Assembly: GCF_003852405.1 (NCBI RefSeq)
Contig: NZ_QAJM01000018.1
Span: 186,001 to 250,000 of the forward strand
DNA length: 64,000 bases
Source of the DNA: Pseudomonas sp. KBW05
Lineage (GTDB): Bacteria > Pseudomonadota > Gammaproteobacteria > Pseudomonadales > Pseudomonadaceae
Direction of reading: 5' to 3'
The position numbers were made by a program, and so were the translations under genes. How positions within the stretch are numbered: position 1 is the stretch's first letter; each line of letters starts with the position of its first letter. Shown piece after piece: positions 1 to 64,000 of this stretch. The notes under the pieces were generated by a model that was not told where the DNA came from, ran no database searches, and worked only from the letters and a program-made list of their open reading frames with translations.

Positions 1-232
1 GTCCCATACGTACCGCAGCAGCAAATCCAAGCGCCACAAGGGACGTAATAGCCACATCGTCCGTGAAGCTGCGAAAGTAGGCTGCTAACGAAAGCCCATT
101 TATAGAAATAAAACTGACTCCCAGTAAGACGATCAGCCACATCACTTGCATACCTGGGCGCAGGCCAAATCTTGGAGTAACGACGAACGCGAGTAGTACG
201 AGGGTCAAATGCGCTTGCCAAAGTTCAAGCAT
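1..232 (-). CDS. Small membrane protein, 3' end beyond the window
   Basis: The start codon ATG (232-230) shares one base with the TAA stop of the sialidase-like gene (234-232), so the two are translationally coupled. The visible 77 residues form three hydrophobic stretches at about 5-19, 30-46 and 58-74 with short polar loops, so this is an inner-membrane protein. The reading frame is open to the left edge of the window. No family recognised. Coupling to an exported sugar-hydrolase-like protein suggests a joint role at the cell envelope, but that is inference. Confidence 0.6.
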   Translation of the reverse strand, partial: MLELWQAHLTLVLLAFVVTPRFGLRPGMQVMWLIVLLGVSFISINGLSLAAYFRSFTDDVAITSLVALGFAAAVRMG

Positions 233-1524
233 TAGAGCTGCTCCTCTAGCCAAGCATCATTGAAGCTGACGTGTTTGATGAAGGTGTTATTCCATGAGTA
301 AACGATATGATAGAGACCATCGTCACTCTTGATGAAATAGGGATATTCGTATTCGAAGTTGCAACCGGTATCCTCGCAGACACGCTGATCAAGATTCACC
401 AAGAATTCATCAGCGAGTATTTCTCTTCGAGGGCCACTGGATAGGCGGAACTTATCGCCGATGATTTCACGGTAGGCTTCAGCGCTAAATGGATTACCTT
501 CTGGGTCTGGAGACTCATCCAAATTGATCAGCGGCTTCCAGAAGTCAAGGTTAGAGTCGGTACTCATAAGCCGAAGTCGGAATCGCCCGTCCTTTAGGTC
601 ATTCAACGCGACCAGCAAGCCGCTATTAGGTGTTGCCACTGCAGCAAGTGAAGAGTTTGGGTTAGCAGGGTCAAGCGGGTAAGGCTCACTCCAGGTTTGC
701 CCTGCATCCTCCGTACGGCTCGCGAGCACTTTGTGAAATGTGTCACCGGCGTAACGCAGCATAGCTACCGCGTTACGCTCATCCATGGGCACAACCGTAG
801 GCTGCAAAGAGTGCTTACCTCTGCTGATTCTGCTTTTATCAATTACATTCCCGGTGGGACTGATGTAAAGATACTCAGCAAATTTCCCCAAAAACTCGTG
901 GTATACAGGCAAGCCGATGGTGCCATCCTGATGAAATATTGGGGCATTGCGCACGAGCGTGCTGATGTTCAAAAAGGGAGTCGTGATCAGTTGCTGAGGG
1001 GCCGACCAATTTTTACCCAAATCATCCGAGTGCATTGCATTGATTGCGCTCCCAGCCCAACCGCCCACTGAGACTGAAACATAGAAGAGCCAAAGACGGT
1101 TATCAGGCGCCAAAGCAATAACCGGATTACCCAGTTTGCGTATGTATTTTTGAGTCGCACGCTGGGTCGACTCTCGCGTTGCAAGAACGAGTTCATCATC
1201 CCATTCAGCCGTTTCGGTGTCGTAGCGAGCGCCGCGAACCTGTACATCGGCTGCACCTTCTCGTGAGCCAGCAAACCATACCGCCATTAGACCGCCATCA
1301 GGCAGTGCCGTCACCGATGAGGCGTGTACAAATTCTTCAAGATCCGAGGAGGCAAATCTGCTGCTGTAAAAAGGTGCCTGAGCGCTAACCCCCTGTTGAT
1401 CGACAGCTGCTGAGAAAGAAAAACCCGATACAGGGCGATCAGGGTGGAGCCACCAGGCGGCAGTAAATACAGCGAAAATCGGGACAAAAAGAGCCGAGCT
1501 GAGAAAAATATTTTTCAAGCGCAT
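232..1524 (-). CDS. Sialidase-like BNR-repeat protein, membrane-anchored or exported
   Basis: 430 aa. Residues about 5-25 are a hydrophobic N-terminal segment (signal anchor or uncleaved signal). The rest has the look of a six-bladed sialidase propeller. Two Asp-box motifs (S/T-x-D-x-G-x-x-W) are visible: SDDLGKNW at 166-173 and TEDAGQTW at 271-278. A stretch near 69-90 (HASSVTALPDGGLMAVWFAG) is typical of the BNR_2/exo-alpha-sialidase-like family. Family members hydrolyse terminal sialic or related acidic sugars, but many bacterial BNR proteins have unproven substrates. It is the first gene of a pair with the downstream membrane gene. It lies in the accessory half of the window. Confidence 0.75.
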   Translation of the reverse strand: MRLKNIFLSSALFVPIFAVFTAAWWLHPDRPVSGFSFSAAVDQQGVSAQAPFYSSRFASSDLEEFVHASSVTALPDGGLMAVWFAGSREGAADVQVRGARYDTETAEWDDELVLATRESTQRATQKYIRKLGNPVIALAPDNRLWLFYVSVSVGGWAGSAINAMHSDDLGKNWSAPQQLITTPFLNISTLVRNAPIFHQDGTIGLPVYHEFLGKFAEYLYISPTGNVIDKSRISRGKHSLQPTVVPMDERNAVAMLRYAGDTFHKVLASRTEDAGQTWSEPYPLDPANPNSSLAAVATPNSGLLVALNDLKDGRFRLRLMSTDSNLDFWKPLINLDESPDPEGNPFSAEAYREIIGDKFRLSSGPRREILADEFLVNLDQRVCEDTGCNFEYEYPYFIKSDDGLYHIVYSWNNTFIKHVSFNDAWLEEQL

Positions 1525-2069
1525 TTAGAAACCATTGATACACAAACACATGACGCGTCCTGATTCATGAGCAGGAAGCGACCGGACACATACCTCGGCG
1601 GAGGAGGCATGGCGAAGTGGTGTTTGGTTGGTTTCTACAAGGGTCTGACTCAGCTAGAAATGAGAGGAAAATGACTAGATGCTTATATGTCGGGCCGAAT
1701 CATCGCCCGGCAACCCCGTAGATGCAACCGCGACTACCGGCCCTGAGCTAATGATTTGTTACCATGGATTTCGAGCTTAGCTATCATTACCACATGTGGT
1801 ATCCCGTTCTCCTCTGCGGTCGCAAGCACAGATGCTGTACTAGGCAGTGTCCAGATCGCGGGGTGACTCATTATCGGTACCTCTGTTAGGTTTAATCCAT
1901 GGGATGCCAGCAATGCGCCAAAGCACAAAACTTTATGGCCCATCCTATAGCTGGCATGAGCGGTTGTCCTACCGCCAATCCACAGCCTTTTTCGTGAGTT
2001 CCCAATCGGCAACATTCACGGAGGTGTTTCGCGCCTGCCGCCCCCAGACTGCATCAGTAGGCATTGCCC
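1525..2069. other. Intergenic stretch without a convincing gene
   Basis: About 545 bases between the sialidase-like gene and the zinc-finger gene, which point away from each other. Both promoters must lie here. A 93-codon open frame on the minus strand (2015-1734) has no recognisable domain and no clear ribosome binding site. I do not call it a gene; it could be a decayed fragment. Confidence 0.5.
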
Positions 2070-2423
2070 ATGAGTGATGAGATCAAATGGAAGCACGCTC
2101 GCGATCTGCTACTTGCCCGCTTGGTTGAATTGGAAAATCTTGAGTTCTCAGCACAATCACGCGACTCCATCGAGTTGGATCAAAGCAAGGTAGGTAGACT
2201 CTCGCGTATGGATGCATTGCAGCAACAAGCCATGCTGGACGCCAACCGAGCACGAGGGAAGAGTGAACGACTACGCATTGAGGCTGCGCTTCGAAGAATT
2301 GACGAAGGTTTATATGGCTATTGCGTCGACTGCGACGAGCCAATAGCTCAAGGCAGGTTGGATTTCGATCCCGCCACTGCGCTGTGCATCGGATGCGCTC
2401 AACAAGTCGAAAAAAGTAACTAA
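2070..2423 (+). CDS. TraR/DksA-type C4 zinc-finger protein
   Basis: 117 aa from the ATG at 2070, preferred over an upstream TTG at 2064 because the only purine-rich stretch (TAGG) is better spaced for it. The C-terminus carries a four-cysteine zinc finger: Cys85, Cys88, Cys106, Cys109 (CVDC...CIGC). The N-terminal half is predicted helical with acidic residues (Asp32, Glu35, Asp37) where DksA proteins carry their coiled-coil tip. Known relatives bind the secondary channel of RNA polymerase. Short versions like this are common on plasmids, phages and islands. The target promoters cannot be inferred. Confidence 0.8.
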   Translation: MSDEIKWKHARDLLLARLVELENLEFSAQSRDSIELDQSKVGRLSRMDALQQQAMLDANRARGKSERLRIEAALRRIDEGLYGYCVDCDEPIAQGRLDFDPATALCIGCAQQVEKSN

Positions 2424-2484
2424 GAACCGTTGAAAATGCCGATAAATGATTAGGCCTCCATCACTTGTTTGAACTGAAGACTAT

Positions 2485-3018
2485 ATGCAACTCATAACCG
2501 AAATTATTCATCCAGAACTCAAATCCACGCAGGGTAGAGTATTCCGTCGTCATGCTGCTCGAGGCATCGTATTGCGGGACGAACAGATCCTGTTGCTGTT
2601 CACCGAGCGCTATAACGACTTCAGCTTTCCTGGAGGTGGCCTTGATGGTGACGAGGACATTGTCACAGGCCTGAAGCGTGAGCTTGAGGAAGAGACTGGT
2701 GCTCGTGAAATACAGGTGCTCCAGCACTACGGTTACATCGAGGAGTACCGGCCCTACTGGAAGCCACAGTACGATCTGATGCACATGACCTCGCATTTTT
2801 ATCAATGCGAGGTAGCGCCCCAGCTAGAGCCCGTACGAATGGAAAGTCACGAAATCGCTAATGGAATGCGGCCTGTCTGGATCAACCTGCATGAGGCCAT
2901 AACGCACAATGAAGCCGTGATGCAGCGTCAGGAGTCATCGATGGGGCAGTCCATCCAGCGCGAAACTTTCATGCTGAAAAAAGTCGCGTCCGAGTTGTTG
3001 GTGCCGATCCGCAGTTGA
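2485..3018 (+). CDS. Nudix hydrolase
   Basis: 177 aa. A complete Nudix box (G-x5-E-x7-R-E-L-x-E-E-x-G) is visible at about residues 51-73, with REL followed by EEETG. Proteins of this type hydrolyse nucleoside diphosphates linked to another group, using Mg2+ held by the box glutamates. The substrate cannot be read from the sequence. It converges on nhaA across a strong hairpin at 3038-3078. Surrounded by accessory genes, it may be a house-cleaning enzyme carried by the island. Confidence 0.85.
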   Translation: MQLITEIIHPELKSTQGRVFRRHAARGIVLRDEQILLLFTERYNDFSFPGGGLDGDEDIVTGLKRELEEETGAREIQVLQHYGYIEEYRPYWKPQYDLMHMTSHFYQCEVAPQLEPVRMESHEIANGMRPVWINLHEAITHNEAVMQRQESSMGQSIQRETFMLKKVASELLVPIRS

Positions 3019-3037
3019 AAGGATACCTCGGTAGCTC

Positions 3038-3078
3038 CCGGCCACTGAATTTCAATCAGGGAGAAATTCTTTGGCCGG
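3038..3078. terminator. Bidirectional hairpin between the Nudix gene and nhaA
   Basis: Nested inverted repeats: CCGGCCA (3038-3044) pairs with TGGCCGG (3072-3078), and inside them GAATTTC pairs with GAAATTC. It lies between two convergent stop codons, as expected for a shared terminator. There is no long T-run on either side, so its efficiency is uncertain. Confidence 0.5.
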
Positions 3079-3089
3079 CGACCTTACGC

Positions 3090-4292
3090 TTAACTGGAAA
3101 TCGTGGCGGGCGAAGCGGCAGGAGCAGCGCTGCGCCGTAAAATCAGGACACCACCGATTGCAGCCAGGGTCGAACCGATCAACACACCGACCTTTACTTC
3201 GTCAATCAGGTGAGCTGATCCAGCAAATGCCAGGCTGCCGATGAACAGGCTCATCGTGAAGCCGATGCCACACAAGAGCGCAACGCCGTAAAGCTGTGCC
3301 CAATTGCTGCCTTCCGGTAGTTTGGCCAAGCCCATACGAATGGCCAGAGCAGCCAATAGGAAAATGCCAATCTGCTTGCCCACCAACAGACCCAGAGCTA
3401 CGCCCAGCGGAACCGGATCGACTAGATTCTCCATAGAAATACCGGCCAGTGAAACACCCGCATTGGCGAAGCCGAAAATCGGCACCACAGCGAACGCTAC
3501 CCACATGTGCAGCTTTTCTTCCAGGAACAGCAGTGGAGACCGGGCCTCCTCTTCAGGTTTGCCCATTGGGACGCACAGTGCAACGGCAACACCCGCAAGG
3601 GTGGCATGCACTCCCGACTGCAGCACGAAGAACCACAGCACACCACCGACCAGCAAATATGGGAATAATCGTCTGACGCCCAATCGATTCATTGCGATCA
3701 GAATGACCAGGGTTGCGAGCGATGTCAGCAACATCGGCATGGAAAGACCAGTGGTGTAGAAAAAGGCGATGATGACCACAGCGCCCAGGTCGTCAATGAT
3801 CGCCAAGGCGGCGAGGAAAACCTTTAACGAAGTCGGGACTCGCTTACCCAGCAGCGACAAGACGCCCAGGGCGAATGCGATATCGGTAGCGGCTGGGATG
3901 GCCCAGCCCTTCAAGGTCTCAGAATTATCCCAGTTGATTGCGATGTAGATCAGCGCAGGCACAACCATGCCGCCTATAGCACCGAATCCCGGTAAGGCAC
4001 GCTGGCCCCAAGTGGAAAGCCCACCTGCTAGAACCTCTCTTTTGATCTCAAGGCCGACCATCAGGAAGAAGATAGCCATCAGGCCATCATTGACCCAATG
4101 CTCCACAGACATGCCCAGCCAGACACTGTGCAAGGCGGCAAAATAACCTTGCGAGAGAGGCGAATTGGCCACGATCAGAGCCGCGAGTGCTGCCCCCATC
4201 AGTACAAGGCCGCCAGCGGATTCCGACGATAGGAAGCGAGCCAGAATCGCGGCTGCTCTAGGGGTTTCTGCGGGAGTTTTACTGTGAGTCAT
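3090..4292 (-). CDS. nhaA: Na+/H+ antiporter NhaA
   Basis: 400 aa, multi-pass inner-membrane protein. The start is the ATG at 4292, which has AAGGA five bases upstream; a longer reading from TTG at 4316 lacks a site. The essential aspartates of E. coli NhaA (Asp133, Asp163, Asp164) correspond to Asp137 in ATDIAFALG and Asp167-Asp168 in AIIDDLGA, with the same 30-residue spacing. It exchanges Na+ or Li+ for protons. NhaA-type antiporters recur in fluoride-resistance clusters, and this gene lies 310 bases below the pyrophosphatase gene on the same strand. A 310-base structured leader separates them. Confidence 0.93.
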
Positions 4293-4602
4293 CAGTGTCC
4301 TTGCGCTTTGATCCAAAGCGATTATTTTAACATCCGGGGTTTACCAACGCGGCAGGGCACATAGCCTGTAACGATTTACACCAAGCCCTAATCAGCCTCC
4401 AGTCTGTTCCCCGAAACGGGCTCACTCACGAAACCCAGGAGCGCGCTCCAAGCGCATAGCCTCACTAGGCGAGCGAGCATCGATCCTTCTTCACAGGCGT
4501 GTGGTTCCTCGGATATTTGATGATTGAAGCAACTGAGGCGAAGCATAAATGCAAGCACCTCAGCGCGCCCCTCCGACAGATGCATTTCAATCTGGTGTAG
4601 GC
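4293..4602 (-). promoter_or_regulatory. Structured leader upstream of nhaA, possible cation riboswitch
   Basis: No gene fits here. Several hairpins can be drawn on the minus strand: CTGAGG/CCTCAG (4563-4533) enclosing GCAT/ATGC; a palindrome GGAGCGCGCTCC (4438-4449) overlapping a GCGCT/AGCGC stem-loop (4443-4455); CCCG/CGGG with a three-base loop (4410-4420); and TGTAA/TTACA with a four-base loop (4367-4380). The density of structure immediately upstream of an nhaA gene recalls the Li+-sensing nhaA-I/nhaA-II leader RNAs. I cannot match the conserved core by eye, so this is only a candidate. Confidence 0.35.
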
Positions 4603-5133
4603 CTATTTGGGGATATACGCCGCTACCGACTTGCGAATCTCTTCCCGCGCTTCGTCCGCGCTCCCCCAACGGCCCATCTTCACCCACTTGCCCGGCTCCA
4701 ATGCCTTGTAGTTTTCGAAGAAGTGCTGGATCTGTGCGAGGAGTAACGCAGGGAGGTCGGCGCACTCCTTTACGTCGCTGTATATCGAGCTAAGTTTTTC
4801 ATGAGGCACTGCGATCACCTTGGCATCCGCTCCGGCTTCGTCAGTCATATACATCACACCAACCGGGCGACTGCGAATGACAACGCCAGGCGATACCGGG
4901 TAAGGGCAAATCACCAGGACATCCAATGGATCTCCGTCATCGCTCAACGTATTTGGAATGAACCCGTAGTTGGCCGGATAGAACATGGGCGTGCTGAGGA
5001 AGCGGTCTACGAAAATTTGTCCGCTCGGCTTGTCCACCTCGTACTTAATCGGCGAGTGGTTTGCAGGAATCTCGATAACGGTGAAAAAGTCATCGGGGAT
5101 GGCGTTGCCAGCTGGGATGTCCGCGTAGCTCAT
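4603..5133 (-). CDS. ppa: Inorganic pyrophosphatase, family I
   Basis: 176 aa, the usual family I length. The start is the ATG at 5133, which has GGAGG seven bases upstream; the ATG at 5139 would be only one base from it. The metal-binding signature D-x-D-P-L-D is at residues 66-71 (DGDPLD). It hydrolyses PPi to phosphate in the cytoplasm. Fluoride poisons such enzymes, and additional pyrophosphatase genes are known members of fluoride-riboswitch operons. The gene almost touches the DUF190 gene upstream (stop at 5136), so the two are co-transcribed. Confidence 0.92.
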
Positions 5134-5135
5134 GT

Positions 5136-5489
5136 TCATACCTCCGAAGTTGTGGAGGGGGCTGCACTGGAAGGCGTTTTTCCAAGGGTGCCCATCTCGA
5201 TTGGCGTCTTCGTGAAAAACACCGATATTTCCTCGGAGTCCAGTCGTGTGAACAGCCGTTCTGCCTCATCTTCCGTGATTGCCAAGCGAATTTCTGTGGG
5301 TTGATCCGCCAGCTCAAAAAAGTGCGATGAATGCAGTTTCCCAGTGTGCCCAAACCCTTCGATTCCGGTGCAGAGCGTGGCGCCGCGTAATCCCATTTCT
5401 TTAGCCACGTCGACGATCCATTCGCCTAGCATCTTTCCCTGATAACGACGGTTTTGTTGGGTGAAGAAAACGACCATATAGCCTTTCAT
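5136..5489 (-). CDS. DUF190 protein of the fluoride operon
   Basis: 117 aa beginning MKGYMVVFF, with AGGAG six bases before the ATG at 5489. A longer reading from 5513 would overlap crcB. DUF190 proteins resemble PII-like signalling folds and are very often encoded beside crcB. Their role is unproven; sensing a small molecule or modulating the channel has been suggested. The residues after about 98 ([11 protein letters not shown]...) are a low-complexity tail. It sits between crcB and ppa in one transcription unit. Confidence 0.85.
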
Positions 5490-5499
5490 TTCTATCTCC

Positions 5500-5883
5500 T
5501 CAGCGAGTACCAATCATTTGGTAGGACAGAAGCCCGGCAGCGGTCATCGCTAACGAGCCTAAGACATGCAACGAAATTGAGCCGAGCGCCCAAACCAGTC
5601 TACCCTCCTGAATCAAGGCAACCGTTTCGGCTGAAAATGTAGAGAAGGTGGTAAGCCCACCACAGAAACCCGTGATGATAAGGAGACGCCACTCTGGACT
5701 GAGGGTGGGAGAAGCGGCCAAGAAGGCGATGGCCAGGCCGATGATGTAGCCCCCAACCATGTTCGCGACCACAGTACCTGGCGGGATCGTCGGGAAAAGA
5801 GCATTCAGCTTCATGCCCAACAGCCAGCGCAACCAGGCTCCAAGTGAAGCGCCAACGGCAATGACGAATAATGACTTCAGCAC
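5500..5883 (-). CDS. crcB: Fluoride channel CrcB/Fluc
   Basis: 127 aa with four hydrophobic segments, the usual Fluc length. It starts at GTG 5883 with GGAGG seven bases upstream. The family signature [15 protein letters not shown] is present, including the TTFST stretch that lines the pore, and an early Asn in [10 protein letters not shown]. Known members are dual-topology dimers that export fluoride. It is the first gene after the fluoride riboswitch and heads the crcB-DUF190-ppa operon. Confidence 0.95.
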
Positions 5884-5970
5884 GCAGAGTCCTCCTCATC
5901 AGATCTGAGTGGACTAACTGGCAAGCAGCTCGCGCTGAAGGAAAAGGGAAACTCGAAGAATAAGATCATA

Positions 5971-6032
5971 GCCTGTCCTTAATTGGAGGACAGGGAGACA
6001 CACCTACGCACCCTGTCCAGGGTTCACGTAGG
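5971..6032 (-). promoter_or_regulatory. Expression platform of the fluoride riboswitch
   Basis: Three mutually exclusive stems can form on the minus strand. (a) CCTACG (6032-6027), the last bases of the aptamer, pairs with CGTAGG (6008-6003), enclosing ACCCT/AGGGT. (b) GGACAGGG (6018-6011) pairs with CCCTGTCC (5995-5988). (c) CCTGTCCT (5994-5987) pairs with AGGACAGG (5979-5972). No T-run follows (c), so control may not be by a simple intrinsic terminator. Confidence 0.6.
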
Positions 6033-6085
6033 CATCATCAGCTCTAAGGCGGTTAAAGGAGGAATGCCATCTCCTGTTCTGATCC
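6022..6085 (-). promoter_or_regulatory. Fluoride riboswitch (crcB motif)
   Basis: The minus strand from about 6075 reads AGGAGATGGCATTCCTCC, then AACCGCC, then GCTGATGATGCCTACG. These are the conserved blocks of the fluoride aptamer: the GGAG/CTCC stem, the GGCAT/ATGCC pseudoknot and the closing GATGATGCC segment. It lies about 140 bases upstream of the crcB start, which is the expected target. Fluoride with Mg2+ stabilises the aptamer and switches on resistance genes. Confidence 0.92.
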
Positions 6086-6218
6086 TATAGCATCAGCGCC
6101 AATGGCATCAAGAGCAGCTACACGCGAGCGATCTGAAGGCCCCTTCGGCCAGGCAAGCTGGTTGATCAATGATCCAGGCAGGGGTCGCCCCTTCGCCCAA
6201 CCAGATTAGTTGGCGCGT
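6086..6218. other. Spacer upstream of the fluoride riboswitch
   Basis: No gene seen. The promoter of the fluoride operon (minus strand) should lie here. The 3' end of the 111-aa unknown gene closes the interval. Confidence 0.4.
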
Positions 6219-6554
6219 CTACATCGATTTAACCGATACCACTTCCACATACTTGTACTTTTTCCTAGCAGCCTTCACAGCCTCCTGCTCAGCAAGCAAC
6301 GAGCTCAACGTGTCGGCCTCGTGGATAAACTCATGCATCTTCCCCTCGAATTCGTTTCCAACCCGAAGCGTGACCTTCAGCCTAGGCGTAAATGCTTTTG
6401 CCACTTTCTTCTTCGCTGCTGGAGCGACCAGCGGTTTGGCGAGCACAACTTCTTCCACGGGCTCCGGCACTAGCGGCGTAGAAACTTGCTCCTCTGGCTG
6501 AGGTGTGCCGAAAAGGGCATGACGCATTTCTTCTTCAGTTAAATCAGAGCTCAT
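6219..6554 (-). CDS. Unknown 111-aa protein
   Basis: The start MSSDLTEEEMRHALFG at 6554 is preferred to longer readings, which run through a sequence without coding character. The middle is Pro/Val/Glu-rich (about 17-45) followed by a Lys-rich stretch (AAKKKVAKA), then a conserved-looking C-terminal part rich in Lys and Glu (about 60-111). It probably has a flexible N-terminus and a small helical C-terminal domain. No family recognised. It follows the 121-aa unknown gene by 83 bases on the same strand. Confidence 0.55.
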   Translation of the reverse strand: MSSDLTEEEMRHALFGTPQPEEQVSTPLVPEPVEEVVLAKPLVAPAAKKKVAKAFTPRLKVTLRVGNEFEGKMHEFIHEADTLSSLLAEQEAVKAARKKYKYVEVVSVKSM

Positions 6555-6637
6555 AGAACATCTCAAAAGGACGCATTTCGCTGGGCAAGTTTTAATAGGA
6601 TTGTTGCTGACTGGTATTCGTGGAGCCTGTGCGGACG

Positions 6638-7003
6638 TCAAATCCCCAGTTCGATTTCAAGACAAGAGCCTCTCAAGGCTTGCGAAAGCTTCACCTTTGG
6701 CAGCAGTGTAATGAGCCCATCAACTAAGTTGCTAGCGTGACGAGCGTACAGCGTGACTGTGCCTGCATCAGGCGTTCGACCTGGCACGATGGCACCTACC
6801 CGCTGCTGGGCAATTTTCAGTATGCTCAAGACTTCCTGACTCACCTCATTGGTGGACAGGTGTTCAACCAATGGTCTGGGTGGAGGGGCGGCGCGGCTCC
6901 ACATTTCTATGACCGCTTGGAGGAGTCCGTCTGAGCCAAGATGCTCGAGGGCCATTTCCCATAGCTGCCCCTCCTGCGCCATATCCAAGCGAGCCCTAGT
7001 CAT
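6638..7003 (-). CDS. Unknown 121-aa helical protein
   Basis: Up to 121 aa; a start at the internal ATG 6982 (MAQEGQLWEMAL) is also possible. The sequence is mostly helical with a short proline run (APPPRP, about 39-44). No known domain. It is divergent from the exonuclease-like gene at 7021, with as little as 17 bases between the two reading frames, so their promoters must overlap with coding sequence. Confidence 0.55.
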   Translation of the reverse strand: MTRARLDMAQEGQLWEMALEHLGSDGLLQAVIEMWSRAAPPPRPLVEHLSTNEVSQEVLSILKIAQQRVGAIVPGRTPDAGTVTLYARHASNLVDGLITLLPKVKLSQALRGSCLEIELGI

Positions 7004-7020
7004 TACGGAGTTCTAACAAG

Positions 7021-7464
7021 GTGAGGGTCTTTCTTGATTGTGAGTTTACCAAGCTCTCAGCGGCTGCGAAGCTGATATCACTCGCACTGGTGGCTGAGGA
7101 TGGGCGCGAATTCTACGTGGAATTGCTCGATGCTTGGAAAGAAGAAGACTGCAGTGATTTCGTAAAGGAAATCGTGCTTCCGCAGCTGTGGGGTGGGAGC
7201 TACGCATTGCCCATTGTTGAAGCCAGAATATCGCTGCTCAGGTTTCTGACGTCGTTCAAAAAGGAGGTCGAGATCGTCACTGATGCCCCTCAGTACGATT
7301 GGGAGCTTTTTTGCGACCTGGTATATGAAGAGGAACGATGGCCCAGAATCGTTCGTAATTTCCCTACTGACGCAACGACACTTACTCCGACTAGCGAGGG
7401 TGAAGAGCTGCCTCACCACGCGTTGCTCGATGCAAGGATTATCGCCGGTGTCTTTGCTCAGTGA
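7021..7464 (+). CDS. DEDD-type 3'-5' exonuclease-like protein
   Basis: 147 aa starting at GTG 7021. The N-terminus MRVFLDCEFTKL supplies an ExoI-like D-x-E pair (Asp6, Glu8). Further acidic residues follow in TDAPQYDWELF and in the C-terminal HHALLDARII (His, then Asp five residues later). This matches the DEDDh exonuclease fold, close to the short Rv2179c-like exoribonuclease group. It presumably trims RNA or DNA in the cytoplasm. It is a single-domain protein, much shorter than RNase T or the DNA polymerase epsilon subunit. It is a frequent kind of passenger on islands; substrate unknown. Confidence 0.7.
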   Translation: MRVFLDCEFTKLSAAAKLISLALVAEDGREFYVELLDAWKEEDCSDFVKEIVLPQLWGGSYALPIVEARISLLRFLTSFKKEVEIVTDAPQYDWELFCDLVYEEERWPRIVRNFPTDATTLTPTSEGEELPHHALLDARIIAGVFAQ

Positions 7465-7580
7465 TGGCAGGGCACTGTTGCGGATCGCTAACCTTTTCGA
7501 TAATGAAGTGACATCTAAACCTATAGTTCAGTGCTGGAGTTCGTTGAGGTTACGCGTCATGGGCTGGCCATGGTGGTGAA

Positions 7581-8777
7581 TCAGCGTGGGGGTAGCTCAG
7601 TAAAGCGAAGTCTGGGATAGATCCTCTGTTCAACCGCGCACTCGGAAATTTGCCAGAATGCCGAAAGGAGTGCCTGCTCTGAGGGACAGTGCCTCGTCAT
7701 AACCTCGAACTCGTTGTAATCAAATGCCAACACACGAACACCTACATCGTCCATGAAATCCAAGATCATGGCCCCGTACTCTTCATAGGTGTCGCTAAAC
7801 AGCTCTTTTACCACCACGACTCCTACAAGGGGACGTGCTGCAAGATCGATTTTGAGGGGAGTACCATCAACAAGCCGCAGCGCGGGATTTCCCTCACGCT
7901 CGATAGTTGAAACTGCGCCACGGAGCTGCGATAGGCCTCCTTTCAACTGACTCAGGGCCTTCTTGCGCTTTCGTTCAAGCTTTGTCCCCATCATCTCAGC
8001 GGTGTTTGGGCTGTCCTTAGCCTGCAGTAACAGCGTGACCTCCGCCCCCAAAACAACAGCATCTGTCAGCTCTTCCCCATCGGAGACTTTCACTGGCCCA
8101 TGGATGATTTGCTCTGCAGAGTAAGCACGCTGGAGCAGATAGATGATATCCAGCTCCTGAAGGTGTCCTGGCTCCGGTCGCTCAAGGTGAGTATTCGAGA
8201 AACCTCTGGAACCCTGGAAGCCTTGGCGAGTGAGGTCGGTGATCAGGAAGTCGCTTGGAAATAGATCCTCCAAGAGCGTCAACGTTATTGCTCGGCTGTC
8301 ATCTTCCCTAGTCGTAAAGCCGAACCAGTGATCTGCCTGCTCCATCATGAGATGCCAGTGCTCCTTCCCCAAGGGATTGACACCCTTTGCATACTTTCGG
8401 AGCCCTTCAAGGCTAGCGTGCGCTGTACTGCTCAGAAGCTCGCGATTGTGTTCATCAAAAAAACAGACGCTAAAACGGTCAGGAAGACTTTTCAGGCCCT
8501 CTGTAAAAGGATCGCTACCCATCAGAGGTGTTTTAATAGTCAGCGGACTAATCGGATCATCAAAGCAGGCCGTCAACAGCGTCAGGCCTTGCGCCTCATC
8601 AGACTCGTATGGTGCAAGATAGAACTTCAGCTCGCGCTTCTCACGTGCGGCGAGGATAAATTCTTTGCCCGCTTTGACCACGAGCGCTGGGCCATCAGGG
8701 CCTTCTACAATCCAAAGACCACGACCGAGCGATGCAACGTCCTGAAGCAATTCGGGCTTCATTATGGTTAGGTACAT
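7581..8777 (-). CDS. Unknown 398-aa protein with a possible nuclease-like C-terminal half
   Basis: The start ATG 8777 has AGAGG five bases upstream. No certain family. In the second half (about 240-265) the stretch TDAVVLGAEVTLLLQAKDSP has the shape of a PD-(D/E)XK core strand, with Asp, Glu and a Q-x-K triad, followed by a Lys/Arg-rich helix (TKLERKRKKALSQLKGG) as in NERD and related nucleases. The N-terminal half is of unknown fold. Thirty-seven bases separate it from the Mrr-like nuclease gene upstream, so the two probably form one operon and may act together. Confidence 0.65.
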   Translation of the reverse strand: MYLTIMKPELLQDVASLGRGLWIVEGPDGPALVVKAGKEFILAAREKRELKFYLAPYESDEAQGLTLLTACFDDPISPLTIKTPLMGSDPFTEGLKSLPDRFSVCFFDEHNRELLSSTAHASLEGLRKYAKGVNPLGKEHWHLMMEQADHWFGFTTREDDSRAITLTLLEDLFPSDFLITDLTRQGFQGSRGFSNTHLERPEPGHLQELDIIYLLQRAYSAEQIIHGPVKVSDGEELTDAVVLGAEVTLLLQAKDSPNTAEMMGTKLERKRKKALSQLKGGLSQLRGAVSTIEREGNPALRLVDGTPLKIDLAARPLVGVVVVKELFSDTYEEYGAMILDFMDDVGVRVLAFDYNEFEVMTRHCPSEQALLSAFWQISECAVEQRIYPRLRFTELPPR

Positions 8778-8814
8778 TGGAGCCTCTGATGAAATTTAGC
8801 GTTGCCGCATGGGC

Positions 8815-9687
8815 TTAGAACAATTTATCCAAAGGTACGAATACTGAACCTGTCTCAGCAGCCGCCCGCACTTTGCGGTCGATTACATCCGCAAATGGTA
8901 TGTGCTTGTCTAAAGCATCGTTGATATCTTTTCCCGAAATGCATATCAAGCTCTTGCCGCGCCCGAATGCCTCCAGCCCAACGTCAGTGAATCCGTAGTA
9001 ACTGATAAAAACACCTCGTGTCCAAGCTGCCTTCTGGCTGATCTTGCCTTGAAAGATGTGCAGCTCCCCTGCACCAACAGGGTTCACTACCCACTTCGCC
9101 TCAACAAGGTAGATGTCCCCTCGGCATTGGAAGCTTCCATCTATCTGTTCCCCCGTATTCCGAAATGGTGCGCGAGGTTGGAGGTTGGATGCCTCAAACA
9201 GCTGCTGGAGGAACGTCTCGAATGCGTAGCCACGTGCTTGAGGAGCGAGCTTATGAATGTCCAACAGGGCCCTCTTCAACTGAGCCGCCTGATCAACATT
9301 TACCTGACGCACAGCTGCGAACGGATCGCCCTTAATGACGTCGGCAGATGAGCCGGACTCCAAGCCTTGAATCAACGTCAGGAAGCGCCCCTCGGCGTTA
9401 ACCACAGGTTCATCTTTGTGTTGGTTGGCCAGCGCAGCCTGACGATATTGCCAGAGTGCTTTGAGCGCTCGCACGCAAGTCGGTATATCGGCAAGCGTGA
9501 GGAAGCTACGCAGGCGCCTAGCTTTGGATGTGCCATCCGCAGCGAACAGCGGATCATCAATATCGATCTCCAGCTCTCCGAGGAAGAACTGGGACATGGT
9601 GCGGTCTGAGAAGTCCAACACGTAACCCCCTTCCATCTCGAAAAGAAGGTCGATTAGCTTCATATCCAGTGGTTTGATCTTCGGCAT
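8815..9687 (-). CDS. Mrr-like restriction-endonuclease-fold protein
   Basis: 290 aa, ATG 9687 with AAGGA eight bases upstream. A PD-(D/E)XK nuclease core is visible around residues 150-200: a helix with Glu (GYAFETFLQQLFEAS), then Asp in GEQIDGSF, then the E-x-K strand YLVEAKW. This is the arrangement of the Mrr_cat/restriction-endonuclease-like family, which cleaves DNA. The N-terminal ~130 residues are helical and unrecognised, and may bind a target or partner. It precedes the 398-aa unknown gene in a two-gene unit. A role in defence against foreign DNA is an inference from fold and island context. Confidence 0.75.
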   Translation of the reverse strand: MPKIKPLDMKLIDLLFEMEGGYVLDFSDRTMSQFFLGELEIDIDDPLFAADGTSKARRLRSFLTLADIPTCVRALKALWQYRQAALANQHKDEPVVNAEGRFLTLIQGLESGSSADVIKGDPFAAVRQVNVDQAAQLKRALLDIHKLAPQARGYAFETFLQQLFEASNLQPRAPFRNTGEQIDGSFQCRGDIYLVEAKWVVNPVGAGELHIFQGKISQKAAWTRGVFISYYGFTDVGLEAFGRGKSLICISGKDINDALDKHIPFADVIDRKVRAAAETGSVFVPLDKLF

Positions 9688-9845
9688 GCCACACGTCCTT
9701 GGCTAAGCATAGGGAACCGAGCATACGATATCGCTGAAAGTGTCCAATAACTATCTGCTCCCGAGGAAGCGGACAAAACCTCGGAGACCGGATTCAATGG
9801 CCAGCGGTTAGGGAATCGAGCAGGCACCATGTGCTGGCGTCCGAA

Positions 9846-9975
9846 ATGGCAAGCGGAGCGCCTAGGCCCAAGCAGGGCTGGAGACTTGAGGATGGAAGCC
9901 CGAAGGGGCCAAGTCCCGCAACAGCGGGATTGGTAAAAGACAGCCATCCCCGAGGCGGGGCAAGCCCAAAACAAC
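9846..9975 (+). repeat. Hairpin-rich module A, related to module B at 16,133
   Basis: Read on the plus strand it contains, in order, CAAGCGGAGCGC (9850-9861), GATGGAAGCCCGAAGGGGC (9891-9909), the hairpin CCCGC/GCGGG near 9915-9928, and CAGCC followed by the hairpin CCCC-gag-GCGGGG-type near 9947-9960. The same blocks in the same order recur at 16,133-16,235 with different hairpin sequences. It lies in the 298-base gap between a 130-aa unknown gene and the Mrr-like gene. It could be a small RNA, a recombination site or a remnant of another element. Confidence 0.55.
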
Positions 9976-9985
9976 GACCTCAGAG

Positions 9986-10375
9986 CTACTGGAGGCGATC
10001 CGGCGTTGGCAGATACCTGTCTCCCGCTATGCGCATGAACTCACGCAAGCTACGCCGTCCGACGTCCCGCCTGAACGTCGCAATGACGTACTTCGAGTTG
10101 ACCGTATTGATCACCCAAAAACTGCCTTCCTTCGTTACGGACTGAATGTCGGATGTCCGAATCAGCCGACCATCTGCAAATCGTTGGTACGGCCCAGGGC
10201 AAATGTGACCGAACACCACACCAACAGCACTGCACGCATGAATATGGACATTCACCAGGTAGGCCGTGACCAGCCCGTCGTAGTCTTGATTCACTGCTTT
10301 GGCGATGCGAAGAAGGTCGAAGTCCGAGTAGCGCTTTTCGTGTAAATCGACTGCGACGGTATTGATGTCGTCCAT
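9986..10375 (-). CDS. Unknown 129-aa protein
   Basis: The start MDDINTVAVDL at 10375 lies two bases after the TAG stop of the gene upstream (10380-10378), which argues for translational coupling and against longer readings. It is a mixed alpha/beta protein with no known domain; the C-terminal RDVGRRSLREF is basic. It is the third gene of a minus-strand trio (11284, 10833, 10375). Confidence 0.55.
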   Translation of the reverse strand: MDDINTVAVDLHEKRYSDFDLLRIAKAVNQDYDGLVTAYLVNVHIHACSAVGVVFGHICPGPYQRFADGRLIRTSDIQSVTKEGSFWVINTVNSKYVIATFRRDVGRRSLREFMRIAGDRYLPTPDRLQ

Positions 10376-10377
10376 AG

Positions 10378-10833
10378 CTACAGAGCCTCCGACGCTGAGG
10401 CTACGCCGGTGGTTGCAGCGCTGCGCCGATATAGCTCCCTGACCCCAACCAAGGCATCGACATCGAGGTCGCACTGATGGGTATTGACGTATACATCACC
10501 ATTCTCGACGTGCAGAACACAGATCGGCACTTCTGCCTGGTTGAACCCCATGGAGAGCGATTTCAGCTTTTCCATCTTCCAGCCTGACCCTTTGTTCATC
10601 CATGCCGGGGTAACGACCTGGACATCTTGAATGAACATGCTCTCGTCTTGGGAGACCAGTAGCTCCACCAAGCGAGGCTCATCGTTCAGCATCTCTTCAT
10701 AAGCTACGAACCGTCCCTCATGCCGGCGTTTGAGACTGACGTGATACCAATGAGTAACCAAGGATCGCGACATGGCGTGGAAGTGAGCGAGACCGTCCCC
10801 GAACATACCCACCGGGCCGGCCTGGTCTTGCAT
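10378..10833 (-). CDS. Unknown 151-aa protein
   Basis: Begins MQDQAGPVGMFGDGLAHFHAM at 10833, where AGGA stands five bases upstream; a start at 10848 has a poorer site. No domain recognised. It is rich in His and aromatic residues near the N-terminus. Second gene of the trio, with its stop almost touching the next start. Confidence 0.55.
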   Translation of the reverse strand: MQDQAGPVGMFGDGLAHFHAMSRSLVTHWYHVSLKRRHEGRFVAYEEMLNDEPRLVELLVSQDESMFIQDVQVVTPAWMNKGSGWKMEKLKSLSMGFNQAEVPICVLHVENGDVYVNTHQCDLDVDALVGVRELYRRSAATTGVASASEAL

Positions 10834-10888
10834 GCTAATCCTGAACATCGTGCATCTCGTGTGGAGCAGGCCTGCTTAGCGCCTGCGA

Positions 10889-11284
10889 TTAACATAAGCC
10901 GAATATTGTCTTGAGCGATGCGGTCATCTCGCGCCCTTTGCCTACCAAGGCGTACACCGTATTCCGGGTCTCGAACAGGCAAACGCCGTCGAACGACTTA
11001 CACAGGGTCGAGCGTACCCAGCCCCCTGGAGGGAACCGGCCCTGGCTGTCGTAGGTCACGCAATGGGAATAAAGGAACATTGTCTGCAGGCCTATGGCGC
11101 GCACCCTGGCGAGCGATTCAGGAGGCTCGTCCACATGAAAGATCAGCCAATCCTCGACCAAACAGTATGGTTTCCGACCGAAACGATCCGACACCAATGC
11201 CTCTATTTCGGCTTGAGGTAGCTCTGTTCCAAAGGACGATATCTCACCCTCGCGGAGCAACTCATGCTCCGAAGAATTACCCAT
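10889..11284 (-). CDS. Unknown 131-aa protein, possibly DUF6957-like
   Basis: Begins MGNSSEHELL at 11284. The pattern of an acidic N-terminus followed by RKPYCLVEDWLIFHV resembles small Pseudomonas island proteins grouped as DUF6957; that match is from memory and tentative. First gene of a minus-strand trio and divergent from the Xre-type regulator at 11442, which probably controls it through the inverted repeat at 11361-11396. Confidence 0.5.
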   Translation of the reverse strand: MGNSSEHELLREGEISSFGTELPQAEIEALVSDRFGRKPYCLVEDWLIFHVDEPPESLARVRAIGLQTMFLYSHCVTYDSQGRFPPGGWVRSTLCKSFDGVCLFETRNTVYALVGKGREMTASLKTIFGLC

Positions 11285-11360
11285 AAATTGATGATCCTCA
11301 TGGTGCGAACCCAAAAATCAGGCTCTGCGAACACGCAAAATACCGGGCAACAAGCCAGAA

Positions 11361-11396
11361 ATCCCACCGATATGATTATATGCATTTGTGTGGGAT
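11361..11396. promoter_or_regulatory. Operator-like inverted repeat between Xre regulator and unknown operon
   Basis: ATCCCAC (11361-11367) and GTGGGAT (11390-11396) are perfect 7-base arms separated by 22 bases. The spacer is A/T-rich (TATGATTATATGC) and could hold a -10 element. It lies between divergent genes, one of which encodes a helix-turn-helix protein, so it is a natural binding site for autoregulation. Confidence 0.5.
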
Positions 11397-11441
11397 CTAT
11401 CAAACGCGTCATACCGTCTCTTTTTGGGAGAGGTAGGTTGG

Positions 11442-11891
11442 ATGTCCCTGCGGAAGGCTTATGCGGCGACGCTACAGTGGCTGAGGATTCGAAATGGCTT
11501 ATCGCAAGCAGACCTCCAGCATCAAGCTGACCAGGCTCACATAAGCCGCTTGGAGGCTGCGACGACGACACCGACTATTGATCTGAGTGCGGATCTGGCT
11601 CATGCGCTGGGCCTAACGCCTTTGTCGCTGCTCACTCTGGTGGCCGCAGCCGATGAGGGCAAGACAGCACGCTCTGTCTTGAATGAATCGATGATAGAAC
11701 TCATGCGGCTAGGAGTTCTTGATGAAGCGCTGCCTGGCGAGCCGCAGAAGATCACCACACCACAGAGAATCGCAGCCGCAGAAAGGCTCGAGGCAGTACG
11801 CAAACTAAAGGCAGAAGGTCTTTCTCAGGCAGAGGTCTGCCGGCACCTGGAATTACCCAGAAGCACTGTTGGGCGCCTGTGGCACGTTGAC
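11442..11891 (+). CDS. Xre-family regulator with a second C-terminal helix-turn-helix
   Basis: About 151 aa from the ATG at 11442, which has GAGGTAGG upstream; its frame runs to the stop at 11895-11897. Residues about 8-62 form an Xre/Cro helix-turn-helix (LQWLRIRNGLSQADL...ISRLE). The C-terminus (about 122-148, AEGLSQAEVCRHLELP) reads as a second, resolvase-type helix-turn-helix. Two DNA-binding modules in so short a protein is common for regulators of mobile elements. It is divergent from the three-gene unknown operon. Confidence 0.75.
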
Positions 11892-11941
11892 GATTAAACG
11901 CTCCCCTTGACTCAAAATGACAGAGGCACGGGTGTCACTGA

Positions 11942-12982
11942 TCAATAAGCCAAACTTCTGGCCATTCTTACGATGCTTTCCTGTATCCATTGCTCCACGA
12001 TGGGCCGTGTGGCAGGGATTAAAAGTCGTGACTCACTAACGAGCTTTTCACGGCGCATAGGCATCGAATAGCTGCTGGGGGCAGTCGCCGGCGGCTCTTC
12101 TATCTTCGCCATGTCTAAATTCTTCAAGGTAATGCGATACCATCCGCTGTTGAATCCAGACACCTCGAAGCAGGACATAATTAGCTTTGATAGGTTGGTC
12201 GGAGACACGAAATAGAGACCAGCCGTACGCCCCTCGACTGGCACACTTGCGTCAGTTTCCAAAAGGACGAGCCCGTCGTCAAAAACGCGCCAAGACGTAT
12301 CTCCGGACTTCAGTCCTGTGAACAACTTGTCATCCCAGTCTTCGTAACCTTGCTTGAACTTCGCCAAGCCCAGGTTATGGAAACTATGGAAAATCTCATC
12401 ACGGCGTTGGGCCGCTCCATGCACAGCGTGCTGCTCAACGGGTTGTGGCAGAAACGCGAACTCAAGCTGTGGCGCATAGGAGTGACCGCCGTAGGAGCGA
12501 GAGCTTGATGCCTCTGTGATGCGCTCGTTAAAGGCTTTCTCAGAAATTGCGCTTTTGGATTTCTCCATTCTACTCAAGCCCTGGACAATAGCTTTCAACA
12601 GCTCTTGGGGATCTGAGAATGAGGCTCTGAAAAAACCTTGTTTGTAGTCAGACACCTCGTTGACGAACACGGCCTGCTTCGCGTCAAAGTCAGTCTGCTG
12701 GATGAAGACCAAAATCGGTTTACGCTTGCTCACTGCCTGGTGGAATTCTTGCTGCGTAACTGAGAGCCCTGGCTGAGGTTCATAGCCGTAGTTAGCGCCA
12801 AGAATCAGGATATAAACGTCGCACTGGTCGACCTCTGTCAGACAGGCGTGCTCCGAGGAATAGGTTCGCGCTCCGAAGTGCTCGCTCATGACCGGCTTCA
12901 TGTCCAGTGTCTCTACCGCGTCTTTGGCGGCGGCTCTGAACTGCTCGAATCCTCTTACTACGGAGCTTATGAACACCTTCAT
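11942..12982 (-). CDS. DUF4062-domain protein
   Basis: 346 aa beginning MKVFISSVVRGFEQFRA at 12982, with GAGG eight bases upstream; a longer reading from 13057 lacks a site. Residues 1-100 match DUF4062: the MKVFISS strand, then CDVYILILGANYGYE. This fold is related to the TIR/SLOG-like sensor or effector domains often found at the N-terminus of immune-type proteins. The C-terminal ~200 residues are not recognised. No STAND ATPase or other large module follows, unlike many DUF4062 proteins. An antiviral effector role is plausible but inferred. Confidence 0.7.
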   Translation of the reverse strand: MKVFISSVVRGFEQFRAAAKDAVETLDMKPVMSEHFGARTYSSEHACLTEVDQCDVYILILGANYGYEPQPGLSVTQQEFHQAVSKRKPILVFIQQTDFDAKQAVFVNEVSDYKQGFFRASFSDPQELLKAIVQGLSRMEKSKSAISEKAFNERITEASSSRSYGGHSYAPQLEFAFLPQPVEQHAVHGAAQRRDEIFHSFHNLGLAKFKQGYEDWDDKLFTGLKSGDTSWRVFDDGLVLLETDASVPVEGRTAGLYFVSPTNLSKLIMSCFEVSGFNSGWYRITLKNLDMAKIEEPPATAPSSYSMPMRREKLVSESRLLIPATRPIVEQWIQESIVRMARSLAY

Positions 12983-13071
12983 CAGTGCATCCTCTGAACG
13001 CTGGCATATGTGTCCTTTTGGACTGTAACTAGGTGTGATCGTTGCAGATTGTCTCAATGGTGAACAGCAGA

Positions 13072-13596
13072 TCAGACACCGTATCGTTTGTTACCGCCAG
13101 AGGTAATGCAATATCGACCACCGCGAGGCCCGATACACACGTTCCCAGAGGAACAGGGGCAGGATGAACCGTAAGCTGGGGTCTGTTGGCGAGCAGGCTG
13201 TTTCGGCTGAATCGCTGGCCTTGGCCTTAAGACGACGTAGCAGTCTGAGCCGCTGCACAGGCTTTTGGACGAAAGCCACTTTGAAGGTTGACCATCAATG
13301 CTGATGCGCGCCCAATCCTTTCGGGTCTCAAAAACTTGAACCTTCTCCCCGCGCTTAAGTTTTGAGATGACCTTTCCGCCTGGTTGATCCCGGACATTGA
13401 GGTTATCAGCGCTCACGAACTGCTCAGTTGCGGAGGTCGGCGTGGGTGGGGATGGAGACGTCGGCGTGGTTGATACTAGCGTGCTCAGAGCGCTCGGCTC
13501 TACCGGGGTTTGAGGCGTGTCTTTTTTCCCCATTGCCCACAGGACGGCAAAAAGAATCAGGAGCGGGATAAACCACGACTGGGACTTTTTGCGCAT
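13072..13596 (-). CDS. Membrane-anchored SH3b-domain protein
   Basis: 174 aa from the ATG at 13596 (GGAG eight bases upstream). Residues about 7-23 are a single hydrophobic segment, followed by a Pro/Ser/Thr-rich linker (about 28-58). Then comes a bacterial SH3 domain (about 60-112; NLNVRDQPGGKVISKLKRGE). The C-terminus has a Cys-rich CPCSSGNVCIGPRGGRYCIT motif resembling the PBCV-type basic adaptor repeat. Probably exported into the periplasm and anchored at the inner membrane. Function unknown; cell-wall or nucleic-acid binding are options. Confidence 0.65.
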   Translation of the reverse strand: MRKKSQSWFIPLLILFAVLWAMGKKDTPQTPVEPSALSTLVSTTPTSPSPPTPTSATEQFVSADNLNVRDQPGGKVISKLKRGEKVQVFETRKDWARISIDGQPSKWLSSKSLCSGSDCYVVLRPRPAIQPKQPARQQTPAYGSSCPCSSGNVCIGPRGGRYCITSGGNKRYGV

Positions 13597-13655
13597 ATCC
13601 ATTGCTCCCGCTTAAAACGCAATACGCCGGCTGCCATGCAGATCTGTCCTTCGGA

Positions 13656-14132
13656 CTACTGCGAGCTTAGCCAAGCTTCCATTTTTTGCAGCTTGTCGGG
13701 ATCTAAAAGTTTGGGCCTTCCCGAATTTAGGATCTCAAAAAGCCGCTGCTTCGTTTCGGAAGAGGGAAACCAATCAGCGACCTCGACGTTGCAGTGCTTA
13801 GAATCACTTAGCACCCATTTCATCACCATGTCAGCTGCAGCTCTGTAGTGATCCGCCATGAACAGCCTTTTGCCGTCTTCTGGCCAGCCTCGCATCGCAA
13901 GCTTGTCGGTTACGTCGATGACTCCAGCGTCTCCAAAGAAATCGGTCGTATCTGGATAATGAATACCTGCCAAGGACACTTTTGCTACGCCCGAATCGCG
14001 GTCGAAGTAGGACAGGAAATGCCATCCGCCAGTGGTGCTTCCAGCGTGCGGAAAGTTGATCGCAGCCTTGCCAGTGATGTAATGCGTGCGGGAAACGCGT
14101 TTGAGATCAAAATCGAAAAGCGGCTGGGTCAT
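13656..14132 (-). CDS. Unknown 158-aa protein
   Basis: Mixed alpha/beta, with no family recognised. Its ATG overlaps the stop of the 69-aa gene upstream (14129-14132, ATGA arrangement), so the two are translated as a pair. Trp and His residues cluster in the first 60 positions (GGWHFLSYF), and the C-terminus is helical. Confidence 0.55.
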   Translation of the reverse strand: MTQPLFDFDLKRVSRTHYITGKAAINFPHAGSTTGGWHFLSYFDRDSGVAKVSLAGIHYPDTTDFFGDAGVIDVTDKLAMRGWPEDGKRLFMADHYRAAADMVMKWVLSDSKHCNVEVADWFPSSETKQRLFEILNSGRPKLLDPDKLQKMEAWLSSQ

Positions 14133-14338
14133 GGGAGTTTTTTGAGCCGGGCCAGCCCCTGTTTGATATTGCCAGCGTTCTCACCAATTGTGTAAAGCGT
14201 GCCACGAACGTTGTCGCCAACTTCCGCATGTCCTTGGGCTTCCACCTGGAGGGTTAGCTCCATGAGAGCAGCCTCAAGGGCGAGCTGATTTTGGTACATC
14301 CTTTCCAGCACATCTGATAGCGAGTATTCACTTGCCAT
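14129..14338 (-). CDS. Unknown 69-aa helical protein
   Basis: Begins MASEYSLSDVLERMYQNQL at 14338, with GAGAAGG just upstream. Entirely helical and heptad-like in the middle (LALEAALMELTLQVEAQ), so probably a coiled-coil oligomer. Coupled by a 4-base overlap to the 158-aa gene. Such a small helical partner could be an antitoxin, chaperone or subunit. Nothing decides between these. Confidence 0.55.
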   Translation of the reverse strand: MASEYSLSDVLERMYQNQLALEAALMELTLQVEAQGHAEVGDNVRGTLYTIGENAGNIKQGLARLKKLP

Positions 14339-14594
14339 TTTCCTTCTCCCTGAAATCATCTGAGCATATGTGTTCTGGGACGACCTAGGGTATCAAGCGC
14401 ATCTTCCGTAGTTTGCCCCAACACAAAAAAATGGTTGATCGCTCGCTTGGTAGGCGGTTGAGCCCATTGCACGGCTTTTTGACATATCCGTCACGACTTC
14501 GATTGGTCGAGTAAGGTCTGCATCGGTATTCGTTGAGGATATCAAGCAATCCACAGGCGAATTGTTGCCTAGCCGGATTGGCCAGAGCGCACTG

Positions 14595-15668
14595 CTAAAT
14601 TTTCTCAGATAAGCCCTCGCAAGAGGGATCATCGTCCTTTACGAAGAAAGTCATAGCCGTCCTGGACTGTAAGCAGTTCTCGGCTTGTTCACTTATGAGT
14701 GATCGAGCGTAAGGATCAGCCCACATCTGCATCACACCTTCTCGTCGAAATACTTCAAGCGGCAACGGCGTTGTAGCAAAAGGGTTGTGATAGATACGCA
14801 GCCCATCGGTGATCCCTTCTGAGGCTTCGTTGCCTCTGGACACAGTGCGCTTCATCTCGCCATTCGGTAGCGACCAGACAGACGATATGACCGCATCCGG
14901 ATTTCCGCACATGGCATCTACTTTTCCCCAAGTGGCCAGATTACTGAATATCACGGCGCTAATGTGGCTGAAGCGCAAGCAATCGAAAAACCCCAGTTCG
15001 ATTTCAGCACCGTTATCTTTCTGTACGCTTCCCAAAGATTTCCCCTCTAATCCGTTAGGAAAGCGCTCCGGATTAGCCAGGTATTCCGCTTCATCTACGT
15101 AGTAATCGAATAGCAGGGCTTCGATAGCCCGGTAGGCCTGGAGGTTGAAACCCGGCTGTTCGAACGGTGCTACTGCTAAGACAAATGGGCGTCCTTGGAC
15201 ATGCGGATGATGCTGATACTTATCTTGGAATTTTTGTGATTTGCTCATGAACGCGTTGGCCAACCTGATTATCGCGACCCGATTGAGCTCATTGAAATCA
15301 ACGTCTTCAAAGAACTCCGCTGTCATGGGCCTACCCCACTCCGGGGTAGCGTCAATGGAATGGTTGGCAGTGGTTGCTTCCACCGTAAACGTAATGTCTG
15401 CTGACGAAACTAGGAAATCAGGGGCTGGATAAGTCCAGTCGAAAGCAAAGCCATACTCGCGGAACACTGCGTGAAGATAGATTTCCCAAAAGCTTGAGTT
15501 AAACGTGGTCTGAAACTCACGTACGAATTTGTTATCCCTGTCTGGAAATCCATCAAGCCAGCGTTGCAGCTCCTCTCGCTGGTAAAGCCTGCCGGGTCGT
15601 CCGTCAGATATGGTGCGAAAGTGTGGATGAAGCCTGTCCTGTTCGTACAAGGGCTTTAGCAAGTCCAT
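14595..15668 (-). CDS. Unknown 357-aa protein with PD-(D/E)XK-like elements
   Basis: ATG 15668 has GGAGG five bases upstream. Around residues 58-100 the series FNSSFWEIYLHAVFREYG, PAPDFLVSS and FTVEATT has the helix-Glu, D, E-x-(T) layout of PD-(D/E)XK nucleases; the usual lysine is replaced by Thr in VEAT. If so, the nuclease may be inactive or use a displaced lysine. The C-terminal two thirds are unrecognised. It stands alone on the minus strand in the island. Confidence 0.6.
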   Translation of the reverse strand: MDLLKPLYEQDRLHPHFRTISDGRPGRLYQREELQRWLDGFPDRDNKFVREFQTTFNSSFWEIYLHAVFREYGFAFDWTYPAPDFLVSSADITFTVEATTANHSIDATPEWGRPMTAEFFEDVDFNELNRVAIIRLANAFMSKSQKFQDKYQHHPHVQGRPFVLAVAPFEQPGFNLQAYRAIEALLFDYYVDEAEYLANPERFPNGLEGKSLGSVQKDNGAEIELGFFDCLRFSHISAVIFSNLATWGKVDAMCGNPDAVISSVWSLPNGEMKRTVSRGNEASEGITDGLRIYHNPFATTPLPLEVFRREGVMQMWADPYARSLISEQAENCLQSRTAMTFFVKDDDPSCEGLSEKI

Positions 15669-15752
15669 TTCGGCCTCCCGGTGTGCAGAATCAGGAATGT
15701 TTACATTCTAGTTAAAGCGTATTTTCAGGCTACTTCGACCGAAGATCACTTC

Positions 15753-15986
15753 TCACGTACCTCGCAAATCTTTCTGAGTTGAAGCTTGTTCGGGAACGCC
15801 AACAACTTGCGCTGAACGAGCCTCCTTGGCCTCTTTGAGCCTCTGCTCAGCGAACATAGCCGGATCATCATTCGGCAGCGGGTAGCCTGCGGCGGCTAGA
15901 GCTTCGGCACGCTCTTCGATTAGAAGACGCTCGGGATCGCGAACCGTTTGGTAGGCTCTGCCTGGTACGTGTCGAGTTGTGTCCAT
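15753..15986 (-). CDS. Unknown 77-aa protein
   Basis: Begins MDTTRHVPGRAYQTV at 15986 with GGGGAG upstream. A highly charged, helical, Ala/Glu-rich protein. No domain. Divergent from the gene at 16259, with module B in between. Confidence 0.45.
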   Translation of the reverse strand: MDTTRHVPGRAYQTVRDPERLLIEERAEALAAAGYPLPNDDPAMFAEQRLKEAKEARSAQVVGVPEQASTQKDLRGT

Positions 15987-16132
15987 TCCCGGCTCCCCAG
16001 AAGGCTGATGACTAAGAGCGACTAAATTACTTTTAGAACGATAACAGAACGCTTCGAATAGCGATGCCGAGCTCCGAATCATGAGGGTAGGATGCGTTGC
16101 GATCTATGCTTCACAGAGGCTCAGACACCAAG

Positions 16133-16235
16133 CAAGCGGAGCGCGCAGGCATGAGGGATGCGAGCCCGCAGGGGCGAGACACGCCTTGGCGGGGCTCGAT
16201 TCACGGCAGCCTGACGCCGCAGGCGGCATGCCATC
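16133..16235 (+). repeat. Hairpin-rich module B, related to module A at 9,850
   Basis: Contains CAAGCGGAGCGC (16133-16144, identical to module A), GATGCGAGCCCGCAGGGGC (16157-16175), a hairpin CGCC-tt-GGCG (16182-16191), and GGCAGCC followed by GCCGC-ag-GCGGC (about 16216-16227). Module A has the same block order but different paired sequences in both hairpins. That points to conserved structure rather than simple duplication. It lies in the leader of the plus-strand gene at 16259. Confidence 0.55.
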
Positions 16236-16258
16236 AACGCCAACAAGAGGTAACTCAA

Positions 16259-16666
16259 ATGCCCGACGATGAACTCCGCGAACTGGAGGCCAAGAGACGA
16301 AAAGCTTTGTGGATGCTTGCGAACATATCTCCAGGCGATTCGAAGGCGTTCGATCCCTTATCCATTCTTGATGACCTTGAACTTCAAGAGCGAAAAGACT
16401 CCCCTCATGCTGACAAGGCACTTGAGCTCAACCAGCTTCGGGATTGTGTCACCGTGCAGTATCACCACTCGGGAATCGACATCATTTTGGAGCAGACTAT
16501 CCCCCAGCCCTGGAGGGAGCGCTTCAATCAGGCGAGTATCGGGTCGACCAGATTGTTAGATGGGCCTTACGCTGCGGACTGGTATAAATTCATGGCTTGT
16601 TGGGAATCAGAGATGCAGCACCTCGAGGCACACAGAGCTGCCAGAAGTAAGCCCAAGCTGGATTGA
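16259..16666 (+). CDS. Unknown 135-aa protein
   Basis: Begins MPDDELRELEAKRRKALWML at 16259, with AGAGG about nine bases upstream. Acidic and helical, with no domain recognised. Longer readings run back into the hairpin-rich module B and are rejected. A 68-codon gene follows 18 bases downstream. Confidence 0.5.
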   Translation: MPDDELRELEAKRRKALWMLANISPGDSKAFDPLSILDDLELQERKDSPHADKALELNQLRDCVTVQYHHSGIDIILEQTIPQPWRERFNQASIGSTRLLDGPYAADWYKFMACWESEMQHLEAHRAARSKPKLD

Positions 16667-16684
16667 TGCAGACGGAGAAAAGAC

Positions 16685-16891
16685 GTGGAACGAGACAACG
16701 ATGACACTGTGTATTGCGATATCCAAATGCCTGTGGCCCAAGGCCGAGAGCTACTGGAATTAGTGAACGCACTACGAGAATCGAAAGCTCATCCAAGTCT
16801 CGACAGAGTCTTCGAACACATGCAAGACGAGCTCGGTACGTCCATCGATATCGTGGACAACCCGCCAACGTGGGGGCCTTGGTGTAAGTGA
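16685..16891 (+). CDS. Unknown 68-aa protein
   Basis: Starts at GTG 16685 with GGAG seven bases upstream. A small acidic protein beginning MERDNDDTVYCDIQMP. No family recognised. It follows the 135-aa gene closely and converges on the recombinase operon, whose last gene ends at 16910. Confidence 0.45.
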   Translation: MERDNDDTVYCDIQMPVAQGRELLELVNALRESKAHPSLDRVFEHMQDELGTSIDIVDNPPTWGPWCK

Positions 16892-16909
16892 AAACTCCTA
16901 GTGGAGCCA

Positions 16910-17575
16910 TCAAAGCTCCGCATCCCAGGCATCCATCGCCTCGCTCAAAGTCGCGTACCAATGGAGTCCACCGCTCTGCAAGGCATTTGCAACTTGCCTG
17001 TTGGTATTGCCGTCGACCCAAGTAGGGAGACTCTCTATGGCTTCTGTGAACAGACTGGCTGTAGCGACAGCGGATCGCCCCGTACTTGTAGACTGGAGGC
17101 ACACGTAGCGCACAGCAGCGCCGGTCTGCAAGCGACGCCAAGCTACCAACTCGATACAGTCCATGGCACTTACTGGAGCCTCTACTGAGGGACTCGCTTC
17201 TTGCTCTACCAGAAGGTCTGTCGCTGCCTCGAAAGGTCTCCTAGGCACTTCTGGTTTTTGGACAAGATGCTTCAACTGCTCACGTGAGGCGATTATCTGA
17301 TCTCGGAGTTCTTCAGGATCGATGGACATCCCGCCCCCCGGTGTCACCCTGAGGGTCTTCAAGGAGTTCGCCGCCAGGATGAACTCGCGTTCACGCGCTT
17401 TCTCCCACTCAGGGCGAAGGTCGGGGCTGATAAGGTTCCAGAAGCGTGTAAGCAGCAACAAAACGTTCTCCTGACCTAAAGCCCAAGGCTTAAATCCATT
17501 GGTTATGAACCATGGTATCTCAACACTACTGCGTGAATGATAGACCCGTCCCAGAATTCGCGGAATCATTCGCAT
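16910..17575 (-). CDS. Unknown 221-aa protein, last gene of the recombinase operon
   Basis: Starts at ATG 17575 or at the next ATG, 17569; either overlaps the end of the 486-aa recombinase gene. No domain recognised. The N-terminal third is basic and aromatic; the middle (about 85-125) is a charged helical linker. The overlap implies co-expression with the recombinases, so an accessory role in integration or excision is possible. It may equally be the first cargo gene. Confidence 0.6.
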   Translation of the reverse strand: MRMIPRILGRVYHSRSSVEIPWFITNGFKPWALGQENVLLLLTRFWNLISPDLRPEWEKAREREFILAANSLKTLRVTPGGGMSIDPEELRDQIIASREQLKHLVQKPEVPRRPFEAATDLLVEQEASPSVEAPVSAMDCIELVAWRRLQTGAAVRYVCLQSTSTGRSAVATASLFTEAIESLPTWVDGNTNRQVANALQSGGLHWYATLSEAMDAWDAEL

Positions 17576-19026
17576 CCAGGCAGAATTGGAGCGATTCCTT
17601 TGACCGTTTTCTCTCTTGCAAGCTCACGAGCAAAATCATCATCCCTTAAAGCCTCAAGCTTCTCCATCTCTACGTTATACTCTTGAATTGTAAGGGTAGA
17701 GCCGAGCTGGGCCCTGAGTTTACGAGAGTATTTATCGAACTGCTCCATGGCTCGAATTAGGAAAACATTGCTAACTGTAGTGCTATACCCCTCAATCTCC
17801 TTGAATGCTGCATGTACATAGCCCATGATAGTCGCAATTGATTTCTGGCCGGTATACATCTTAACTTCCTCAAGATAGCTTTCATCAGAAAGCAACCTGA
17901 CTTCAAAGTCTCCTGCGCGCCTATATCTATCCCGCTGTACAAACTCCATTACTAAGTTCGTGATAAACGAGTGGCGAAACATATGTGCGCATGCTTGCTC
18001 CTCGATGCCAGCAAACCTGCGCACTGAACCGATCTCGTTACCAAGGGATGTTTCTGAAAGCGGAGTTCCGGTTGCTGATGATACAAATACGAAACCATGA
18101 TCATTAACACTGGAGAATTTATTTCTTACAACTTTGTCTCTGTGAAACTCAATGTATGAGATCAGCTCATTGAGGAACATCTTATTTACGGGTATCTCTC
18201 TTTCCTCGCTGTCGTCGCCCTTCAGCGTGATAAACCTAAGCATAGGGTGCTTCATCTCATACGCGGTCAGGACATCTACGACCTTAAGACTCGCCACCTC
18301 TGAAAGCCTAGCCCCAGAGTTTTCCAATGTTGAGATGAATGCATGCCGCCGAATCTTGATGAACCGTGAGCCCCCCATTTCATCGACAGCGCTCCTGAGC
18401 TGGTCGACATGAACAGCAGGAATCGCATTCCGCTCGTGCCTCCTACCACCAGGTGGAAATGCGTGGTGCCAAACACTATGCACAGCATAATCACGACCAC
18501 GCTTATCTTTTTTCACTGTAACGCTTTCAGTAATCTTTATTCGCCCTCCAATCGCGACGAAATTAGGTTGCTCATAAAGCCCTCCAATATACTTTAGAAA
18601 GTCTATACATACAGTCCCAACGTCTACAACGGTGAGTGTGGCCTTCTTCTTCTCACGAAGATTTTTGGGATCTACCTCCGTACCTAGATGATGAATAAAC
18701 CGCGTAAAGTCGTTATCTGATAGATCTATAAAGTCAATGTTTGAAGCATAACAGAATCTAACCAACTGACTGATTTTTTGAGCGTACTCACCTATCGTCC
18801 CACCTTTTCTACCTGTACGCGCTAACCCTTTACGCTTCATCCTATTGGGGCGAACCGTAAGGGAAAGCATGTAGAGATTCGCGGCAAAACAGGGTGCCCC
18901 GTTTGGCCAATTGATGAATGTCAGATTGCTCGCATCCCTAGTCACGAGCTTCCCCAGTGCGTTGTGGTCAAACAACTCAAGCTCAGGAACCACTGAATAA
19001 AGCTTACGCTCAGGGAAATTACTCAC
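17566..19026 (-). CDS. Tyrosine recombinase (486 aa)
   Basis: Starts at GTG 19026, overlapping the stop of the 201-aa gene at 19019. The full set of catalytic positions of tyrosine recombinases can be placed in the second half: Arg in SGARLSEVASL, Lys in ITLKGDDSEE, H-x-x-R in HMFRHSFIT, and the Tyr in SIATIMGYVHA. The N-terminal ~170 residues would be the arm and core DNA-binding part. It probably cuts and rejoins DNA at the ends of the island. This DNA is visibly richer in A/T than the core genes. Confidence 0.88.
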   Translation of the reverse strand: MSNFPERKLYSVVPELELFDHNALGKLVTRDASNLTFINWPNGAPCFAANLYMLSLTVRPNRMKRKGLARTGRKGGTIGEYAQKISQLVRFCYASNIDFIDLSDNDFTRFIHHLGTEVDPKNLREKKKATLTVVDVGTVCIDFLKYIGGLYEQPNFVAIGGRIKITESVTVKKDKRGRDYAVHSVWHHAFPPGGRRHERNAIPAVHVDQLRSAVDEMGGSRFIKIRRHAFISTLENSGARLSEVASLKVVDVLTAYEMKHPMLRFITLKGDDSEEREIPVNKMFLNELISYIEFHRDKVVRNKFSSVNDHGFVFVSSATGTPLSETSLGNEIGSVRRFAGIEEQACAHMFRHSFITNLVMEFVQRDRYRRAGDFEVRLLSDESYLEEVKMYTGQKSIATIMGYVHAAFKEIEGYSTTVSNVFLIRAMEQFDKYSRKLRAQLGSTLTIQEYNVEMEKLEALRDDDFARELAREKTVKGIAPILPGCE

Positions 19027-19624
19027 TCCGTACTACCTTTAAAGACTGGATATTCTCGTGAGATGGAATCACGTCAAAAGGAGACTCATTAAGCGAGACT
19101 ATTGCCAACAGTGCATTTACGGCTTCGCTAGCGCTTTTATTTCTAATAGCCTCACTAGAACCATCCCTGGTTTCTTTGATTCCGGAGATAGCAGTGGAAA
19201 GCCCTTGAAGCAATCTGAAATTAGCACGGCGCAGTGCGACCACCGTACATTCTAACTCGCTATTAATTTGCTCCAGCCCATGTTTGGTCTTCTTGGTGGG
19301 CTTGTTGCCCCTTTCGGCATACGCGGCAATTGCATCCTTAGCCACGCCTCTAAGACGCTCTAGCCCTGCGAAACCGTGATGACCAAGTAATTCATCGGAT
19401 TTTTTTTTGAGGGTGTTCAGACTTGTGGAGTCGATAGCGTAATGCTGGCCAGCCAAATCGAACTTGTAAGAAAGCGAAGCCAAAGCTCCCTGATTTTTTA
19501 GAGCGGAAGTAACAACCTCATTTGAGACGTATTTTTTAACATCGGCAAGTACGTCCTCTAGCAGAACCTGTCGCGCCTTGATTGACTGATTGTGAACTTG
19601 AATTTCCGACCTAGGCTTACCCAT
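19019..19624 (-). CDS. Helical accessory protein of the recombinase operon (201 aa)
   Basis: ATG 19624 with AAAGGGGG upstream, two bases after the stop of the 695-aa gene. Mostly helical, with Lys-rich patches (SLNTLKKKSDEL, GNKPTKKTKHG). No recombinase residues. By size and position it resembles the small third protein of Tn554-like or similar recombinase groups (TnpC-like), probably binding DNA or the recombinases. That comparison is by analogy only. Confidence 0.65.
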   Translation of the reverse strand: MGKPRSEIQVHNQSIKARQVLLEDVLADVKKYVSNEVVTSALKNQGALASLSYKFDLAGQHYAIDSTSLNTLKKKSDELLGHHGFAGLERLRGVAKDAIAAYAERGNKPTKKTKHGLEQINSELECTVVALRRANFRLLQGLSTAISGIKETRDGSSEAIRNKSASEAVNALLAIVSLNESPFDVIPSHENIQSLKVVRSE

Positions 19625-19626
19625 GA

Positions 19627-21714
19627 TTACGCCCCCTTTACGTGAACAAGAATCTGCATTTCCTTGCCATAAGCACCAAGAACAAATACAGGCTCAAATT
19701 TGACAATGCCTTTACTCATCAAATGCTCTAGATGCTCCGAAAAGGATCCTTGATCTACAAGACGCACATCATCCGTTCCGAACTGCTCCTTCATCAACGC
19801 ACGTAACGATTTATAGTTATGCACATCACCAGTGAAGAAGTTCTCAGCAATGATTTGAGCTTCCGCCCCACGGAGGGATGCGCCATCTGTGGCATCTGTA
19901 ATGTACCTCCATGCATGCTCAATATCGTTATGCCCGAGAATCCAACGCAGTGTATCTATGCGTCCTTTGCCATACGCATGAAAAAATAACAAAGCCGCCA
20001 CGCGGCGCAACTGGTGTTGCCTGACATAATACCGTAGACCTACCTCATTAACTTCACTCTCGAAGTAGTCACAAAGGAAGTCGAAACAGGTATTCATGCT
20101 TGTTTTCGTGGCAGAATATAGTACCTTTCTTCCATGGAGAGAAGGAACAGAGAAAATAGTAGGAGCTTCAGCCGAGAAGCCCGCATCAATCAGCTCCTCT
20201 TGAAGCCGCACTAATTGCGCAAGCATCTGTACCGCAAGGGGATCTATAGGCCTAGCATCATACTTACGGAGACCATACGTATTTGTTGTGCTCTTTTCTC
20301 TCCTAAACATCAGCCAGGTACTCGTGGAGTCGAATGCTTGTGCTGATGGGATCTGCAAAAGCTCATCGATTCGCCGCGCCATAAGCAAACCAACAACAAA
20401 TTGAATAACACCAATATAAACATAGACAAGTTCAAGCAGGCCTACATTGGATCTTAGTCGCCCAAAATAGTCCTCTTTCGCTCCCTTGCGATTTTCAAGA
20501 CCACTACCATCGACATCACTTGTATTTCTGCAACCAAGCCCCAGCTTCGTTACGCCGTGACGCTCCAAATCACTGCCAATAATTGAAACAACCTGTTCGT
20601 CTGTTAGGCTTGTAAGCGACTTGTCATGCTCGTCACAGTATCGAGCCAACCTGCAAAACCCCTCAACTACGAGAGGGCCAAGCTCGTAATGAAACTCGAC
20701 AGCTCCTTTGAATAACTTAAAAATAGTGCCGGAAGGCACTGTCACAAAGCGACCAGGCTTGGCTAACTCTGGCGTGTAACCTTTGATTCCATCCAAGACT
20801 CGCTCACTAGGCCCTGGCATACCAAGATTTTTAAGCAGCCCCATTCCGTATAAGAAATTGTAAAACAGCCTGTACTGGGACTCAGCCATAAGACTCCCCG
20901 AACTAGAAGTAACCCTAACCCCCTCCATCTCACGTTTATAGGATTCTCCAAGCGGATAGAAACTGAGGATTTCATGCCTCGGTTTGGCCATGCCGCCACG
21001 GATCGTATTTTTGTAAATCTCGTTTGAGATACGTACGGAGTTTACCGTATAGCCAGCACCTCTATGTCCGTCGTAGTGGCCTTTATAATATAAAGCGGCC
21101 CGGATACGTGGAATATTTTCAACGGAAACATCAAGCTCGTTAGACTCGAGCTGAGTAGAACTTATCTCTAACATCGACGGATTCTCTTCCAATATGGAAG
21201 ATATCGTCGCGCCTGGGATCTCATTCAACAGGACTTGAGCATACTCACACAATTTCCCTGACCAATCATACAGCGCTTCGGCCACGGAGGATTCTGAAGA
21301 CAGCTTGTTCAGTATCCATTTCATATCGCCTTCAGACAAACCTGCCAACCCTGCACTTAAAAGTTTAAGCTCGGTCGCGTGAATTAGCAGACAGTCAATG
21401 ACACCTACCGCTGCGTGAAATTTCCTCCTTAATGTCTCAACACTTTGGGAGTTGGCCATTTCAACCAGGCTATTTCGCGTGGCGCCAATAAGGGAGTATT
21501 TAAGACCGTTCAACAGATCTAAGTTTTCGTCATCGGTAAGGTATGAATTATTGTCTAGGGCTACCTTCCAGTTGAGCAGGATAGGATCACCGTTGAAATT
21601 TACGCTCCAGATGGAGGCATTAAAATCAGTGGTTAGCCAAGAAGCCTTACGGAACGCTTCTGCCGGTGCCATGCGAGGCTCGTTGAGGAACCCAAGTTTA
21701 GATGGAGCATTCAT
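19627..21714 (-). CDS. Large tyrosine-recombinase-like protein (695 aa)
   Basis: Starts at ATG 21714 with GAGAGG seven bases upstream, just overlapping the end of the 762-aa gene. The catalytic domain is at the C-terminal side: Arg and Glu in MARRIDELLQI, a basic RREKS, H-x-x-R in RQHQLRRVAALLFF, and LGHNDIEHAWRYI with His and the nucleophile Tyr. The first ~420 residues are a long extension without recognised domains. Large recombinases of this type occur in groups of two or three that act together on one element. Confidence 0.82.
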   Translation of the reverse strand: MNAPSKLGFLNEPRMAPAEAFRKASWLTTDFNASIWSVNFNGDPILLNWKVALDNNSYLTDDENLDLLNGLKYSLIGATRNSLVEMANSQSVETLRRKFHAAVGVIDCLLIHATELKLLSAGLAGLSEGDMKWILNKLSSESSVAEALYDWSGKLCEYAQVLLNEIPGATISSILEENPSMLEISSTQLESNELDVSVENIPRIRAALYYKGHYDGHRGAGYTVNSVRISNEIYKNTIRGGMAKPRHEILSFYPLGESYKREMEGVRVTSSSGSLMAESQYRLFYNFLYGMGLLKNLGMPGPSERVLDGIKGYTPELAKPGRFVTVPSGTIFKLFKGAVEFHYELGPLVVEGFCRLARYCDEHDKSLTSLTDEQVVSIIGSDLERHGVTKLGLGCRNTSDVDGSGLENRKGAKEDYFGRLRSNVGLLELVYVYIGVIQFVVGLLMARRIDELLQIPSAQAFDSTSTWLMFRREKSTTNTYGLRKYDARPIDPLAVQMLAQLVRLQEELIDAGFSAEAPTIFSVPSLHGRKVLYSATKTSMNTCFDFLCDYFESEVNEVGLRYYVRQHQLRRVAALLFFHAYGKGRIDTLRWILGHNDIEHAWRYITDATDGASLRGAEAQIIAENFFTGDVHNYKSLRALMKEQFGTDDVRLVDQGSFSEHLEHLMSKGIVKFEPVFVLGAYGKEMQILVHVKGA

Positions 21715-23986
21715 AAACAAACCTCTCCACTGACGCTGCGCTTGCTGTTAGTGACGCCTTGTGTAGATCGCTCCGATAAGTGACATCTCGATGCTTACTG
21801 ATCTCTCCCTCAAGAAAGCCTGCGTAACTCGCCCAGTAGACTGCCTTAGCATTAACCTTCTGATTGGGTGGCGCTTGTTCAACAGCCAATTTTATCGAGA
21901 GCAGCACGCTCAAAATATCGGCAGACACTAACGCATATACAGTCCCGTCGTTCTCAAGCTTTTCATGACGACCCTCTGGATCTTGAAGATACGCAGGAAT
22001 ATCTCCAAAAGCATGATTTACTAGGAAAGTGTCCAATTCATCCACGCTTGAAAAATTGCTTGCCCGAAATAAAAACGGGCTATCTTTAAGACTATGACAA
22101 ATTAAGACCTTGTTAAATACTCGCATACGCCTTTCATGCAGGAAATCGATAATCACCTTGGGCAGATAGTGATCCATGAGGTTAGGATCGTAGCTATCAT
22201 GGCCTAAAGCCTGAGATGTAGTTTCAGCGCTATGCGTCTTAATGAATATCTCGGTTACTCTGGATGCGCGTACGGAAGACGCACTCACCATCTCCAAAAA
22301 ATTAACGAGATCATCTTCAGGCATGTCAGTATGAGGGCGGAACTGAGCTAAAAGATTATTTCTCAAATACGTACCAGGTTTAAGTGTCGACCTCGACCAC
22401 GGCGTTATGGTGCTTTTGACAGGGGGTGAAAATGCGTTGCCGCATGTAATGAATAGCTTCCTCCATGAGGGATCACCCTGTGATTTCAGATACTCACGTA
22501 GGGGCGCAGTGATCTCAATAATTTGGTCGACCAAAGCTTTAGTTTCTGAGGTTAGCGTGATTTTTTGTTCAGACCTTCCTGCCCCCTTACGATCCTTGTA
22601 CCCCACCAGCTTATATACCGACCCGTCCAGTACGTATCCAGATCTCTGCCCCTGCTTATTCCAAAGATCGAAATCACCCAAAAACTCCGACGTAATTATC
22701 GGATGCCTTAGAATAATTAGGAGCTTAAATGGCATTAGACTCCCCGTCAGAGGCATCCCCATATAGCTGGCTAAATCAGAAGCAGGAGTCTGAGAATCTT
22801 TTGTATCCACTGACAAGGAAGCGTAGTGGCTGTAAGGCTCTCCGTAGCCGTAGGTTTCGAAAATACAGCAAATATTGGGGATTATTAGTAGGTGTCCCTT
22901 CTTCCGTTTAGTCGTATCTACCAACTCCCCATGCGCAGCGAGCTGTTTACGACGAAGAACCCTACTATATAGATCTGCTATCTGAGCTTTGGCCCATCCT
23001 TCAATAATCTTCAGCCGCTTAGATATGGAAATGAATAATATCTCAATAGCTTCAGACTCAGTAACATGTAATGGCACCTCCATTACGAGCTTAACTTTTA
23101 CCTCCGCACCATCATCATTTTTTCTGACATTAGTCGACTGACCATCGATTCGCTTAGCAGGTGCTAACGGCAGTTTCCCTCCCAATGGCTCGGCCCATAC
23201 GCCTGGAAGAATGAAAATCTTCTCGACAAACCCAATATACTTATTCCAAGTCTTCATTTGTGCGTCGATATCCAGCCCCAGGGCCTCGCCACTCATGAAA
23301 AAACTTTCCCTAAAATCCCAGAAGAAATTGTAAATCATTGTCGAATCGTTAAACGTGTATTCAGGCCAGGAATCACTATTCTGACTCAGAAAACCAGCCA
23401 TCTTATTCGGCATAGTTATCTGTGTAGTTCCATACCCTGAAATATGGAGTCGTAGCTGCTCATACAAGCCGGATGTAAAGTCATGACCATGACTGTTATG
23501 AATATTGGCAAAGTGACAATACAACTTGGTGCCTTTACGGTTTTCTACAGGCCATCCAGTCCAATAATTGACTTTACACTGGTCAACCCCAAGGAGTATT
23601 TTTTTCCACTTCGTATTATATTTTTTTCTTAGTCCACTTCCACATTCTGTCGGCGGCATGGAAGGGACGTAATTACGTGCTTCGAGCAGAATGTCTTGCA
23701 GATAAACGGAAATCTTCGCGCGCGTCACGTCAGACGTGCCGACCAAATCCTGTTCGAACAGCGCTCCTTGAAAACCCGCAACGATGTGGGTCAGCTCTGA
23801 CGACGAAAGCTTCAAGAAAGACAAGGGCTGGTTGGTGATGTCACAAAAGCATTCGAGAAGCTTCAATGTCGTCGTCGACGGCACCTTCCTACGCTCAGCG
23901 CAACGCTGAAACAACTCCACCACATCAGGCGCCAGAGCTCGGAAGGGATAGGTTTCAATGGGCGATCCTTTTTTGACGATTGTCAC
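21698..23986 (-). CDS. Large divergent tyrosine-recombinase-like protein (762 aa)
   Basis: The reading frame is open back to 24157, but that part is antisense to the antiporter remnant. The start is taken as GTG 23986 (MTIVKKGSPIETYPF; weak CGGA eight bases upstream), with TTG 23992 as alternative. The C-terminal third has RASRVTEIFIKTHS followed by TSQALGHDSYDPNLMDHYLP, matching the second Arg block and the H...Y end of tyrosine recombinases. Arg and Glu of the first block may be those in ILRHPIITSEFLG. It is divergent from the other two. First gene of the operon, reading inward from the island edge. Confidence 0.78.
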   Translation of the reverse strand: MTIVKKGSPIETYPFRALAPDVVELFQRCAERRKVPSTTTLKLLECFCDITNQPLSFLKLSSSELTHIVAGFQGALFEQDLVGTSDVTRAKISVYLQDILLEARNYVPSMPPTECGSGLRKKYNTKWKKILLGVDQCKVNYWTGWPVENRKGTKLYCHFANIHNSHGHDFTSGLYEQLRLHISGYGTTQITMPNKMAGFLSQNSDSWPEYTFNDSTMIYNFFWDFRESFFMSGEALGLDIDAQMKTWNKYIGFVEKIFILPGVWAEPLGGKLPLAPAKRIDGQSTNVRKNDDGAEVKVKLVMEVPLHVTESEAIEILFISISKRLKIIEGWAKAQIADLYSRVLRRKQLAAHGELVDTTKRKKGHLLIIPNICCIFETYGYGEPYSHYASLSVDTKDSQTPASDLASYMGMPLTGSLMPFKLLIILRHPIITSEFLGDFDLWNKQGQRSGYVLDGSVYKLVGYKDRKGAGRSEQKITLTSETKALVDQIIEITAPLREYLKSQGDPSWRKLFITCGNAFSPPVKSTITPWSRSTLKPGTYLRNNLLAQFRPHTDMPEDDLVNFLEMVSASSVRASRVTEIFIKTHSAETTSQALGHDSYDPNLMDHYLPKVIIDFLHERRMRVFNKVLICHSLKDSPFLFRASNFSSVDELDTFLVNHAFGDIPAYLQDPEGRHEKLENDGTVYALVSADILSVLLSIKLAVEQAPPNQKVNAKAVYWASYAGFLEGEISKHRDVTYRSDLHKASLTASAASVERFVYECSI

Positions 23987-24054
23987 TTTCAAAATCCGTG
24001 GCGAGCTGGCTGTAATGTCTATTCTACAGGCACTCCAAATAACTGACAAAAAAA

Positions 24055-24080
24055 TGCGAATGGCAAAATTTGGGAATTGC
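24055..24080. mobile_element. Right edge of the island, in a CPA1 antiporter gene
   Basis: Homology to CPA1 antiporters begins abruptly at TGGGAATTGCTCGATGAC (24071-24088), which encodes WELLDDML. The codons just upstream (NGKI) do not continue the family sequence. Left of this point the DNA is A/T-rich and carries the recombinase operon; right of it is core DNA. The matching left edge, with the antiporter 5' part, is not in the window, so the direct repeat cannot be defined. Confidence 0.7.
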
Positions 24081-24472
24081 TCGATGACATGCTCAACGCC
24101 TTGCTGTTCGCCTTGATCGGCATGGAGTTGCTGCTGTTGCCGTTCAACTGGCTGCATGTGTTCGCCGCCAGTTTGCTCGCGATAGCCATCCTGCTCTCGC
24201 GCCTGCTGACCGTGGCACCCGCGATCCTGTTGCTACGCCGCTGGCGCACGGTGCCGCGTGGCACGATCCGCATCCTGACCTGGGGCGGCTTGCGCGGCGG
24301 GGTTTCGGTCGCGCTCGCACTGGCACTGCCGTTGGGCCCCGAGCGTGACCTGCTGCTGAGCATCACCTATATCGTGGTGTTGTCGTCGATCCTGTTGCAG
24401 GGCTTGAGCATCGGCAAGCTGGTCAAGCGCGTGACTCGGGACGAACCCCAGGCCGCGGCGGACCATCACTGA
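24071..24472 (+). pseudogene. 3' remnant of a CPA1-type Na+/H+ antiporter
   Basis: Codes for about 134 residues starting at WELLDDMLNALLFALIG, a conserved segment in the middle of CPA1/NhaP-type antiporters. It continues through TWGGLRGGVSVALALAL (the conserved GGLRG motif) to a normal C-terminus. The first two thirds of the usual ~410-430 residues are missing, cut off by the island. Its stop overlaps the end of the convergent formate/nitrite channel gene by 7 bases, as in an undisturbed arrangement. It may still be translated from ATG 24089 but could not transport. Confidence 0.85.
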
Positions 24473-25353
24473 TCCTTACGGGTCGGCTGCGGATGCCTCG
24501 GGTCCGCAGCCTGCTTGCCCGGCAGGCTGCTTTCACTGCGGATCTGCGCATGGCTGATCAGCGCAAAGATAAAGCTGCCGCCGATGATATTGCCCGCCAA
24601 GGTCGGCCCGGCGAACACCAGCCAGAAGTCCTTCCACGCCAGCTCGCCGGCAAACACCAGATAGGACACTTCCGCAGAACCAACCACGATATGGGTGAAG
24701 TCGCCCAGTGCCATCAGGTAGGTGATCAGGATGATGATCCACAGCTTGGCGCTTTCCATCGACGGGATCATCCACACCATGGTCGCGATCATCCAGCCGG
24801 AAACAATGCCCTTGGCGAACATCTGCCCGGGGTCGTTTTCCATGACCTTGCGGCCGATCTCCAGAAAAGCCAGGTCGGTCTTGGTGTCGAAGATCGGCAA
24901 GTGCAGCATCACGTAGGCCACCAGCAAGGTGCCGCACAGGTTGCCCACCAGCACCACCGTCCACAGCCGTAACAGCCGCCCGGCATTGGCCCACGTCGGT
25001 TTGCTCATCACCGGCAGCACGGCGGTCAGGGTGTTTTCGGTAAACAGCTGCTGACGTGCAAGAATCACCGCGAGGAAGCCGGCGCAGTAGCCGAAGCTGG
25101 CGATCACTTTGAATTCTTCGCCGTCCGGCAACCGCGAATTAAGCAGGCCCATGCCCATCAGCGACAGGCCCATGGTCAAGCCGGCGGCCAGCGCCGACCA
25201 CCACAACGCCGCCACATTGCGCTCCAGCTCCTGGTCACCCTGGGTACGGATGATTTCATGCAGAACCGCCGCGCGGGGCGGCTGGTTCTTGTCCACATCG
25301 GCCTGTTCTTCTTGTGACAGGTTCGGGGTCTTGCCGTCGTCTTGAGTGGCCAT
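24466..25353 (-). CDS. Formate/nitrite transporter family channel
   Basis: 295 aa with six hydrophobic segments between about residues 45 and 270. Family features include FGYCAGFLAVILARQQLFTENTL, NLCGTLLVAYV and GDFTHIVVGSAEVSY, close to the YfdC-type subgroup of the FNT family. The N-terminal ~40 residues are charged and soluble. FNT proteins are pentameric channels for small monovalent anions; the substrate of this subgroup is unsettled. It is convergent with the broken antiporter. Confidence 0.85.
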   Translation of the reverse strand: MATQDDGKTPNLSQEEQADVDKNQPPRAAVLHEIIRTQGDQELERNVAALWWSALAAGLTMGLSLMGMGLLNSRLPDGEEFKVIASFGYCAGFLAVILARQQLFTENTLTAVLPVMSKPTWANAGRLLRLWTVVLVGNLCGTLLVAYVMLHLPIFDTKTDLAFLEIGRKVMENDPGQMFAKGIVSGWMIATMVWMIPSMESAKLWIIILITYLMALGDFTHIVVGSAEVSYLVFAGELAWKDFWLVFAGPTLAGNIIGGSFIFALISHAQIRSESSLPGKQAADPRHPQPTRKDQ

Positions 25354-25424
25354 GATCTACCGGAGTCCAAGGGGTGCCTGTAGCTACGACACGCCGCGAC
25401 AGTAGCTGTTCAGTGGCCCGCCAT

Positions 25425-27341
25425 TTAAACCGGTATGCGCCAAGCCTTGGCCATCTCAATGGTGGTGGACTTGAACGGTTTGCTCCACGGTTTTCCGCGC
25501 GCGCCGTAGTGCTCAATGATGCCGTCAAGCACGCGGTTGAACTCAGCGGGCGTGGTGGCATCGGCCAAGTCGCGAGCTGCACGTTGCAACAGTTCGATGT
25601 TCGCAGCCGGCTGGCCCGGGCGGTAAAGCGACGGGTAGATGACCTCCCGGGTGAAGTTGTCGGCTTTCACCGCGATATCGCGTCGTTTCATTTCGGCAAC
25701 AGCGCTGGTCATCACCTTCGACAGAGGCTCACCCGTGGCCGACGCCTGTTTGTCGGCCACCTGCATCAGTTGCTGGAAATTACGCTGGCTCGTCGCGCTC
25801 AAGCGCTTTCCCAGCCACCCGACGTGCTCCGGCCGATGGGCTAGCTCATCCAGATTACGCAATGCCGCCGCCAGCTTCGGCGTGATGTTCAACGCGCCGC
25901 CGGCTTGATTCGCTTCGGCAATCGCACTGTCCAAGGCCTGCAACGCTTGCAGCGCAGTCTTGCGAAACAGCAGCACACCCGCAGCCGCCGGATCTTTCGC
26001 CAACTGATCCTGCACACCGGCCAGCATCTCATCGTCCATCGCCAGCACCGCGTCCTCCAAAGAAGCAAACGGATATTGCTCACGCACCTCCCCGCGTTTT
26101 TCCAGATGCGCCGCCACCGTCTGACGGGCCTTTGCCTGCAGGTGTTCTTTCTGCTCGGGCGTCATGGTGAAGTTGACGGTGCCGTTGAGCATGCCGCGAA
26201 AGTCGCCTTTGTCCGTGTTCAGCGGCAAGGTCACCGTTTGGTTGGTATACGCCTTGAGCCGCTCTGCTTGATAAGCCCCGGCAGCGGTGTGTGGCGTGCC
26301 GGTAACTTTATCGACGATGTTGCTGATAAATCCGCCGCTTTTTTTCGGAGTGGTTTCCTCGGACTCAAACTTGACGACCAAGGACTCAGGCTGGTTCAAC
26401 GGGCCTTGCGGCTGCGGCTGCCCGATCACGCCAGGCGCGGGCGTATTGGCGAGTAGCCCACCGTCCTGGAAAGCCGTGGTCTCAGCCACTTGCTGGAACC
26501 CATGGCCTTGCTCTTGCGGGCTCTTGAACAACCCCGGCAGCGAACCGGAAATGCGTGCGGCGCGGGCAATATCCATGTCCGGGATCAGGCTGGCATTGAA
26601 CACCACCAATTGCGGACGGCCGTCGAACATACCGGTGCCGGTGATGTTGAGTTGCTTGATCGCCGGAATATGGCGGCTGAACACCTCAAGGTCACGAAAG
26701 GTCGGCGCGCCACCGGCGCTCAGCCTGTCGGCAATCTTCATGACTTCAGCGGGTCGGGTTTCCCTGGGCATGTCAGCGATATGGGCAAGGATCGATTTAC
26801 GCGACTCATTGCGCATCAACTCTTCAAGGGGCGAGGCCTCGGTTTGCAGGCGCGGCAACATGGTCAGCAACAGTTGGGAAATGTTGCCGGCCACACCAGG
26901 CAGGCGCCCGGCAAGTTTGCCGAGCTGGGTGCTGATCGTTTGCAGCCAGGCCGTTACCGGGTCTTTGCTGTTGAGCAGGCTGGGCAGGTCGATGCTGTTC
27001 GACAGCTCGCCGAACGCCTTGGCGCCCATGCCACTGGCGAGCAAGGTGGCGGAAATCGCCCCGGCAGACGAGCCGGAAATCACCTTCACACCTTGCAGCT
27101 TCTTGCCCTCTTCCAGCGCTTGCACCATCCCCGGAAAGGCAATGCCTTTGGCACCACCGCCGCTGAGCACCAGGTGACTGGGCGGCGCCGGTGACACAGC
27201 CACCGCCACTCGCCCATCGCTATGGCGGTAAAGGCTCAACTTGCGTGGGCCTACGCCTTCGACCAGAGGCGTCTTCACGTCCTGGTCGATTTTCCGAGGT
27301 GACAGGGGTTGGATCTGGACAGGCGAACTGGACACTTTCAT
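25425..27341 (-). CDS. ExoU-like patatin phospholipase
   Basis: 638 aa. Patatin features: the oxyanion loop GGGAKG at 61-66, the nucleophile elbow G-S-S-A-G at 90-94 (Ser92), and the catalytic Asp293 in QDGG. The 201-residue distance between Ser and Asp is almost that in ExoU of P. aeruginosa (Ser142/Asp344). The C-terminal ~250 residues are helical, like the ExoU membrane and ubiquitin-binding part. ExoU is injected by type III secretion and needs host ubiquitin. No SpcU-type chaperone gene or secretion genes are in the window, so delivery is unknown. No cleavable signal peptide. Confidence 0.8.
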   Translation of the reverse strand: MKVSSSPVQIQPLSPRKIDQDVKTPLVEGVGPRKLSLYRHSDGRVAVAVSPAPPSHLVLSGGGAKGIAFPGMVQALEEGKKLQGVKVISGSSAGAISATLLASGMGAKAFGELSNSIDLPSLLNSKDPVTAWLQTISTQLGKLAGRLPGVAGNISQLLLTMLPRLQTEASPLEELMRNESRKSILAHIADMPRETRPAEVMKIADRLSAGGAPTFRDLEVFSRHIPAIKQLNITGTGMFDGRPQLVVFNASLIPDMDIARAARISGSLPGLFKSPQEQGHGFQQVAETTAFQDGGLLANTPAPGVIGQPQPQGPLNQPESLVVKFESEETTPKKSGGFISNIVDKVTGTPHTAAGAYQAERLKAYTNQTVTLPLNTDKGDFRGMLNGTVNFTMTPEQKEHLQAKARQTVAAHLEKRGEVREQYPFASLEDAVLAMDDEMLAGVQDQLAKDPAAAGVLLFRKTALQALQALDSAIAEANQAGGALNITPKLAAALRNLDELAHRPEHVGWLGKRLSATSQRNFQQLMQVADKQASATGEPLSKVMTSAVAEMKRRDIAVKADNFTREVIYPSLYRPGQPAANIELLQRAARDLADATTPAEFNRVLDGIIEHYGARGKPWSKPFKSTTIEMAKAWRIPV

Positions 27342-27441
27342 ACGCAGGCTCTCTCTTCAGGATGTAGCCCTGAGTGATGAGAGCGCCCGAAAAAGATCCG
27401 CGCGGAATGATTCGGCAAAGCAAATCAGACCCGCGCAGGGG

Positions 27442-27834
27442 TTACTCGTCCTGGAACTGGTCCTTCACGTACTTGATCTCGGTACGCCCGTGCGGCGCCG
27501 GCAAGCCATCTTCGCCAAGGTTGACGAAGACCATTTTTTCCACGGTGAGGATGCTTTTGCGTGTGATCTTGTTGCGCACTTCACAGGTCAGGGTGATGGA
27601 GGTGCGGCCGAACTCGGTGGCGGTGATGCCCAGTTCAATGATGTCGCCCTGGCGTGAGGCGCTGACAAAGTTGATTTCGGAGATGTACTTGGTCACCACG
27701 CGCTGGTTGCCCAGTTGGACGATCGCATAGATCGCCGCTTCTTCGTCGATCCAGCGCAGCAGGCTGCCACCGAACAGGGTGCCGTTGGGGTTGAGGTCTT
27801 CGGGTTTTACCCATTTGCGGGTGTGGAAGTTCAT
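27442..27834 (-). CDS. Hotdog-fold acyl-CoA thioesterase
   Basis: 130 aa from ATG 27834 with GGAG five bases upstream; an upstream reading to 27936 has no support. The hotdog signature is seen in NPNGTLFGGSLLRWIDEEAAI, with the conserved Asp at about residue 27, and in the strand TSITLTCEVRNKITRKSILT. This is the YciA/BFIT-like group that hydrolyses acyl-CoA in the cytoplasm. Chain-length preference cannot be inferred. It stands divergently from the SAH riboswitch/ahcY unit. Confidence 0.85.
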   Translation of the reverse strand: MNFHTRKWVKPEDLNPNGTLFGGSLLRWIDEEAAIYAIVQLGNQRVVTKYISEINFVSASRQGDIIELGITATEFGRTSITLTCEVRNKITRKSILTVEKMVFVNLGEDGLPAPHGRTEIKYVKDQFQDE

Positions 27835-27902
27835 GGTCACTCCAAAGCGTCTTGCCGAATGATGGGCGACATCATGGCAGAGGCTGCGCCAGAGCTCTAT
27901 GA

Positions 27903-29570
<1,668 letters not shown>

Positions 29571-29578
29571 TTTGCCTG

Positions 29579-29610
29579 CGGCCCGCTCCCTTTCAAGGGG
29601 AGCGGGCTTT
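29579..29610 (+). terminator. Terminator after ahcY
   Basis: GCCCGCTCCC (29581-29590) pairs with GGGAGCGGGC (29598-29608, one offset), followed by TTTAT. It lies 9 bases after the ahcY stop. Confidence 0.75.
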
Positions 29611-29611
29611 A

Positions 29612-29716
29612 TGTGGGAGCGGCGGTGCGACGATTCGACTTGCTCGCGAATGCGGTGTGTCAGTTGATGCATCCGGTGACTGACACACCGCTTTCGCGAG
29701 CAAGCCCGCTCCCACA
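29612..29716. repeat. Dispersed inverted repeat, family GAGCGGGCTTGCTCGCGAA (copy 1)
   Basis: Ends TGTGGGAGCGG... and ...CCGCTCCCACA, with the right arm TTTCGCGAGCAAGCCCGCTC intact. The left arm carries an extra GCGGTGCGACGATTC interruption before CTTGCTCGCGAATGCGG. A REP-like doublet typical of P. fluorescens intergenic regions. Confidence 0.85.
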
Positions 29717-29765
29717 TTCAATCGGTGCATGACTTCCGGTATCTGAGTTTCATAGGGTTATTACC

Positions 29766-30611
29766 ATGTCCCAAGACCGTCGCTACAGCTTCGAGTTCTT
29801 CCCGACCAAGACCGATGCTGGGCATGAAAAACTGATGGCGACTGCCAAGCAGTTGGCCAGCTACAACCCCGACTTCTTCTCCTGCACCTACGGCGCCGGC
29901 GGCTCGACCCGTGACCGCACGATCAACACCGTGTTGCAGCTGGAAAGCGAAGTCAAAGTTCCCGCCGCTCCGCACTTGTCGTGCGTGGGCGACAGCAAGG
30001 CCGACCTGCGCGGCCTGCTGACCCAATACAAGCAAGCCGGCATCAAGCGCATTGTCGCCCTGCGCGGCGACCTGCCGTCCGGCATGGGCATCGCCAGCGG
30101 CGAGCTGCGCTACGCCAATGACCTGGTGAGCTTCATCCGCGAAGAAAGCGGCGACCACTTCCATATCGAAGTGGCGGCTTACCCGGAGATGCACCCCCAG
30201 GCACGCAATTTCGAAGACGATTTGCAGAACTTCGTGCGCAAGGCCAACGCCGGCGCCGACAGCGCGATCACCCAGTACTTCTTCAACGCCGACAGCTACT
30301 TCTACTTCGTCGAGCGTGTACGGGCCATGGGTGTGAACATCCCGATCGTGCCGGGCATCATGCCGATCACCAACTACAGCAAGCTCGCGCGCTTCTCCGA
30401 TGCGTGCGGCGCCGAGATCCCACGCTGGGTACGCAAGCAACTGGAAGCCTACGGCGACGACGTCAAGAGCATCCAGGCGTTCGGCGAGCAGGTCATCAGC
30501 GAAATGTGTGAGCGTTTGTTGCAAGGTGGCGCACCCGGCCTGCACTTCTATACCCTCAACCAGGCCGATCCTAGCCTGGCAATCTGGAACAACCTCAAGC
30601 TGCCCCGCTAA
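29766..30611 (+). CDS. metF: 5,10-methylenetetrahydrofolate reductase
   Basis: 281 aa, standard length. Starts MSQDRRYSFEFFPTKTDAGHEKL with the family SFEFFPPK-like motif, Glu10 included. Further motifs are SCTYGAGGSTRDRT, ALRGDLPSG (folate/FAD site) and ITQYFFNADSYFYFV. A FAD enzyme that makes 5-methyl-THF with NADH, supplying methyl groups for methionine synthesis. Functionally linked to ahcY upstream, although a terminator and a repeat element separate them. Confidence 0.97.
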   Translation: MSQDRRYSFEFFPTKTDAGHEKLMATAKQLASYNPDFFSCTYGAGGSTRDRTINTVLQLESEVKVPAAPHLSCVGDSKADLRGLLTQYKQAGIKRIVALRGDLPSGMGIASGELRYANDLVSFIREESGDHFHIEVAAYPEMHPQARNFEDDLQNFVRKANAGADSAITQYFFNADSYFYFVERVRAMGVNIPIVPGIMPITNYSKLARFSDACGAEIPRWVRKQLEAYGDDVKSIQAFGEQVISEMCERLLQGGAPGLHFYTLNQADPSLAIWNNLKLPR

Positions 30612-30631
30612 GGTCTGTTCGCAATTGCACC

Positions 30632-30660
30632 AGGGCCCTCGTTACCGCGAGGGCCTTTGT
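30632..30660 (+). terminator. Terminator after metF
   Basis: GGGCCCTCG-ttac-CGAGGGCC followed by TTTGTCGTTT; perfect 8-base stem with a four-base loop, 22 bases after the metF stop. Confidence 0.75.
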
Positions 30661-30694
30661 CGTTTAATACTCCCGGAATGGAAGCCAGCAGTAC

Positions 30695-31777
30695 ATGAAT
30701 ACAGCATCCCCGACTCCCCGCCCGCAGCTGGTTTACCTGGTATTCGGCGCCGAGACCTATCATCAGGAAGCGGTATTCAGCATCGCCAGTGCCCTGTCCC
30801 ACCTGGGCGGCACCCATGATTTGCCCCTGGACATCCAGGTATTCAGCGACAACCCCGAGCCCTATCGCGACCTGCCGGTGCACGTCCACACCCTGGACGA
30901 CGCCACCCGCCAACGCTGGAGCGAGCCACACGGCTACCACTTCCGCACCAAGCACGTGCTGTTGCGCCAGGTCCTCGAGACCGCGGAACGCGCGCTGCTG
31001 ATCGACACCGACACGTTTTTCCACGACTCGCCCATGGCTCTGTTCGAACGCGTCGCGCCCGGCACCGTGCTGTGCAACGCATTCCACGCCAAGTACGGCG
31101 ATAACCGCGAAAGCGTGCTGTACAGCGCCCTGGCCAAAATCCTGGCCGACAAGGGCCTGGCCGACGACGACATGCCGCTGCTCAACTCCGGCGTAATGGG
31201 CCTGGCGCAGCAGGACGCGCATTTGCTGGACCGCTCCATTGCCTTGATGGACGAGCTGTTCCCCCAGGCCAACGGCGCCTATACCCTGGAAGAGTTCTGC
31301 CTGTCGGTGGTGGCCTATCGCACGGTCAACGTGCGCCAGTGCCCCGACCTGATCCACCACTACTGGAGCCGCAAGCAGCTGTTCCGCGCCAAGGTCAAGG
31401 CGTGGATCGCCAAGCACGCCGCCGCCCCGACCAGCGCCCACGCCCTGGCCGACACGCGCAAGGTCTCTGCCCACCTGCCGCGCCCGCCGCGCCTGCAACG
31501 CCTGATGTACAAGCTGATCACCCTGGCCCTGCCCAAGCGCAAGCAGCAGTTCATCCGTGAAATCCTCTACGGCTGCTACGAGCACGAAAACGAGTTCGAC
31601 CAGGCGTGCGGCCCGGTTTGGTGGGACAAGGCCAAGCAAAACCAGGCTGAGCGGCAGAAATGCCCGGTGGACGCTCACCAACTGGAGCACTGGTTCGCCA
31701 ACCCCTTGGTGCGCCTGATTCTGGGCGAGCGCCGCGCGGCGATCTATGAGCACCTGATGACCTCGCCGACAAAATAG
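30695..31777 (+). CDS. Glycosyltransferase-like protein
   Basis: 360 aa. A nucleotide-sugar transferase look: N-terminal strand QLVYLVFGAETYHQEA, then ALLIDTDTFF with a D-x-D motif at about residues 107-110 that would bind metal and the sugar nucleotide, then MPLLNSGVMGL. The C-terminal third is helical and basic. No signal peptide or membrane segment. The acceptor is unknown. It lies between metF and a periplasmic binding protein gene. Confidence 0.65.
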   Translation: MNTASPTPRPQLVYLVFGAETYHQEAVFSIASALSHLGGTHDLPLDIQVFSDNPEPYRDLPVHVHTLDDATRQRWSEPHGYHFRTKHVLLRQVLETAERALLIDTDTFFHDSPMALFERVAPGTVLCNAFHAKYGDNRESVLYSALAKILADKGLADDDMPLLNSGVMGLAQQDAHLLDRSIALMDELFPQANGAYTLEEFCLSVVAYRTVNVRQCPDLIHHYWSRKQLFRAKVKAWIAKHAAAPTSAHALADTRKVSAHLPRPPRLQRLMYKLITLALPKRKQQFIREILYGCYEHENEFDQACGPVWWDKAKQNQAERQKCPVDAHQLEHWFANPLVRLILGERRAAIYEHLMTSPTK

Positions 31778-31840
31778 CGCGGGCCGCAGATGCTTGTGCC
31801 AGAGCTTTTCTTTAGGGCCCCAGCGTCGTAACCTCAGGGC

Positions 31841-32632
31841 ATGCCCGTGATCCTGAAGCTTGCGACCGCTGCCCTTTTCACTTGCCTGAGCCTGGCGGCT
31901 TATGGCGAGAAACTGCGCATTGTCACCGAGCCCTGGGCGCCCTATGTCTACGACGACCAGGGCAGCATGCGCGGGCTGGACTACGAAACCACGGTGATCG
32001 TCTTCCAACGCCTGGGGGTCGATGTCGACTGGCAGTTCCTGCCCTGGAAACGCTGCCTGGCGATGCTCGATCAAGGCCACGCCGACGGCGCGCTGGATAT
32101 TTTCCACAGCCACGAACGCGACACGCAGTTGCTCTACCCCAGTGAACCGCTGTCGGAAGTCGAGTTCGTGCTGTTTTATGCCAACGAACACCCTCACCCC
32201 GCCAACAGCCTCGACGACCTGCGCGGCCTGACCGTCGGCACCTCGCCGGGCTACCTGTATGGCGGTGCATTCAGCGAGTCCGGGTTGTTCAACCGCGAAC
32301 CGGCCCCCAGCCACGAAGCCAACTTCGGCAAATTGCTGCTGGGGCGCATCGATCTGGTGATTACCGACCGCCGCGTCGGCCAGCATGTGATCAAGGCGTT
32401 GGGCCTGGAGGGCAAAGTCAGCCAGGCGCCGATGGTGGTCAGCCGCCAGCAGCAATTCCTCGCGGTGCGCCGTGGCGCCGGCATGGACCTGCTGGTGCAG
32501 CGCTTTGCCGCCGAACTCAAGCGCTTCAAGCAGGAGCCCGCGTACATCGCCTTGAGCGCCAAATATGGCGGATTCCAAGCCATTACGGCCTCTGAACACG
32601 CCGTTGAGCAGCAGGAAAGCAGCGCGCCGTGA
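31841..32632 (+). CDS. Periplasmic solute-binding protein, amino-acid type
   Basis: 263 aa with a signal peptide (about 1-22, cleavage after AAYG). The SBP_bac_3 fold is seen in KLRIVTEPWAPYVYDDQG, GLDYETTVIVFQRLGVDVDW and the second-lobe LRGLTVGTSPGYLYGGAF. No transporter genes are adjacent, so it may serve a permease elsewhere or act as a sensor, as many orphan Pseudomonas proteins of this type do. Ligand unknown. Confidence 0.8.
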   Translation: MPVILKLATAALFTCLSLAAYGEKLRIVTEPWAPYVYDDQGSMRGLDYETTVIVFQRLGVDVDWQFLPWKRCLAMLDQGHADGALDIFHSHERDTQLLYPSEPLSEVEFVLFYANEHPHPANSLDDLRGLTVGTSPGYLYGGAFSESGLFNREPAPSHEANFGKLLLGRIDLVITDRRVGQHVIKALGLEGKVSQAPMVVSRQQQFLAVRRGAGMDLLVQRFAAELKRFKQEPAYIALSAKYGGFQAITASEHAVEQQESSAP

Positions 32633-32854
32633 TTGCTCTGTTATACTCCGGCCTTTCCGCCAGGCTTACGCCCGGCCGCTGAGGTCTTGAAAAAGGCACC
32701 CAACCCCGCTACTGCGCAGCTTTCAGCCCCGCGCGAGCCGGTGGAGTGCCCGCCAGACGCAGCAGGACCGGACGGGATAACGCTCCCCTAAGCGTCATTC
32801 ACGCCCGGCAAGATTATCCCTTTGGGCCAAGCCCTAACTAAAACAGGATTACTC

Positions 32855-34744
32855 ATGTCCTTTGCTTCCCTCGGTCTCTCCGAGGCTTTAGTCCGCGCCA
32901 TCGAGGCAGCGGGCTATACCGAGCCTACTCCGGTGCAACAGCGGGCCATTCCCGCCGTGTTGCAAGGTCGCGACCTGATGGTTGCGGCTCAGACAGGTAC
33001 TGGTAAAACCGGCGGCTTCGCCCTCCCGATTCTGGAGCGGTTGTTTCCCAACGGTCACCCGGACAAATCCCAGCGTCACGGCCCGCGCCAACCGCGCGTA
33101 CTGGTCCTGACCCCAACCCGCGAACTCGCCGCCCAGGTGCACGACAGCTTCAAGCTGTATGCCCGCGACTTGAAGTTCGTCAGTGCCTGCATCTTCGGCG
33201 GCGTTGGCATGAACCCACAGGTTCAGGCCATGTCCCGTGGTGTGGACGTACTGGTTGCCTGCCCGGGTCGTTTGCTCGACCTGTGCGGCCAAGGCAGCGT
33301 CGATCTGTCCCACGTGGAAATCCTCGTGCTGGACGAAGCTGACCGCATGCTCGACATGGGCTTTGTCCATGACGTGAAAAAGGTCCTCGCCCGCCTGCCG
33401 GCCAAACGTCAGAACCTGCTGTTCTCGGCAACGTTCTCCAACGACATCACCGCCCTGGCCGGCAAGCTGCTGCACAACCCGGAACGCATCGAAGTCACGC
33501 CGCCGAACACCACGGTCGAGCGTATCGAGCAACGCGTGTTCCGCCTGCCTGCCAGCCACAAGCGTGCGCTGCTGGCCCACCTGATCACCGCCGGCGCGTG
33601 GGAACAGGTGCTGGTGTTCACCCGTACCAAGCACGGCGCCAACCGCCTGGCCGAGTACCTGGACAAGCACGGCCTCACCGCCGTCGCCATCCACGGCAAC
33701 AAGAGCCAGAACGCGCGCACCAAAGCCCTGGCCGACTTCAAGGCCGGCAGCGTGCGCATCCTGGTCGCCACCGATATCGCCGCCCGCGGCCTGGATATCG
33801 ACCAACTGCCACACGTGGTCAACTTCGAGCTGCCAAACGTCGATGAAGACTACGTGCACCGTATCGGCCGTACCGGCCGTGCCGGTCGTTCGGGCGAGGC
33901 CATCTCCCTGGTTGCGCCGGACGAAGAAAAACTGCTGAAAAGCATCGAGCGCATGACCAAGCAGAAAATCGCCGACGGCGACCTGATGGGCTTCGATGCC
34001 AGCGCCGTAGAGGCTGAAAAGCCAGAAGTGCGCGAACGTCCAGACGTGCGTAACCCACGCAACCCACGCGGTCCGAAGGGCGATGGCCCGAACGGCGGCG
34101 GTGGTGGCGGTGGCCGTCGCGACAAGGGCAAGGACAAGGGCGGCAAAGACAAAGCGCCGACCAACGGCCGTGGCGAACGCCCAGCCCGCGAGCAGAAGCC
34201 ACGTGAAGGCACCCCGGCCCGCGAACAGCGTCAGCCGAGCCAACAGCCACCCCGCGCCGCCGCTGACCGTGCCCCGGACGAGTTCCTCGACGATGACGTG
34301 GACAACTTCGGCAACCGCGTTGACTACGTGCCCCAAGCCAAACCGGCCCAAGGCCGTGGCCGTCGTCCAGGTGCCCCGGCACAGGGCGCAGGCGCTGGTG
34401 CGCCACGCAGCGGCCAGCCGCAAGGCGGTCGTCAGAACGCACCGCGCAACAGCAGCGGCGGCACCACCGGTACGCCACCGGCCAAGCGCAGCGGCCCACG
34501 CAGCGGTGCGCCACGTGATGGCCAGGCCCGTCGCGAAGATTCGCGCAGCAACAACCGCCGCCCGGCCCGTGACGATCAGCCTCGTTCGTCCGAGCCAGCG
34601 GTGCAGAACCCACGCGGTGGCCCGGCGCCAAAGATCATCCACAAGGAGTCGAAGGCTGATCGCTTCCCGACACCTGAGCAGTTGGATCAACTGCCAGGCC
34701 GCCCTCGTGGTGAAAAACCAGCGCTGCTGACTCGCAACCGCTGA
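32855..34744 (+). CDS. rhlE2: DEAD-box RNA helicase, RhlE2 type
   Basis: 629 aa from ATG 32855 (AGGA six bases upstream). All core motifs are present: the Q motif near [37 protein letters not shown], and [11 protein letters not shown]. After about residue 375 a ~250-residue tail follows, rich in Gly, Arg, Pro, Ala and Gln and almost certainly disordered. Length and tail match RhlE2 of P. aeruginosa, which works with RNase E in RNA turnover, rather than the shorter RhlE1. A 222-base leader precedes it, with a possible -10 (TTATACT, 32641-32647). Confidence 0.92.
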
Positions 34745-34757
34745 GTTTCAACGCCTC

Positions 34758-34798
34758 ATAAAAAATGCCTCGCTTCTTTCGAAGCGGGGCATTTTTTA
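34758..34798. terminator. Terminator after rhlE2
   Basis: AAAAAATGCC-t-CGCTT and AAGCG-g-GGCATTTTTT form a long stem with a CTTTCG loop, ending in a T-run on both strands. It lies 14 bases after the stop. Confidence 0.85.
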
Positions 34799-34818
34799 TG
34801 GGCCAGATATAGATCCAA

Positions 34819-34908
34819 TGTGGGAGCGGGCTTGCTCGCGAAAGCGGTGGACCAGCCAATACACGTGCCGACTGATGCAACGCATTCGCGAGCAAGCCCG
34901 CTCCCACA
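34819..34908. repeat. Dispersed inverted repeat, family GAGCGGGCTTGCTCGCGAA (copy 2)
   Basis: TGTGGGAGCGGGCTTGCTCG at the left and its inverse at the right, with about 40 bases between the arms. In the rhlE2-yceI interval. Confidence 0.9.
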
Positions 34909-34951
34909 GGGGATCCCATTTCAAACCAATGGATGTGTTGAACTGGCAGGC

Positions 34952-34986
34952 ATAAAAAAACCGGATCTTGCGATCCGGTTTTTTTG
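34952..34986. terminator. Terminator of the yceI unit
   Basis: AAAAAAACCGGATC-ttgc-GATCCGGTTTTTTT, a perfect stem with A and T runs on both sides, 13 bases below the yceI stop (minus strand). It can serve both directions. Confidence 0.85.
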
Positions 34987-34998
34987 TGTGGGCAGAAA

Positions 34999-35577
34999 TT
35001 ACTTCTGCTTCACGCCTTCCAGCGAGATGTCCAGGTCAACGGTCTGCGAAGAAGGACCTGGGCCCTTGATGCCGAAGTCGTTCAGGTTGACCGTGGTTTT
35101 CGCGTTGAAGCCAGCACGTTCGCCGCCCCACGGGTCCTTGCCTTCGCCGTTGAACGTGGCCTTGAAGGTCACAGGCTTGGTCACGCCGTGGAAGGTCAGG
35201 TCGCCGGTCACGTCAGCAGTGTCTTTACCGGTCGGTTTAACCGCGGTAGACACAAACTTGGCATCAGCGAACTTCGCAACGTCCAGGAAGTCTTTGCTGG
35301 CGATGTGCTTGTCACGCTCAGCGTGGTTGGACCACAGGCTGGCGGTTTTCACATCGACGGCGATTTTGCTGGCTTCAGGCTTGGCGGCATCCCAGCTGAA
35401 CGTGCCATCCCAATCCTTGAAGGTACCGTGAATGAAGCTGTAGCCCAGGTGGCTGATTTTCCAATCGATGAAGGCGTGTTGACCTTCCTTGTCGATCTTG
35501 TAGTCAGCAGCCATCGCCGAACCTGCGGACAACAGCGCAGAACCAAGTGCCAGAGCGGCGAGAGTCTTTTTCAACAT
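34999..35577 (-). CDS. YceI-family periplasmic lipid-binding protein
   Basis: 192 aa from ATG 35577 with AGGAA eight bases upstream. Signal peptide about 1-23 (ending GSAMAAD). The lipocalin-like YceI fold is recognisable from [40 protein letters not shown] and [19 protein letters not shown]. Family members bind long isoprenoid or fatty-acid chains. It follows the cytochrome b561 gene by 32 bases, the same pairing as in E. coli (yceJ-yceI). Confidence 0.93.
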
Positions 35578-35609
35578 GCTTTCTATTCCTTGTGAGTCGA
35601 GGTTGAACA

Positions 35610-36161
35610 TCAGGCTTTGCGCCCCAGCATTCGCGTCAGGGTCACATCACGATCAATGAAGTGGTGTTTCAGTGCGGCCACACCGTGCAAGCCGGCGAAG
35701 ACCACCAATACCCAGGCGAGGTACAGATGCACCACGCCAGCGGTGTCTGCCTGGTCCGGTAGCCCGGAAACCACTGCAGGAATCTCAAACAGGCCAAACA
35801 CCGGGATACCGACACCGTCTGCGGTGGAAATCAGGTAACCGGCAATCATCACGGCAAACAGCCCGAAATAAAGGAACGCGTGGCCAAACGCGGCACCGAG
35901 GCGGGTCATGCGGCTGTAGCTGGCCAACGGTGGCGGTGGCGGGCTGACCAGGCGCCAGACGATGCGCACCAGCATGATGGCGAACAGCGTGATGCCAATG
36001 CTCTTGTGCAGATCCGGTGCGTCTTTGCGCCAGGCGCTGTAGTAGTCGAGGCCGACCATCCACAAACCCAGCGCAAACAAGCCAAACACCACCAGGGCCA
36101 CGCCCCAGTGCAAAACCATGCTGACCCAGCCGTAGCGGGCCGGTGAATTGCGTAACTGCAT
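35610..36161 (-). CDS. Cytochrome b561 (YceJ-like)
   Basis: 183 aa with four membrane helices. The likely heme-ligand histidines are His18 (VLHWGVAL), the His in DLHKSIG, and those in VHLYLAW and [14 protein letters not shown] di-heme electron-transfer protein of the inner membrane. Co-transcribed with yceI. Divergent from bioA across a 250-base gap that holds an inverted repeat. Confidence 0.92.
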
Positions 36162-36214
36162 GTACTTAATCCCGTAAGAGCTGCGCCCAAGACTAGCGCG
36201 TTACCTATCGAATT

Positions 36215-36234
36215 AAAGCGGAAAATTTCGCTTT
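36215..36234. promoter_or_regulatory. Inverted repeat between cytochrome b561 and bioA
   Basis: AAAGCG (36215-36220) and CGCTTT (36229-36234) are perfect 6-base arms around GAAAATTT. Placed between divergent genes, it may be an operator or the core of a promoter. No regulator gene is adjacent. Confidence 0.35.
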
Positions 36235-36411
36235 GAAATATCGAGAAATGCGATCTTGAGGGTATGAAGCCTAAATTAACCTCGGATTAAGGACTATCCC
36301 GAAGAAACGTGACAGACCGTCCTGCGTTTACTGCCAATTCATCCGTAATGGGTTGTGACACAGCCGCCCATTGCATAGGCTTGCGCGATTGTGGCTTCGA
36401 GGAGACGAACG

Positions 36412-37818
36412 ATGGGCTTGAATAACCAGTGGATGCAACGCGACCTCGCGGTGCTGTGGCATCCCTGCACCCAGATGAAAGACCACCAGCAACTGCCGCT
36501 GATCCCGATCAAACGGGGCGAAGGCGTGTGGCTGGAAGACTTCGAAGGCAAGCGCTACCTCGACGCCGTCAGTTCCTGGTGGGTCAACGTATTCGGCCAC
36601 GCCAACCCGCGCATCAACCAGCGCATCAAGGATCAGGTCGATCAGCTTGAGCATGTGATCCTTGCCGGTTTCAGCCACCAGCCGGTGATCGAGCTGTCCG
36701 AGCGCCTGGTCAAGATGACACCCGAAGGCCTGACCCGGTGCTTCTACGCCGATAACGGTTCATCGTGCATCGAAGTCGCGCTGAAAATGAGCTTTCACTA
36801 CTGGCTCAACCGTGGCCAGCCGAACAAAAAGCGCTTTGTCACCCTGACCAACAGCTACCACGGCGAAACCATCGCCGCGATGTCGGTGGGCGACGTGCCG
36901 CTGTTTACCGAGACCTACAAGGCGCTGCTGCTCGACACCATCAAGGTGCCCAGCCCGGATTGCTACCTGCGCCCCGAGGGCGTGAGCTGGGAGGACCACT
37001 CGCGCACGATGGCCCAGGTAATGGAACAGACCCTGGCCGAGCACCACGCCACCGTCGCCGCCGTGATCATCGAACCGCTGATCCAGGGCGCCGGCGGCAT
37101 GCGCATGTACCACCCGGTGTACCTCAAGCTGCTGCGCGAAGCCTGCGACCGCTACGGCGTGCACCTGATCCACGACGAAATCGCCGTGGGCTTCGGCCGC
37201 ACCGGCAGCATGTTCGCCTGTGAACAGGCCGGCATCCGCCCAGACTTCCTGTGCCTGTCCAAGGCCCTCACCGGCGGCTACCTGCCGCTGGCGGCCGTGG
37301 TCACCACCGACGACGTGTACGACGCCTTCTACGACGACTACCCGACGCTGCGCGCCTTCCTGCATTCCCACAGCTACACCGGCAACCCTCTGGCGTGCGC
37401 GGCGGCGTTGGCGACGCTGGATATCTTCGAAGAAGACAACGTCATCGAAAACAACAAGGCCCTGGCCCAGCGCATGGCCAGCGCCACCGCGCACCTGGTG
37501 GACCACCCGCACGTCTCGGAAGTGCGCCAGACCGGCATGGTGCTGGCGATCGAAATGGTCCAGGACAAAGCCACCAAGACCGCCTACCCGTGGCAGGAAC
37601 GCCGTGGCTTGAAGGTGTTCGAACACGCCCTGGAACGCGGCGCACTGTTGCGGCCGTTGGGCAGCGTGGTGTACTTCCTGCCGCCGTATGTGATTACGCC
37701 GGAGCAGATCGACTTCCTGGCCGAGGTGGCCAGTGAAGGGATCGATATCGCCACCAACAGCAGCGTCAGTGTTGCGGTGCCAGAAGATTTCCACCCAGGC
37801 TTCCGCGACCCCGGTTGA
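36412..37818 (+). CDS. bioA: Adenosylmethionine-8-amino-7-oxononanoate aminotransferase
   Basis: 468 aa from ATG 36412 with GAGGAG seven bases upstream. A class III aminotransferase: WHPCTQMKDHQ near the N-terminus is typical of BioA, LIHDEIAVGFGRTG holds the PLP Asp, and SKALTGGYLPLAA holds the PLP lysine. It converts KAPA to DAPA in biotin synthesis, using SAM as amino donor. The other bio genes are not in the window, as usual for Pseudomonas. Confidence 0.95.
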   Translation: MGLNNQWMQRDLAVLWHPCTQMKDHQQLPLIPIKRGEGVWLEDFEGKRYLDAVSSWWVNVFGHANPRINQRIKDQVDQLEHVILAGFSHQPVIELSERLVKMTPEGLTRCFYADNGSSCIEVALKMSFHYWLNRGQPNKKRFVTLTNSYHGETIAAMSVGDVPLFTETYKALLLDTIKVPSPDCYLRPEGVSWEDHSRTMAQVMEQTLAEHHATVAAVIIEPLIQGAGGMRMYHPVYLKLLREACDRYGVHLIHDEIAVGFGRTGSMFACEQAGIRPDFLCLSKALTGGYLPLAAVVTTDDVYDAFYDDYPTLRAFLHSHSYTGNPLACAAALATLDIFEEDNVIENNKALAQRMASATAHLVDHPHVSEVRQTGMVLAIEMVQDKATKTAYPWQERRGLKVFEHALERGALLRPLGSVVYFLPPYVITPEQIDFLAEVASEGIDIATNSSVSVAVPEDFHPGFRDPG

Positions 37819-37820
37819 TG

Positions 37821-37929
37821 TGTGGCGAGGGAGCTTGTCGAATCGTCGCACCGTCCCGCTGGAGTGCGAAGCGCTCCCAAAATCTTGGGGCCGCTACGCA
37901 GCCCAGCGGGAGCAAGCTCCCTCGCCACA
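37821..37929. repeat. Dispersed inverted repeat, family GGCGAGGGAGCTTG (copy 1)
   Basis: TGTGGCGAGGGAGCTTG at the left and CAAGCTCCCTCGCCACA at the right. The middle contains a further pair of GC-rich arms with GCTACGCAGCCCAGCGGGAG. It begins right after the bioA stop. Confidence 0.85.
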
Positions 37930-37968
37930 GTGACCTCGCTCCTACACAGAATTTTGCAGAGAACAGAA

Positions 37969-38688
37969 ATGAGACTGTCCCGTTTTTTCACCGACACCCC
38001 TCTGAGCCTCGGTGACGTTGAGTTGCCCGAAGCCCAGGCGCACTACATCAGCCGCGTACTGCGCATGGTCGAAGGCGACGCCGTGCAACTGTTCGACGGT
38101 TCCGGCCAGGAGTTCCTCGGCAGCCTGCTGGAAGTCGGCAAAAAGCGCGTCACCGTGCAACTCACCGAGCGCTTCAACGGCCAGACCGAATCACCGCTGC
38201 ACATCCACCTCGGCCAGGGCCTGTCCCGTGGCGAGCGGATGGACTGGGCGATTCAAAAAGCCACCGAACTGGGCGTCAACGCGATCACGCCGATCTTCAG
38301 CGAGCGCTGTGAAGTACGCCTCAAGGACGAACGCGCCGACAAGCGCCTGCTGCACTGGCGCCAGGTGGCGATCAGTGCCTGCGAGCAATGCGGGCGTTCG
38401 ACGGTACCGGTGATTCACCCGCCGCTGCTGCTGGCGGATTGGTTGAAGCAGACCGAAGCGGATTTGAAGCTGGTGCTGCACCCGGTGGCCGAGCCGATGG
38501 TCAGCCACGCCAAGCCGTCGAGCCTGGCGTTTTTGATCGGGCCTGAGGGTGGGTTGACGGACAATGAAGTGGAGGTCGCACAGGCTGCCGGCTACCACGC
38601 CGCGCGCCTTGGGCCGCGGGTGTTGCGTACCGAGACGGCGCCGGTGGTGGCTCTCAGTGTGGCCCAACAACTTTGGGGCGACTTCTAA
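37969..38688 (+). CDS. rsmE: 16S rRNA (uracil-1498-N3)-methyltransferase
   Basis: 239 aa, starting MRLSRFFTDTPLSLG at 37969. The SPOUT methyltransferase knot is seen in LAFLIGPEGGLTDNEV and RLGPRVLRTETAPVVAL, with the N-terminal PUA-like part in about 1-75. It methylates N3 of U1498 in 16S rRNA with SAM. In Pseudomonas it commonly lies beside bioA. Confidence 0.95.
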   Translation: MRLSRFFTDTPLSLGDVELPEAQAHYISRVLRMVEGDAVQLFDGSGQEFLGSLLEVGKKRVTVQLTERFNGQTESPLHIHLGQGLSRGERMDWAIQKATELGVNAITPIFSERCEVRLKDERADKRLLHWRQVAISACEQCGRSTVPVIHPPLLLADWLKQTEADLKLVLHPVAEPMVSHAKPSSLAFLIGPEGGLTDNEVEVAQAAGYHAARLGPRVLRTETAPVVALSVAQQLWGDF

Positions 38689-38715
38689 CGCCCCCTGTGC
38701 AAACCCAATTAAAAC

Positions 38716-38804
38716 TGTGGGAGCTGGCTTGCCTGCGATAGCGGTGTGTCAGTAAAAGATGTGCTGACTGAACCACCGCTATCGCAGGCAAGCCAGCTCC
38801 CACA
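38716..38804. repeat. Dispersed inverted repeat, family GAGCTGGCTTGCCTGCGAT (copy 1)
   Basis: TGTGGGAGCTGGCTTGCCTG with its inverse at the other end, and a second inner pair GCGGTG/CACCGC. Between rsmE and the binding-protein gene. Confidence 0.9.
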
Positions 38805-38831
38805 TTTGGATTGGGTTACCAAGTCACCCCA

Positions 38832-39734
38832 TCACTCCACTGGATCACTGACCGGCTTGGCAATAATCGCCTTCAACTCACTGGTCATCGGGAATTCCAG
38901 GTTCAAGCCCTTCGGCGGAATCGGCTGTTCAAACCAACGCTGGTAAATCCCATTGATCTCACCGCTACGGTACAGATCACCCAGGGTCTCGTTGACCACC
39001 GCGAGAAACTGCGGGTCATCCTTGCGCACCATGCAGCTGTAGATTTCCCGGGATTGCTCCTCGCCCACCACCACCCAGTTGTGCGGGTCCTTGGCCTTGG
39101 CGCGCTCGCCATAGAGCAACGCGTCATCCATGTAGAACGCCGCCGCGCGGCCTGTCTCCAGCATCTTGAACGCTTCGCCATGGTCCTTGGCGCTGATCAC
39201 GAACATATTGGCTTTGTGCTCGGCGTTATAGCTCTTGAGAAACCGCTCGTTGGTGGTACCGGCCGTGGTGACCACGTTCTTGCCCGCCAGGTCGGCAAAG
39301 CCTTTGATGCCGCTGTCCTTGCCGGTCAGCAACTGGCCCTTCACATAGATAAACCCGTAGGAAAACGCCACCTGCTTCTGCCGCTCGGCAGTCACCCCGG
39401 TGGAGCCACACTCCAGGTCCACCGTGCCGTTTTGCACCAGCGGGATACGGGTTTGCGAGGTCACCAGGTTGTACTTCACATTGAGGTTGGCCACCCCGGT
39501 TTTCTGCTGGATACGCTCGACAATCTTGTTCGCCAGCTCCACTGAATACCCCATGGGCTTACCGCTGTGATCACCCACGTAGGAAAACGGCACCGACGCA
39601 TCGCGATAACCCAAGGTGATGGACTTGGCGCTGGCGATCTTGGCCAGCGCGCCGTCCAGCGGTGCCGGGGTCGCCTGGGCCTGTGCGCCCAACAACAGCC
39701 CCAGGGTGCAGCCGGTCAACAGGATCTTTTTCAT
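38832..39734 (-). CDS. Amino-acid ABC transporter substrate-binding protein
   Basis: 300 aa with a signal peptide (about 1-21, ending AQAQA). It resembles the glutamate/aspartate-binding group: SITLGYRDASVPFSYVGD, MGYSVELANKIVERI, DLECGSTGVTAERQKQVAFS (with the acidic-ligand pocket). No permease or ATPase genes are nearby. It is the last gene of a dehydrogenase-RidA-binding-protein operon, so the ligand may be a D-amino acid or an acidic amino acid. Confidence 0.88.
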   Translation of the reverse strand: MKKILLTGCTLGLLLGAQAQATPAPLDGALAKIASAKSITLGYRDASVPFSYVGDHSGKPMGYSVELANKIVERIQQKTGVANLNVKYNLVTSQTRIPLVQNGTVDLECGSTGVTAERQKQVAFSYGFIYVKGQLLTGKDSGIKGFADLAGKNVVTTAGTTNERFLKSYNAEHKANMFVISAKDHGEAFKMLETGRAAAFYMDDALLYGERAKAKDPHNWVVVGEEQSREIYSCMVRKDDPQFLAVVNETLGDLYRSGEINGIYQRWFEQPIPPKGLNLEFPMTSELKAIIAKPVSDPVE

Positions 39735-39758
39735 TGTTATTCTCCGTTGGTCTTTGAA

Positions 39759-40109
39759 TTAGTTACGTACAGCGATCACGCTGATTTCCACCAGCACACT
39801 CGGGCGCGCCAGTTCGGCTTGCAGGGTGGTGCGCGTCGGCGCCATGCCCGGCGACAGCCAGGCACTCCACACCTCGTTCATCGGCGCAAAACCACTGCCG
39901 ATGTCTTTCAAGTAAATCGTCGCATTCAGCAGATGGTCCTTGTCGCTGCCGGCCTGGGCCAACAGCGCGTCGATCTTGGCCAACACTTCGCGGGTTTGCG
40001 TGGCCACGTCCAGGCCGTCGCCCGGTACCTGGCCCGAGAGGAACACCAGGTCCTTGAACGTGACGGCGCCGGACAGTCGGTCGTTGCTGCTGATTCGGTT
40101 GATGGTCAT
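39759..40109 (-). CDS. RidA/YjgF-family protein
   Basis: 116 aa with the RidA fold: LVFLSGQVPGDGLDVATQTREVLAKIDALL and the C-terminal TRTTLQAELARPSVLVEISVIA. The arginine that binds the carboxylate of imine substrates is present as TRTT. RidA proteins hydrolyse reactive enamines/imines from amino-acid breakdown. That suits its place 10 bases after a D-amino-acid dehydrogenase gene, which produces imines. Confidence 0.9.
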   Translation of the reverse strand: MTINRISSNDRLSGAVTFKDLVFLSGQVPGDGLDVATQTREVLAKIDALLAQAGSDKDHLLNATIYLKDIGSGFAPMNEVWSAWLSPGMAPTRTTLQAELARPSVLVEISVIAVRN

Positions 40110-40119
40110 GGCTGCATCC

Positions 40120-41361
40120 TTAAGCGGCGCGGGGCGCCAGGCCCTGCATATCGATGGAAGGGACGTGTTGGCCGATCAATTCGGCGAGCAGTTGGCCGCT
40201 GCCGCAGGCCAGGGTGAACCCCAGCGCACCATGGCCGAGGTTCAGCCACAGGTTGCGGTACTGGCCGGCGCCAATCAGCGGCACGCCGGTCGGGGTGGCC
40301 GGGCGCATGCCGGCCCATTCCACGGCATGGGCGTAGTCGCCGGCCAGCGGAAAAGTCTCAAGCGCCTGGCGTTTCATCAGCGCCAGGCGCTTGGGTTCAA
40401 GGCTGGCATCAAAACCGACGATATCCACCATGGCCGCCACCCGCAATTGCTCGCCGAGGCGTGCGTAGACGATCTTGCGGTCATAGTCGGTGATGCTCAC
40501 ATTCGGCGCCCGGTGCTGCGCGCCAATCGGCACGCTGAGGCTGTAGCCTTTCAACGGATACAGCGGCAGCGACACGCCCAAATCGGCGCTGCGATAACCG
40601 GCGGCAAGCACCAGTTGCTCGACCGGCATCACCTCGACGCCCAACTCGATGGCCTGCACCACGCCGTACGCATGACGCAGCCCGCTGACCTTGCGCCCCA
40701 GCAAAAACCGGCAACGCCCGGACGCTTCCAGCCGCGCCGCCAAGCGCTGGCAGAAGGCGTGACAGTCGGCCACCTCTTCGTTCGGCGTATAGATCCCACC
40801 GACAAAACCGCCCCCCGCCAACGCCGGCTCCAGGCTCGCGCAATCGGCGGCCGACAGCACTTGCTGTTGCAGGATATCGGCGACCTTGCTGCGCGCGTGC
40901 TCAAAGGAGCTGGCGTTACGAAAGGTCACCAGCTTGCCATTGCGCCGCCAGTCGAAACCGTCCAGGCGATCATCCTCACGCCATTGCTGCAACGTCGTCT
41001 GGCTCAGCGACGCCAGGCGCAGCAAGTGCGCGGCATTGCGCTGGTTGACCGAGCCCCGGCAGGCGCCGAGAAACGCGGCCATCCAGCGCCATTGCTGCGG
41101 GTCGAGGCGTGGGCGCAGCTTCAATGGCGAGTCACCGCGCAGCAACCAACCAATGGCTTGCAGCGGCACGCCGGCATCGGCCAGCGGCGCGACATAGCGG
41201 TAGGACAATTGCCCACCGTTGGCGAAGCTGGTCTCGCTGCCCAGGCTGTCGCGGGCGTCGATCACCGTCACTTCATGGCCGGCGCGCACCAGCGCATAGG
41301 CGCTCGCCAAGCCAATAACCCCGCCACCGATGATGCAAACCTGCCTGCCCATCCCCGCCAC
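40120..41361 (-). CDS. D-amino-acid dehydrogenase, DadA-like
   Basis: 413 aa (or 410 from the ATG at 41352). FAD-binding Rossmann motif at the N-terminus (VCIIGGGVIGLASAYALVRAG), SFANGGQLSY as in DadA, and GMRPATPTGVPLIG near the C-terminus. It oxidatively deaminates D-amino acids and passes electrons to the respiratory chain. No alanine racemase lies next to it, so it is not the dadAX locus but a paralogous module with RidA and a binding protein. Confidence 0.88.
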   Translation of the reverse strand: MAGMGRQVCIIGGGVIGLASAYALVRAGHEVTVIDARDSLGSETSFANGGQLSYRYVAPLADAGVPLQAIGWLLRGDSPLKLRPRLDPQQWRWMAAFLGACRGSVNQRNAAHLLRLASLSQTTLQQWREDDRLDGFDWRRNGKLVTFRNASSFEHARSKVADILQQQVLSAADCASLEPALAGGGFVGGIYTPNEEVADCHAFCQRLAARLEASGRCRFLLGRKVSGLRHAYGVVQAIELGVEVMPVEQLVLAAGYRSADLGVSLPLYPLKGYSLSVPIGAQHRAPNVSITDYDRKIVYARLGEQLRVAAMVDIVGFDASLEPKRLALMKRQALETFPLAGDYAHAVEWAGMRPATPTGVPLIGAGQYRNLWLNLGHGALGFTLACGSGQLLAELIGQHVPSIDMQGLAPRAA

Positions 41362-41435
41362 CCACCGTTGAATTAAGAGGGCTCAAGACTAGGGGCAGGT
41401 GACAGGCCACCGACAATGAATAAAGATGGGCCACC

Positions 41436-41453
41436 TATAAACAAAGGTTATGG
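41436..41453. promoter_or_regulatory. LysR-type binding site candidate
   Basis: T(41438)-N11-A(41450) inside the imperfect dyad CCTATAAAC-aaa-GGTTATGG. It lies just upstream of the LysR-type gene and about 75 bases from the divergent dehydrogenase start, where a regulator of both would bind. Confidence 0.5.
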
Positions 41454-41460
41454 ACTTGCC

Positions 41461-42363
41461 ATGCGCCTGCGTCATATCGAAATCTTCCAGGCCATCCGCC
41501 AGACCGGCTCCGTCAGCGCCGCCGCGCAGTTGCTGCACGTGTCGCAACCGGCGGTAACCAAGGTGTTGCAGCACGCCGAGTTGCAGCTGGGTTTCCCGCT
41601 GTTTCTGCGAGTGCGCGGCAAATTGCAGCCCACCCCGGAAGCGTTGGCGCTGGAACGTGAGGTCGAGAAAGTCACCGAAAGCCTGCAAGGCGTGCGGCGC
41701 CTGGCCAAAAGCCTGCGCCGCGCACCGGGCCAGAGCGTGCGCATCGGCGCCATCCCCGCGCTGGCGCTGTCACTGCTGCCACCGGCGATCCTGGAGTGGA
41801 AACGCGACTACCCGGACATGGCCTGCGAGCTGTCCAGCGACCACAGCCGCGAGCTGGTGCAGAAGCTGCTGATGCGTGAGATCGATCTGGCGCTCACCCT
41901 AAACTTCTCCGGGCATCCGGGGTTGACCACGCAAGTGCTGGCCAATGGCGTGTTGGTGGCGTTGGCGTCCAAAGGCTATTGGTCTGACGCCGATTTGAGC
42001 ACGCCGCTGCCCTTGGCGGATCTGGCGGGCACGCCGTTGATCGGCCTGTCCAGCGCCGACCCGCTGGCGGCAAAACTCGACAGCTACCTGGAAAACGTCG
42101 ACCCACCGCCACGGGTGACGATCTCGGTGCAAACCTATTCCCTGGCCCGCGCCATGGTGGAATCCGGCGCCGGCCTCACGGTGATCGACCCCTTCACCGC
42201 ACTTGGTGCCTCGACCGCCACTACCTGTATCCGCACGCTGACACCGCCGCTGCCGATCACGCTGTATGCGCTGACCCGCGCGGATGAGCCGCCGCCGCAT
42301 ATGTTGGCGAAGCTACTAGAGATATTTGGCCAGCGCGCCCAAGAACTGCTGCAACGTTTGTAA
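41461..42363 (+). CDS. LysR-type transcriptional regulator
   Basis: 300 aa from ATG 41461 (MRLRHIEIFQAIRQTGSVSAAA). N-terminal winged helix (about 1-60, SQPAVTKVLQHAELQLGFPLF) and a periplasmic-binding-like effector domain (about 90-295). Divergent from the dehydrogenase-RidA-binding-protein operon, which it most likely controls in response to an amino acid. Confidence 0.92.
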   Translation: MRLRHIEIFQAIRQTGSVSAAAQLLHVSQPAVTKVLQHAELQLGFPLFLRVRGKLQPTPEALALEREVEKVTESLQGVRRLAKSLRRAPGQSVRIGAIPALALSLLPPAILEWKRDYPDMACELSSDHSRELVQKLLMREIDLALTLNFSGHPGLTTQVLANGVLVALASKGYWSDADLSTPLPLADLAGTPLIGLSSADPLAAKLDSYLENVDPPPRVTISVQTYSLARAMVESGAGLTVIDPFTALGASTATTCIRTLTPPLPITLYALTRADEPPPHMLAKLLEIFGQRAQELLQRL

Positions 42364-42380
42364 GTGCACCAAAGATCCAA

Positions 42381-42469
42381 TGTGGGAGCTGGCTTGCCTG
42401 CGATGGCGGTGGGTCAGCTAAAAATGTATCAACTGACAGCCCGCTATCGCAGGCAAGCCAGCTCCCACA
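42381..42469. repeat. Dispersed inverted repeat, family GAGCTGGCTTGCCTGCGAT (copy 2)
   Basis: Same outer arms as the copy at 38716, with GATGGCGG in place of GATAGCGG on the left side. Between the LysR-type gene and the hemolysin-III gene, near both stops. Confidence 0.9.
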
Positions 42470-42488
42470 TTTGGATTTTTGTCGGCTG

Positions 42489-43106
42489 TCAGAGCACATA
42501 CCGCATGATCGCCACAAAATGCAGCAAACTCCCGCCAATCACAAACAAGTGCCAGATCCCATGGGAATGCCGCAAGCGATCCTCCAGAGCAAAAAAGATG
42601 ATGCCAACGGTATACAACACCCCACCCGCCGCTAGCCAGGTAAACCCCGCCGTCCCCAATGCAGCGATCAACGGCTTGACCGCCACCAACACAATCCAGC
42701 CCATCACCGCATAAATCACGATCGACAGGATGCGCGCCTCGGAACGCGGTTTGATCTCTTGCAAAATGCCAATCACCGCCAGCCCCCACACAATCCCGAA
42801 CAACGTCCAACCCCAAGGGCCGCGTAGCGTCACCAGGCAAAACGGCGTGTAACTGCCGGCGATCAACAGGTAGATCGAAAAGTGATCGACCTTCTGCATG
42901 ATCTCTTTCCGCCGCCCACGCACGCTGTGGTACACGGTGGACGCGCTGTACAGCACCAGCAGCGTGACGCCATAGATCGCCACGCTGACAATCTTCCAGG
43001 GGCTGCCATCCAGGCTCGCCACCACCAACATCCACACCGCCCCCGCAAAGGCCGCGACCGCGCCGAGCAGGTGGCTCCAGGCGTTGAATCGTTCACCGTG
43101 ATACAT
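42489..43106 (-). CDS. Hemolysin III / PAQR-family membrane protein
   Basis: 205 aa from ATG 43106 (MYHGERFNAWSHLLG). Seven hydrophobic segments. The metal-binding signature of the family is visible: Ser-His in NAWSHLLGA, STVYHSVRG with KVDHFSIY, and the C-terminal HSHGIWHLFV with two histidines. Related to TrhA/YqfA, which affect membrane lipid homeostasis. The name hemolysin is historical. Confidence 0.9.
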   Translation of the reverse strand: MYHGERFNAWSHLLGAVAAFAGAVWMLVVASLDGSPWKIVSVAIYGVTLLVLYSASTVYHSVRGRRKEIMQKVDHFSIYLLIAGSYTPFCLVTLRGPWGWTLFGIVWGLAVIGILQEIKPRSEARILSIVIYAVMGWIVLVAVKPLIAALGTAGFTWLAAGGVLYTVGIIFFALEDRLRHSHGIWHLFVIGGSLLHFVAIMRYVL

Positions 43107-43190
43107 GCGCCACTGACCTCCAAATCCCGTTAGCGATGAGGGGCAAGGGTCTAGCGTTGTGAGGGAGAGTGCAAGGGGCTCGCCAAAGTG

Positions 43191-43224
43191 TCCCAAAAAG
43201 GGACCGATAGGTCCCTTTTTGGGA
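43191..43224. terminator. Perfect 15-bp hairpin below the DUF6124 gene
   Basis: TCCCAAAAAGGGACC (43191-43205), loop GATA, GGTCCCTTTTTGGGA (43210-43224). The arms are perfectly complementary. It begins 12 bases beyond the DUF6124 stop. The A/T tract is inside the stem rather than after it, so it may protect RNA ends rather than act as a standard terminator. Confidence 0.6.
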
Positions 43225-43235
43225 ACGATCAAGTG

Positions 43236-43481
43236 TTAAGCCGCAGATGAGGGGGAAATCTGCTCCAGCGCTCGATCCACCAACAACTGCCCAAGCTCTG
43301 CCATTTGCTGGATCCCGAGCATGATTGCGCGCTGGGAGGTGTCCAGGTCGAAGGCCAGGTTGCAGGTCATGGCGTTGAGGGACGACAGGGTTTCGCTGGC
43401 GTTGATCAGCAGGGCTTCGGTGTCTTGGTGAGGGTTGACGGTGAAGAGGTGGGTGGGGGGATTGGGGGTCGGTTTGATCAT
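43236..43481 (-). CDS. DUF6124 small protein
   Basis: 81 aa. MIKPTPNPP at the start, LFTVNPHQDTEALLINASE and AMTCNLAFDLDTSQRAIMLGIQQMAELGQLLVDRALE are typical of a Pseudomonas-specific small helical family (DUF6124, related to DUF3077). Function unknown. Start ATG 43481 has AGGAG seven bases upstream, and that site lies inside a repeat that can be sequestered (see leader 43482-43702). Confidence 0.85.
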   Translation of the reverse strand: MIKPTPNPPTHLFTVNPHQDTEALLINASETLSSLNAMTCNLAFDLDTSQRAIMLGIQQMAELGQLLVDRALEQISPSSAA

Positions 43482-43702
43482 GATGAAGCTCCTAAACAGT
43501 CAGTAAGGAGCGCCACCGTTCGCTTGCACGCGAATGAGGGTGGCGACCGTGCGCAGGTGTGCAAGACCGGGCCTGTTTAGGACACCCAGCAGGTCCGAAG
43601 ACCTCCTGCGCGCAGCCGCCATAAAGCAGCGAGCACAAAAAACGCCCGTTGGATGGCTGGGCGTTTGTACGCCTAAACAGTTTCGTCGGACTTGCACGTC
43701 CG
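43482..43702 (-). promoter_or_regulatory. Structured leader of the DUF6124 gene with alternative pairings
   Basis: Read 5' to 3' on the minus strand. (1) Hairpin CGGAC-GTGCAA-GTCCG (43702-43687). (2) CTGTTTAGG (43680-43672). (3) A terminator-like hairpin. (4) Small hairpin AGGTC-TTCG-GACCT. (5) CCTAAACAG (43581-43573). (6) TTGCAC (43564-43559). (7) Hairpin CGCCACC...GGTGGCG (43545-43511) with inner stem TTCGC/GCGAA and loop GTGCAA. (8) CTGTTTAGG-AG (43499-43489), which is the ribosome binding site. Elements 5 and 6 can pair with 2 and the loop of 1, or with 8 and the loop of 7. The second pairing would hide the ribosome binding site. Confidence 0.6.
43636..43666 (-). terminator. Terminator-like hairpin inside the DUF6124 leader
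   Basis: On the minus strand AAACGCCC (43666-43659), an 11-base loop, GGGCGTTT (43647-43640), then further T. It is 155 bases upstream of the DUF6124 start and no gene ends above it on that strand, so it suggests attenuation within the leader. Confidence 0.65.
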
Positions 43703-43914
43703 TGTCACCGTTTTTTGCGATGACGGGACGAAGACTAGGCGCGCCGACCGCACGCGACAAGTTCATGCCTGGCCCAAAATCTTGCAGGAAAAATCCGAGG
43801 CATCGCCCAACGTCGGCAGACAAGAAGTTTCATACAGCGTTTTAGGGTTGTTGCTAGGAACTGACACTTTTAGCCTCTTTAGCCGAATGCCCAGCGCCAT
43901 AAGAAGGATCCAGA
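43703..43914. other. Gap upstream of the higA-like gene
   Basis: No gene accepted. Promoters for the DUF6124 leader (minus) and the higA-like gene (plus) should lie here. A plus-strand frame 43534-43845 is Arg/Pro-rich, overlaps the structured leader and is rejected. No HigB-type toxin is present. Confidence 0.4.
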
Positions 43915-44199
43915 ATGCCCATACACACTCCCCCTCACCCAGGCGAAATCCTGCTTGAAGACGTGATCCCTGCCCTGGGCATCACCATCACCGAAATGGC
44001 CCGGCATCTGGGGTTTGCTCGTGAGACGTTTTCAAGGATTTTGCACGGGCGTGCGCCGGTCAGCCCGGACTTGGCGGTGCGGCTGGAACGGGCAGGCGTG
44101 AGTACCGGGCAGCTGTGGCTGTCGATGCAGAGTGCTTATGATTTGTGGCAGGCCGAGCATCGGGAACAGCCGGTGATTGAGCGGTTTGCGCGGATTTAG
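43915..44199 (+). CDS. HigA-family antitoxin-like regulator, no toxin adjacent
   Basis: 94 aa. MPIHTPPHPGEILLEDVIPALG is the typical HigA/VapI start, followed by an Xre helix-turn-helix (about 24-62; ITITEMARHLGFARETFSRIL). In pairs the toxin HigB lies directly upstream; here no such gene is found in the preceding 430 bases. It may be a stand-alone regulator or the survivor of a decayed pair. Confidence 0.8.
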   Translation: MPIHTPPHPGEILLEDVIPALGITITEMARHLGFARETFSRILHGRAPVSPDLAVRLERAGVSTGQLWLSMQSAYDLWQAEHREQPVIERFARI

Positions 44200-44234
44200 T
44201 AGCAGGCACGGTCTCCCAAACACAGAAGATCCAC

Positions 44235-44323
44235 TGTGGGAGCTGGCTTGCCTGCGATAGCAGTGTGTCAGCCAGTGCATCAACATCTGATACACCGCTA
44301 TCACAGGCAAGCCAGCTCCCACA
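44235..44323. repeat. Dispersed inverted repeat, family GAGCTGGCTTGCCTGCGAT (copy 3)
   Basis: TGTGGGAGCTGGCTTGCCTG and its inverse. One arm has TATCACAGGC in place of TATCGCAGGC. Between the higA-like gene and chpC, at both 3' ends. Confidence 0.9.
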
Positions 44324-44346
44324 TTCGATCTTCACAGGGTTTGAGA

Positions 44347-44802
44347 TCAGGCCAGGCCGGACTCCACCAACAGCGCTTCCAACCCCAACAAATCCGGCAC
44401 CTTCGCCACATGCTCCCCCACCTGCACCGCCGCCAGTTCCAGCGCGCACAACGGCACATCCACATAACTCAACTGGCTATCGAGCTTGTACGAGCGCGGA
44501 ATGCCCTGGATCACCAGCGCAATAAACTTCAACGTCGGCCGCCCACCCAAGGTGTTCAACACCACGATCCGCGAACGCTCCCCCGTCATCACCGCCTCAC
44601 CGCACACCGCTTCAAAGCTTATCAACGGCAATTGCTGGTCGCGCCAGGTCACTTGGCGCAGGTACCACGGTGGCGCATCGCTGGCCGGTTCGCCGCGCTG
44701 GTAGTCGATCAACTCGGCGATGGCGACGTTGGGCAGCACCAAATGACGGTCGGCCAATGGCAGCAGCAGGCCGGTGAGTTGGCTGGTGCGGTGGTCAAGC
44801 AT
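44347..44802 (-). CDS. chpC: CheW-domain protein ChpC
   Basis: 151 aa, essentially a single CheW domain (HLVLPNVAIAELIDY near the start; ISFEAVCG, and the C-terminal half resembling the CheW barrel). It overlaps the chpA stop by 8 bases. CheW-like proteins link chemoreceptors to the histidine kinase. In P. aeruginosa chpB, a methylesterase gene, lies between chpA and chpC; it is absent here. Confidence 0.88.
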   Translation of the reverse strand: MLDHRTSQLTGLLLPLADRHLVLPNVAIAELIDYQRGEPASDAPPWYLRQVTWRDQQLPLISFEAVCGEAVMTGERSRIVVLNTLGGRPTLKFIALVIQGIPRSYKLDSQLSYVDVPLCALELAAVQVGEHVAKVPDLLGLEALLVESGLA

Positions 44803-47800
44803 GGGACTTGCTCCAGTAGGCGATGCTTTCCAGCAGCACCGACTCTTGGTACGGCTTGCCGAGGTAGTCGTTGACGCCGATGGCCATGGCGCGGTCGCGG
44901 TGTTTCTGGCCGGTGCGCGAGGTGATCATGATGATCGGCAGGCGCATCAGGCGCGGGTCGTTGCGCACCTGGATGGCCACTTCGAAGCCGTCCATGCGCG
45001 GCATTTCAATGTCGAGCAGCATCAGGTCCGGGGTGTGTTCTTCGAGCACGGCGATGGCGTCGATGCCGTCTTTGGCGGTGAGCACGTTCATGCCATTGCG
45101 TTCCAGCAGGCGGCTGGTGACTTTGCGCACCGTCACCGAGTCGTCCACCACCAGCACCAGCAGCGGGCGCTTTTTCAGCGGGTCGTTGAGCACCAGCGGC
45201 GCATCCACCGCCTGCGCCGGCAAGGCCGGTTGGCGGGCGCGGATGTGCGCGAGCAAGTCGATGATCAGCACCACGCGGCCATCGCCGAGGATGGTCGCGC
45301 CGGACAAGCCCTGCACCGCGGCAAACTGCGGGCCCAGGCCCTTGACCACGATCTCCCGCGTGCCCGCCATGGCATCCACATGCACCGCCACCCGCCGCTC
45401 GTTGCACTGCACCAACAGCACCGGCACCGGCTGGTACTGGCCGAGCAGTTTCGGGCGGCCGACGGTGTGCAGCAGGTCGCCCAGGTAAAACAGTTCGTAG
45501 CGCTGGCCGGCGTATTCATAACGCGGCGGATCTTGCTGATAGTGCCCAGCCAGCTCATGGGGCATGACCCGCACCAGGCCTTCAATGGTGTTGAGCGGGA
45601 TCGCGTATTGATCGTCCGCGCACTGCACCATCAACGCGCGATTGACCGACACGGTAAACGGCAAGCGAATGCGAAAGTGCACGCCCACGCCCGGCGTCGA
45701 CTCGATAAACATCGAGCCACCGAGTTGGCGCACCTCTTCATGCACCACGTCCATACCCACGCCGCGCCCGGAAATCTGCGTGATCTTTTCCGCCGTGGAA
45801 AACCCCGGTTGCAGGATGAACTGCAACACATCGCGGTCGCTGATCTCCTGGTCCGGCGCAAGCAAACCGCGCTTGATCGCCTTGCGCCGTACCGCTTCCA
45901 GCGGCACACCGGCGCCGTCGTCGCGCATGTCGAAAACGATGTCGCCGCCTTCGTGGGTCAGGTCCAGGGTGATGCGGCCCTTCTCCGGTTTACCCGCCAG
46001 CAGGCGCGCATCGCGGGATTCCAGGCCGTGGTCAACCGCATTGCGCAGCATGTGCTCCAACGGCGCCGCCATGCGCTCCAGCACGTTGCGGTCCATCTCG
46101 CCTTCGGCGTTGCCGACGATGAATTCCACGTCTTTGCCCAACTCACCCGCCACTTGGCGCACGATGCGCTTGAGGCGCGGCAACATGCGTTCGAACGGCA
46201 CCATGCGCGTGCGCATCAGACCTTCTTGCAACTCGGTGTTGATGCGCGCCTGTTGCTGCAACAGGTCGTGGGCATCGCTGTTGCGCCGGTCGAGGGTGTC
46301 CTTGAGGTCGAGCAAGTCGGAAGCGGATTCGGACAACGCCCGGGACAGCTGCTGCAACTGTGAATGGCGGTCCATTTCCAGCGGGTCGAATTCTTCATAA
46401 CCCAGGCGCTCGGCCTCGGCCTGCTGGCGGCTGAGGATGCGACCCTGGGTTTCCGTATCAAGGCGGCGCAGTTGGTCGCGCATGCGCTCGATGGTGGTTT
46501 CCACCTCGCTCAGCGCAATGCGCGCATCGTTGACCTGCTGCTCGATGCGGCCACGGAAGATTGAGGTTTCGCCTGCCAGGTTGACCAGGTCATCCAGCAG
46601 CTCGGCGGAGATCTTCACCATGTCGGCCGCAGGATCCACCACCGCCTCCGCCTTGTTCGCCGCCAACGCCACCGGCACCACCGGCTCGGTGCTCGGGTGC
46701 ACCAGGCTTTTGATGCGTTCGATGAGTTTGTCCACCGAGCCCACCGGCAAGCCATCCGCCACCGCGTCGATCATCTGCGCCAAACGGTCGTGGCAGCCTT
46801 GCAGCAGGGCGAACAATTCCGCCGACGGTGCCAGCAAGCCCGCCGACAAGCCTTCGTAGAGAAATTCCAGCTCGTGGGCCAGATCGCCAATCGGCCCGAT
46901 CTCGACCATGCGCGCGCCACCCTTGAGGGTGTGCAGGTCACGCAGCAGGGTTTCGACTTCCTGGCGGTTGCCCGGTTCGGCCTGCCAGCGCAGCAAGGCG
47001 CTGCCGGAGCTGTCGAGGATATCGGCGGCTTCTTCGAGGAAAATATCCAGCAGTTCAGGGTCGGCGCCGGGGCTTTCCACTGCCTGGGCCGCAGCGGCCG
47101 GCGGCGTGCTCTGGCGCAACGCCCTCACCTTGGCCACCAGCTCCGCGCTGTCGCTCAGGGGCTGCTGCTGTTGCAGTTCGTCCAGTTGCAAGGCCAGGCG
47201 TTCATGGCAAGCCATCAGCACCTGGGACAGCTCGGCGGAGTAACTGTAGCGGCGGTCCACCAAGCCTTCGTAAAGCCCTTCCAGCTCATGGGCCAGCTCG
47301 GCCACCGGGGTAATTTCGGCCATGCGTGCGCCGCCCTTGAGGGTGTGCATGTCCCGTTGCAGCGACGACAGCGGCGCGACGCCGTCGGGCTCCAGCAGCC
47401 AGCGCTTGAGGGACTGCCCGGCGCTGTCGAGGATGTCCACGGCTTCTTCGAGGAAGATCTCGACGATCTCATCGTCCACCGCCGTGTCCTGGTCCAGCTG
47501 CGCCGTGGCGGCGCCCAGTTCGGCGATGCTCAGCGCGCGGCTGCCGTCGCTTTTGACCAGGCCGGTGGCGGACGGGTCGAGGGCTTCGTCCAGTAGCTCG
47601 CGCAGGGCTTGCAGGCGTGCCGGCACCGGGCTGATTTCCTGGCCGGCGGCGAGTTGGTCGAGCATGTTGATCAGCGCTTCATGGGCCAGTTCGGCCTCCT
47701 GGAAGAAGCGCTCGCTGACCGCCAGGCTGCTCTCTTCCACGGCGCCATACAGGTCGAGCAAGGCTTCGCACAGTTCGTCGATGGCGTGCAGGTCGGCGAT

Positions 47801-50614
47801 GTGCGCGCCCTCCCCCAGCGTGGTCAGCTCATCCAGCAGCGCGGTGAGTTCCTGACGCTCGCCAGGGTGCTGTTGCCAGCGGCGCAACAGGGTTTCGGCG
47901 TCGAGCAGGATGTCCATGCCCTGGGCCAGGAAGTTGGCGATCAGTTGCGGGTCGCGCTTGATGCGCAGGCCGGTGTTGGGCGCGTCGAGCAAGGCGGCCA
48001 GTTGCTGATCGAGCAGGGCCTGGATGCGCGTGATCAGGTCCGGCGCGCCTTTGATCGGCGCCAGCGGGTCGCGGTCCAAGTGGCGCAAGCCGCGCTGGAA
48101 GAGGCCTTCGGCTTCCAGCAGCAACTCCACTTCATCCAGGTCCAGCGGCAGGCGGTGCGCCTTGTATTCGCGGGTCAGGTGATCCAGCGGCCGCGCCAGT
48201 TCGGCGATGGGCAACACGCCGGCCATGTACGCACTGCCCTTGAGGGTGTGCAGGGCGCGTTGCAGTTCATCGCTGACTTGCAGCGGCATATGTTCGGCGG
48301 CTTGTTGCAGGAAGTGGTTGAGGCTGTCCAGGTGGCTCTGGGCTTCGTTACGGAAGATCTCCAGCAGCATCGGGTCATGGGGTTCGGCGGCCGGCACGGC
48401 GGTGCCACTGGCCAGCGCGTGGGCGCGGGCGGCCAGGGCGTCGACTTCGTCGCGCTGGTGTTGGTCGTCGGTGGCAAAGTCGGCGATCAATTCCGGCAGC
48501 AGGGCCACCGCCTCATCCAGTACCTGTTGCACCTCTGGGCCAAGGTTCACGCTGCGCTCCAGCACGCGGTTGAGCAGGTTTTCCACGGCCCAGGCCAGCT
48601 CCGCCAAGACCAGGGCGCGGACCATGCGGCCGCTGCCTTTCAAGGTGTGGAAGGCTCGGCGCATCTCGCCCAGGGCGGTTTTATCGGCCGCGCTCGCCAG
48701 GTGGCGGTGCAGCACGTCAAGGACTTCATCGGTCTCTTCGAGGAACACTTCGCGCAGTTCATCGTCGATGGGTTCTTCGTCGGCCGGTGGCGGCAACAGG
48801 CTGCCCGGGCGTTGCAGCGCGGGGGGGTTGAGGCGCGACGTCGGGTTGGCCAGCGCGTCGAACTGCGACTGGCTCGGTGCAGCCTCGGTGGACAACACAC
48901 CGTCCGGCGCCACCAGCGCTTGGCGCCAGGGTTTTTCCGCCGGCAGGTAACCCAGCGCCGCCAAGGCCTGGGTGGCGGTTTCCAGGACCCGTTCGCCGTC
49001 GGCGTCGGGGTCCTGGAGCATGCGTTCGAGGTAGTACTCCAGGCTGCTGATCACGTCGGCGAAATACGCCAGGTCGTCGGCGGACGGCGCCGTGTCATTG
49101 AGCATCAGTTCTTCATCGACGTAGTCGGTGCAACCGCGCATCAGGCTCGCCGCCCGTGGCAGCGGGATCATCGCCAACGCGCCGCGCACCTGGCTAAGCA
49201 GTTCCGGCAGGGATTCCAGGCGCTGCCTGTCCCAATCGGCTTCCAGGCAGTCGATCACCAGTTCTTTGGCCTGGCGCAGGCATTGGCAGGATTCGCGGAT
49301 CACCAACTGGTGGATCTGCGTCAGGTCGGTGGTGGGCAAGCGGCTTTCTTCACGGCTTTCCGGCTCGACGGTGCCGACCATCCCCGCCAGCGTCGCTTCG
49401 ACGTAAAGCAACGCGCCCGCAACGTCCATCAACACGGCGTCGTTGGGTTCGCGTTGGCCCTGGGCCAGGCTCAGCACCACAGCGAGCTGGTCGATGATGA
49501 CTTTGCGCGGCTGGCCGAAACCCAGCACCGCCAGGGTGTCGGCAATCTGCCGCAACGGCGCGAGCAACGCATCGAGGTCGCTGGTGTGCTGGCGGTCACT
49601 GCGCACGAACAGGTCGAGGCGTTCCTTGACCCGCACCAGTTCTTCGCACAAGGCGCCGAGCACCGAGCCCATGGCATTGCGATCCGGCCCGGCCAGCCGC
49701 GCGCGCTCGGCGTCCACCACCGCGCTGTCGGGCAAGGCTTCATCCAGGCCGTAGCGTTCCTTGAGGCTTTGCATGCGCGGCGTCGGCCGGGTGACTTTGG
49801 CCACGTAGAACAACAGGCTCTTGAGCAACTCATCCGGCGCCGGCTGGTTGATCCCGCCAATGCCCTGGGCCAGCAAACGCTTGAGTTGTTTGTCGCTGGC
49901 CTTGAGCAGGCTGCGCAGCGCCGGGCTGTTGGCGATCACGCCGGTGAGCATGCCTTCGACCAGCGCCGAGGTGACTTGCCACAGCGGCAACAACGGCGCG
50001 CCCTGGCACAGCGCTTCAAGGCGCGCGAACACCCGCGCCATGTCTTCCAGGTTGCTCGGGCCATGGTCTTCGCGCAGCAACCCGGCGAGGGCTTGTTGCA
50101 GCAGTTGGTGCCACTGGCGCAGTTGCGCTTGCAGGTCGGGCGTCGCGCGTTGGGCCAGGGCTTCGTCGGGTAACGGCGCAATCGACAGCAGTTGCGGGCT
50201 GAACAGGCTGGTTTCCGACAACAGGCTTTCGCCGCGCGCACTGCGCAGGTCGTTGAGCAGCGGCAGCACCACCAGCGGCAAGTCGCGGCGGGCACTGTGT
50301 ACGCGGTCAAGGTACAGCGGCAGTTGGCTGAGGGCCTGTTGCAGGAGGCGGATGCTTTCATCGCGCTGGCTGACCTGCCCGGCCTGGAACGCCAGGGCCA
50401 GGTGCTCGATCTCTTCGGCCAGCAACGCCGCGCCGTAGAACTCGACCATTTGCAGCGCACCATGCACCTGGTGGATGCCGGCCAGGCACTGGGCGATGAC
50501 GGCGCTGTCGCCGGTTTCGACAAACGCGTCCAGCGCCGAACGGGCCTGTTTCAGGGTTTCGGCAATGTCGCCCTTGACCCATTCGAGGGCCACGTAGTCG
50601 TGCCGATCAACCAT
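44795..50614 (-). CDS. chpA: Hybrid histidine kinase/response regulator ChpA
   Basis: 1939 aa from ATG 50614 (GGAG five bases upstream). Four HTLKG phosphotransfer sites are visible, with the His near residues 654, 788, 1088 and 1227. Then come a CheA-like dimerisation part, an ATPase domain (LEHMLRNAVDHGLES, about 1525), a CheW domain (about 1670-1790), and a receiver domain at the end (about 1810-1938; VLVVDDSVTVRKV, MLLDIEMPRMDG). P. aeruginosa ChpA is 2472 aa with more phosphotransfer domains, so this one is shorter. It controls type IV pilus activity and cAMP through PilG and PilH. Long plus-strand frames opposite are shadows. Confidence 0.95.
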   Translation of the reverse strand: MVDRHDYVALEWVKGDIAETLKQARSALDAFVETGDSAVIAQCLAGIHQVHGALQMVEFYGAALLAEEIEHLALAFQAGQVSQRDESIRLLQQALSQLPLYLDRVHSARRDLPLVVLPLLNDLRSARGESLLSETSLFSPQLLSIAPLPDEALAQRATPDLQAQLRQWHQLLQQALAGLLREDHGPSNLEDMARVFARLEALCQGAPLLPLWQVTSALVEGMLTGVIANSPALRSLLKASDKQLKRLLAQGIGGINQPAPDELLKSLLFYVAKVTRPTPRMQSLKERYGLDEALPDSAVVDAERARLAGPDRNAMGSVLGALCEELVRVKERLDLFVRSDRQHTSDLDALLAPLRQIADTLAVLGFGQPRKVIIDQLAVVLSLAQGQREPNDAVLMDVAGALLYVEATLAGMVGTVEPESREESRLPTTDLTQIHQLVIRESCQCLRQAKELVIDCLEADWDRQRLESLPELLSQVRGALAMIPLPRAASLMRGCTDYVDEELMLNDTAPSADDLAYFADVISSLEYYLERMLQDPDADGERVLETATQALAALGYLPAEKPWRQALVAPDGVLSTEAAPSQSQFDALANPTSRLNPPALQRPGSLLPPPADEEPIDDELREVFLEETDEVLDVLHRHLASAADKTALGEMRRAFHTLKGSGRMVRALVLAELAWAVENLLNRVLERSVNLGPEVQQVLDEAVALLPELIADFATDDQHQRDEVDALAARAHALASGTAVPAAEPHDPMLLEIFRNEAQSHLDSLNHFLQQAAEHMPLQVSDELQRALHTLKGSAYMAGVLPIAELARPLDHLTREYKAHRLPLDLDEVELLLEAEGLFQRGLRHLDRDPLAPIKGAPDLITRIQALLDQQLAALLDAPNTGLRIKRDPQLIANFLAQGMDILLDAETLLRRWQQHPGERQELTALLDELTTLGEGAHIADLHAIDELCEALLDLYGAVEESSLAVSERFFQEAELAHEALINMLDQLAAGQEISPVPARLQALRELLDEALDPSATGLVKSDGSRALSIAELGAATAQLDQDTAVDDEIVEIFLEEAVDILDSAGQSLKRWLLEPDGVAPLSSLQRDMHTLKGGARMAEITPVAELAHELEGLYEGLVDRRYSYSAELSQVLMACHERLALQLDELQQQQPLSDSAELVAKVRALRQSTPPAAAAQAVESPGADPELLDIFLEEAADILDSSGSALLRWQAEPGNRQEVETLLRDLHTLKGGARMVEIGPIGDLAHELEFLYEGLSAGLLAPSAELFALLQGCHDRLAQMIDAVADGLPVGSVDKLIERIKSLVHPSTEPVVPVALAANKAEAVVDPAADMVKISAELLDDLVNLAGETSIFRGRIEQQVNDARIALSEVETTIERMRDQLRRLDTETQGRILSRQQAEAERLGYEEFDPLEMDRHSQLQQLSRALSESASDLLDLKDTLDRRNSDAHDLLQQQARINTELQEGLMRTRMVPFERMLPRLKRIVRQVAGELGKDVEFIVGNAEGEMDRNVLERMAAPLEHMLRNAVDHGLESRDARLLAGKPEKGRITLDLTHEGGDIVFDMRDDGAGVPLEAVRRKAIKRGLLAPDQEISDRDVLQFILQPGFSTAEKITQISGRGVGMDVVHEEVRQLGGSMFIESTPGVGVHFRIRLPFTVSVNRALMVQCADDQYAIPLNTIEGLVRVMPHELAGHYQQDPPRYEYAGQRYELFYLGDLLHTVGRPKLLGQYQPVPVLLVQCNERRVAVHVDAMAGTREIVVKGLGPQFAAVQGLSGATILGDGRVVLIIDLLAHIRARQPALPAQAVDAPLVLNDPLKKRPLLVLVVDDSVTVRKVTSRLLERNGMNVLTAKDGIDAIAVLEEHTPDLMLLDIEMPRMDGFEVAIQVRNDPRLMRLPIIMITSRTGQKHRDRAMAIGVNDYLGKPYQESVLLESIAYWSKSHA

Positions 50615-50680
50615 AACTGCTCCGCTTAGAATTCGTGGGTTGCTGGTGTGGCCAAGATCTCCAGACAAATGGAGATCAAA

Positions 50681-50770
50681 TGTGGGAGCGGGCTTGCTCG
50701 CGAATGCAATCTGTCAGTTGATGTATCCGGCGACTGATACACCGCATTCGCGAGCAAGCCCGCTCCCACA
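50681..50770. repeat. Dispersed inverted repeat, family GAGCGGGCTTGCTCGCGAA (copy 3)
   Basis: TGTGGGAGCGGGCTTGCTCG and its inverse, in the pilJ-chpA interval where P. aeruginosa has pilK. Confidence 0.9.
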
Positions 50771-50799
50771 TAAGTCCGCGTCCACAGTGGGATCGCATT

Positions 50800-52851
50800 T
50801 CAATGGTCGGCCTGCTTGGCCGGCGGCAAGGTGAACCCCGACACCGACCTGCGCAACTGGCTGGCCATTTTCGCCAGGTTGCCGATGCTCTCGGCAGTGG
50901 CCGTCGAGCCCGACGACGTCTGGCTGGTGATCTGCTGGATCACGTTCATGGTCAGGGAAATCTGCCCCGCCGACGAGGTCTGTTGCTGCGCCGCATTGGA
51001 GATGCTCTGGATCAGCGCCGCCAGGGTTTTCGACACGCCTTCGATCTCTTCCAGGGCCACGCCGGCGTCTTGCGCCAGCCGTGCGCCGCGCACCACTTCG
51101 GTGGTGGTCTGTTCCATGGAGATGACCGCTTCGTTGGTGTCGGCCTGGATCGCCCGCACCAGGGTTTCGATCTGCCGCGTCGCGGCCGATGAGCGTTCGG
51201 CCAGGCGCTGCACTTCATCGGCAACCACGGCAAAACCGCGCCCGGCATCCCCGGCCATGCTGGCCTGGATTGCGGCGTTAAGGGCAAGGATGTTGGTCTG
51301 GTCGGCGATGTCGTCGATCAGGCTGACGATGTCGCCGATCTCCTGGGACGACTCGCCCAGGCGCTTGATGCGCTTGGCGGTGTCCTGGATCTGCTCGCGA
51401 ATGTTGTCCATGCCGTGGATGGTGTTGTGCACCACCTCGTTGCCCTTGTTGGCGATCTCCACCGAACGCTCCGCCACCGCCGAGGACTCTGCGGCGTTGG
51501 CCGAAACCTGGTCGATGGACTGGGCCATCTGGTTGATCGCCGTAGACGCTTCGGCAATCTGCTGGGCCTGATGCTCCGAGGCCTGGGCCAGGTGCATGGC
51601 GGTGGCCTGGGTGTCCTGCACCGCGCCAGCGACCTGGCCAGCGGTGAGGTTGATGGTGGCGACCAGGTCGCGCAGTTGGTCCACGGAATAGTTGATCGAA
51701 TCGGCGATGGTGCCGGTGAAGTCTTCGGTCACCGAGGCGGTCACGGTGAGGTCGCCGTCGGCGAGATCTTCGATTTCATCCAGCAGGCGCATGATCGCGT
51801 TCTGGTTGCGCTCGTTCTTCTCGGCGGTTTCGTGCAACTGACGGTTGGTTTCACGCACCATCACCAGGCCGATCAGGATGATCGAGGCCAGCGCCAGCAA
51901 ACCCAGGACGTAGCCGCCGATGGTGTCGAAGGTGCGCCCGCTGGCGAGGTTTTCAAAGCCGGTGGCCAGGTGCGAGGCTTCATCGAGCAGGGTTTGCGAG
52001 AGGTTGAAGATATTGCTCGCCGAGGCGCGCACCTGGAACAGTTGCGGCGAGGTTTCGAGGATTTCATCCACGGAGCCGGAGACAAACTCGAACAGCTCCG
52101 AGATCTCTGCCAGCCGCGCGCGGGCGTCGCGGTCTTCGACCTGGGTGATGCGCAGCCCGGCGTTGCCCTGGAGCATGCCGTTGAGCACCTGGCCGAAGCG
52201 GTTGGCGTCGCGGCCAAAGGCGTCGGCGGCCTGCACGGCGGTTTCGTCGCCGGCCAGCACGGTGTTGACCGCGCCGAGGATGCGCTCGGCCAGCAACGAT
52301 TGGCGCTGGGCCAACGCCACCTGGCTGGCCGGGGCACCGCGTTGCAAGAGGATATCGACGACCTTTTCCGACTCCATCTGCAATTGCGGCACGGTTTCGG
52401 CGAGGGTCGCGGCCACTTGGTGCAGGGACAGTACGGTCTGTTCGCTGGCAAGGATCGCGTCGGTGTTTTTCAGCAGCGCTTCCCAGTCGGTCTGCACCGC
52501 GCGCATCTCGGCGCGTACCGCACTGGGTGCGGCGGGCAGGCCGGTTTCCGGGTCGCCTTTTTTCAGGTAGCCCCAGCGCTGGGCGAAGTCGTTGCGCGCC
52601 TCGCCGAGCAGTTTGAACGCGGCCGCTTTACCGGCTGCGGCTTCGGTGGCGTTCTTGGCGATGCGTTGGGACAACACGCGCAATTCACCGGCGTGGCCGA
52701 TGTACTGCTTGTCGTAGGTGGACTGGGTGTTGAGGTAGGCGAAGTTGGCGAACAGCAGCATGATGAACACAATCAGCGCGATAAACAGCACGATGATCTG
52801 TGAACGGCTGCGCGAGCCGGCCTGGGGTTTGGGCGTGGTAGCGGTGGTCAT
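50800..52851 (-). CDS. pilJ: Methyl-accepting chemotaxis protein PilJ
   Basis: 683 aa from ATG 52851, almost exactly the P. aeruginosa length. One membrane segment at about 19-41, a periplasmic part with two PilJ-type sensor modules (about 45-320; the repeated [12 protein letters not shown]...LAERILGAV pattern), a second membrane segment near 330, HAMP, and the highly conserved signalling tip ([16 protein letters not shown]). It senses surface contact or pilin and signals to ChpA. It overlaps pilI by 4 bases (ATGA). Confidence 0.95.
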
Positions 52852-53372
52852 GCGGCGACATCCATGAAGCCTGGGGCCTGGGCCAGAGCGAAGGGGCTGA
52901 AGACCTGCCACAGCTGGTCGCCGTCGAACTGGCCCTGGATAAACGGCGCGCCGGCGCTGGCGTTCGCCAACAGCGCGTCTTGTGCGAAATGCTGCATACC
53001 CACCACCTCGTCCACCAACAGCCCGACAAACAGGTCGTTGTATTCCACCACCAGCACACGCCGTTGCTTGCGTGCCTTGGACAGCGCCTGGCCGAGGAAC
53101 CCACCCAGGTCCATCACCGGCAACAAACGCCCACGCAGGTTAGCCACTCCCTTGACCCAGGCCTTGACCCCGGGCATTAAAGTGCAGCGCGGCTCATGCA
53201 GCACTTCGGCCACTTCGCCCATCGGCGCGACAAACCAATGCGCACCCACGCGAAACCCGATGCCGCTCCAACCCTGCTGGCGGGTTTCCTGGGACGGCAG
53301 GTCGGCGGCCAACAAGCGGCAGCGGCGGTCGATGTCCAGCAACAGCTCGAAGGCGGTTTGCGACTCGGTCAT
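52848..53372 (-). CDS. pilI: CheW-like protein PilI
   Basis: 174 aa. CheW domain with [22 protein letters not shown] and [20 protein letters not shown]. It couples PilJ to ChpA. Between pilH and pilJ, as in P. aeruginosa. Confidence 0.95.
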
Positions 53373-53384
53373 GATCGCCTGCCG

Positions 53385-53750
53385 TCAGCCGGCCAGCACC
53401 GAGTTCAGGGTCTTGATCAGGGTCTCTTCTTCGACCGGCTTGGTCAGGTAGTCCCGCGCGCCCTGGCGGGTGCCCCAGACCTTGTCGGTTTCCTGGTCCT
53501 TGGTGGTGATGATGATCACCGGGATGTGGCTGGTTTCGGCATCCTTGGTCAACTGGCGTGTGGCCTGGAAGCCGTTCAGCCCTGGCATCACGATATCCAT
53601 CAACACCGCGTCGGGCTTCTGGTCACGGGCCAGGGCCACGCCATCGGCGCCGTTCTCGGCCTTGAGGACCTGGTGGCCATGCTTTTCCAGCATGCTGGTC
53701 AATTTGTACATTTCGGTCGGCGAATCGTCGACGATCAGAACACGTGCCAT
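53385..53750 (-). CDS. pilH: Response regulator PilH
   Basis: 121 aa, a single receiver domain: MARVLIVDDSPTEMYKL (acidic pair Asp8-Asp9), the phospho-acceptor Asp in AVLMDIVMPGLNG (about residue 52), and the conserved Lys near the end (LTKPVEEE). The start at 53750 is chosen because MARVLIVDD is the normal domain start. It acts as a phosphate sink or in pilus retraction control. Confidence 0.95.
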   Translation of the reverse strand: MARVLIVDDSPTEMYKLTSMLEKHGHQVLKAENGADGVALARDQKPDAVLMDIVMPGLNGFQATRQLTKDAETSHIPVIIITTKDQETDKVWGTRQGARDYLTKPVEEETLIKTLNSVLAG

Positions 53751-53796
53751 GGTTTTCCCCACTACATTGGTGGACGCCGGCCCTTGTGGGGCGGTG

Positions 53797-54204
53797 TCAG
53801 TGTGCTTGTTCTACTGCGGCGAAGGCAGGCACGTAGGCCTTGATCGCACCCAGCAGTTCTTCCTTGCTGAACGGCTTGGTCAAAAACTGATCGACACCGA
53901 CGATACGCCCCTTGGCCTTGTCGAACAGGCCGTCCTTGGAGGACAGCATGATCACCGGGATCGACTTGAACGCCGGGTTGTTCTTCACCAGGGCGCAGGT
54001 CTGATAGCCATCCAGGCGCGGCATCATGATGTCGACAAAGATAATGTGCGGGTGATGATCAACAATCCGCGCCAGGGCATCGAAACCGTCGATGGCCGTG
54101 ATGACCTCGCACCCTGCGTTCTTCAACAGGGTTTCGGCGGTGCGGCGGATCGTCTTTGAATCGTCGATCACCATCACTCTCAAGGCGTTGGAATGCTGTT
54201 CCAT
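53797..54204 (-). CDS. pilG: Response regulator PilG
   Basis: 135 aa, identical in length to P. aeruginosa PilG. Single receiver domain: VMVIDDSKTIRRTAE, phospho-Asp in IIFVDIMMPRLDG, and Lys in FLTKPFSKEEL. It promotes pilus extension and cAMP synthesis. First gene of the chemosensory operon, divergent from gshB. Confidence 0.95.
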   Translation of the reverse strand: MEQHSNALRVMVIDDSKTIRRTAETLLKNAGCEVITAIDGFDALARIVDHHPHIIFVDIMMPRLDGYQTCALVKNNPAFKSIPVIMLSSKDGLFDKAKGRIVGVDQFLTKPFSKEELLGAIKAYVPAFAAVEQAH

Positions 54205-54443
54205 ATCTGCTCTACCATCGCCACAGCGAATCGGTTTTCGGTGTGTACTGCCTGATGTTGCACAGGATGAGCGCCGCAAGCCTTGGAATTCAAGGGCTGC
54301 TGCGCCGTGGCAGTCTTTTTAGCACAGTCTCCGGGCGCAATCTATCGAGCAACCGGCCAGGTGGTTTTTCCTTGACCCACAACAGCCGCAGCGCCACTCT
54401 GACGCCACTTTTATGCGCCCTAATTTGCTAGAGGAAATCCCCC

Positions 54444-55397
54444 ATGAGCGTTCGCGTCGGCATTGTCATGGACCCTATTGCCAGCATTTCCTATAAAAAG
54501 GACAGCTCGCTGGCCATGCTCCTGGCCGCCCAGGCCCGCGGCTGGACCCTGTTCTATATGGAGCAGCGCGACCTGTACCAGGGCGACGGCGAGGCCCGCG
54601 CACGCATGCGCCCGCTGCAGGTGTTCGCCAACCCTGAAAAGTGGTTCGAACTGCAGGACGAAGTCGACAGCCCGCTGAGCGACCTCGACGTGATCCTGAT
54701 GCGCAAGGACCCGCCGTTCGACATGGAGTTCGTCTACTCCACCTACCTGCTGGAGCAGGCCGAACGCGCCGGCGTGCTGATCGTCAACAAGCCGCAGAGC
54801 CTGCGCGACTGCAATGAAAAGCTGTTCGCCACCCTGTTCCCACAGTGCACGCCGCCGACCGTGGTCAGCCGCCGTGCCGACGTGCTGCGTGAATTTGCCG
54901 CCAAACACGGTGATGTGATCCTCAAACCGCTGGACGGCATGGGCGGCACCTCGATCTTCCGTCACCGCGCCGGCGACCCGAACCTGTCGGTGATCCTCGA
55001 AACCCTGACTGCCCTGGGCACCCAGCAGATCATGGGCCAGGCCTACCTGCCGGCGATCAAGGACGGCGACAAGCGTATCCTGATGATCGACGGCGAGCCG
55101 GTGGATTACTGCCTGGCGCGCATCCCGGCAGCCGGCGAGACCCGGGGCAACCTGGCGGCCGGTGGCCGTGGTGAAGCGCGACCGTTGTCGGACAAGGACC
55201 GCTGGATTGCTTCGCAGGTGGGTCCAACCCTGCGGGAAAAGGGACTGCTGTTTGTAGGCCTGGACGTGATCGGTGAGCACCTGACCGAAATCAACGTCAC
55301 CAGCCCGACCTGCATCCGCGAGATCGACAACGCGTTCGGCACCAATATCGGCGAAATGCTGATGGCCGCCATCGAGCGCAAGCTACAAGCCAAGTGA
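54444..55397 (+). CDS. gshB: Glutathione synthetase
   Basis: 317 aa, ATP-grasp enzyme. Starts MSVRVGIVMDPIASISYKKD, the usual GshB N-terminus. Motifs: NKPQSLRDCNEKLFA, ILKPLDGMGGTSIFR, and NVTSPTCIREID near the C-terminus. It joins gamma-glutamylcysteine and glycine. Its place between pilG and tonB3 matches P. aeruginosa. Confidence 0.97.
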   Translation: MSVRVGIVMDPIASISYKKDSSLAMLLAAQARGWTLFYMEQRDLYQGDGEARARMRPLQVFANPEKWFELQDEVDSPLSDLDVILMRKDPPFDMEFVYSTYLLEQAERAGVLIVNKPQSLRDCNEKLFATLFPQCTPPTVVSRRADVLREFAAKHGDVILKPLDGMGGTSIFRHRAGDPNLSVILETLTALGTQQIMGQAYLPAIKDGDKRILMIDGEPVDYCLARIPAAGETRGNLAAGGRGEARPLSDKDRWIASQVGPTLREKGLLFVGLDVIGEHLTEINVTSPTCIREIDNAFGTNIGEMLMAAIERKLQAK

Positions 55398-55474
55398 CAT
55401 AGAACAGCCGGACACAAACCAACATTGCGTTATCATGCGCCACCTGTGAAACGCGCGATGTTGGTTCCTTTGTC

Positions 55475-56380
55475 ATGACACTCCCGTCCGATCTGCCCCC
55501 CGAACTCTCCCACAGCGGCGTGCGCCCGGCTGATCGGCTCGGATTTACCCTGTTCCTCGCCGCGTTGATTCACCTGGCCCTGATCCTCGGCATCGGCTTC
55601 ACCATGGTCGAGCCCAAGCAGATCACCCGAACCCTGGAAATCACCCTCGCCACGTTCAAGAGCGAAAAGGCGCCCGAAAAGGCCGACTTTCTCGCCCAGG
55701 ACAACCAGCAGGGCAGCGGTACCCTGGACAAGAAAGCGGTGCCCAAGACCACCGAAGTGGCGCCGTTCCAGGACAACAAGGTGAATAAGGTCACCCCGCC
55801 GCCGACGCCCAAGCCTGAGGTCCAGCAGGCGGCGCCCAAGGCAACCGTGACCACCGTGGCGCCCAAGCCGCAAAAAGCCGCGACCCAGCCGGAAAAAGCC
55901 AAGACAGAGCCCAAACCCGAGCCCGCCAAGCCGGCGCCGACTTTCGACAGTTCGCAGCTGTCCGACCAGATCTCCAGCCTCGAAGCCGAACTGGCCAACG
56001 AACAACAGCTCTATGCCAAGCGCCCGCGCATCTACCGCCTGAACGCGGCCTCGACCATGCGCGACAAGGGCGCCTGGTATAAGGACGAATGGCGCAAGAA
56101 GGTCGAGCGCATCGGCAACCTCAACTACCCGGACGAAGCCCGTCGCCAGCAGATCTATGGCAATTTGCGCTTGCTGGTGTCGATCAACCGCGATGGTTCG
56201 TTATATGAAGTGCAGGTGCTGGAATCGTCCGGCCAACCGCTGCTGGACCAGGCCGCCCAACGCATCGTGCGCCTGGCCGCCCCGTTTGCGCCGTTTACCG
56301 GGGACTTGAACGACATCGATCGCCTGGAAATCATCCGCACCTGGAAGTTCGCCAAGGGTGACCGCCTCTCCAGCAACTGA
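55475..56380 (+). CDS. tonB3: TonB-family energy transducer, TonB3 type
   Basis: 301 aa. One N-terminal membrane anchor (about 25-45; LFLAALIHLALILGIGFTM), a long Lys/Pro-rich linker (about 85-165; PPPTPKPEV, TEPKPEPAKP), a short coiled-coil-like stretch, and a C-terminal TonB domain (about 210-300; YPDEARRQQIYGNLRLLVSI). In P. aeruginosa the gene at this position (tonB3) is needed for twitching motility rather than iron uptake. No exbB/exbD adjacent. Confidence 0.9.
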   Translation: MTLPSDLPPELSHSGVRPADRLGFTLFLAALIHLALILGIGFTMVEPKQITRTLEITLATFKSEKAPEKADFLAQDNQQGSGTLDKKAVPKTTEVAPFQDNKVNKVTPPPTPKPEVQQAAPKATVTTVAPKPQKAATQPEKAKTEPKPEPAKPAPTFDSSQLSDQISSLEAELANEQQLYAKRPRIYRLNAASTMRDKGAWYKDEWRKKVERIGNLNYPDEARRQQIYGNLRLLVSINRDGSLYEVQVLESSGQPLLDQAAQRIVRLAAPFAPFTGDLNDIDRLEIIRTWKFAKGDRLSSN

Positions 56381-56400
56381 GGCCTCAAGAGCAGCCTTGT

Positions 56401-56493
56401 TGTGGCGAGGGAGCTTGCTCCCGCTGGGCTGCGAAGCGGCCCCAAAAAATGGGCCTGCTGCGCAGTCCAACGGGAGCAAGCTCCCTCGCCACA
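56401..56493. repeat. Dispersed inverted repeat, family GGCGAGGGAGCTTG (copy 2)
   Basis: TGTGGCGAGGGAGCTTGCTC and its inverse. The centre has GCTGCGAAGCGGCC and GGCCTGCTGCGCAG. Between tonB3 and algH. Confidence 0.9.
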
Positions 56494-56554
56494 GTCATAT
56501 GCCCACAGATGATCAGACTTGTCAGTTCGCCCCTCCAACGCCACACTAGCGGAC

Positions 56555-57124
56555 ATGAAAAACGTCAGCCCGACCTACCTAAAGCACCAATTCCTGATCG
56601 CCATGCCCCACATGGCCGACCCGAACTTTGCGCAGACCTTGACCTACATCGTCGAGCACACGGCCAATGGTGCCATGGGGTTGGTGGTGAACCGCCCGCA
56701 AGACCTGAACCTGGCGGATATTCTTGAGCAACTGCGCCCTGAGATCGACCCACCGGCCCGTTGCCAGCATGTACCGATCTACATCGGCGGGCCGGTACAG
56801 ACCGATCGCGGTTTTGTGCTGCACCCCACCGGGCCGAAGTTCCAGGCCACGGTCGACCTTGAGGGTGTGTCGCTGTCCACGTCCCAGGACGTGCTGTTCG
56901 CCATCGCCGACGGCGTGGGCCCCGAACAAAGCGTGATCACCCTCGGTTATGCCGGCTGGGAAGCGGGGCAACTGGAAGCGGAACTGGCCAGTAACGCCTG
57001 GCTGAGCTGCCCGTTTGACGCCGATATCCTGTTCAACACCCCCGTCGAACTGCGCCTGGAGGCCGCGGCCGCCAAGCTGCGCGTCAACCTCAACCTGCTG
57101 ACCAGCCAGGCGGGGCACGCCTGA
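56555..57124 (+). CDS. algH: UPF0301 protein AlgH/YqgE
   Basis: 189 aa from ATG 56555 (MKNVSPTYLKHQFLIAMPHM). Motifs of the family: NGAMGLVVNRPQDLNLADIL, YIGGPVQTDRGFVLH and GYAGWEAGQLEAEL. Conserved in gammaproteobacteria and named for an old link to alginate regulation; biochemical role unproven. Its stop overlaps the yqgF start, as in most Pseudomonas. Confidence 0.95.
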   Translation: MKNVSPTYLKHQFLIAMPHMADPNFAQTLTYIVEHTANGAMGLVVNRPQDLNLADILEQLRPEIDPPARCQHVPIYIGGPVQTDRGFVLHPTGPKFQATVDLEGVSLSTSQDVLFAIADGVGPEQSVITLGYAGWEAGQLEAELASNAWLSCPFDADILFNTPVELRLEAAAAKLRVNLNLLTSQAGHA

Positions 57125-57561
57125 TGGCTTTGCGTTTGATCCTCGGGTTTGACTACGGCACCAAACAGATCGGCGTAGCGGTAGGCCAGGTCATCACCGG
57201 CCAGGCCCGCGAGCTGTGCACCTTGAAAGCCCAGAACGGCATACCCGACTGGAACCAGGTCGAAGCCCTGATCAAGGAGTGGAAGCCCGACGCCGTGGTG
57301 GTCGGCCTGCCCCTGAACATGGACGGCACCCCCAGCGACATGTGCCTGCGCGCCGAAAAATTCGCCCGCCGCCTCAATGGCCGCTACAACCTGCCCTTCT
57401 ATACCCACGACGAACGCCTCACCACCTTTGAAGCCAAAGGTGAACGCCGCGACCGTGGCGGGCAGAAGGGCAGTTACCGCGACAACCCCGTCGACGCCAT
57501 CGCCGCCGCCTTGCTGTTGCAGGGTTGGCTGGATGAAAACACCGCTTTATTTGAATCCTGA
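57124..57561 (+). CDS. ruvX: Holliday-junction resolvase-like protein YqgF/RuvX
   Basis: 145 aa with the RNase H-like YqgF fold: LILGFDYGTKQIGVAVG (first catalytic Asp), VVVGLPLNMDGTPSDM, and DERLTTFEA followed by DNPVDAIAAALLLQGWL (remaining acidic residues). Linked to processing of pre-16S rRNA 5' ends in E. coli. Translationally coupled to algH. Confidence 0.95.
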   Translation: MALRLILGFDYGTKQIGVAVGQVITGQARELCTLKAQNGIPDWNQVEALIKEWKPDAVVVGLPLNMDGTPSDMCLRAEKFARRLNGRYNLPFYTHDERLTTFEAKGERRDRGGQKGSYRDNPVDAIAAALLLQGWLDENTALFES

Positions 57562-57563
57562 CT

Positions 57564-57586
57564 GACGCGGCTTGCCGCGTCTTTTT
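57564..57586 (+). terminator. Hairpin and T-run between ruvX and pyrR
   Basis: GACGCGG (57564-57570), loop CTTG, CCGCGTC (57575-57581), TTTTT. A good intrinsic terminator 48 bases before the pyrR start. It may end the algH-ruvX message or attenuate pyrR. Confidence 0.75.
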
Positions 57587-57634
57587 ACGTTTGAGCCCGG
57601 ACCTTGCCTGCGCCTAGGTCCTGAAGGAGCCTGC

Positions 57635-58141
57635 ATGAGCCTGCCGAACCCCGCCGAACTGATCAGCCAGATGGCCACAAGCCTCACGGCCCATCTGCAA
57701 CACCGCAACATCAGCGAGCCACGCTTCATCGGCATTCGCACCGGCGGTGTGTGGGTCGCCCAGGCATTGCTGCAAGAGTTGGGCAGCGATTCGCCGCTCG
57801 GCACCCTAGACGTGTCCTTCTACCGCGACGACTTCAGCCAGAACGGCCTGCACCCGCAAGTACGCCCCTCGGCCCTGCCGTTCGAGATCGAAGGCCAGCA
57901 CCTGGTGCTGATCGACGACGTGCTGATGAGCGGGCGCACGATCCGCGCCGCCATGAACGAACTGTTCGACTACGGCCGCCCGGCCAGCGTGACGCTGGTC
58001 TGCCTGCTGGACCTGGACGCTGGCGAATTGCCGATCAGCCCGGATGTGGTCGGCGCCACGCTGTCGCTTGCCCCCCACCAGCGGGTAAAATTGTCCGGTC
58101 CCTCGCCGCTCGAACTCGAACTGCAAGACCTCGCCCTTTAA
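57635..58141 (+). CDS. pyrR: Pyrimidine operon regulator/phosphoribosyltransferase-fold PyrR
   Basis: 168 aa from ATG 57635, with AAGGAG upstream. The PRPP loop [18 protein letters not shown] is present, along with [14 protein letters not shown] near the start. In Pseudomonas PyrR controls pyrBC' expression, probably as a regulator rather than a significant uracil phosphoribosyltransferase. It is followed by pyrB after 23 bases. Confidence 0.95.
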
Positions 58142-58164
58142 ACCCCTTGTAAAGAGTCCCCGCG

Positions 58165-59169
58165 ATGACGCCTCTAGATGCCAAGCGCCCGCTGCAGCTC
58201 AATGCTCAGGGTCAGTTGCAACACTTTTTGTCCCTCGACGGTTTGCCCCGCGAACTGCTCACCGAAATCCTCGACACTGCCGACTCGTTCCTCGAAGTCG
58301 GTGGCCGCGCGGTGAAGAAGGTCCCGCTGCTGCGCGGCAAGACCATCTGCAATGTGTTCTTCGAGAACTCCACCCGCACCCGCACCACCTTTGAACTGGC
58401 GGCCCAACGGCTGTCGGCCGATGTGATCACGCTGAACGTGTCCACCTCGTCGGCGAGCAAGGGCGAAACCCTGCTCGACACCCTGCGCAACCTCGAAGCC
58501 ATGGCCGCCGACATGTTTGTGGTACGCCACGGCGACTCCGGCGCCGCGCATTTCATCGCCGAGCACGTGTGCCCGCAGGTCGCGATCATCAACGGCGGCG
58601 ACGGCCGTCACGCCCACCCGACCCAGGGCATGCTCGACATGCTCACCATCCGTCGGCACAAGGGCAGCTTTGAAAACCTCTCGGTGGCCATCGTCGGCGA
58701 CATCCTGCACTCGCGGGTCGCACGCTCGAACATGCTCGCCCTGAAAACCCTGGGTTGCCCGGACATCCGCGTGATCGCGCCAAAAACCCTGCTGCCGGTC
58801 GGCATCGAGCAATACGGCGTGAAGGTCTACACCGACATGGCCGAAGGCCTCAAGGATGTGGACGTGGTGATCATGCTGCGCCTGCAACGCGAGCGCATGT
58901 CCGGTGGCCTGCTGCCGAGCGAAGGTGAGTTCTACCGCCTGTTCGGCCTGACCACCGCACGTTTGGCCGGCGCCAAGCCGGATGCCATCGTGATGCACCC
59001 GGGCCCGATCAACCGTGGCGTGGAGATTGAGTCGGCGGTGGCCGACGGTCCGCAATCGGTGATCCTGAACCAGGTCACCTACGGCATCGCCATCCGCATG
59101 GCCGTGCTGTCCATGGCCATGAGCGGGCAAACCGCGCAACGTCAATTCGAGCAGGAGAACGCCCAGTGA
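58165..59169 (+). CDS. pyrB: Aspartate carbamoyltransferase catalytic subunit
   Basis: 334 aa, Pseudomonas type with an extended N-terminus. Signature [19 protein letters not shown] (carbamoyl-phosphate binding) and [38 protein letters not shown]. It makes carbamoyl aspartate in pyrimidine synthesis. In this genus PyrB forms a dodecamer with PyrC', encoded next with a 4-base overlap. Confidence 0.97.
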
Positions 59170-60437
59170 AGCTCAGCATCCTCGGCGCCCGCGTCATCGA
59201 TCCGGCCAGTGGCCTGGATCAAGTTACCGATCTGCACCTGGAAGCCGGCAAGATCATTGCCATCGGCGCTGCGCCTGCCGGTTTCAGCCCGATGGAAACC
59301 ATCGACGCCAAAGGCCTGGTGGCCGCACCTGGCCTGGTGGACCTGAACGTCGCCCTGCGCGAACCGGGCTACAGCCGCAAAGGCAGCATCATCAGCGAAA
59401 CCCGCGCGGCGGCAGCCGGTGGCGTGACCAGCCTGTGCTGCCCGCCGCACACCAAGCCGATCCTCGACACCTCGGCGGTGACCGAGCTGATCCTCGACCG
59501 CGCCCGTGAAGCCGGCAATTGCAAAGTGTTCCCCATCGGCGCCCTGAGCAAAGGCCTGGAAGGCGAACAACTCGCCGAACTGATCGCCCTGCGCGACGCC
59601 GGTTGCGTGGCCTTCGGCAACGGCCTGGAAAGCTTTCGCAGCACCCGCACCCTGTGCCGCGCCCTGGAATACGCGGCCACCTTCGACCTGACGGTGATCT
59701 TCCACTCCCAGGACCGCGACCTGGCCGAAGGCGGCCTGGCCCATGAAGGCGCCGTGGCCAGCTTCCTCGGCCTGCCGGGCATTCCGGAAACTGCCGAGAC
59801 CGTGGCTCTGGCCCGCGACCTGCTGCTGGTGGAACAAAGCGGCGTGCGCGCGCACTTCAGCCAACTGACCAGCGCCCGCGGTGTCGCCCTGATCGCCCAG
59901 GCCCAGGCCCGTGGCTTGCCGGTAACGGCGGATGTGGCGTTGTACCAGCTGATTCTGACGGACGAGGCGCTGATCGACTTCTCCAGCCTGTACCACGTGC
60001 AGCCACCGCTGCGCACCCGTGCCGACCGCGACGGTTTGCGGGCGGCGGTTAAATCCGGTGTGGTTTCGGCGATTTCCAGCCACCACCAGCCCCACGAGCG
60101 TGATGCCAAGTTGGCGCCGTTTGGTGCGACAGAGCCGGGGATCAGCAGTGTTGAGCTGTTGTTGCCGTTGGCGATGACGTTGGTGGAAGAAGGTCTGCTG
60201 GACCTGCCGACGCTACTGGCACGTCTGAGCACTGGCCCGGCCGAGGCGTTGCGCCTGCCAGCAGGCAAGCTGGCCGTGGGTGCGGCAGCGGACGTGGTGC
60301 TGTTTGACCCGGCCAGCTCCACCGTGGCGGGCGAGCATTGGCTGTCGAAGGGCGAAAACTGCCCGTTCATGGGCCATAGCCTGCCGGCGGCGGTGCGTTA
60401 CACCCTGGTCGACGGCCGGATTACCTACCAGGCCTAA
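59166..60437 (+). CDS. pyrC': Inactive dihydroorotase homologue PyrC'
   Basis: 423 aa, amidohydrolase fold. The metal-binding D-x-H-x-H-x-R of active dihydroorotases is replaced by [11 protein letters not shown] at about residues 58-68, so both histidines are lost. Other regions ([41 protein letters not shown]) are retained. This is the known non-catalytic partner that stabilises PyrB in pseudomonads. Overlaps pyrB by 4 bases. Confidence 0.95.
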
Positions 60438-60455
60438 AGCGGGCACGGTAAAAAA

Positions 60456-60545
60456 TGTGGGAGCGGGCTTGCTCGCGAATGCGGAGTGTCAGTCGCTGAA
60501 GATGTTGACTGATCTACCGCATTCGCGAGCAAGCCCGCTCCCACA
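60456..60545. repeat. Dispersed inverted repeat, family GAGCGGGCTTGCTCGCGAA (copy 4)
   Basis: TGTGGGAGCGGGCTTGCTCG and its inverse, in the convergent pyrC'-TM2 interval. Confidence 0.9.
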
Positions 60546-60572
60546 TTGGGTTTTGCATAAACCTCTGAAAAA

Positions 60573-61001
60573 TCAGCGGCCGTTGTTACGCTCGGCATTG
60601 CGGATCGAAATCTGCGTATTCAACGTCCAGAAGTCATACAGCACCCCCACCAGGAACAAACCGCCGGTCAGCAGGTAGATCAAGCCGGTGATCCATTTGC
60701 CCTGATACATGCGGTGCACACCGAACACCCCCAGGAACGTCAACAGAATCCAGGCCACGTTGTATTCGATGGGCCCTGCGGTAAACCGCAGATCGGCTTC
60801 ACGGTCCATGGCCGGGATCAGGAACAGGTCGATCAGCCAGCCAATGCCCAGCAGACCGAAGGTGAAAAACCAGATCGTGCCGGTCACGGGTTTGCCGTAA
60901 TAGAAGCGGTGCGCGCCGGTAAATCCAAAAATCCAGAGCAGGTAACCGATCACCTTACTGTGCGTGTCGTGCTGCGAAACATCTTGCCGATAGGTGTTCA
61001 T
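60573..61001 (-). CDS. TM2-domain membrane protein
   Basis: 142 aa containing two TM2-type hairpins: FTGAHRFYYGKPVTGTIWFF (about 27-46) and FLGVFGVHRMYQGKWITGLI (about 88-107), each followed by a second hydrophobic helix. Inner membrane; function unknown. Stands alone. Confidence 0.85.
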   Translation of the reverse strand: MNTYRQDVSQHDTHSKVIGYLLWIFGFTGAHRFYYGKPVTGTIWFFTFGLLGIGWLIDLFLIPAMDREADLRFTAGPIEYNVAWILLTFLGVFGVHRMYQGKWITGLIYLLTGGLFLVGVLYDFWTLNTQISIRNAERNNGR

Positions 61002-61250
61002 GGCGTACCTCTTTTGCCTCGATAGATAAATATTTTCATTTTCTTTGTGACTTTTTTACGGGCGCCCGACGTGTGGCCGATGGTATCTTCCCTCCCGCAA
61101 AGCCTTATGCCACCTGACTTGTGTAGGACAATTGCGGCGATTCGTCGCGTTTTTGCTGACTTTGACCCCAAGGTTCAATCGACAAACGGCCTTATAACGA
61201 CACAAAAAGCTGTTATAAAGTTGCGCGCAAACCAAAAAGAGCCACGCCTA

Positions 61251-61877
61251 ATGCGACCATTTTTCAAGACATGGCTAACCATTTGCCTATTAATGCCACT
61301 GGCCGCCCACGCCACCAATCGTGAGCAACGACTTCCGAACGTTAATGGTTTCACCCCTAAAGTTCACAGCACACCCGGCACCACCAAGGCGGTCAAACTG
61401 ACCGTCAACCGCCCGACTCAACTGAGCAAGGCCCACGCTAACGGCCTGGTCGGCGTCAACACCAAGCAAAGCAGCAATGTCCTCAGCCGCGCCGTCAACG
61501 TGCTCGGTACCCCTTATCGTTGGGGCGGCAGCAGCCCAAGTAAAGGGTTCGATTGCAGTGGTTTGGTGAAATATGCGTTTAACGACGTTGCTGCAGTGGA
61601 CCTGCCGCGCACTTCCAATGCCATGGCCGCCGGCCACGGGCAGAAGGTTGATCGCAAGGACTTGAAGCCGGGCGACCTGTTGTTCTTCAAACTGAAGAGC
61701 CGCCAGGTCAACCACGTCGCCATCTACCTGGGCAACGACCGCTTTATCCACGCACCGCGTCGCGGCAAGTCGGTAAGCATCGACACGCTGAAGAAGCCGT
61801 TCTGGGATAAGAACTACGTGATTGCCAAGCGCGTTTTGCCGAAAGAGCAGAACAACCTGCGGGTCGTGCAACGCTGA
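61251..61877 (+). CDS. NlpC/P60-family cell-wall peptidase
   Basis: 208 aa from ATG 61251. Signal peptide about 1-21 (ending PLAAHA). After a low-complexity segment the NlpC/P60 domain starts near residue 78: GTPYRWGGSSPSKGFDCSGL with the catalytic Cys, and NHVAIYLGNDRFIHAP with the His. Hydrolyses peptide bonds in peptidoglycan stems. A 249-base leader without gene precedes it. Confidence 0.92.
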   Translation: MRPFFKTWLTICLLMPLAAHATNREQRLPNVNGFTPKVHSTPGTTKAVKLTVNRPTQLSKAHANGLVGVNTKQSSNVLSRAVNVLGTPYRWGGSSPSKGFDCSGLVKYAFNDVAAVDLPRTSNAMAAGHGQKVDRKDLKPGDLLFFKLKSRQVNHVAIYLGNDRFIHAPRRGKSVSIDTLKKPFWDKNYVIAKRVLPKEQNNLRVVQR

Positions 61878-61902
61878 TTTCAAGCTGCAATGCAGTACAA
61901 AA

Positions 61903-61991
61903 TGTGGGAGCGGGCTTGCTCGCGAATGCGGTGTATCAGTATCAGATGAGCTGACTGATCCACCGCTTTCGCGAGCAAGCCCGCTCCCACA
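61903..61991. repeat. Dispersed inverted repeat, family GAGCGGGCTTGCTCGCGAA (copy 5)
   Basis: TGTGGGAGCGGGCTTGCTCG and its inverse, between the convergent NlpC/P60 gene and pilT. Confidence 0.9.
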
Positions 61992-62015
61992 TTGGATTTT
62001 CAGTGTTCTCGAGAG

Positions 62016-63050
62016 CTAAATATCCCCAGGCACCCTCGCCTTCTCCCGCGCAACTTCCCGACTGACAACTCCCTCGCCCACCAGCGCCTTCAAGCTCATA
62101 TCCAGCGTCTTCATCCCCAACGCCCCGCCGGTCTGGATCGCCGAGACCAGTTGCGCCACCTTGTCCTCGCGAATCAAATTGCGGACCGCCGGTGTGCCCA
62201 ACAGGATTTCATGAGCCGCCACACGCCCGCCGCCAAGTTTTTTCACCAGCACCTGGGACACCACCGCCTGCAACGACTCCGATAGCATCGAGCGGACCAT
62301 GGCCTTTTCCCCTGCCGGAAACACATCCACCAGCCGATCCACGGTCTTGGCCGCCGATGCGGTGTGCAGGGTGCCAAACACCAGGTGCCCGGTCTCAGCG
62401 GCCGTCAGGGCCAGGCGGATGGTTTCCAGGTCGCGCAGTTCACCCAACAGAATCACATCCGGGTCCTCCCGCAGCGCCGAGCGCAACGCCGCCGAAAAGC
62501 TGTGGGTATCCCGGTGCACCTGACGCTGGTTGATCAGTGCGGCTTTTGGCCTGTGGATAAATTCGATGGGGTCTTCCAGTGTGAGGATGTGCTGGCGTCG
62601 ATGCTGATTGAGATAGTCGATCATCGCCGCCAGGGTGGTGGACTTGCCCGAACCGGTCGGCCCGGTAACCAGCACCAGGCCACGGGGCAGTTGGGCGATA
62701 CGCTGGAAGACTTCCCCCAGGCCCAGGCTTTGCAGGCTCTGGACCTCATGGGGAATGGTGCGAAACACCGCGCCCATGCCGCGATCCTGCTGGAACACAT
62801 TCACCCGGAACCGCGCCACGCCCGGCAGCTCGAAGGCAAAATCCGTTTCAAGAGATGTTTCGAAATCCTTTTGCTGGTGTTGATTGAGCAGAGGGCTGAG
62901 CAAATCCGCCACTTGGGGCGCCGACAGCACCGGCCAATCCAGCGGCCAGACCTCGCCATCCACACGCAGCATCGGCGCCAGGCCGGCCGACAAATGCAGG
63001 TCGGACGCGCCACGGCGCACGCCTGCCGTCAGCAGTTCAGTGATATCCAT
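62016..63050 (-). CDS. pilT: Type IV pilus retraction ATPase PilT
   Basis: 344 aa, the standard PilT length, from ATG 63050 (MDITELLTAGVRRGASDLHLS). Walker A GPTGSGKST, Asp box TLEDPIEFIH, Walker B DPDVILLGELRDLETI, and the His box ETGHLVFGTLHTASA. The C-terminal AIRNL-like retraction motif is present as AVRNLIRE. It powers pilus retraction. pilU, adjacent in P. aeruginosa, is not next to it here. Confidence 0.96.
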   Translation of the reverse strand: MDITELLTAGVRRGASDLHLSAGLAPMLRVDGEVWPLDWPVLSAPQVADLLSPLLNQHQQKDFETSLETDFAFELPGVARFRVNVFQQDRGMGAVFRTIPHEVQSLQSLGLGEVFQRIAQLPRGLVLVTGPTGSGKSTTLAAMIDYLNQHRRQHILTLEDPIEFIHRPKAALINQRQVHRDTHSFSAALRSALREDPDVILLGELRDLETIRLALTAAETGHLVFGTLHTASAAKTVDRLVDVFPAGEKAMVRSMLSESLQAVVSQVLVKKLGGGRVAAHEILLGTPAVRNLIREDKVAQLVSAIQTGGALGMKTLDMSLKALVGEGVVSREVAREKARVPGDI

Positions 63051-63107
63051 AGGGCTTTCCATTTCCAGTAGAATGCCGCGGACTCCATGTCCACGGGCGC
63101 ATCTTGA

Positions 63108-63794
63108 ATGTCCACGATAGCAGACAACATTGAGCTGGTTAGCCAGCGTATCCGCGCCGCCGCCGACGCCGCCCAGCGTGACGCAAACAGCGTCCACCTG
63201 CTGGCCGTGAGCAAGACAAAACCCGCCCAGGCCGTGCGTGAAGCCTACGCCGCCGGGATGCGCGACTTTGGCGAGAACTACCTGCAAGAGGCCCTGGGCA
63301 AACAGGCAGAATTAACCGACCTGCCCTTGAGTTGGCACTTCATCGGCCCCATTCAATCGAACAAGACGCGCGCTATCGCCGAGAACTTCGCTTGGGTGCA
63401 TTCCGTGGAACGCCTGAAAATCGCACAACGCCTGTCCGAACAACGCCCGGCTGACCTGCCACCGCTGAACATCTGCATCCAGGTCAACGTCAGTGGCGAA
63501 GCCAGCAAGTCCGGCTGTACGCCCGCCGACCTGCCGGCCCTGGCCCAGGCGATCAGCGCCCTGCCGCGCTTGCAGCTGCGGGGCTTGATGGCGATTCCCG
63601 AGCCGACGGAAGATCGTGCCGCGCAAGATGCAGCCTTCGCCACGGTGCGTGAGCTGCAAGCCGGTTTGAATCTGCCGCTCGACACACTTTCCATGGGCAT
63701 GAGCCACGACCTTGAGTCAGCCATCGCCCAAGGCGCCACCTGGGTGCGGATCGGTACCGCACTGTTTGGCGCCCGCGACTACGGCCAGCCGTGA
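63108..63794 (+). CDS. yggS: PLP-binding protein YggS/PLPHP
   Basis: 228 aa. LLAVSKTKPAQAVREAYAAG with the PLP lysine near residue 36, FGENYLQEA, WHFIGPIQSNKT, and LSMGMSHDLESAIAQGATWVRIGTALFG. A single-domain PLP carrier that keeps vitamin B6 and amino-acid pools balanced. Divergent from pilT and followed by proC, the usual order. Confidence 0.96.
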   Translation: MSTIADNIELVSQRIRAAADAAQRDANSVHLLAVSKTKPAQAVREAYAAGMRDFGENYLQEALGKQAELTDLPLSWHFIGPIQSNKTRAIAENFAWVHSVERLKIAQRLSEQRPADLPPLNICIQVNVSGEASKSGCTPADLPALAQAISALPRLQLRGLMAIPEPTEDRAAQDAAFATVRELQAGLNLPLDTLSMGMSHDLESAIAQGATWVRIGTALFGARDYGQP

Positions 63795-63827
63795 AATGGC
63801 TGACTTTTCACTGAATAAGGACCTGTC

Positions 63828-64000
63828 ATGAGCAACACGCGTATTGCCTTTATCGGCGCCGGTAACATGGCGGCCAGCCTGATCGGTGGCCTGCGGGCCA
63901 AGGGCCTGGATGCTGCGCAGATCCGCGCCAGCGACCCGGGTGCCGACACCCGTGCCCGCATCAGCGCCGAGCACGGTATCGAGACCTTTGCCGACAACGC
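63828..64000 (+). CDS. proC: Pyrroline-5-carboxylate reductase, 5' part
   Basis: The first 57 codons: MSNTRIAFIGAGNMAASLIG is the ProC Rossmann start, with G-x-G-x-x-A. The rest lies beyond the window. Makes proline from P5C. 33 bases after yggS and probably co-transcribed with it. Confidence 0.95.
   Translation, partial: MSNTRIAFIGAGNMAASLIGGLRAKGLDAAQIRASDPGADTRARISAEHGIETFADN

Follow-up and report, generated by a model that had tools for sequence, protein, structure and literature searches.

The leader of a small DUF6124 gene on the chromosome of Pseudomonas sp. KBW05 is very probably that of a complete cassette built around a C4 antisense RNA, as known from phage P1; this C4 is likely to silence the DUF6124 gene in trans. 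The leader is located in a window of 64,000 nt (the whole stretch of DNA that was analysed) and shows the following features, given from the promoter side towards the gene and beyond:

43732..43760, minus strand: promoter-like TTGTCG-17-TAGTCT, read from the sequence
43704..43724, minus strand: 5' hairpin of the a1b1 RNA, within the sub-threshold c4-a1b1 match
43687..43702, minus strand: a1 hairpin, with a1 (GTGCAAG, 43697-43691) mostly in the loop and complementary to a'
43672..43680, minus strand: b1 (CTGTTTAGG), from the sequence, complementary to b'
43637..43665, minus strand: terminator-like hairpin (stem 7, loop 11) and T-run between a1b1 and C4, inside the isrK match
43536..43626, minus strand: C4 antisense RNA (RF01695, 62.7 bits)
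43573..43581, minus strand: b' (CCTAAACAG), P3 loop in the C4 structure, complementary to b1 and b2
43559..43565, minus strand: a' (CTTGCAC), single strand between P3 and P1 of C4, complementary to a1 and a2
43519..43534, minus strand: a2 hairpin, with a2 (GTGCAAG, 43529-43523) mostly in the loop, from sequence and fold
43489..43499, minus strand: b2 (CTGTTTAGGAG), from the sequence, overlapping the Shine-Dalgarno site and complementary to b'
43236..43481, minus strand: target gene, DUF6124 (PF19619), 81 aa, 104.9 bits against a cut-off of 27
43195..43220, minus strand: terminator-like inverted repeat 3' of the DUF6124 gene, found by eye and not listed by the scanner

A preliminary description of this leader had recognised no named RNA family. 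The central module was identified as C4, with a score of 62.7 bits against the Rfam gathering cut-off of 45 and a match over model positions 1-87 of 87 (RF01695). The upstream part remained below the gathering scores of both c4-a1b1 (RF03163, 43738-43683, 23.8 bits against 46.7) and isrK (RF01394, 43724-43635, 28.7 bits against 50), and the a1 and b1 copies (GTGCAAG at 43697-43691 and CTGTTTAGG at 43680-43672) were found at the level of sequence. Among five paralogous loci of the same genome that were scanned, L011, L018, L010 and L014 passed the c4-a1b1 cut-off and L009 stayed below it at 43.0, while the isrK cut-off was passed by L018 (59.9) and L011 (50.4). Both a' and b' lie in unpaired regions of C4 and are complementary to a2 and b2 at the ribosome site (CTTGCAC/GTGCAAG and CCTAAACAG/CTGTTTAGG, respectively). 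The identical parse was obtained for phage P1 as a control (c4 at 48337-48422 of AF234172), with a1 TTGACAG, b1 GTTAGTG, a2 TTGACAG and b2 GTTAGTGA. As far as can be read from sequence, the layout of the cassette is that of phage P1, and a 5' end of the mature C4 would be expected near 43620 (G43620), given that RNase P trims C4 RNAs to about 77 nt.

The same scans recovered a SAH riboswitch (28033-28139, plus strand, 66.4 bits) and a fluoride riboswitch (crcB motif, 6022-6083, minus strand, 57.3 bits) elsewhere in the window. In locus L018 a tRNA (997-1069), a C4 cassette (1448-1533) and a radC RNA motif (2417-2550) were located on the plus strand within 1.6 kb, perhaps marking an integration site, and locus L264 carried three C4 matches within about 460 nt (622-1079, minus strand); the ORF rule described below (at least 55 aa) gave no gene behind two of these.

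Read on the minus strand, all repeat coordinates of the preliminary description were correct. CTGTTTAGG is present at 43680-43672 and 43499-43491 with its complement CCTAAACAG at 43581-43573, and GTGCAA at 43697-43692 and 43529-43524 with TTGCAC at 43564-43559; this second set extends to seven bases (GTGCAAG/CTTGCAC). Both GTGCAA copies were found by eye in the loops of the two hairpins that had been described as carrying identical loops, and the downstream hairpin also appeared in the computed fold. The terminator-like hairpin noted between the first and central copies is likewise present (43665-43637, with a T-run). The arrangement had been judged too exact for chance, and a 9-mer with two copies on either side of its complement was indeed found once in the 221-nt span and in none of 5000 dinucleotide shuffles of it. 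The proposed ability of the central module to pair with the copy on either side, one copy being the ribosome site, was supported.

C4 RNAs proved to be widespread in the genus. C4 passed the cut-off of its covariance model in 138 of 150 sampled genomes, for each of which up to 27 candidates were scored, so that copy numbers in the 33 genomes reaching 27 are to be read as "at least". Five genomes picked for reaching 27 candidates contained 42, 30, 35, 37 and 33 C4 copies. The genome of the window encoded 13 C4 RNAs and 12 DUF6124 genes, 11 of which were located directly behind a C4. DUF6124 was present in 119 of the 150 genomes and in none of the 11 genomes without a C4 match. Outside the genus, C4 was found in 11 of 228 gammaproteobacteria with a maximum of four copies (the class-wide sample of 229 includes the genome of the window). 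Judging from named relatives of DUF6124, all 80 of which belong to Pseudomonas, the sampled genus is Pseudomonas, or perhaps, as GTDB delimits genera, just a part of Pseudomonas.

The association of C4 and DUF6124 showed exceptions. A C4 match was absent from the locus in eight of the 80 named relatives, one of which (L222) includes no more than 150 nt ahead of its DUF6124 match. Five others of these eight (L166, L169, L172, L174 and L175) kept a1 and b1 (CTGTTTAGG) and had no C4. In four other genomes, 29 of 105 DUF6124 matches lacked a listed C4 in the preceding 700 nt, although the listing for these genomes did not contain every C4. By eye, a GTTCCT...AGGAA inverted repeat was seen over the ribosome site, in the place of C4, in loci L166, L169, L172, L174 and L175. 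The cassette of the window is surrounded by HlyIII, HigA, CheW-like and LysR genes, and the HigA-family antitoxin gene lies beside it (43915-44199, plus strand). Of the 80 named loci of 3-6 kb, 20 likewise contained a HigA-like gene.

An ORF of at least 55 aa began 41-58 nt past C4 in 186 of 209 cassettes, and in 16 there was none by this rule. In five genomes, the ORF rule yielded 123 proteins downstream of 136 C4s, which Pfam assigned to DUF6124 (81), DUF3077 (17) and Bro-N (6); at least 19 had no Pfam family at E 0.001. An N-terminal motif like MIKxTPNPP was shared by 76 of the 123, including the Bro-N protein of L121 (MIKVTPNPP). This head common to DUF6124 and Bro-N proteins suggests that genes have been exchanged behind it. 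The Bro-N domain (BRO family, N-terminal domain) is common in phage antirepressors. Bro-N domain proteins were encoded by C4-led genes in loci L089, L121, L242 and L247. In L009 (minus strand), downstream of C4, the ribosome site with b2 belongs to a short ORF, and the stop codon of this ORF, by eye, overlaps the DUF3077 start (ATGA), an arrangement resembling the orf45-anrP overlap of Gifsy-1 (excerpt of PMC4825925).

The DUF6124 protein itself was modelled as a helical hairpin (H21-43 and H48-75) with a mean pLDDT of 88.7 from an alignment of 45 sequences and of 74.9 from the single sequence. A structure search gave no match at E <= 0.001 in PDB or BFVD, and the single match among PDB sequences had an E value of only 0.094; the predicted two-helix hairpin says little about the protein. 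No DUF6124 match was obtained in the plasmid search. The phage collection yielded one match, near the end of a record, and PHROG one weak match, to a PHROG of unknown function, while a single DUF6124 protein used as query against viral contigs retrieved 25 relatives.

The preliminary description had suggested a comparison of homologous leaders for covariation, and across such leaders the pairings were kept via covarying changes. We parsed cassettes from five genomes, 136 in total (all 13 C4s in G000, 34 of 42 in G005, 29 of 33 in G125, 25 of 30 in G046, and 35 cassettes in G119, made up of 33 of its 37 listed C4s and two from our own model; G100 was left out). Weak opposite-strand matches and overlapping duplicates were removed and loops were parsed by model alignment. 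Within their own genome 135 of the 136 b' codes were distinct, the exception being a tandem duplicate in G005, and a' occurred in 9 to 24 forms per genome. We then compared own with swapped complementarity by ungapped matching on the parsed loops in six sets, i.e. the five genomes and 73 named cassettes (209 cassettes). For all four pairings and in each set, own exceeded swapped complementarity, with 0 of 10,000 permutations reaching the observed value. This measure replaced an earlier test based on duplex energies, which was noisy and gave few strict best ranks; with it, the observed value for the pairing of b' with its upstream copy was reached in 311 of 2000 permutations in G005 and, a weak result, in 58 of 2000 in G125.

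The match between own a' and a2 was at least six bases long in 202 of the 209 cassettes. Own b2 was strictly the best among the sites of its genome in 10/13, 17/34, 19/29, 19/35 and 13/25 cassettes, specificity thus being imperfect by this measure, and own b1 was strictly best in 6 of the 73 named cassettes. We also compared pairs of cassettes that agree in a', differ in b' and have no more than three differences in the scaffold. Own beat cross pairing both ways in 517 of 586 such pairs at b2 and in 279 of the same pairs at b1; the 586 pairs draw on 87 cassettes and cannot be treated as independent. The pairing at the ribosome site is therefore better kept than that at b1. Since the code differs from cassette to cassette in most cases, each C4 would be expected to act chiefly on the gene of its cassette. 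Repression of DUF6124 by C4 in trans would be consistent with this covariation.

The changes can be followed in closely related copies. The window's genome contains two near-identical cassettes, C54 and C44, whose 87-nt C4s diverge at six positions of b' and at the final two bases. The sites b1 and b2 have followed b', and the remainder is largely unchanged, a1, a' and a2 included. Among leaders with a' CTTGCAC, eight rows (window included) carry CTGTTTAGG at both b1 and b2, and 22 rows have b' CCGATATG, most of them with matching b1 and b2. In the latter group b2 is CATATCGG in 21 of 22 rows and TATATCGG in L161. Their b1 is CATATCGG or the G-U-compatible CATGTCGG, except in L221, where it is CATATCGC, and in L162 and L147, where no a1-b1 was found at the expected place. 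Two further loci with this a' (L212 and L217) use a third code, and for the second C4 of L167, an orphan, there is no matching site. As a HigA-like gene occurs in loci of both main code groups, a change of code apparently took place at a single site in the chromosome. We tested for avoidance of code sharing inside a genome: among pairs of equal scaffold lengths, the same b' was found in 1 of 1577 within genomes (the tandem duplicate) and in 11 of 5947 between genomes. These events are too few for the test to show selection for private codes.

Taken further, the data might describe a coded antisense network in Pseudomonas, an interpretation we put forward tentatively and hold to be somewhat less than an even prospect. 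Cells would contain 13-42 C4 RNAs (six genomes), almost all with a private address in two parts, an a' of a smaller alphabet and a hypervariable b', that co-evolves at three sites. The RNAs would control a family of small helical and antirepressor-like (Bro-N) proteins, and their codes would be driven apart after duplication and be shared in part with the RNAs that confer immunity in phages and satellites.

C4 has been known mainly for its role in phage immunity. The chromosomal copies might mainly target incoming phages or resident prophages of the same code, with DUF6124 regulation being secondary. We screened viral contigs with a C4 pattern, which recovers 117 of 289 of the collected loci, and found 94 stretches; our own model gave 105 C4 matches. 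The b' of 43 of these 105 was identical to that of a fetched chromosomal cassette, and in 28 of 105 both a' and b' were identical. The Pseudomonas phage records CF3a, phiAH14b and U10 also encoded C4 with a1, b1, a2 and b2, and phiAH14b and U10 carry integrase and primase genes and are satellite-like. However, the shared viral matches reduce to 12 distinct b', and these are raw counts for a short and biased sequence. The viral contigs moreover repeat each other, some carry DUF6124 cassettes rather than phage genes, and some of the genome copies may be prophage-borne. We consider a primary role in immunity unlikely, even though it is the best placed of the alternatives to control of the adjacent gene. 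By a strict motif, 9 of the 105 viral C4 matches preceded a small basic ORF (LSVRLxRYN-like), with more seen by eye; other viral-contig C4s were DUF6124- or DUF3077-like cassettes. On L364, L307, L348 and similar viral contigs, C4 was immediately followed by a small ORF (about 52 aa) whose motif resembles LSVRLxRYNxHM.

Folding predictions bear on how the two sets of copies are used. When C4 was folded alone, a' and seven of the nine b' bases were open. In the whole leader of the window folded alone, the upstream pairings dominated (0.993 for b1-b' and 0.988 for a1-a') and the downstream pairings were at 0.000. Upstream exceeded downstream cis pairing in 116 of 136 cassettes, and more than half of the b' loop was taken up by the upstream copy in 44. 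As the full leader buries a' and b' in the upstream copies, release of C4 would depend on processing.

The preliminary description had read the arrangement as an RNA switch or a duplicated regulator target. One half of the switch reading stood, as both pairings are possible; a simple switch in cis did not, as cis folding favours the upstream copies. Such a switch would have the nascent leader choose between pairing of b1/a1 with b'/a' and of b'/a' with b2/a2, without a separate antisense RNA. Both pairings can form within one molecule, with the upstream one strongly favoured in the leader of the window, yet in cis the downstream copy was predicted to take up over half of the loop in only 4 of 136 cassettes for b' and in none of the 136 for a'. 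The conserved C4 scaffold, which displays a' and b', would furthermore be superfluous for a plain switch, and the C4 RNAs of P1/P7 and their Acinetobacter relatives are reported to be processed from larger transcripts (excerpt of PMC5320573). We therefore regard this reading as improbable. Together with the reported processing and trans action in P1/P7, the cis folding makes it most likely that the downstream pairing is intermolecular.

A promoter-like TTGnnn-16..18-TAnnnT element upstream of a1 was found in 120 of 136 cassettes of the five genomes, compared with 5.1 expected from mononucleotide shuffles, and in 99 of these 120 the box ended 30-32 nt before a1. A scanner with a strict sigma-70 consensus found no promoter in the leader of the window. 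A terminator-like hairpin preceded C4 in 34 of 136 cassettes (11 in a stricter count without G-T pairs), where shuffles gave 1.3, and in 39 of the 73 named cassettes, window included, where they gave 2.0. With the hairpin in only 34 of 136 cassettes, termination at this position cannot be general.

For silencing in trans, we propose the following course of events. The leader would be transcribed from the promoter through a1/b1, the terminator, C4, a2/b2 and the DUF6124 gene. The read-through RNA would then be cut, as it is by RNase P in phage P1, and C4 would be freed. Mature C4 would pair in trans via a' and b' with a2 and b2 and block ribosome entry on the DUF6124 mRNA. Where transcription stops at the terminator, the a1/b1 segment may be made alone. 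It could titrate C4, as IsrK may do, or be a site of C4-promoted termination, as in the case of P4 CI RNA.

That the cassette is instead a relic of a dead prophage without present function is hardly credible: C4 is a phage immunity RNA carried by Pseudomonas phage and satellite-like records, but the cassette sits among HlyIII, HigA, CheW-like and LysR genes, with HigA-like genes recurring in a quarter of the named loci (20/80), and its pairings have been maintained through changes at three sites.

The C4 family as such was already known. The c4 antisense RNA of Proteobacteria and phages was tabulated together with c4-a1b1 in 2010 (excerpt of PMC2864571), and this prediction included Pseudomonadales among others according to an excerpt of PMC5320573, which itself described many C4-like sRNAs in Acinetobacter in 2016. 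A partial literature search with supplements excluded found no paper on the C4-DUF6124 unit and, by name, none on DUF6124. What is new is the genus-wide, multicopy and code-diverse set of predicted chromosomal C4 RNAs with DUF6124 genes as putative targets. Such a family provides dozens of natural address pairs per cell, most of them beside a matching target, and therewith a system for studying the orthogonality of short RNA codes and the joint change of antisense and target. The cassettes also represent a route to what DUF6124 and DUF3077 proteins do, and could serve as a model when orphan C4-like RNAs in Acinetobacter are considered.

The closest known systems are the C4 RNAs of P1/P7 (RF01695, RF03163), which share with the cassette the C4 fold, the order a1 b1 - C4 - a2 b2 - gene, and the position of b2 just before the gene start. 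The C4 RNA of P1/P7 is cut by RNase P from a longer transcript and acts on target mRNAs, with b' covering the ribosome site (excerpt of PMC5320573). Unlike these, the Pseudomonas C4s are chromosomal, with 13 to 42 copies in six genomes and many codes per cell, and they are followed by DUF6124, DUF3077, Bro-N and unnamed small proteins instead of icd/ant. IsrK/STnc1160 of Salmonella Gifsy-1 resembles the cassette in its short terminator-ended RNA, a read-through RNA with a processed RNA downstream, and control of a downstream ribosome site; short IsrK was measured to activate translation of its own read-through RNA in trans (excerpt of PMC4825925). In contrast, the isrK score of the window (28.7) is below the cut-off of 50 and no antirepressor gene follows its C4. 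The authors of PMC4825925 compared IsrK with P4 CI RNA, which by its description in the excerpt of that paper is likewise an antisense RNA that arises by processing, with a complementary site on either side (seqA and seqC). The Group 1 sRNAs of Acinetobacter baumannii likewise comprise many C4-like RNAs per genome with variable a' (excerpt of PMC5320573), whereas most Pseudomonas C4s directly precede a gene with a matching site.
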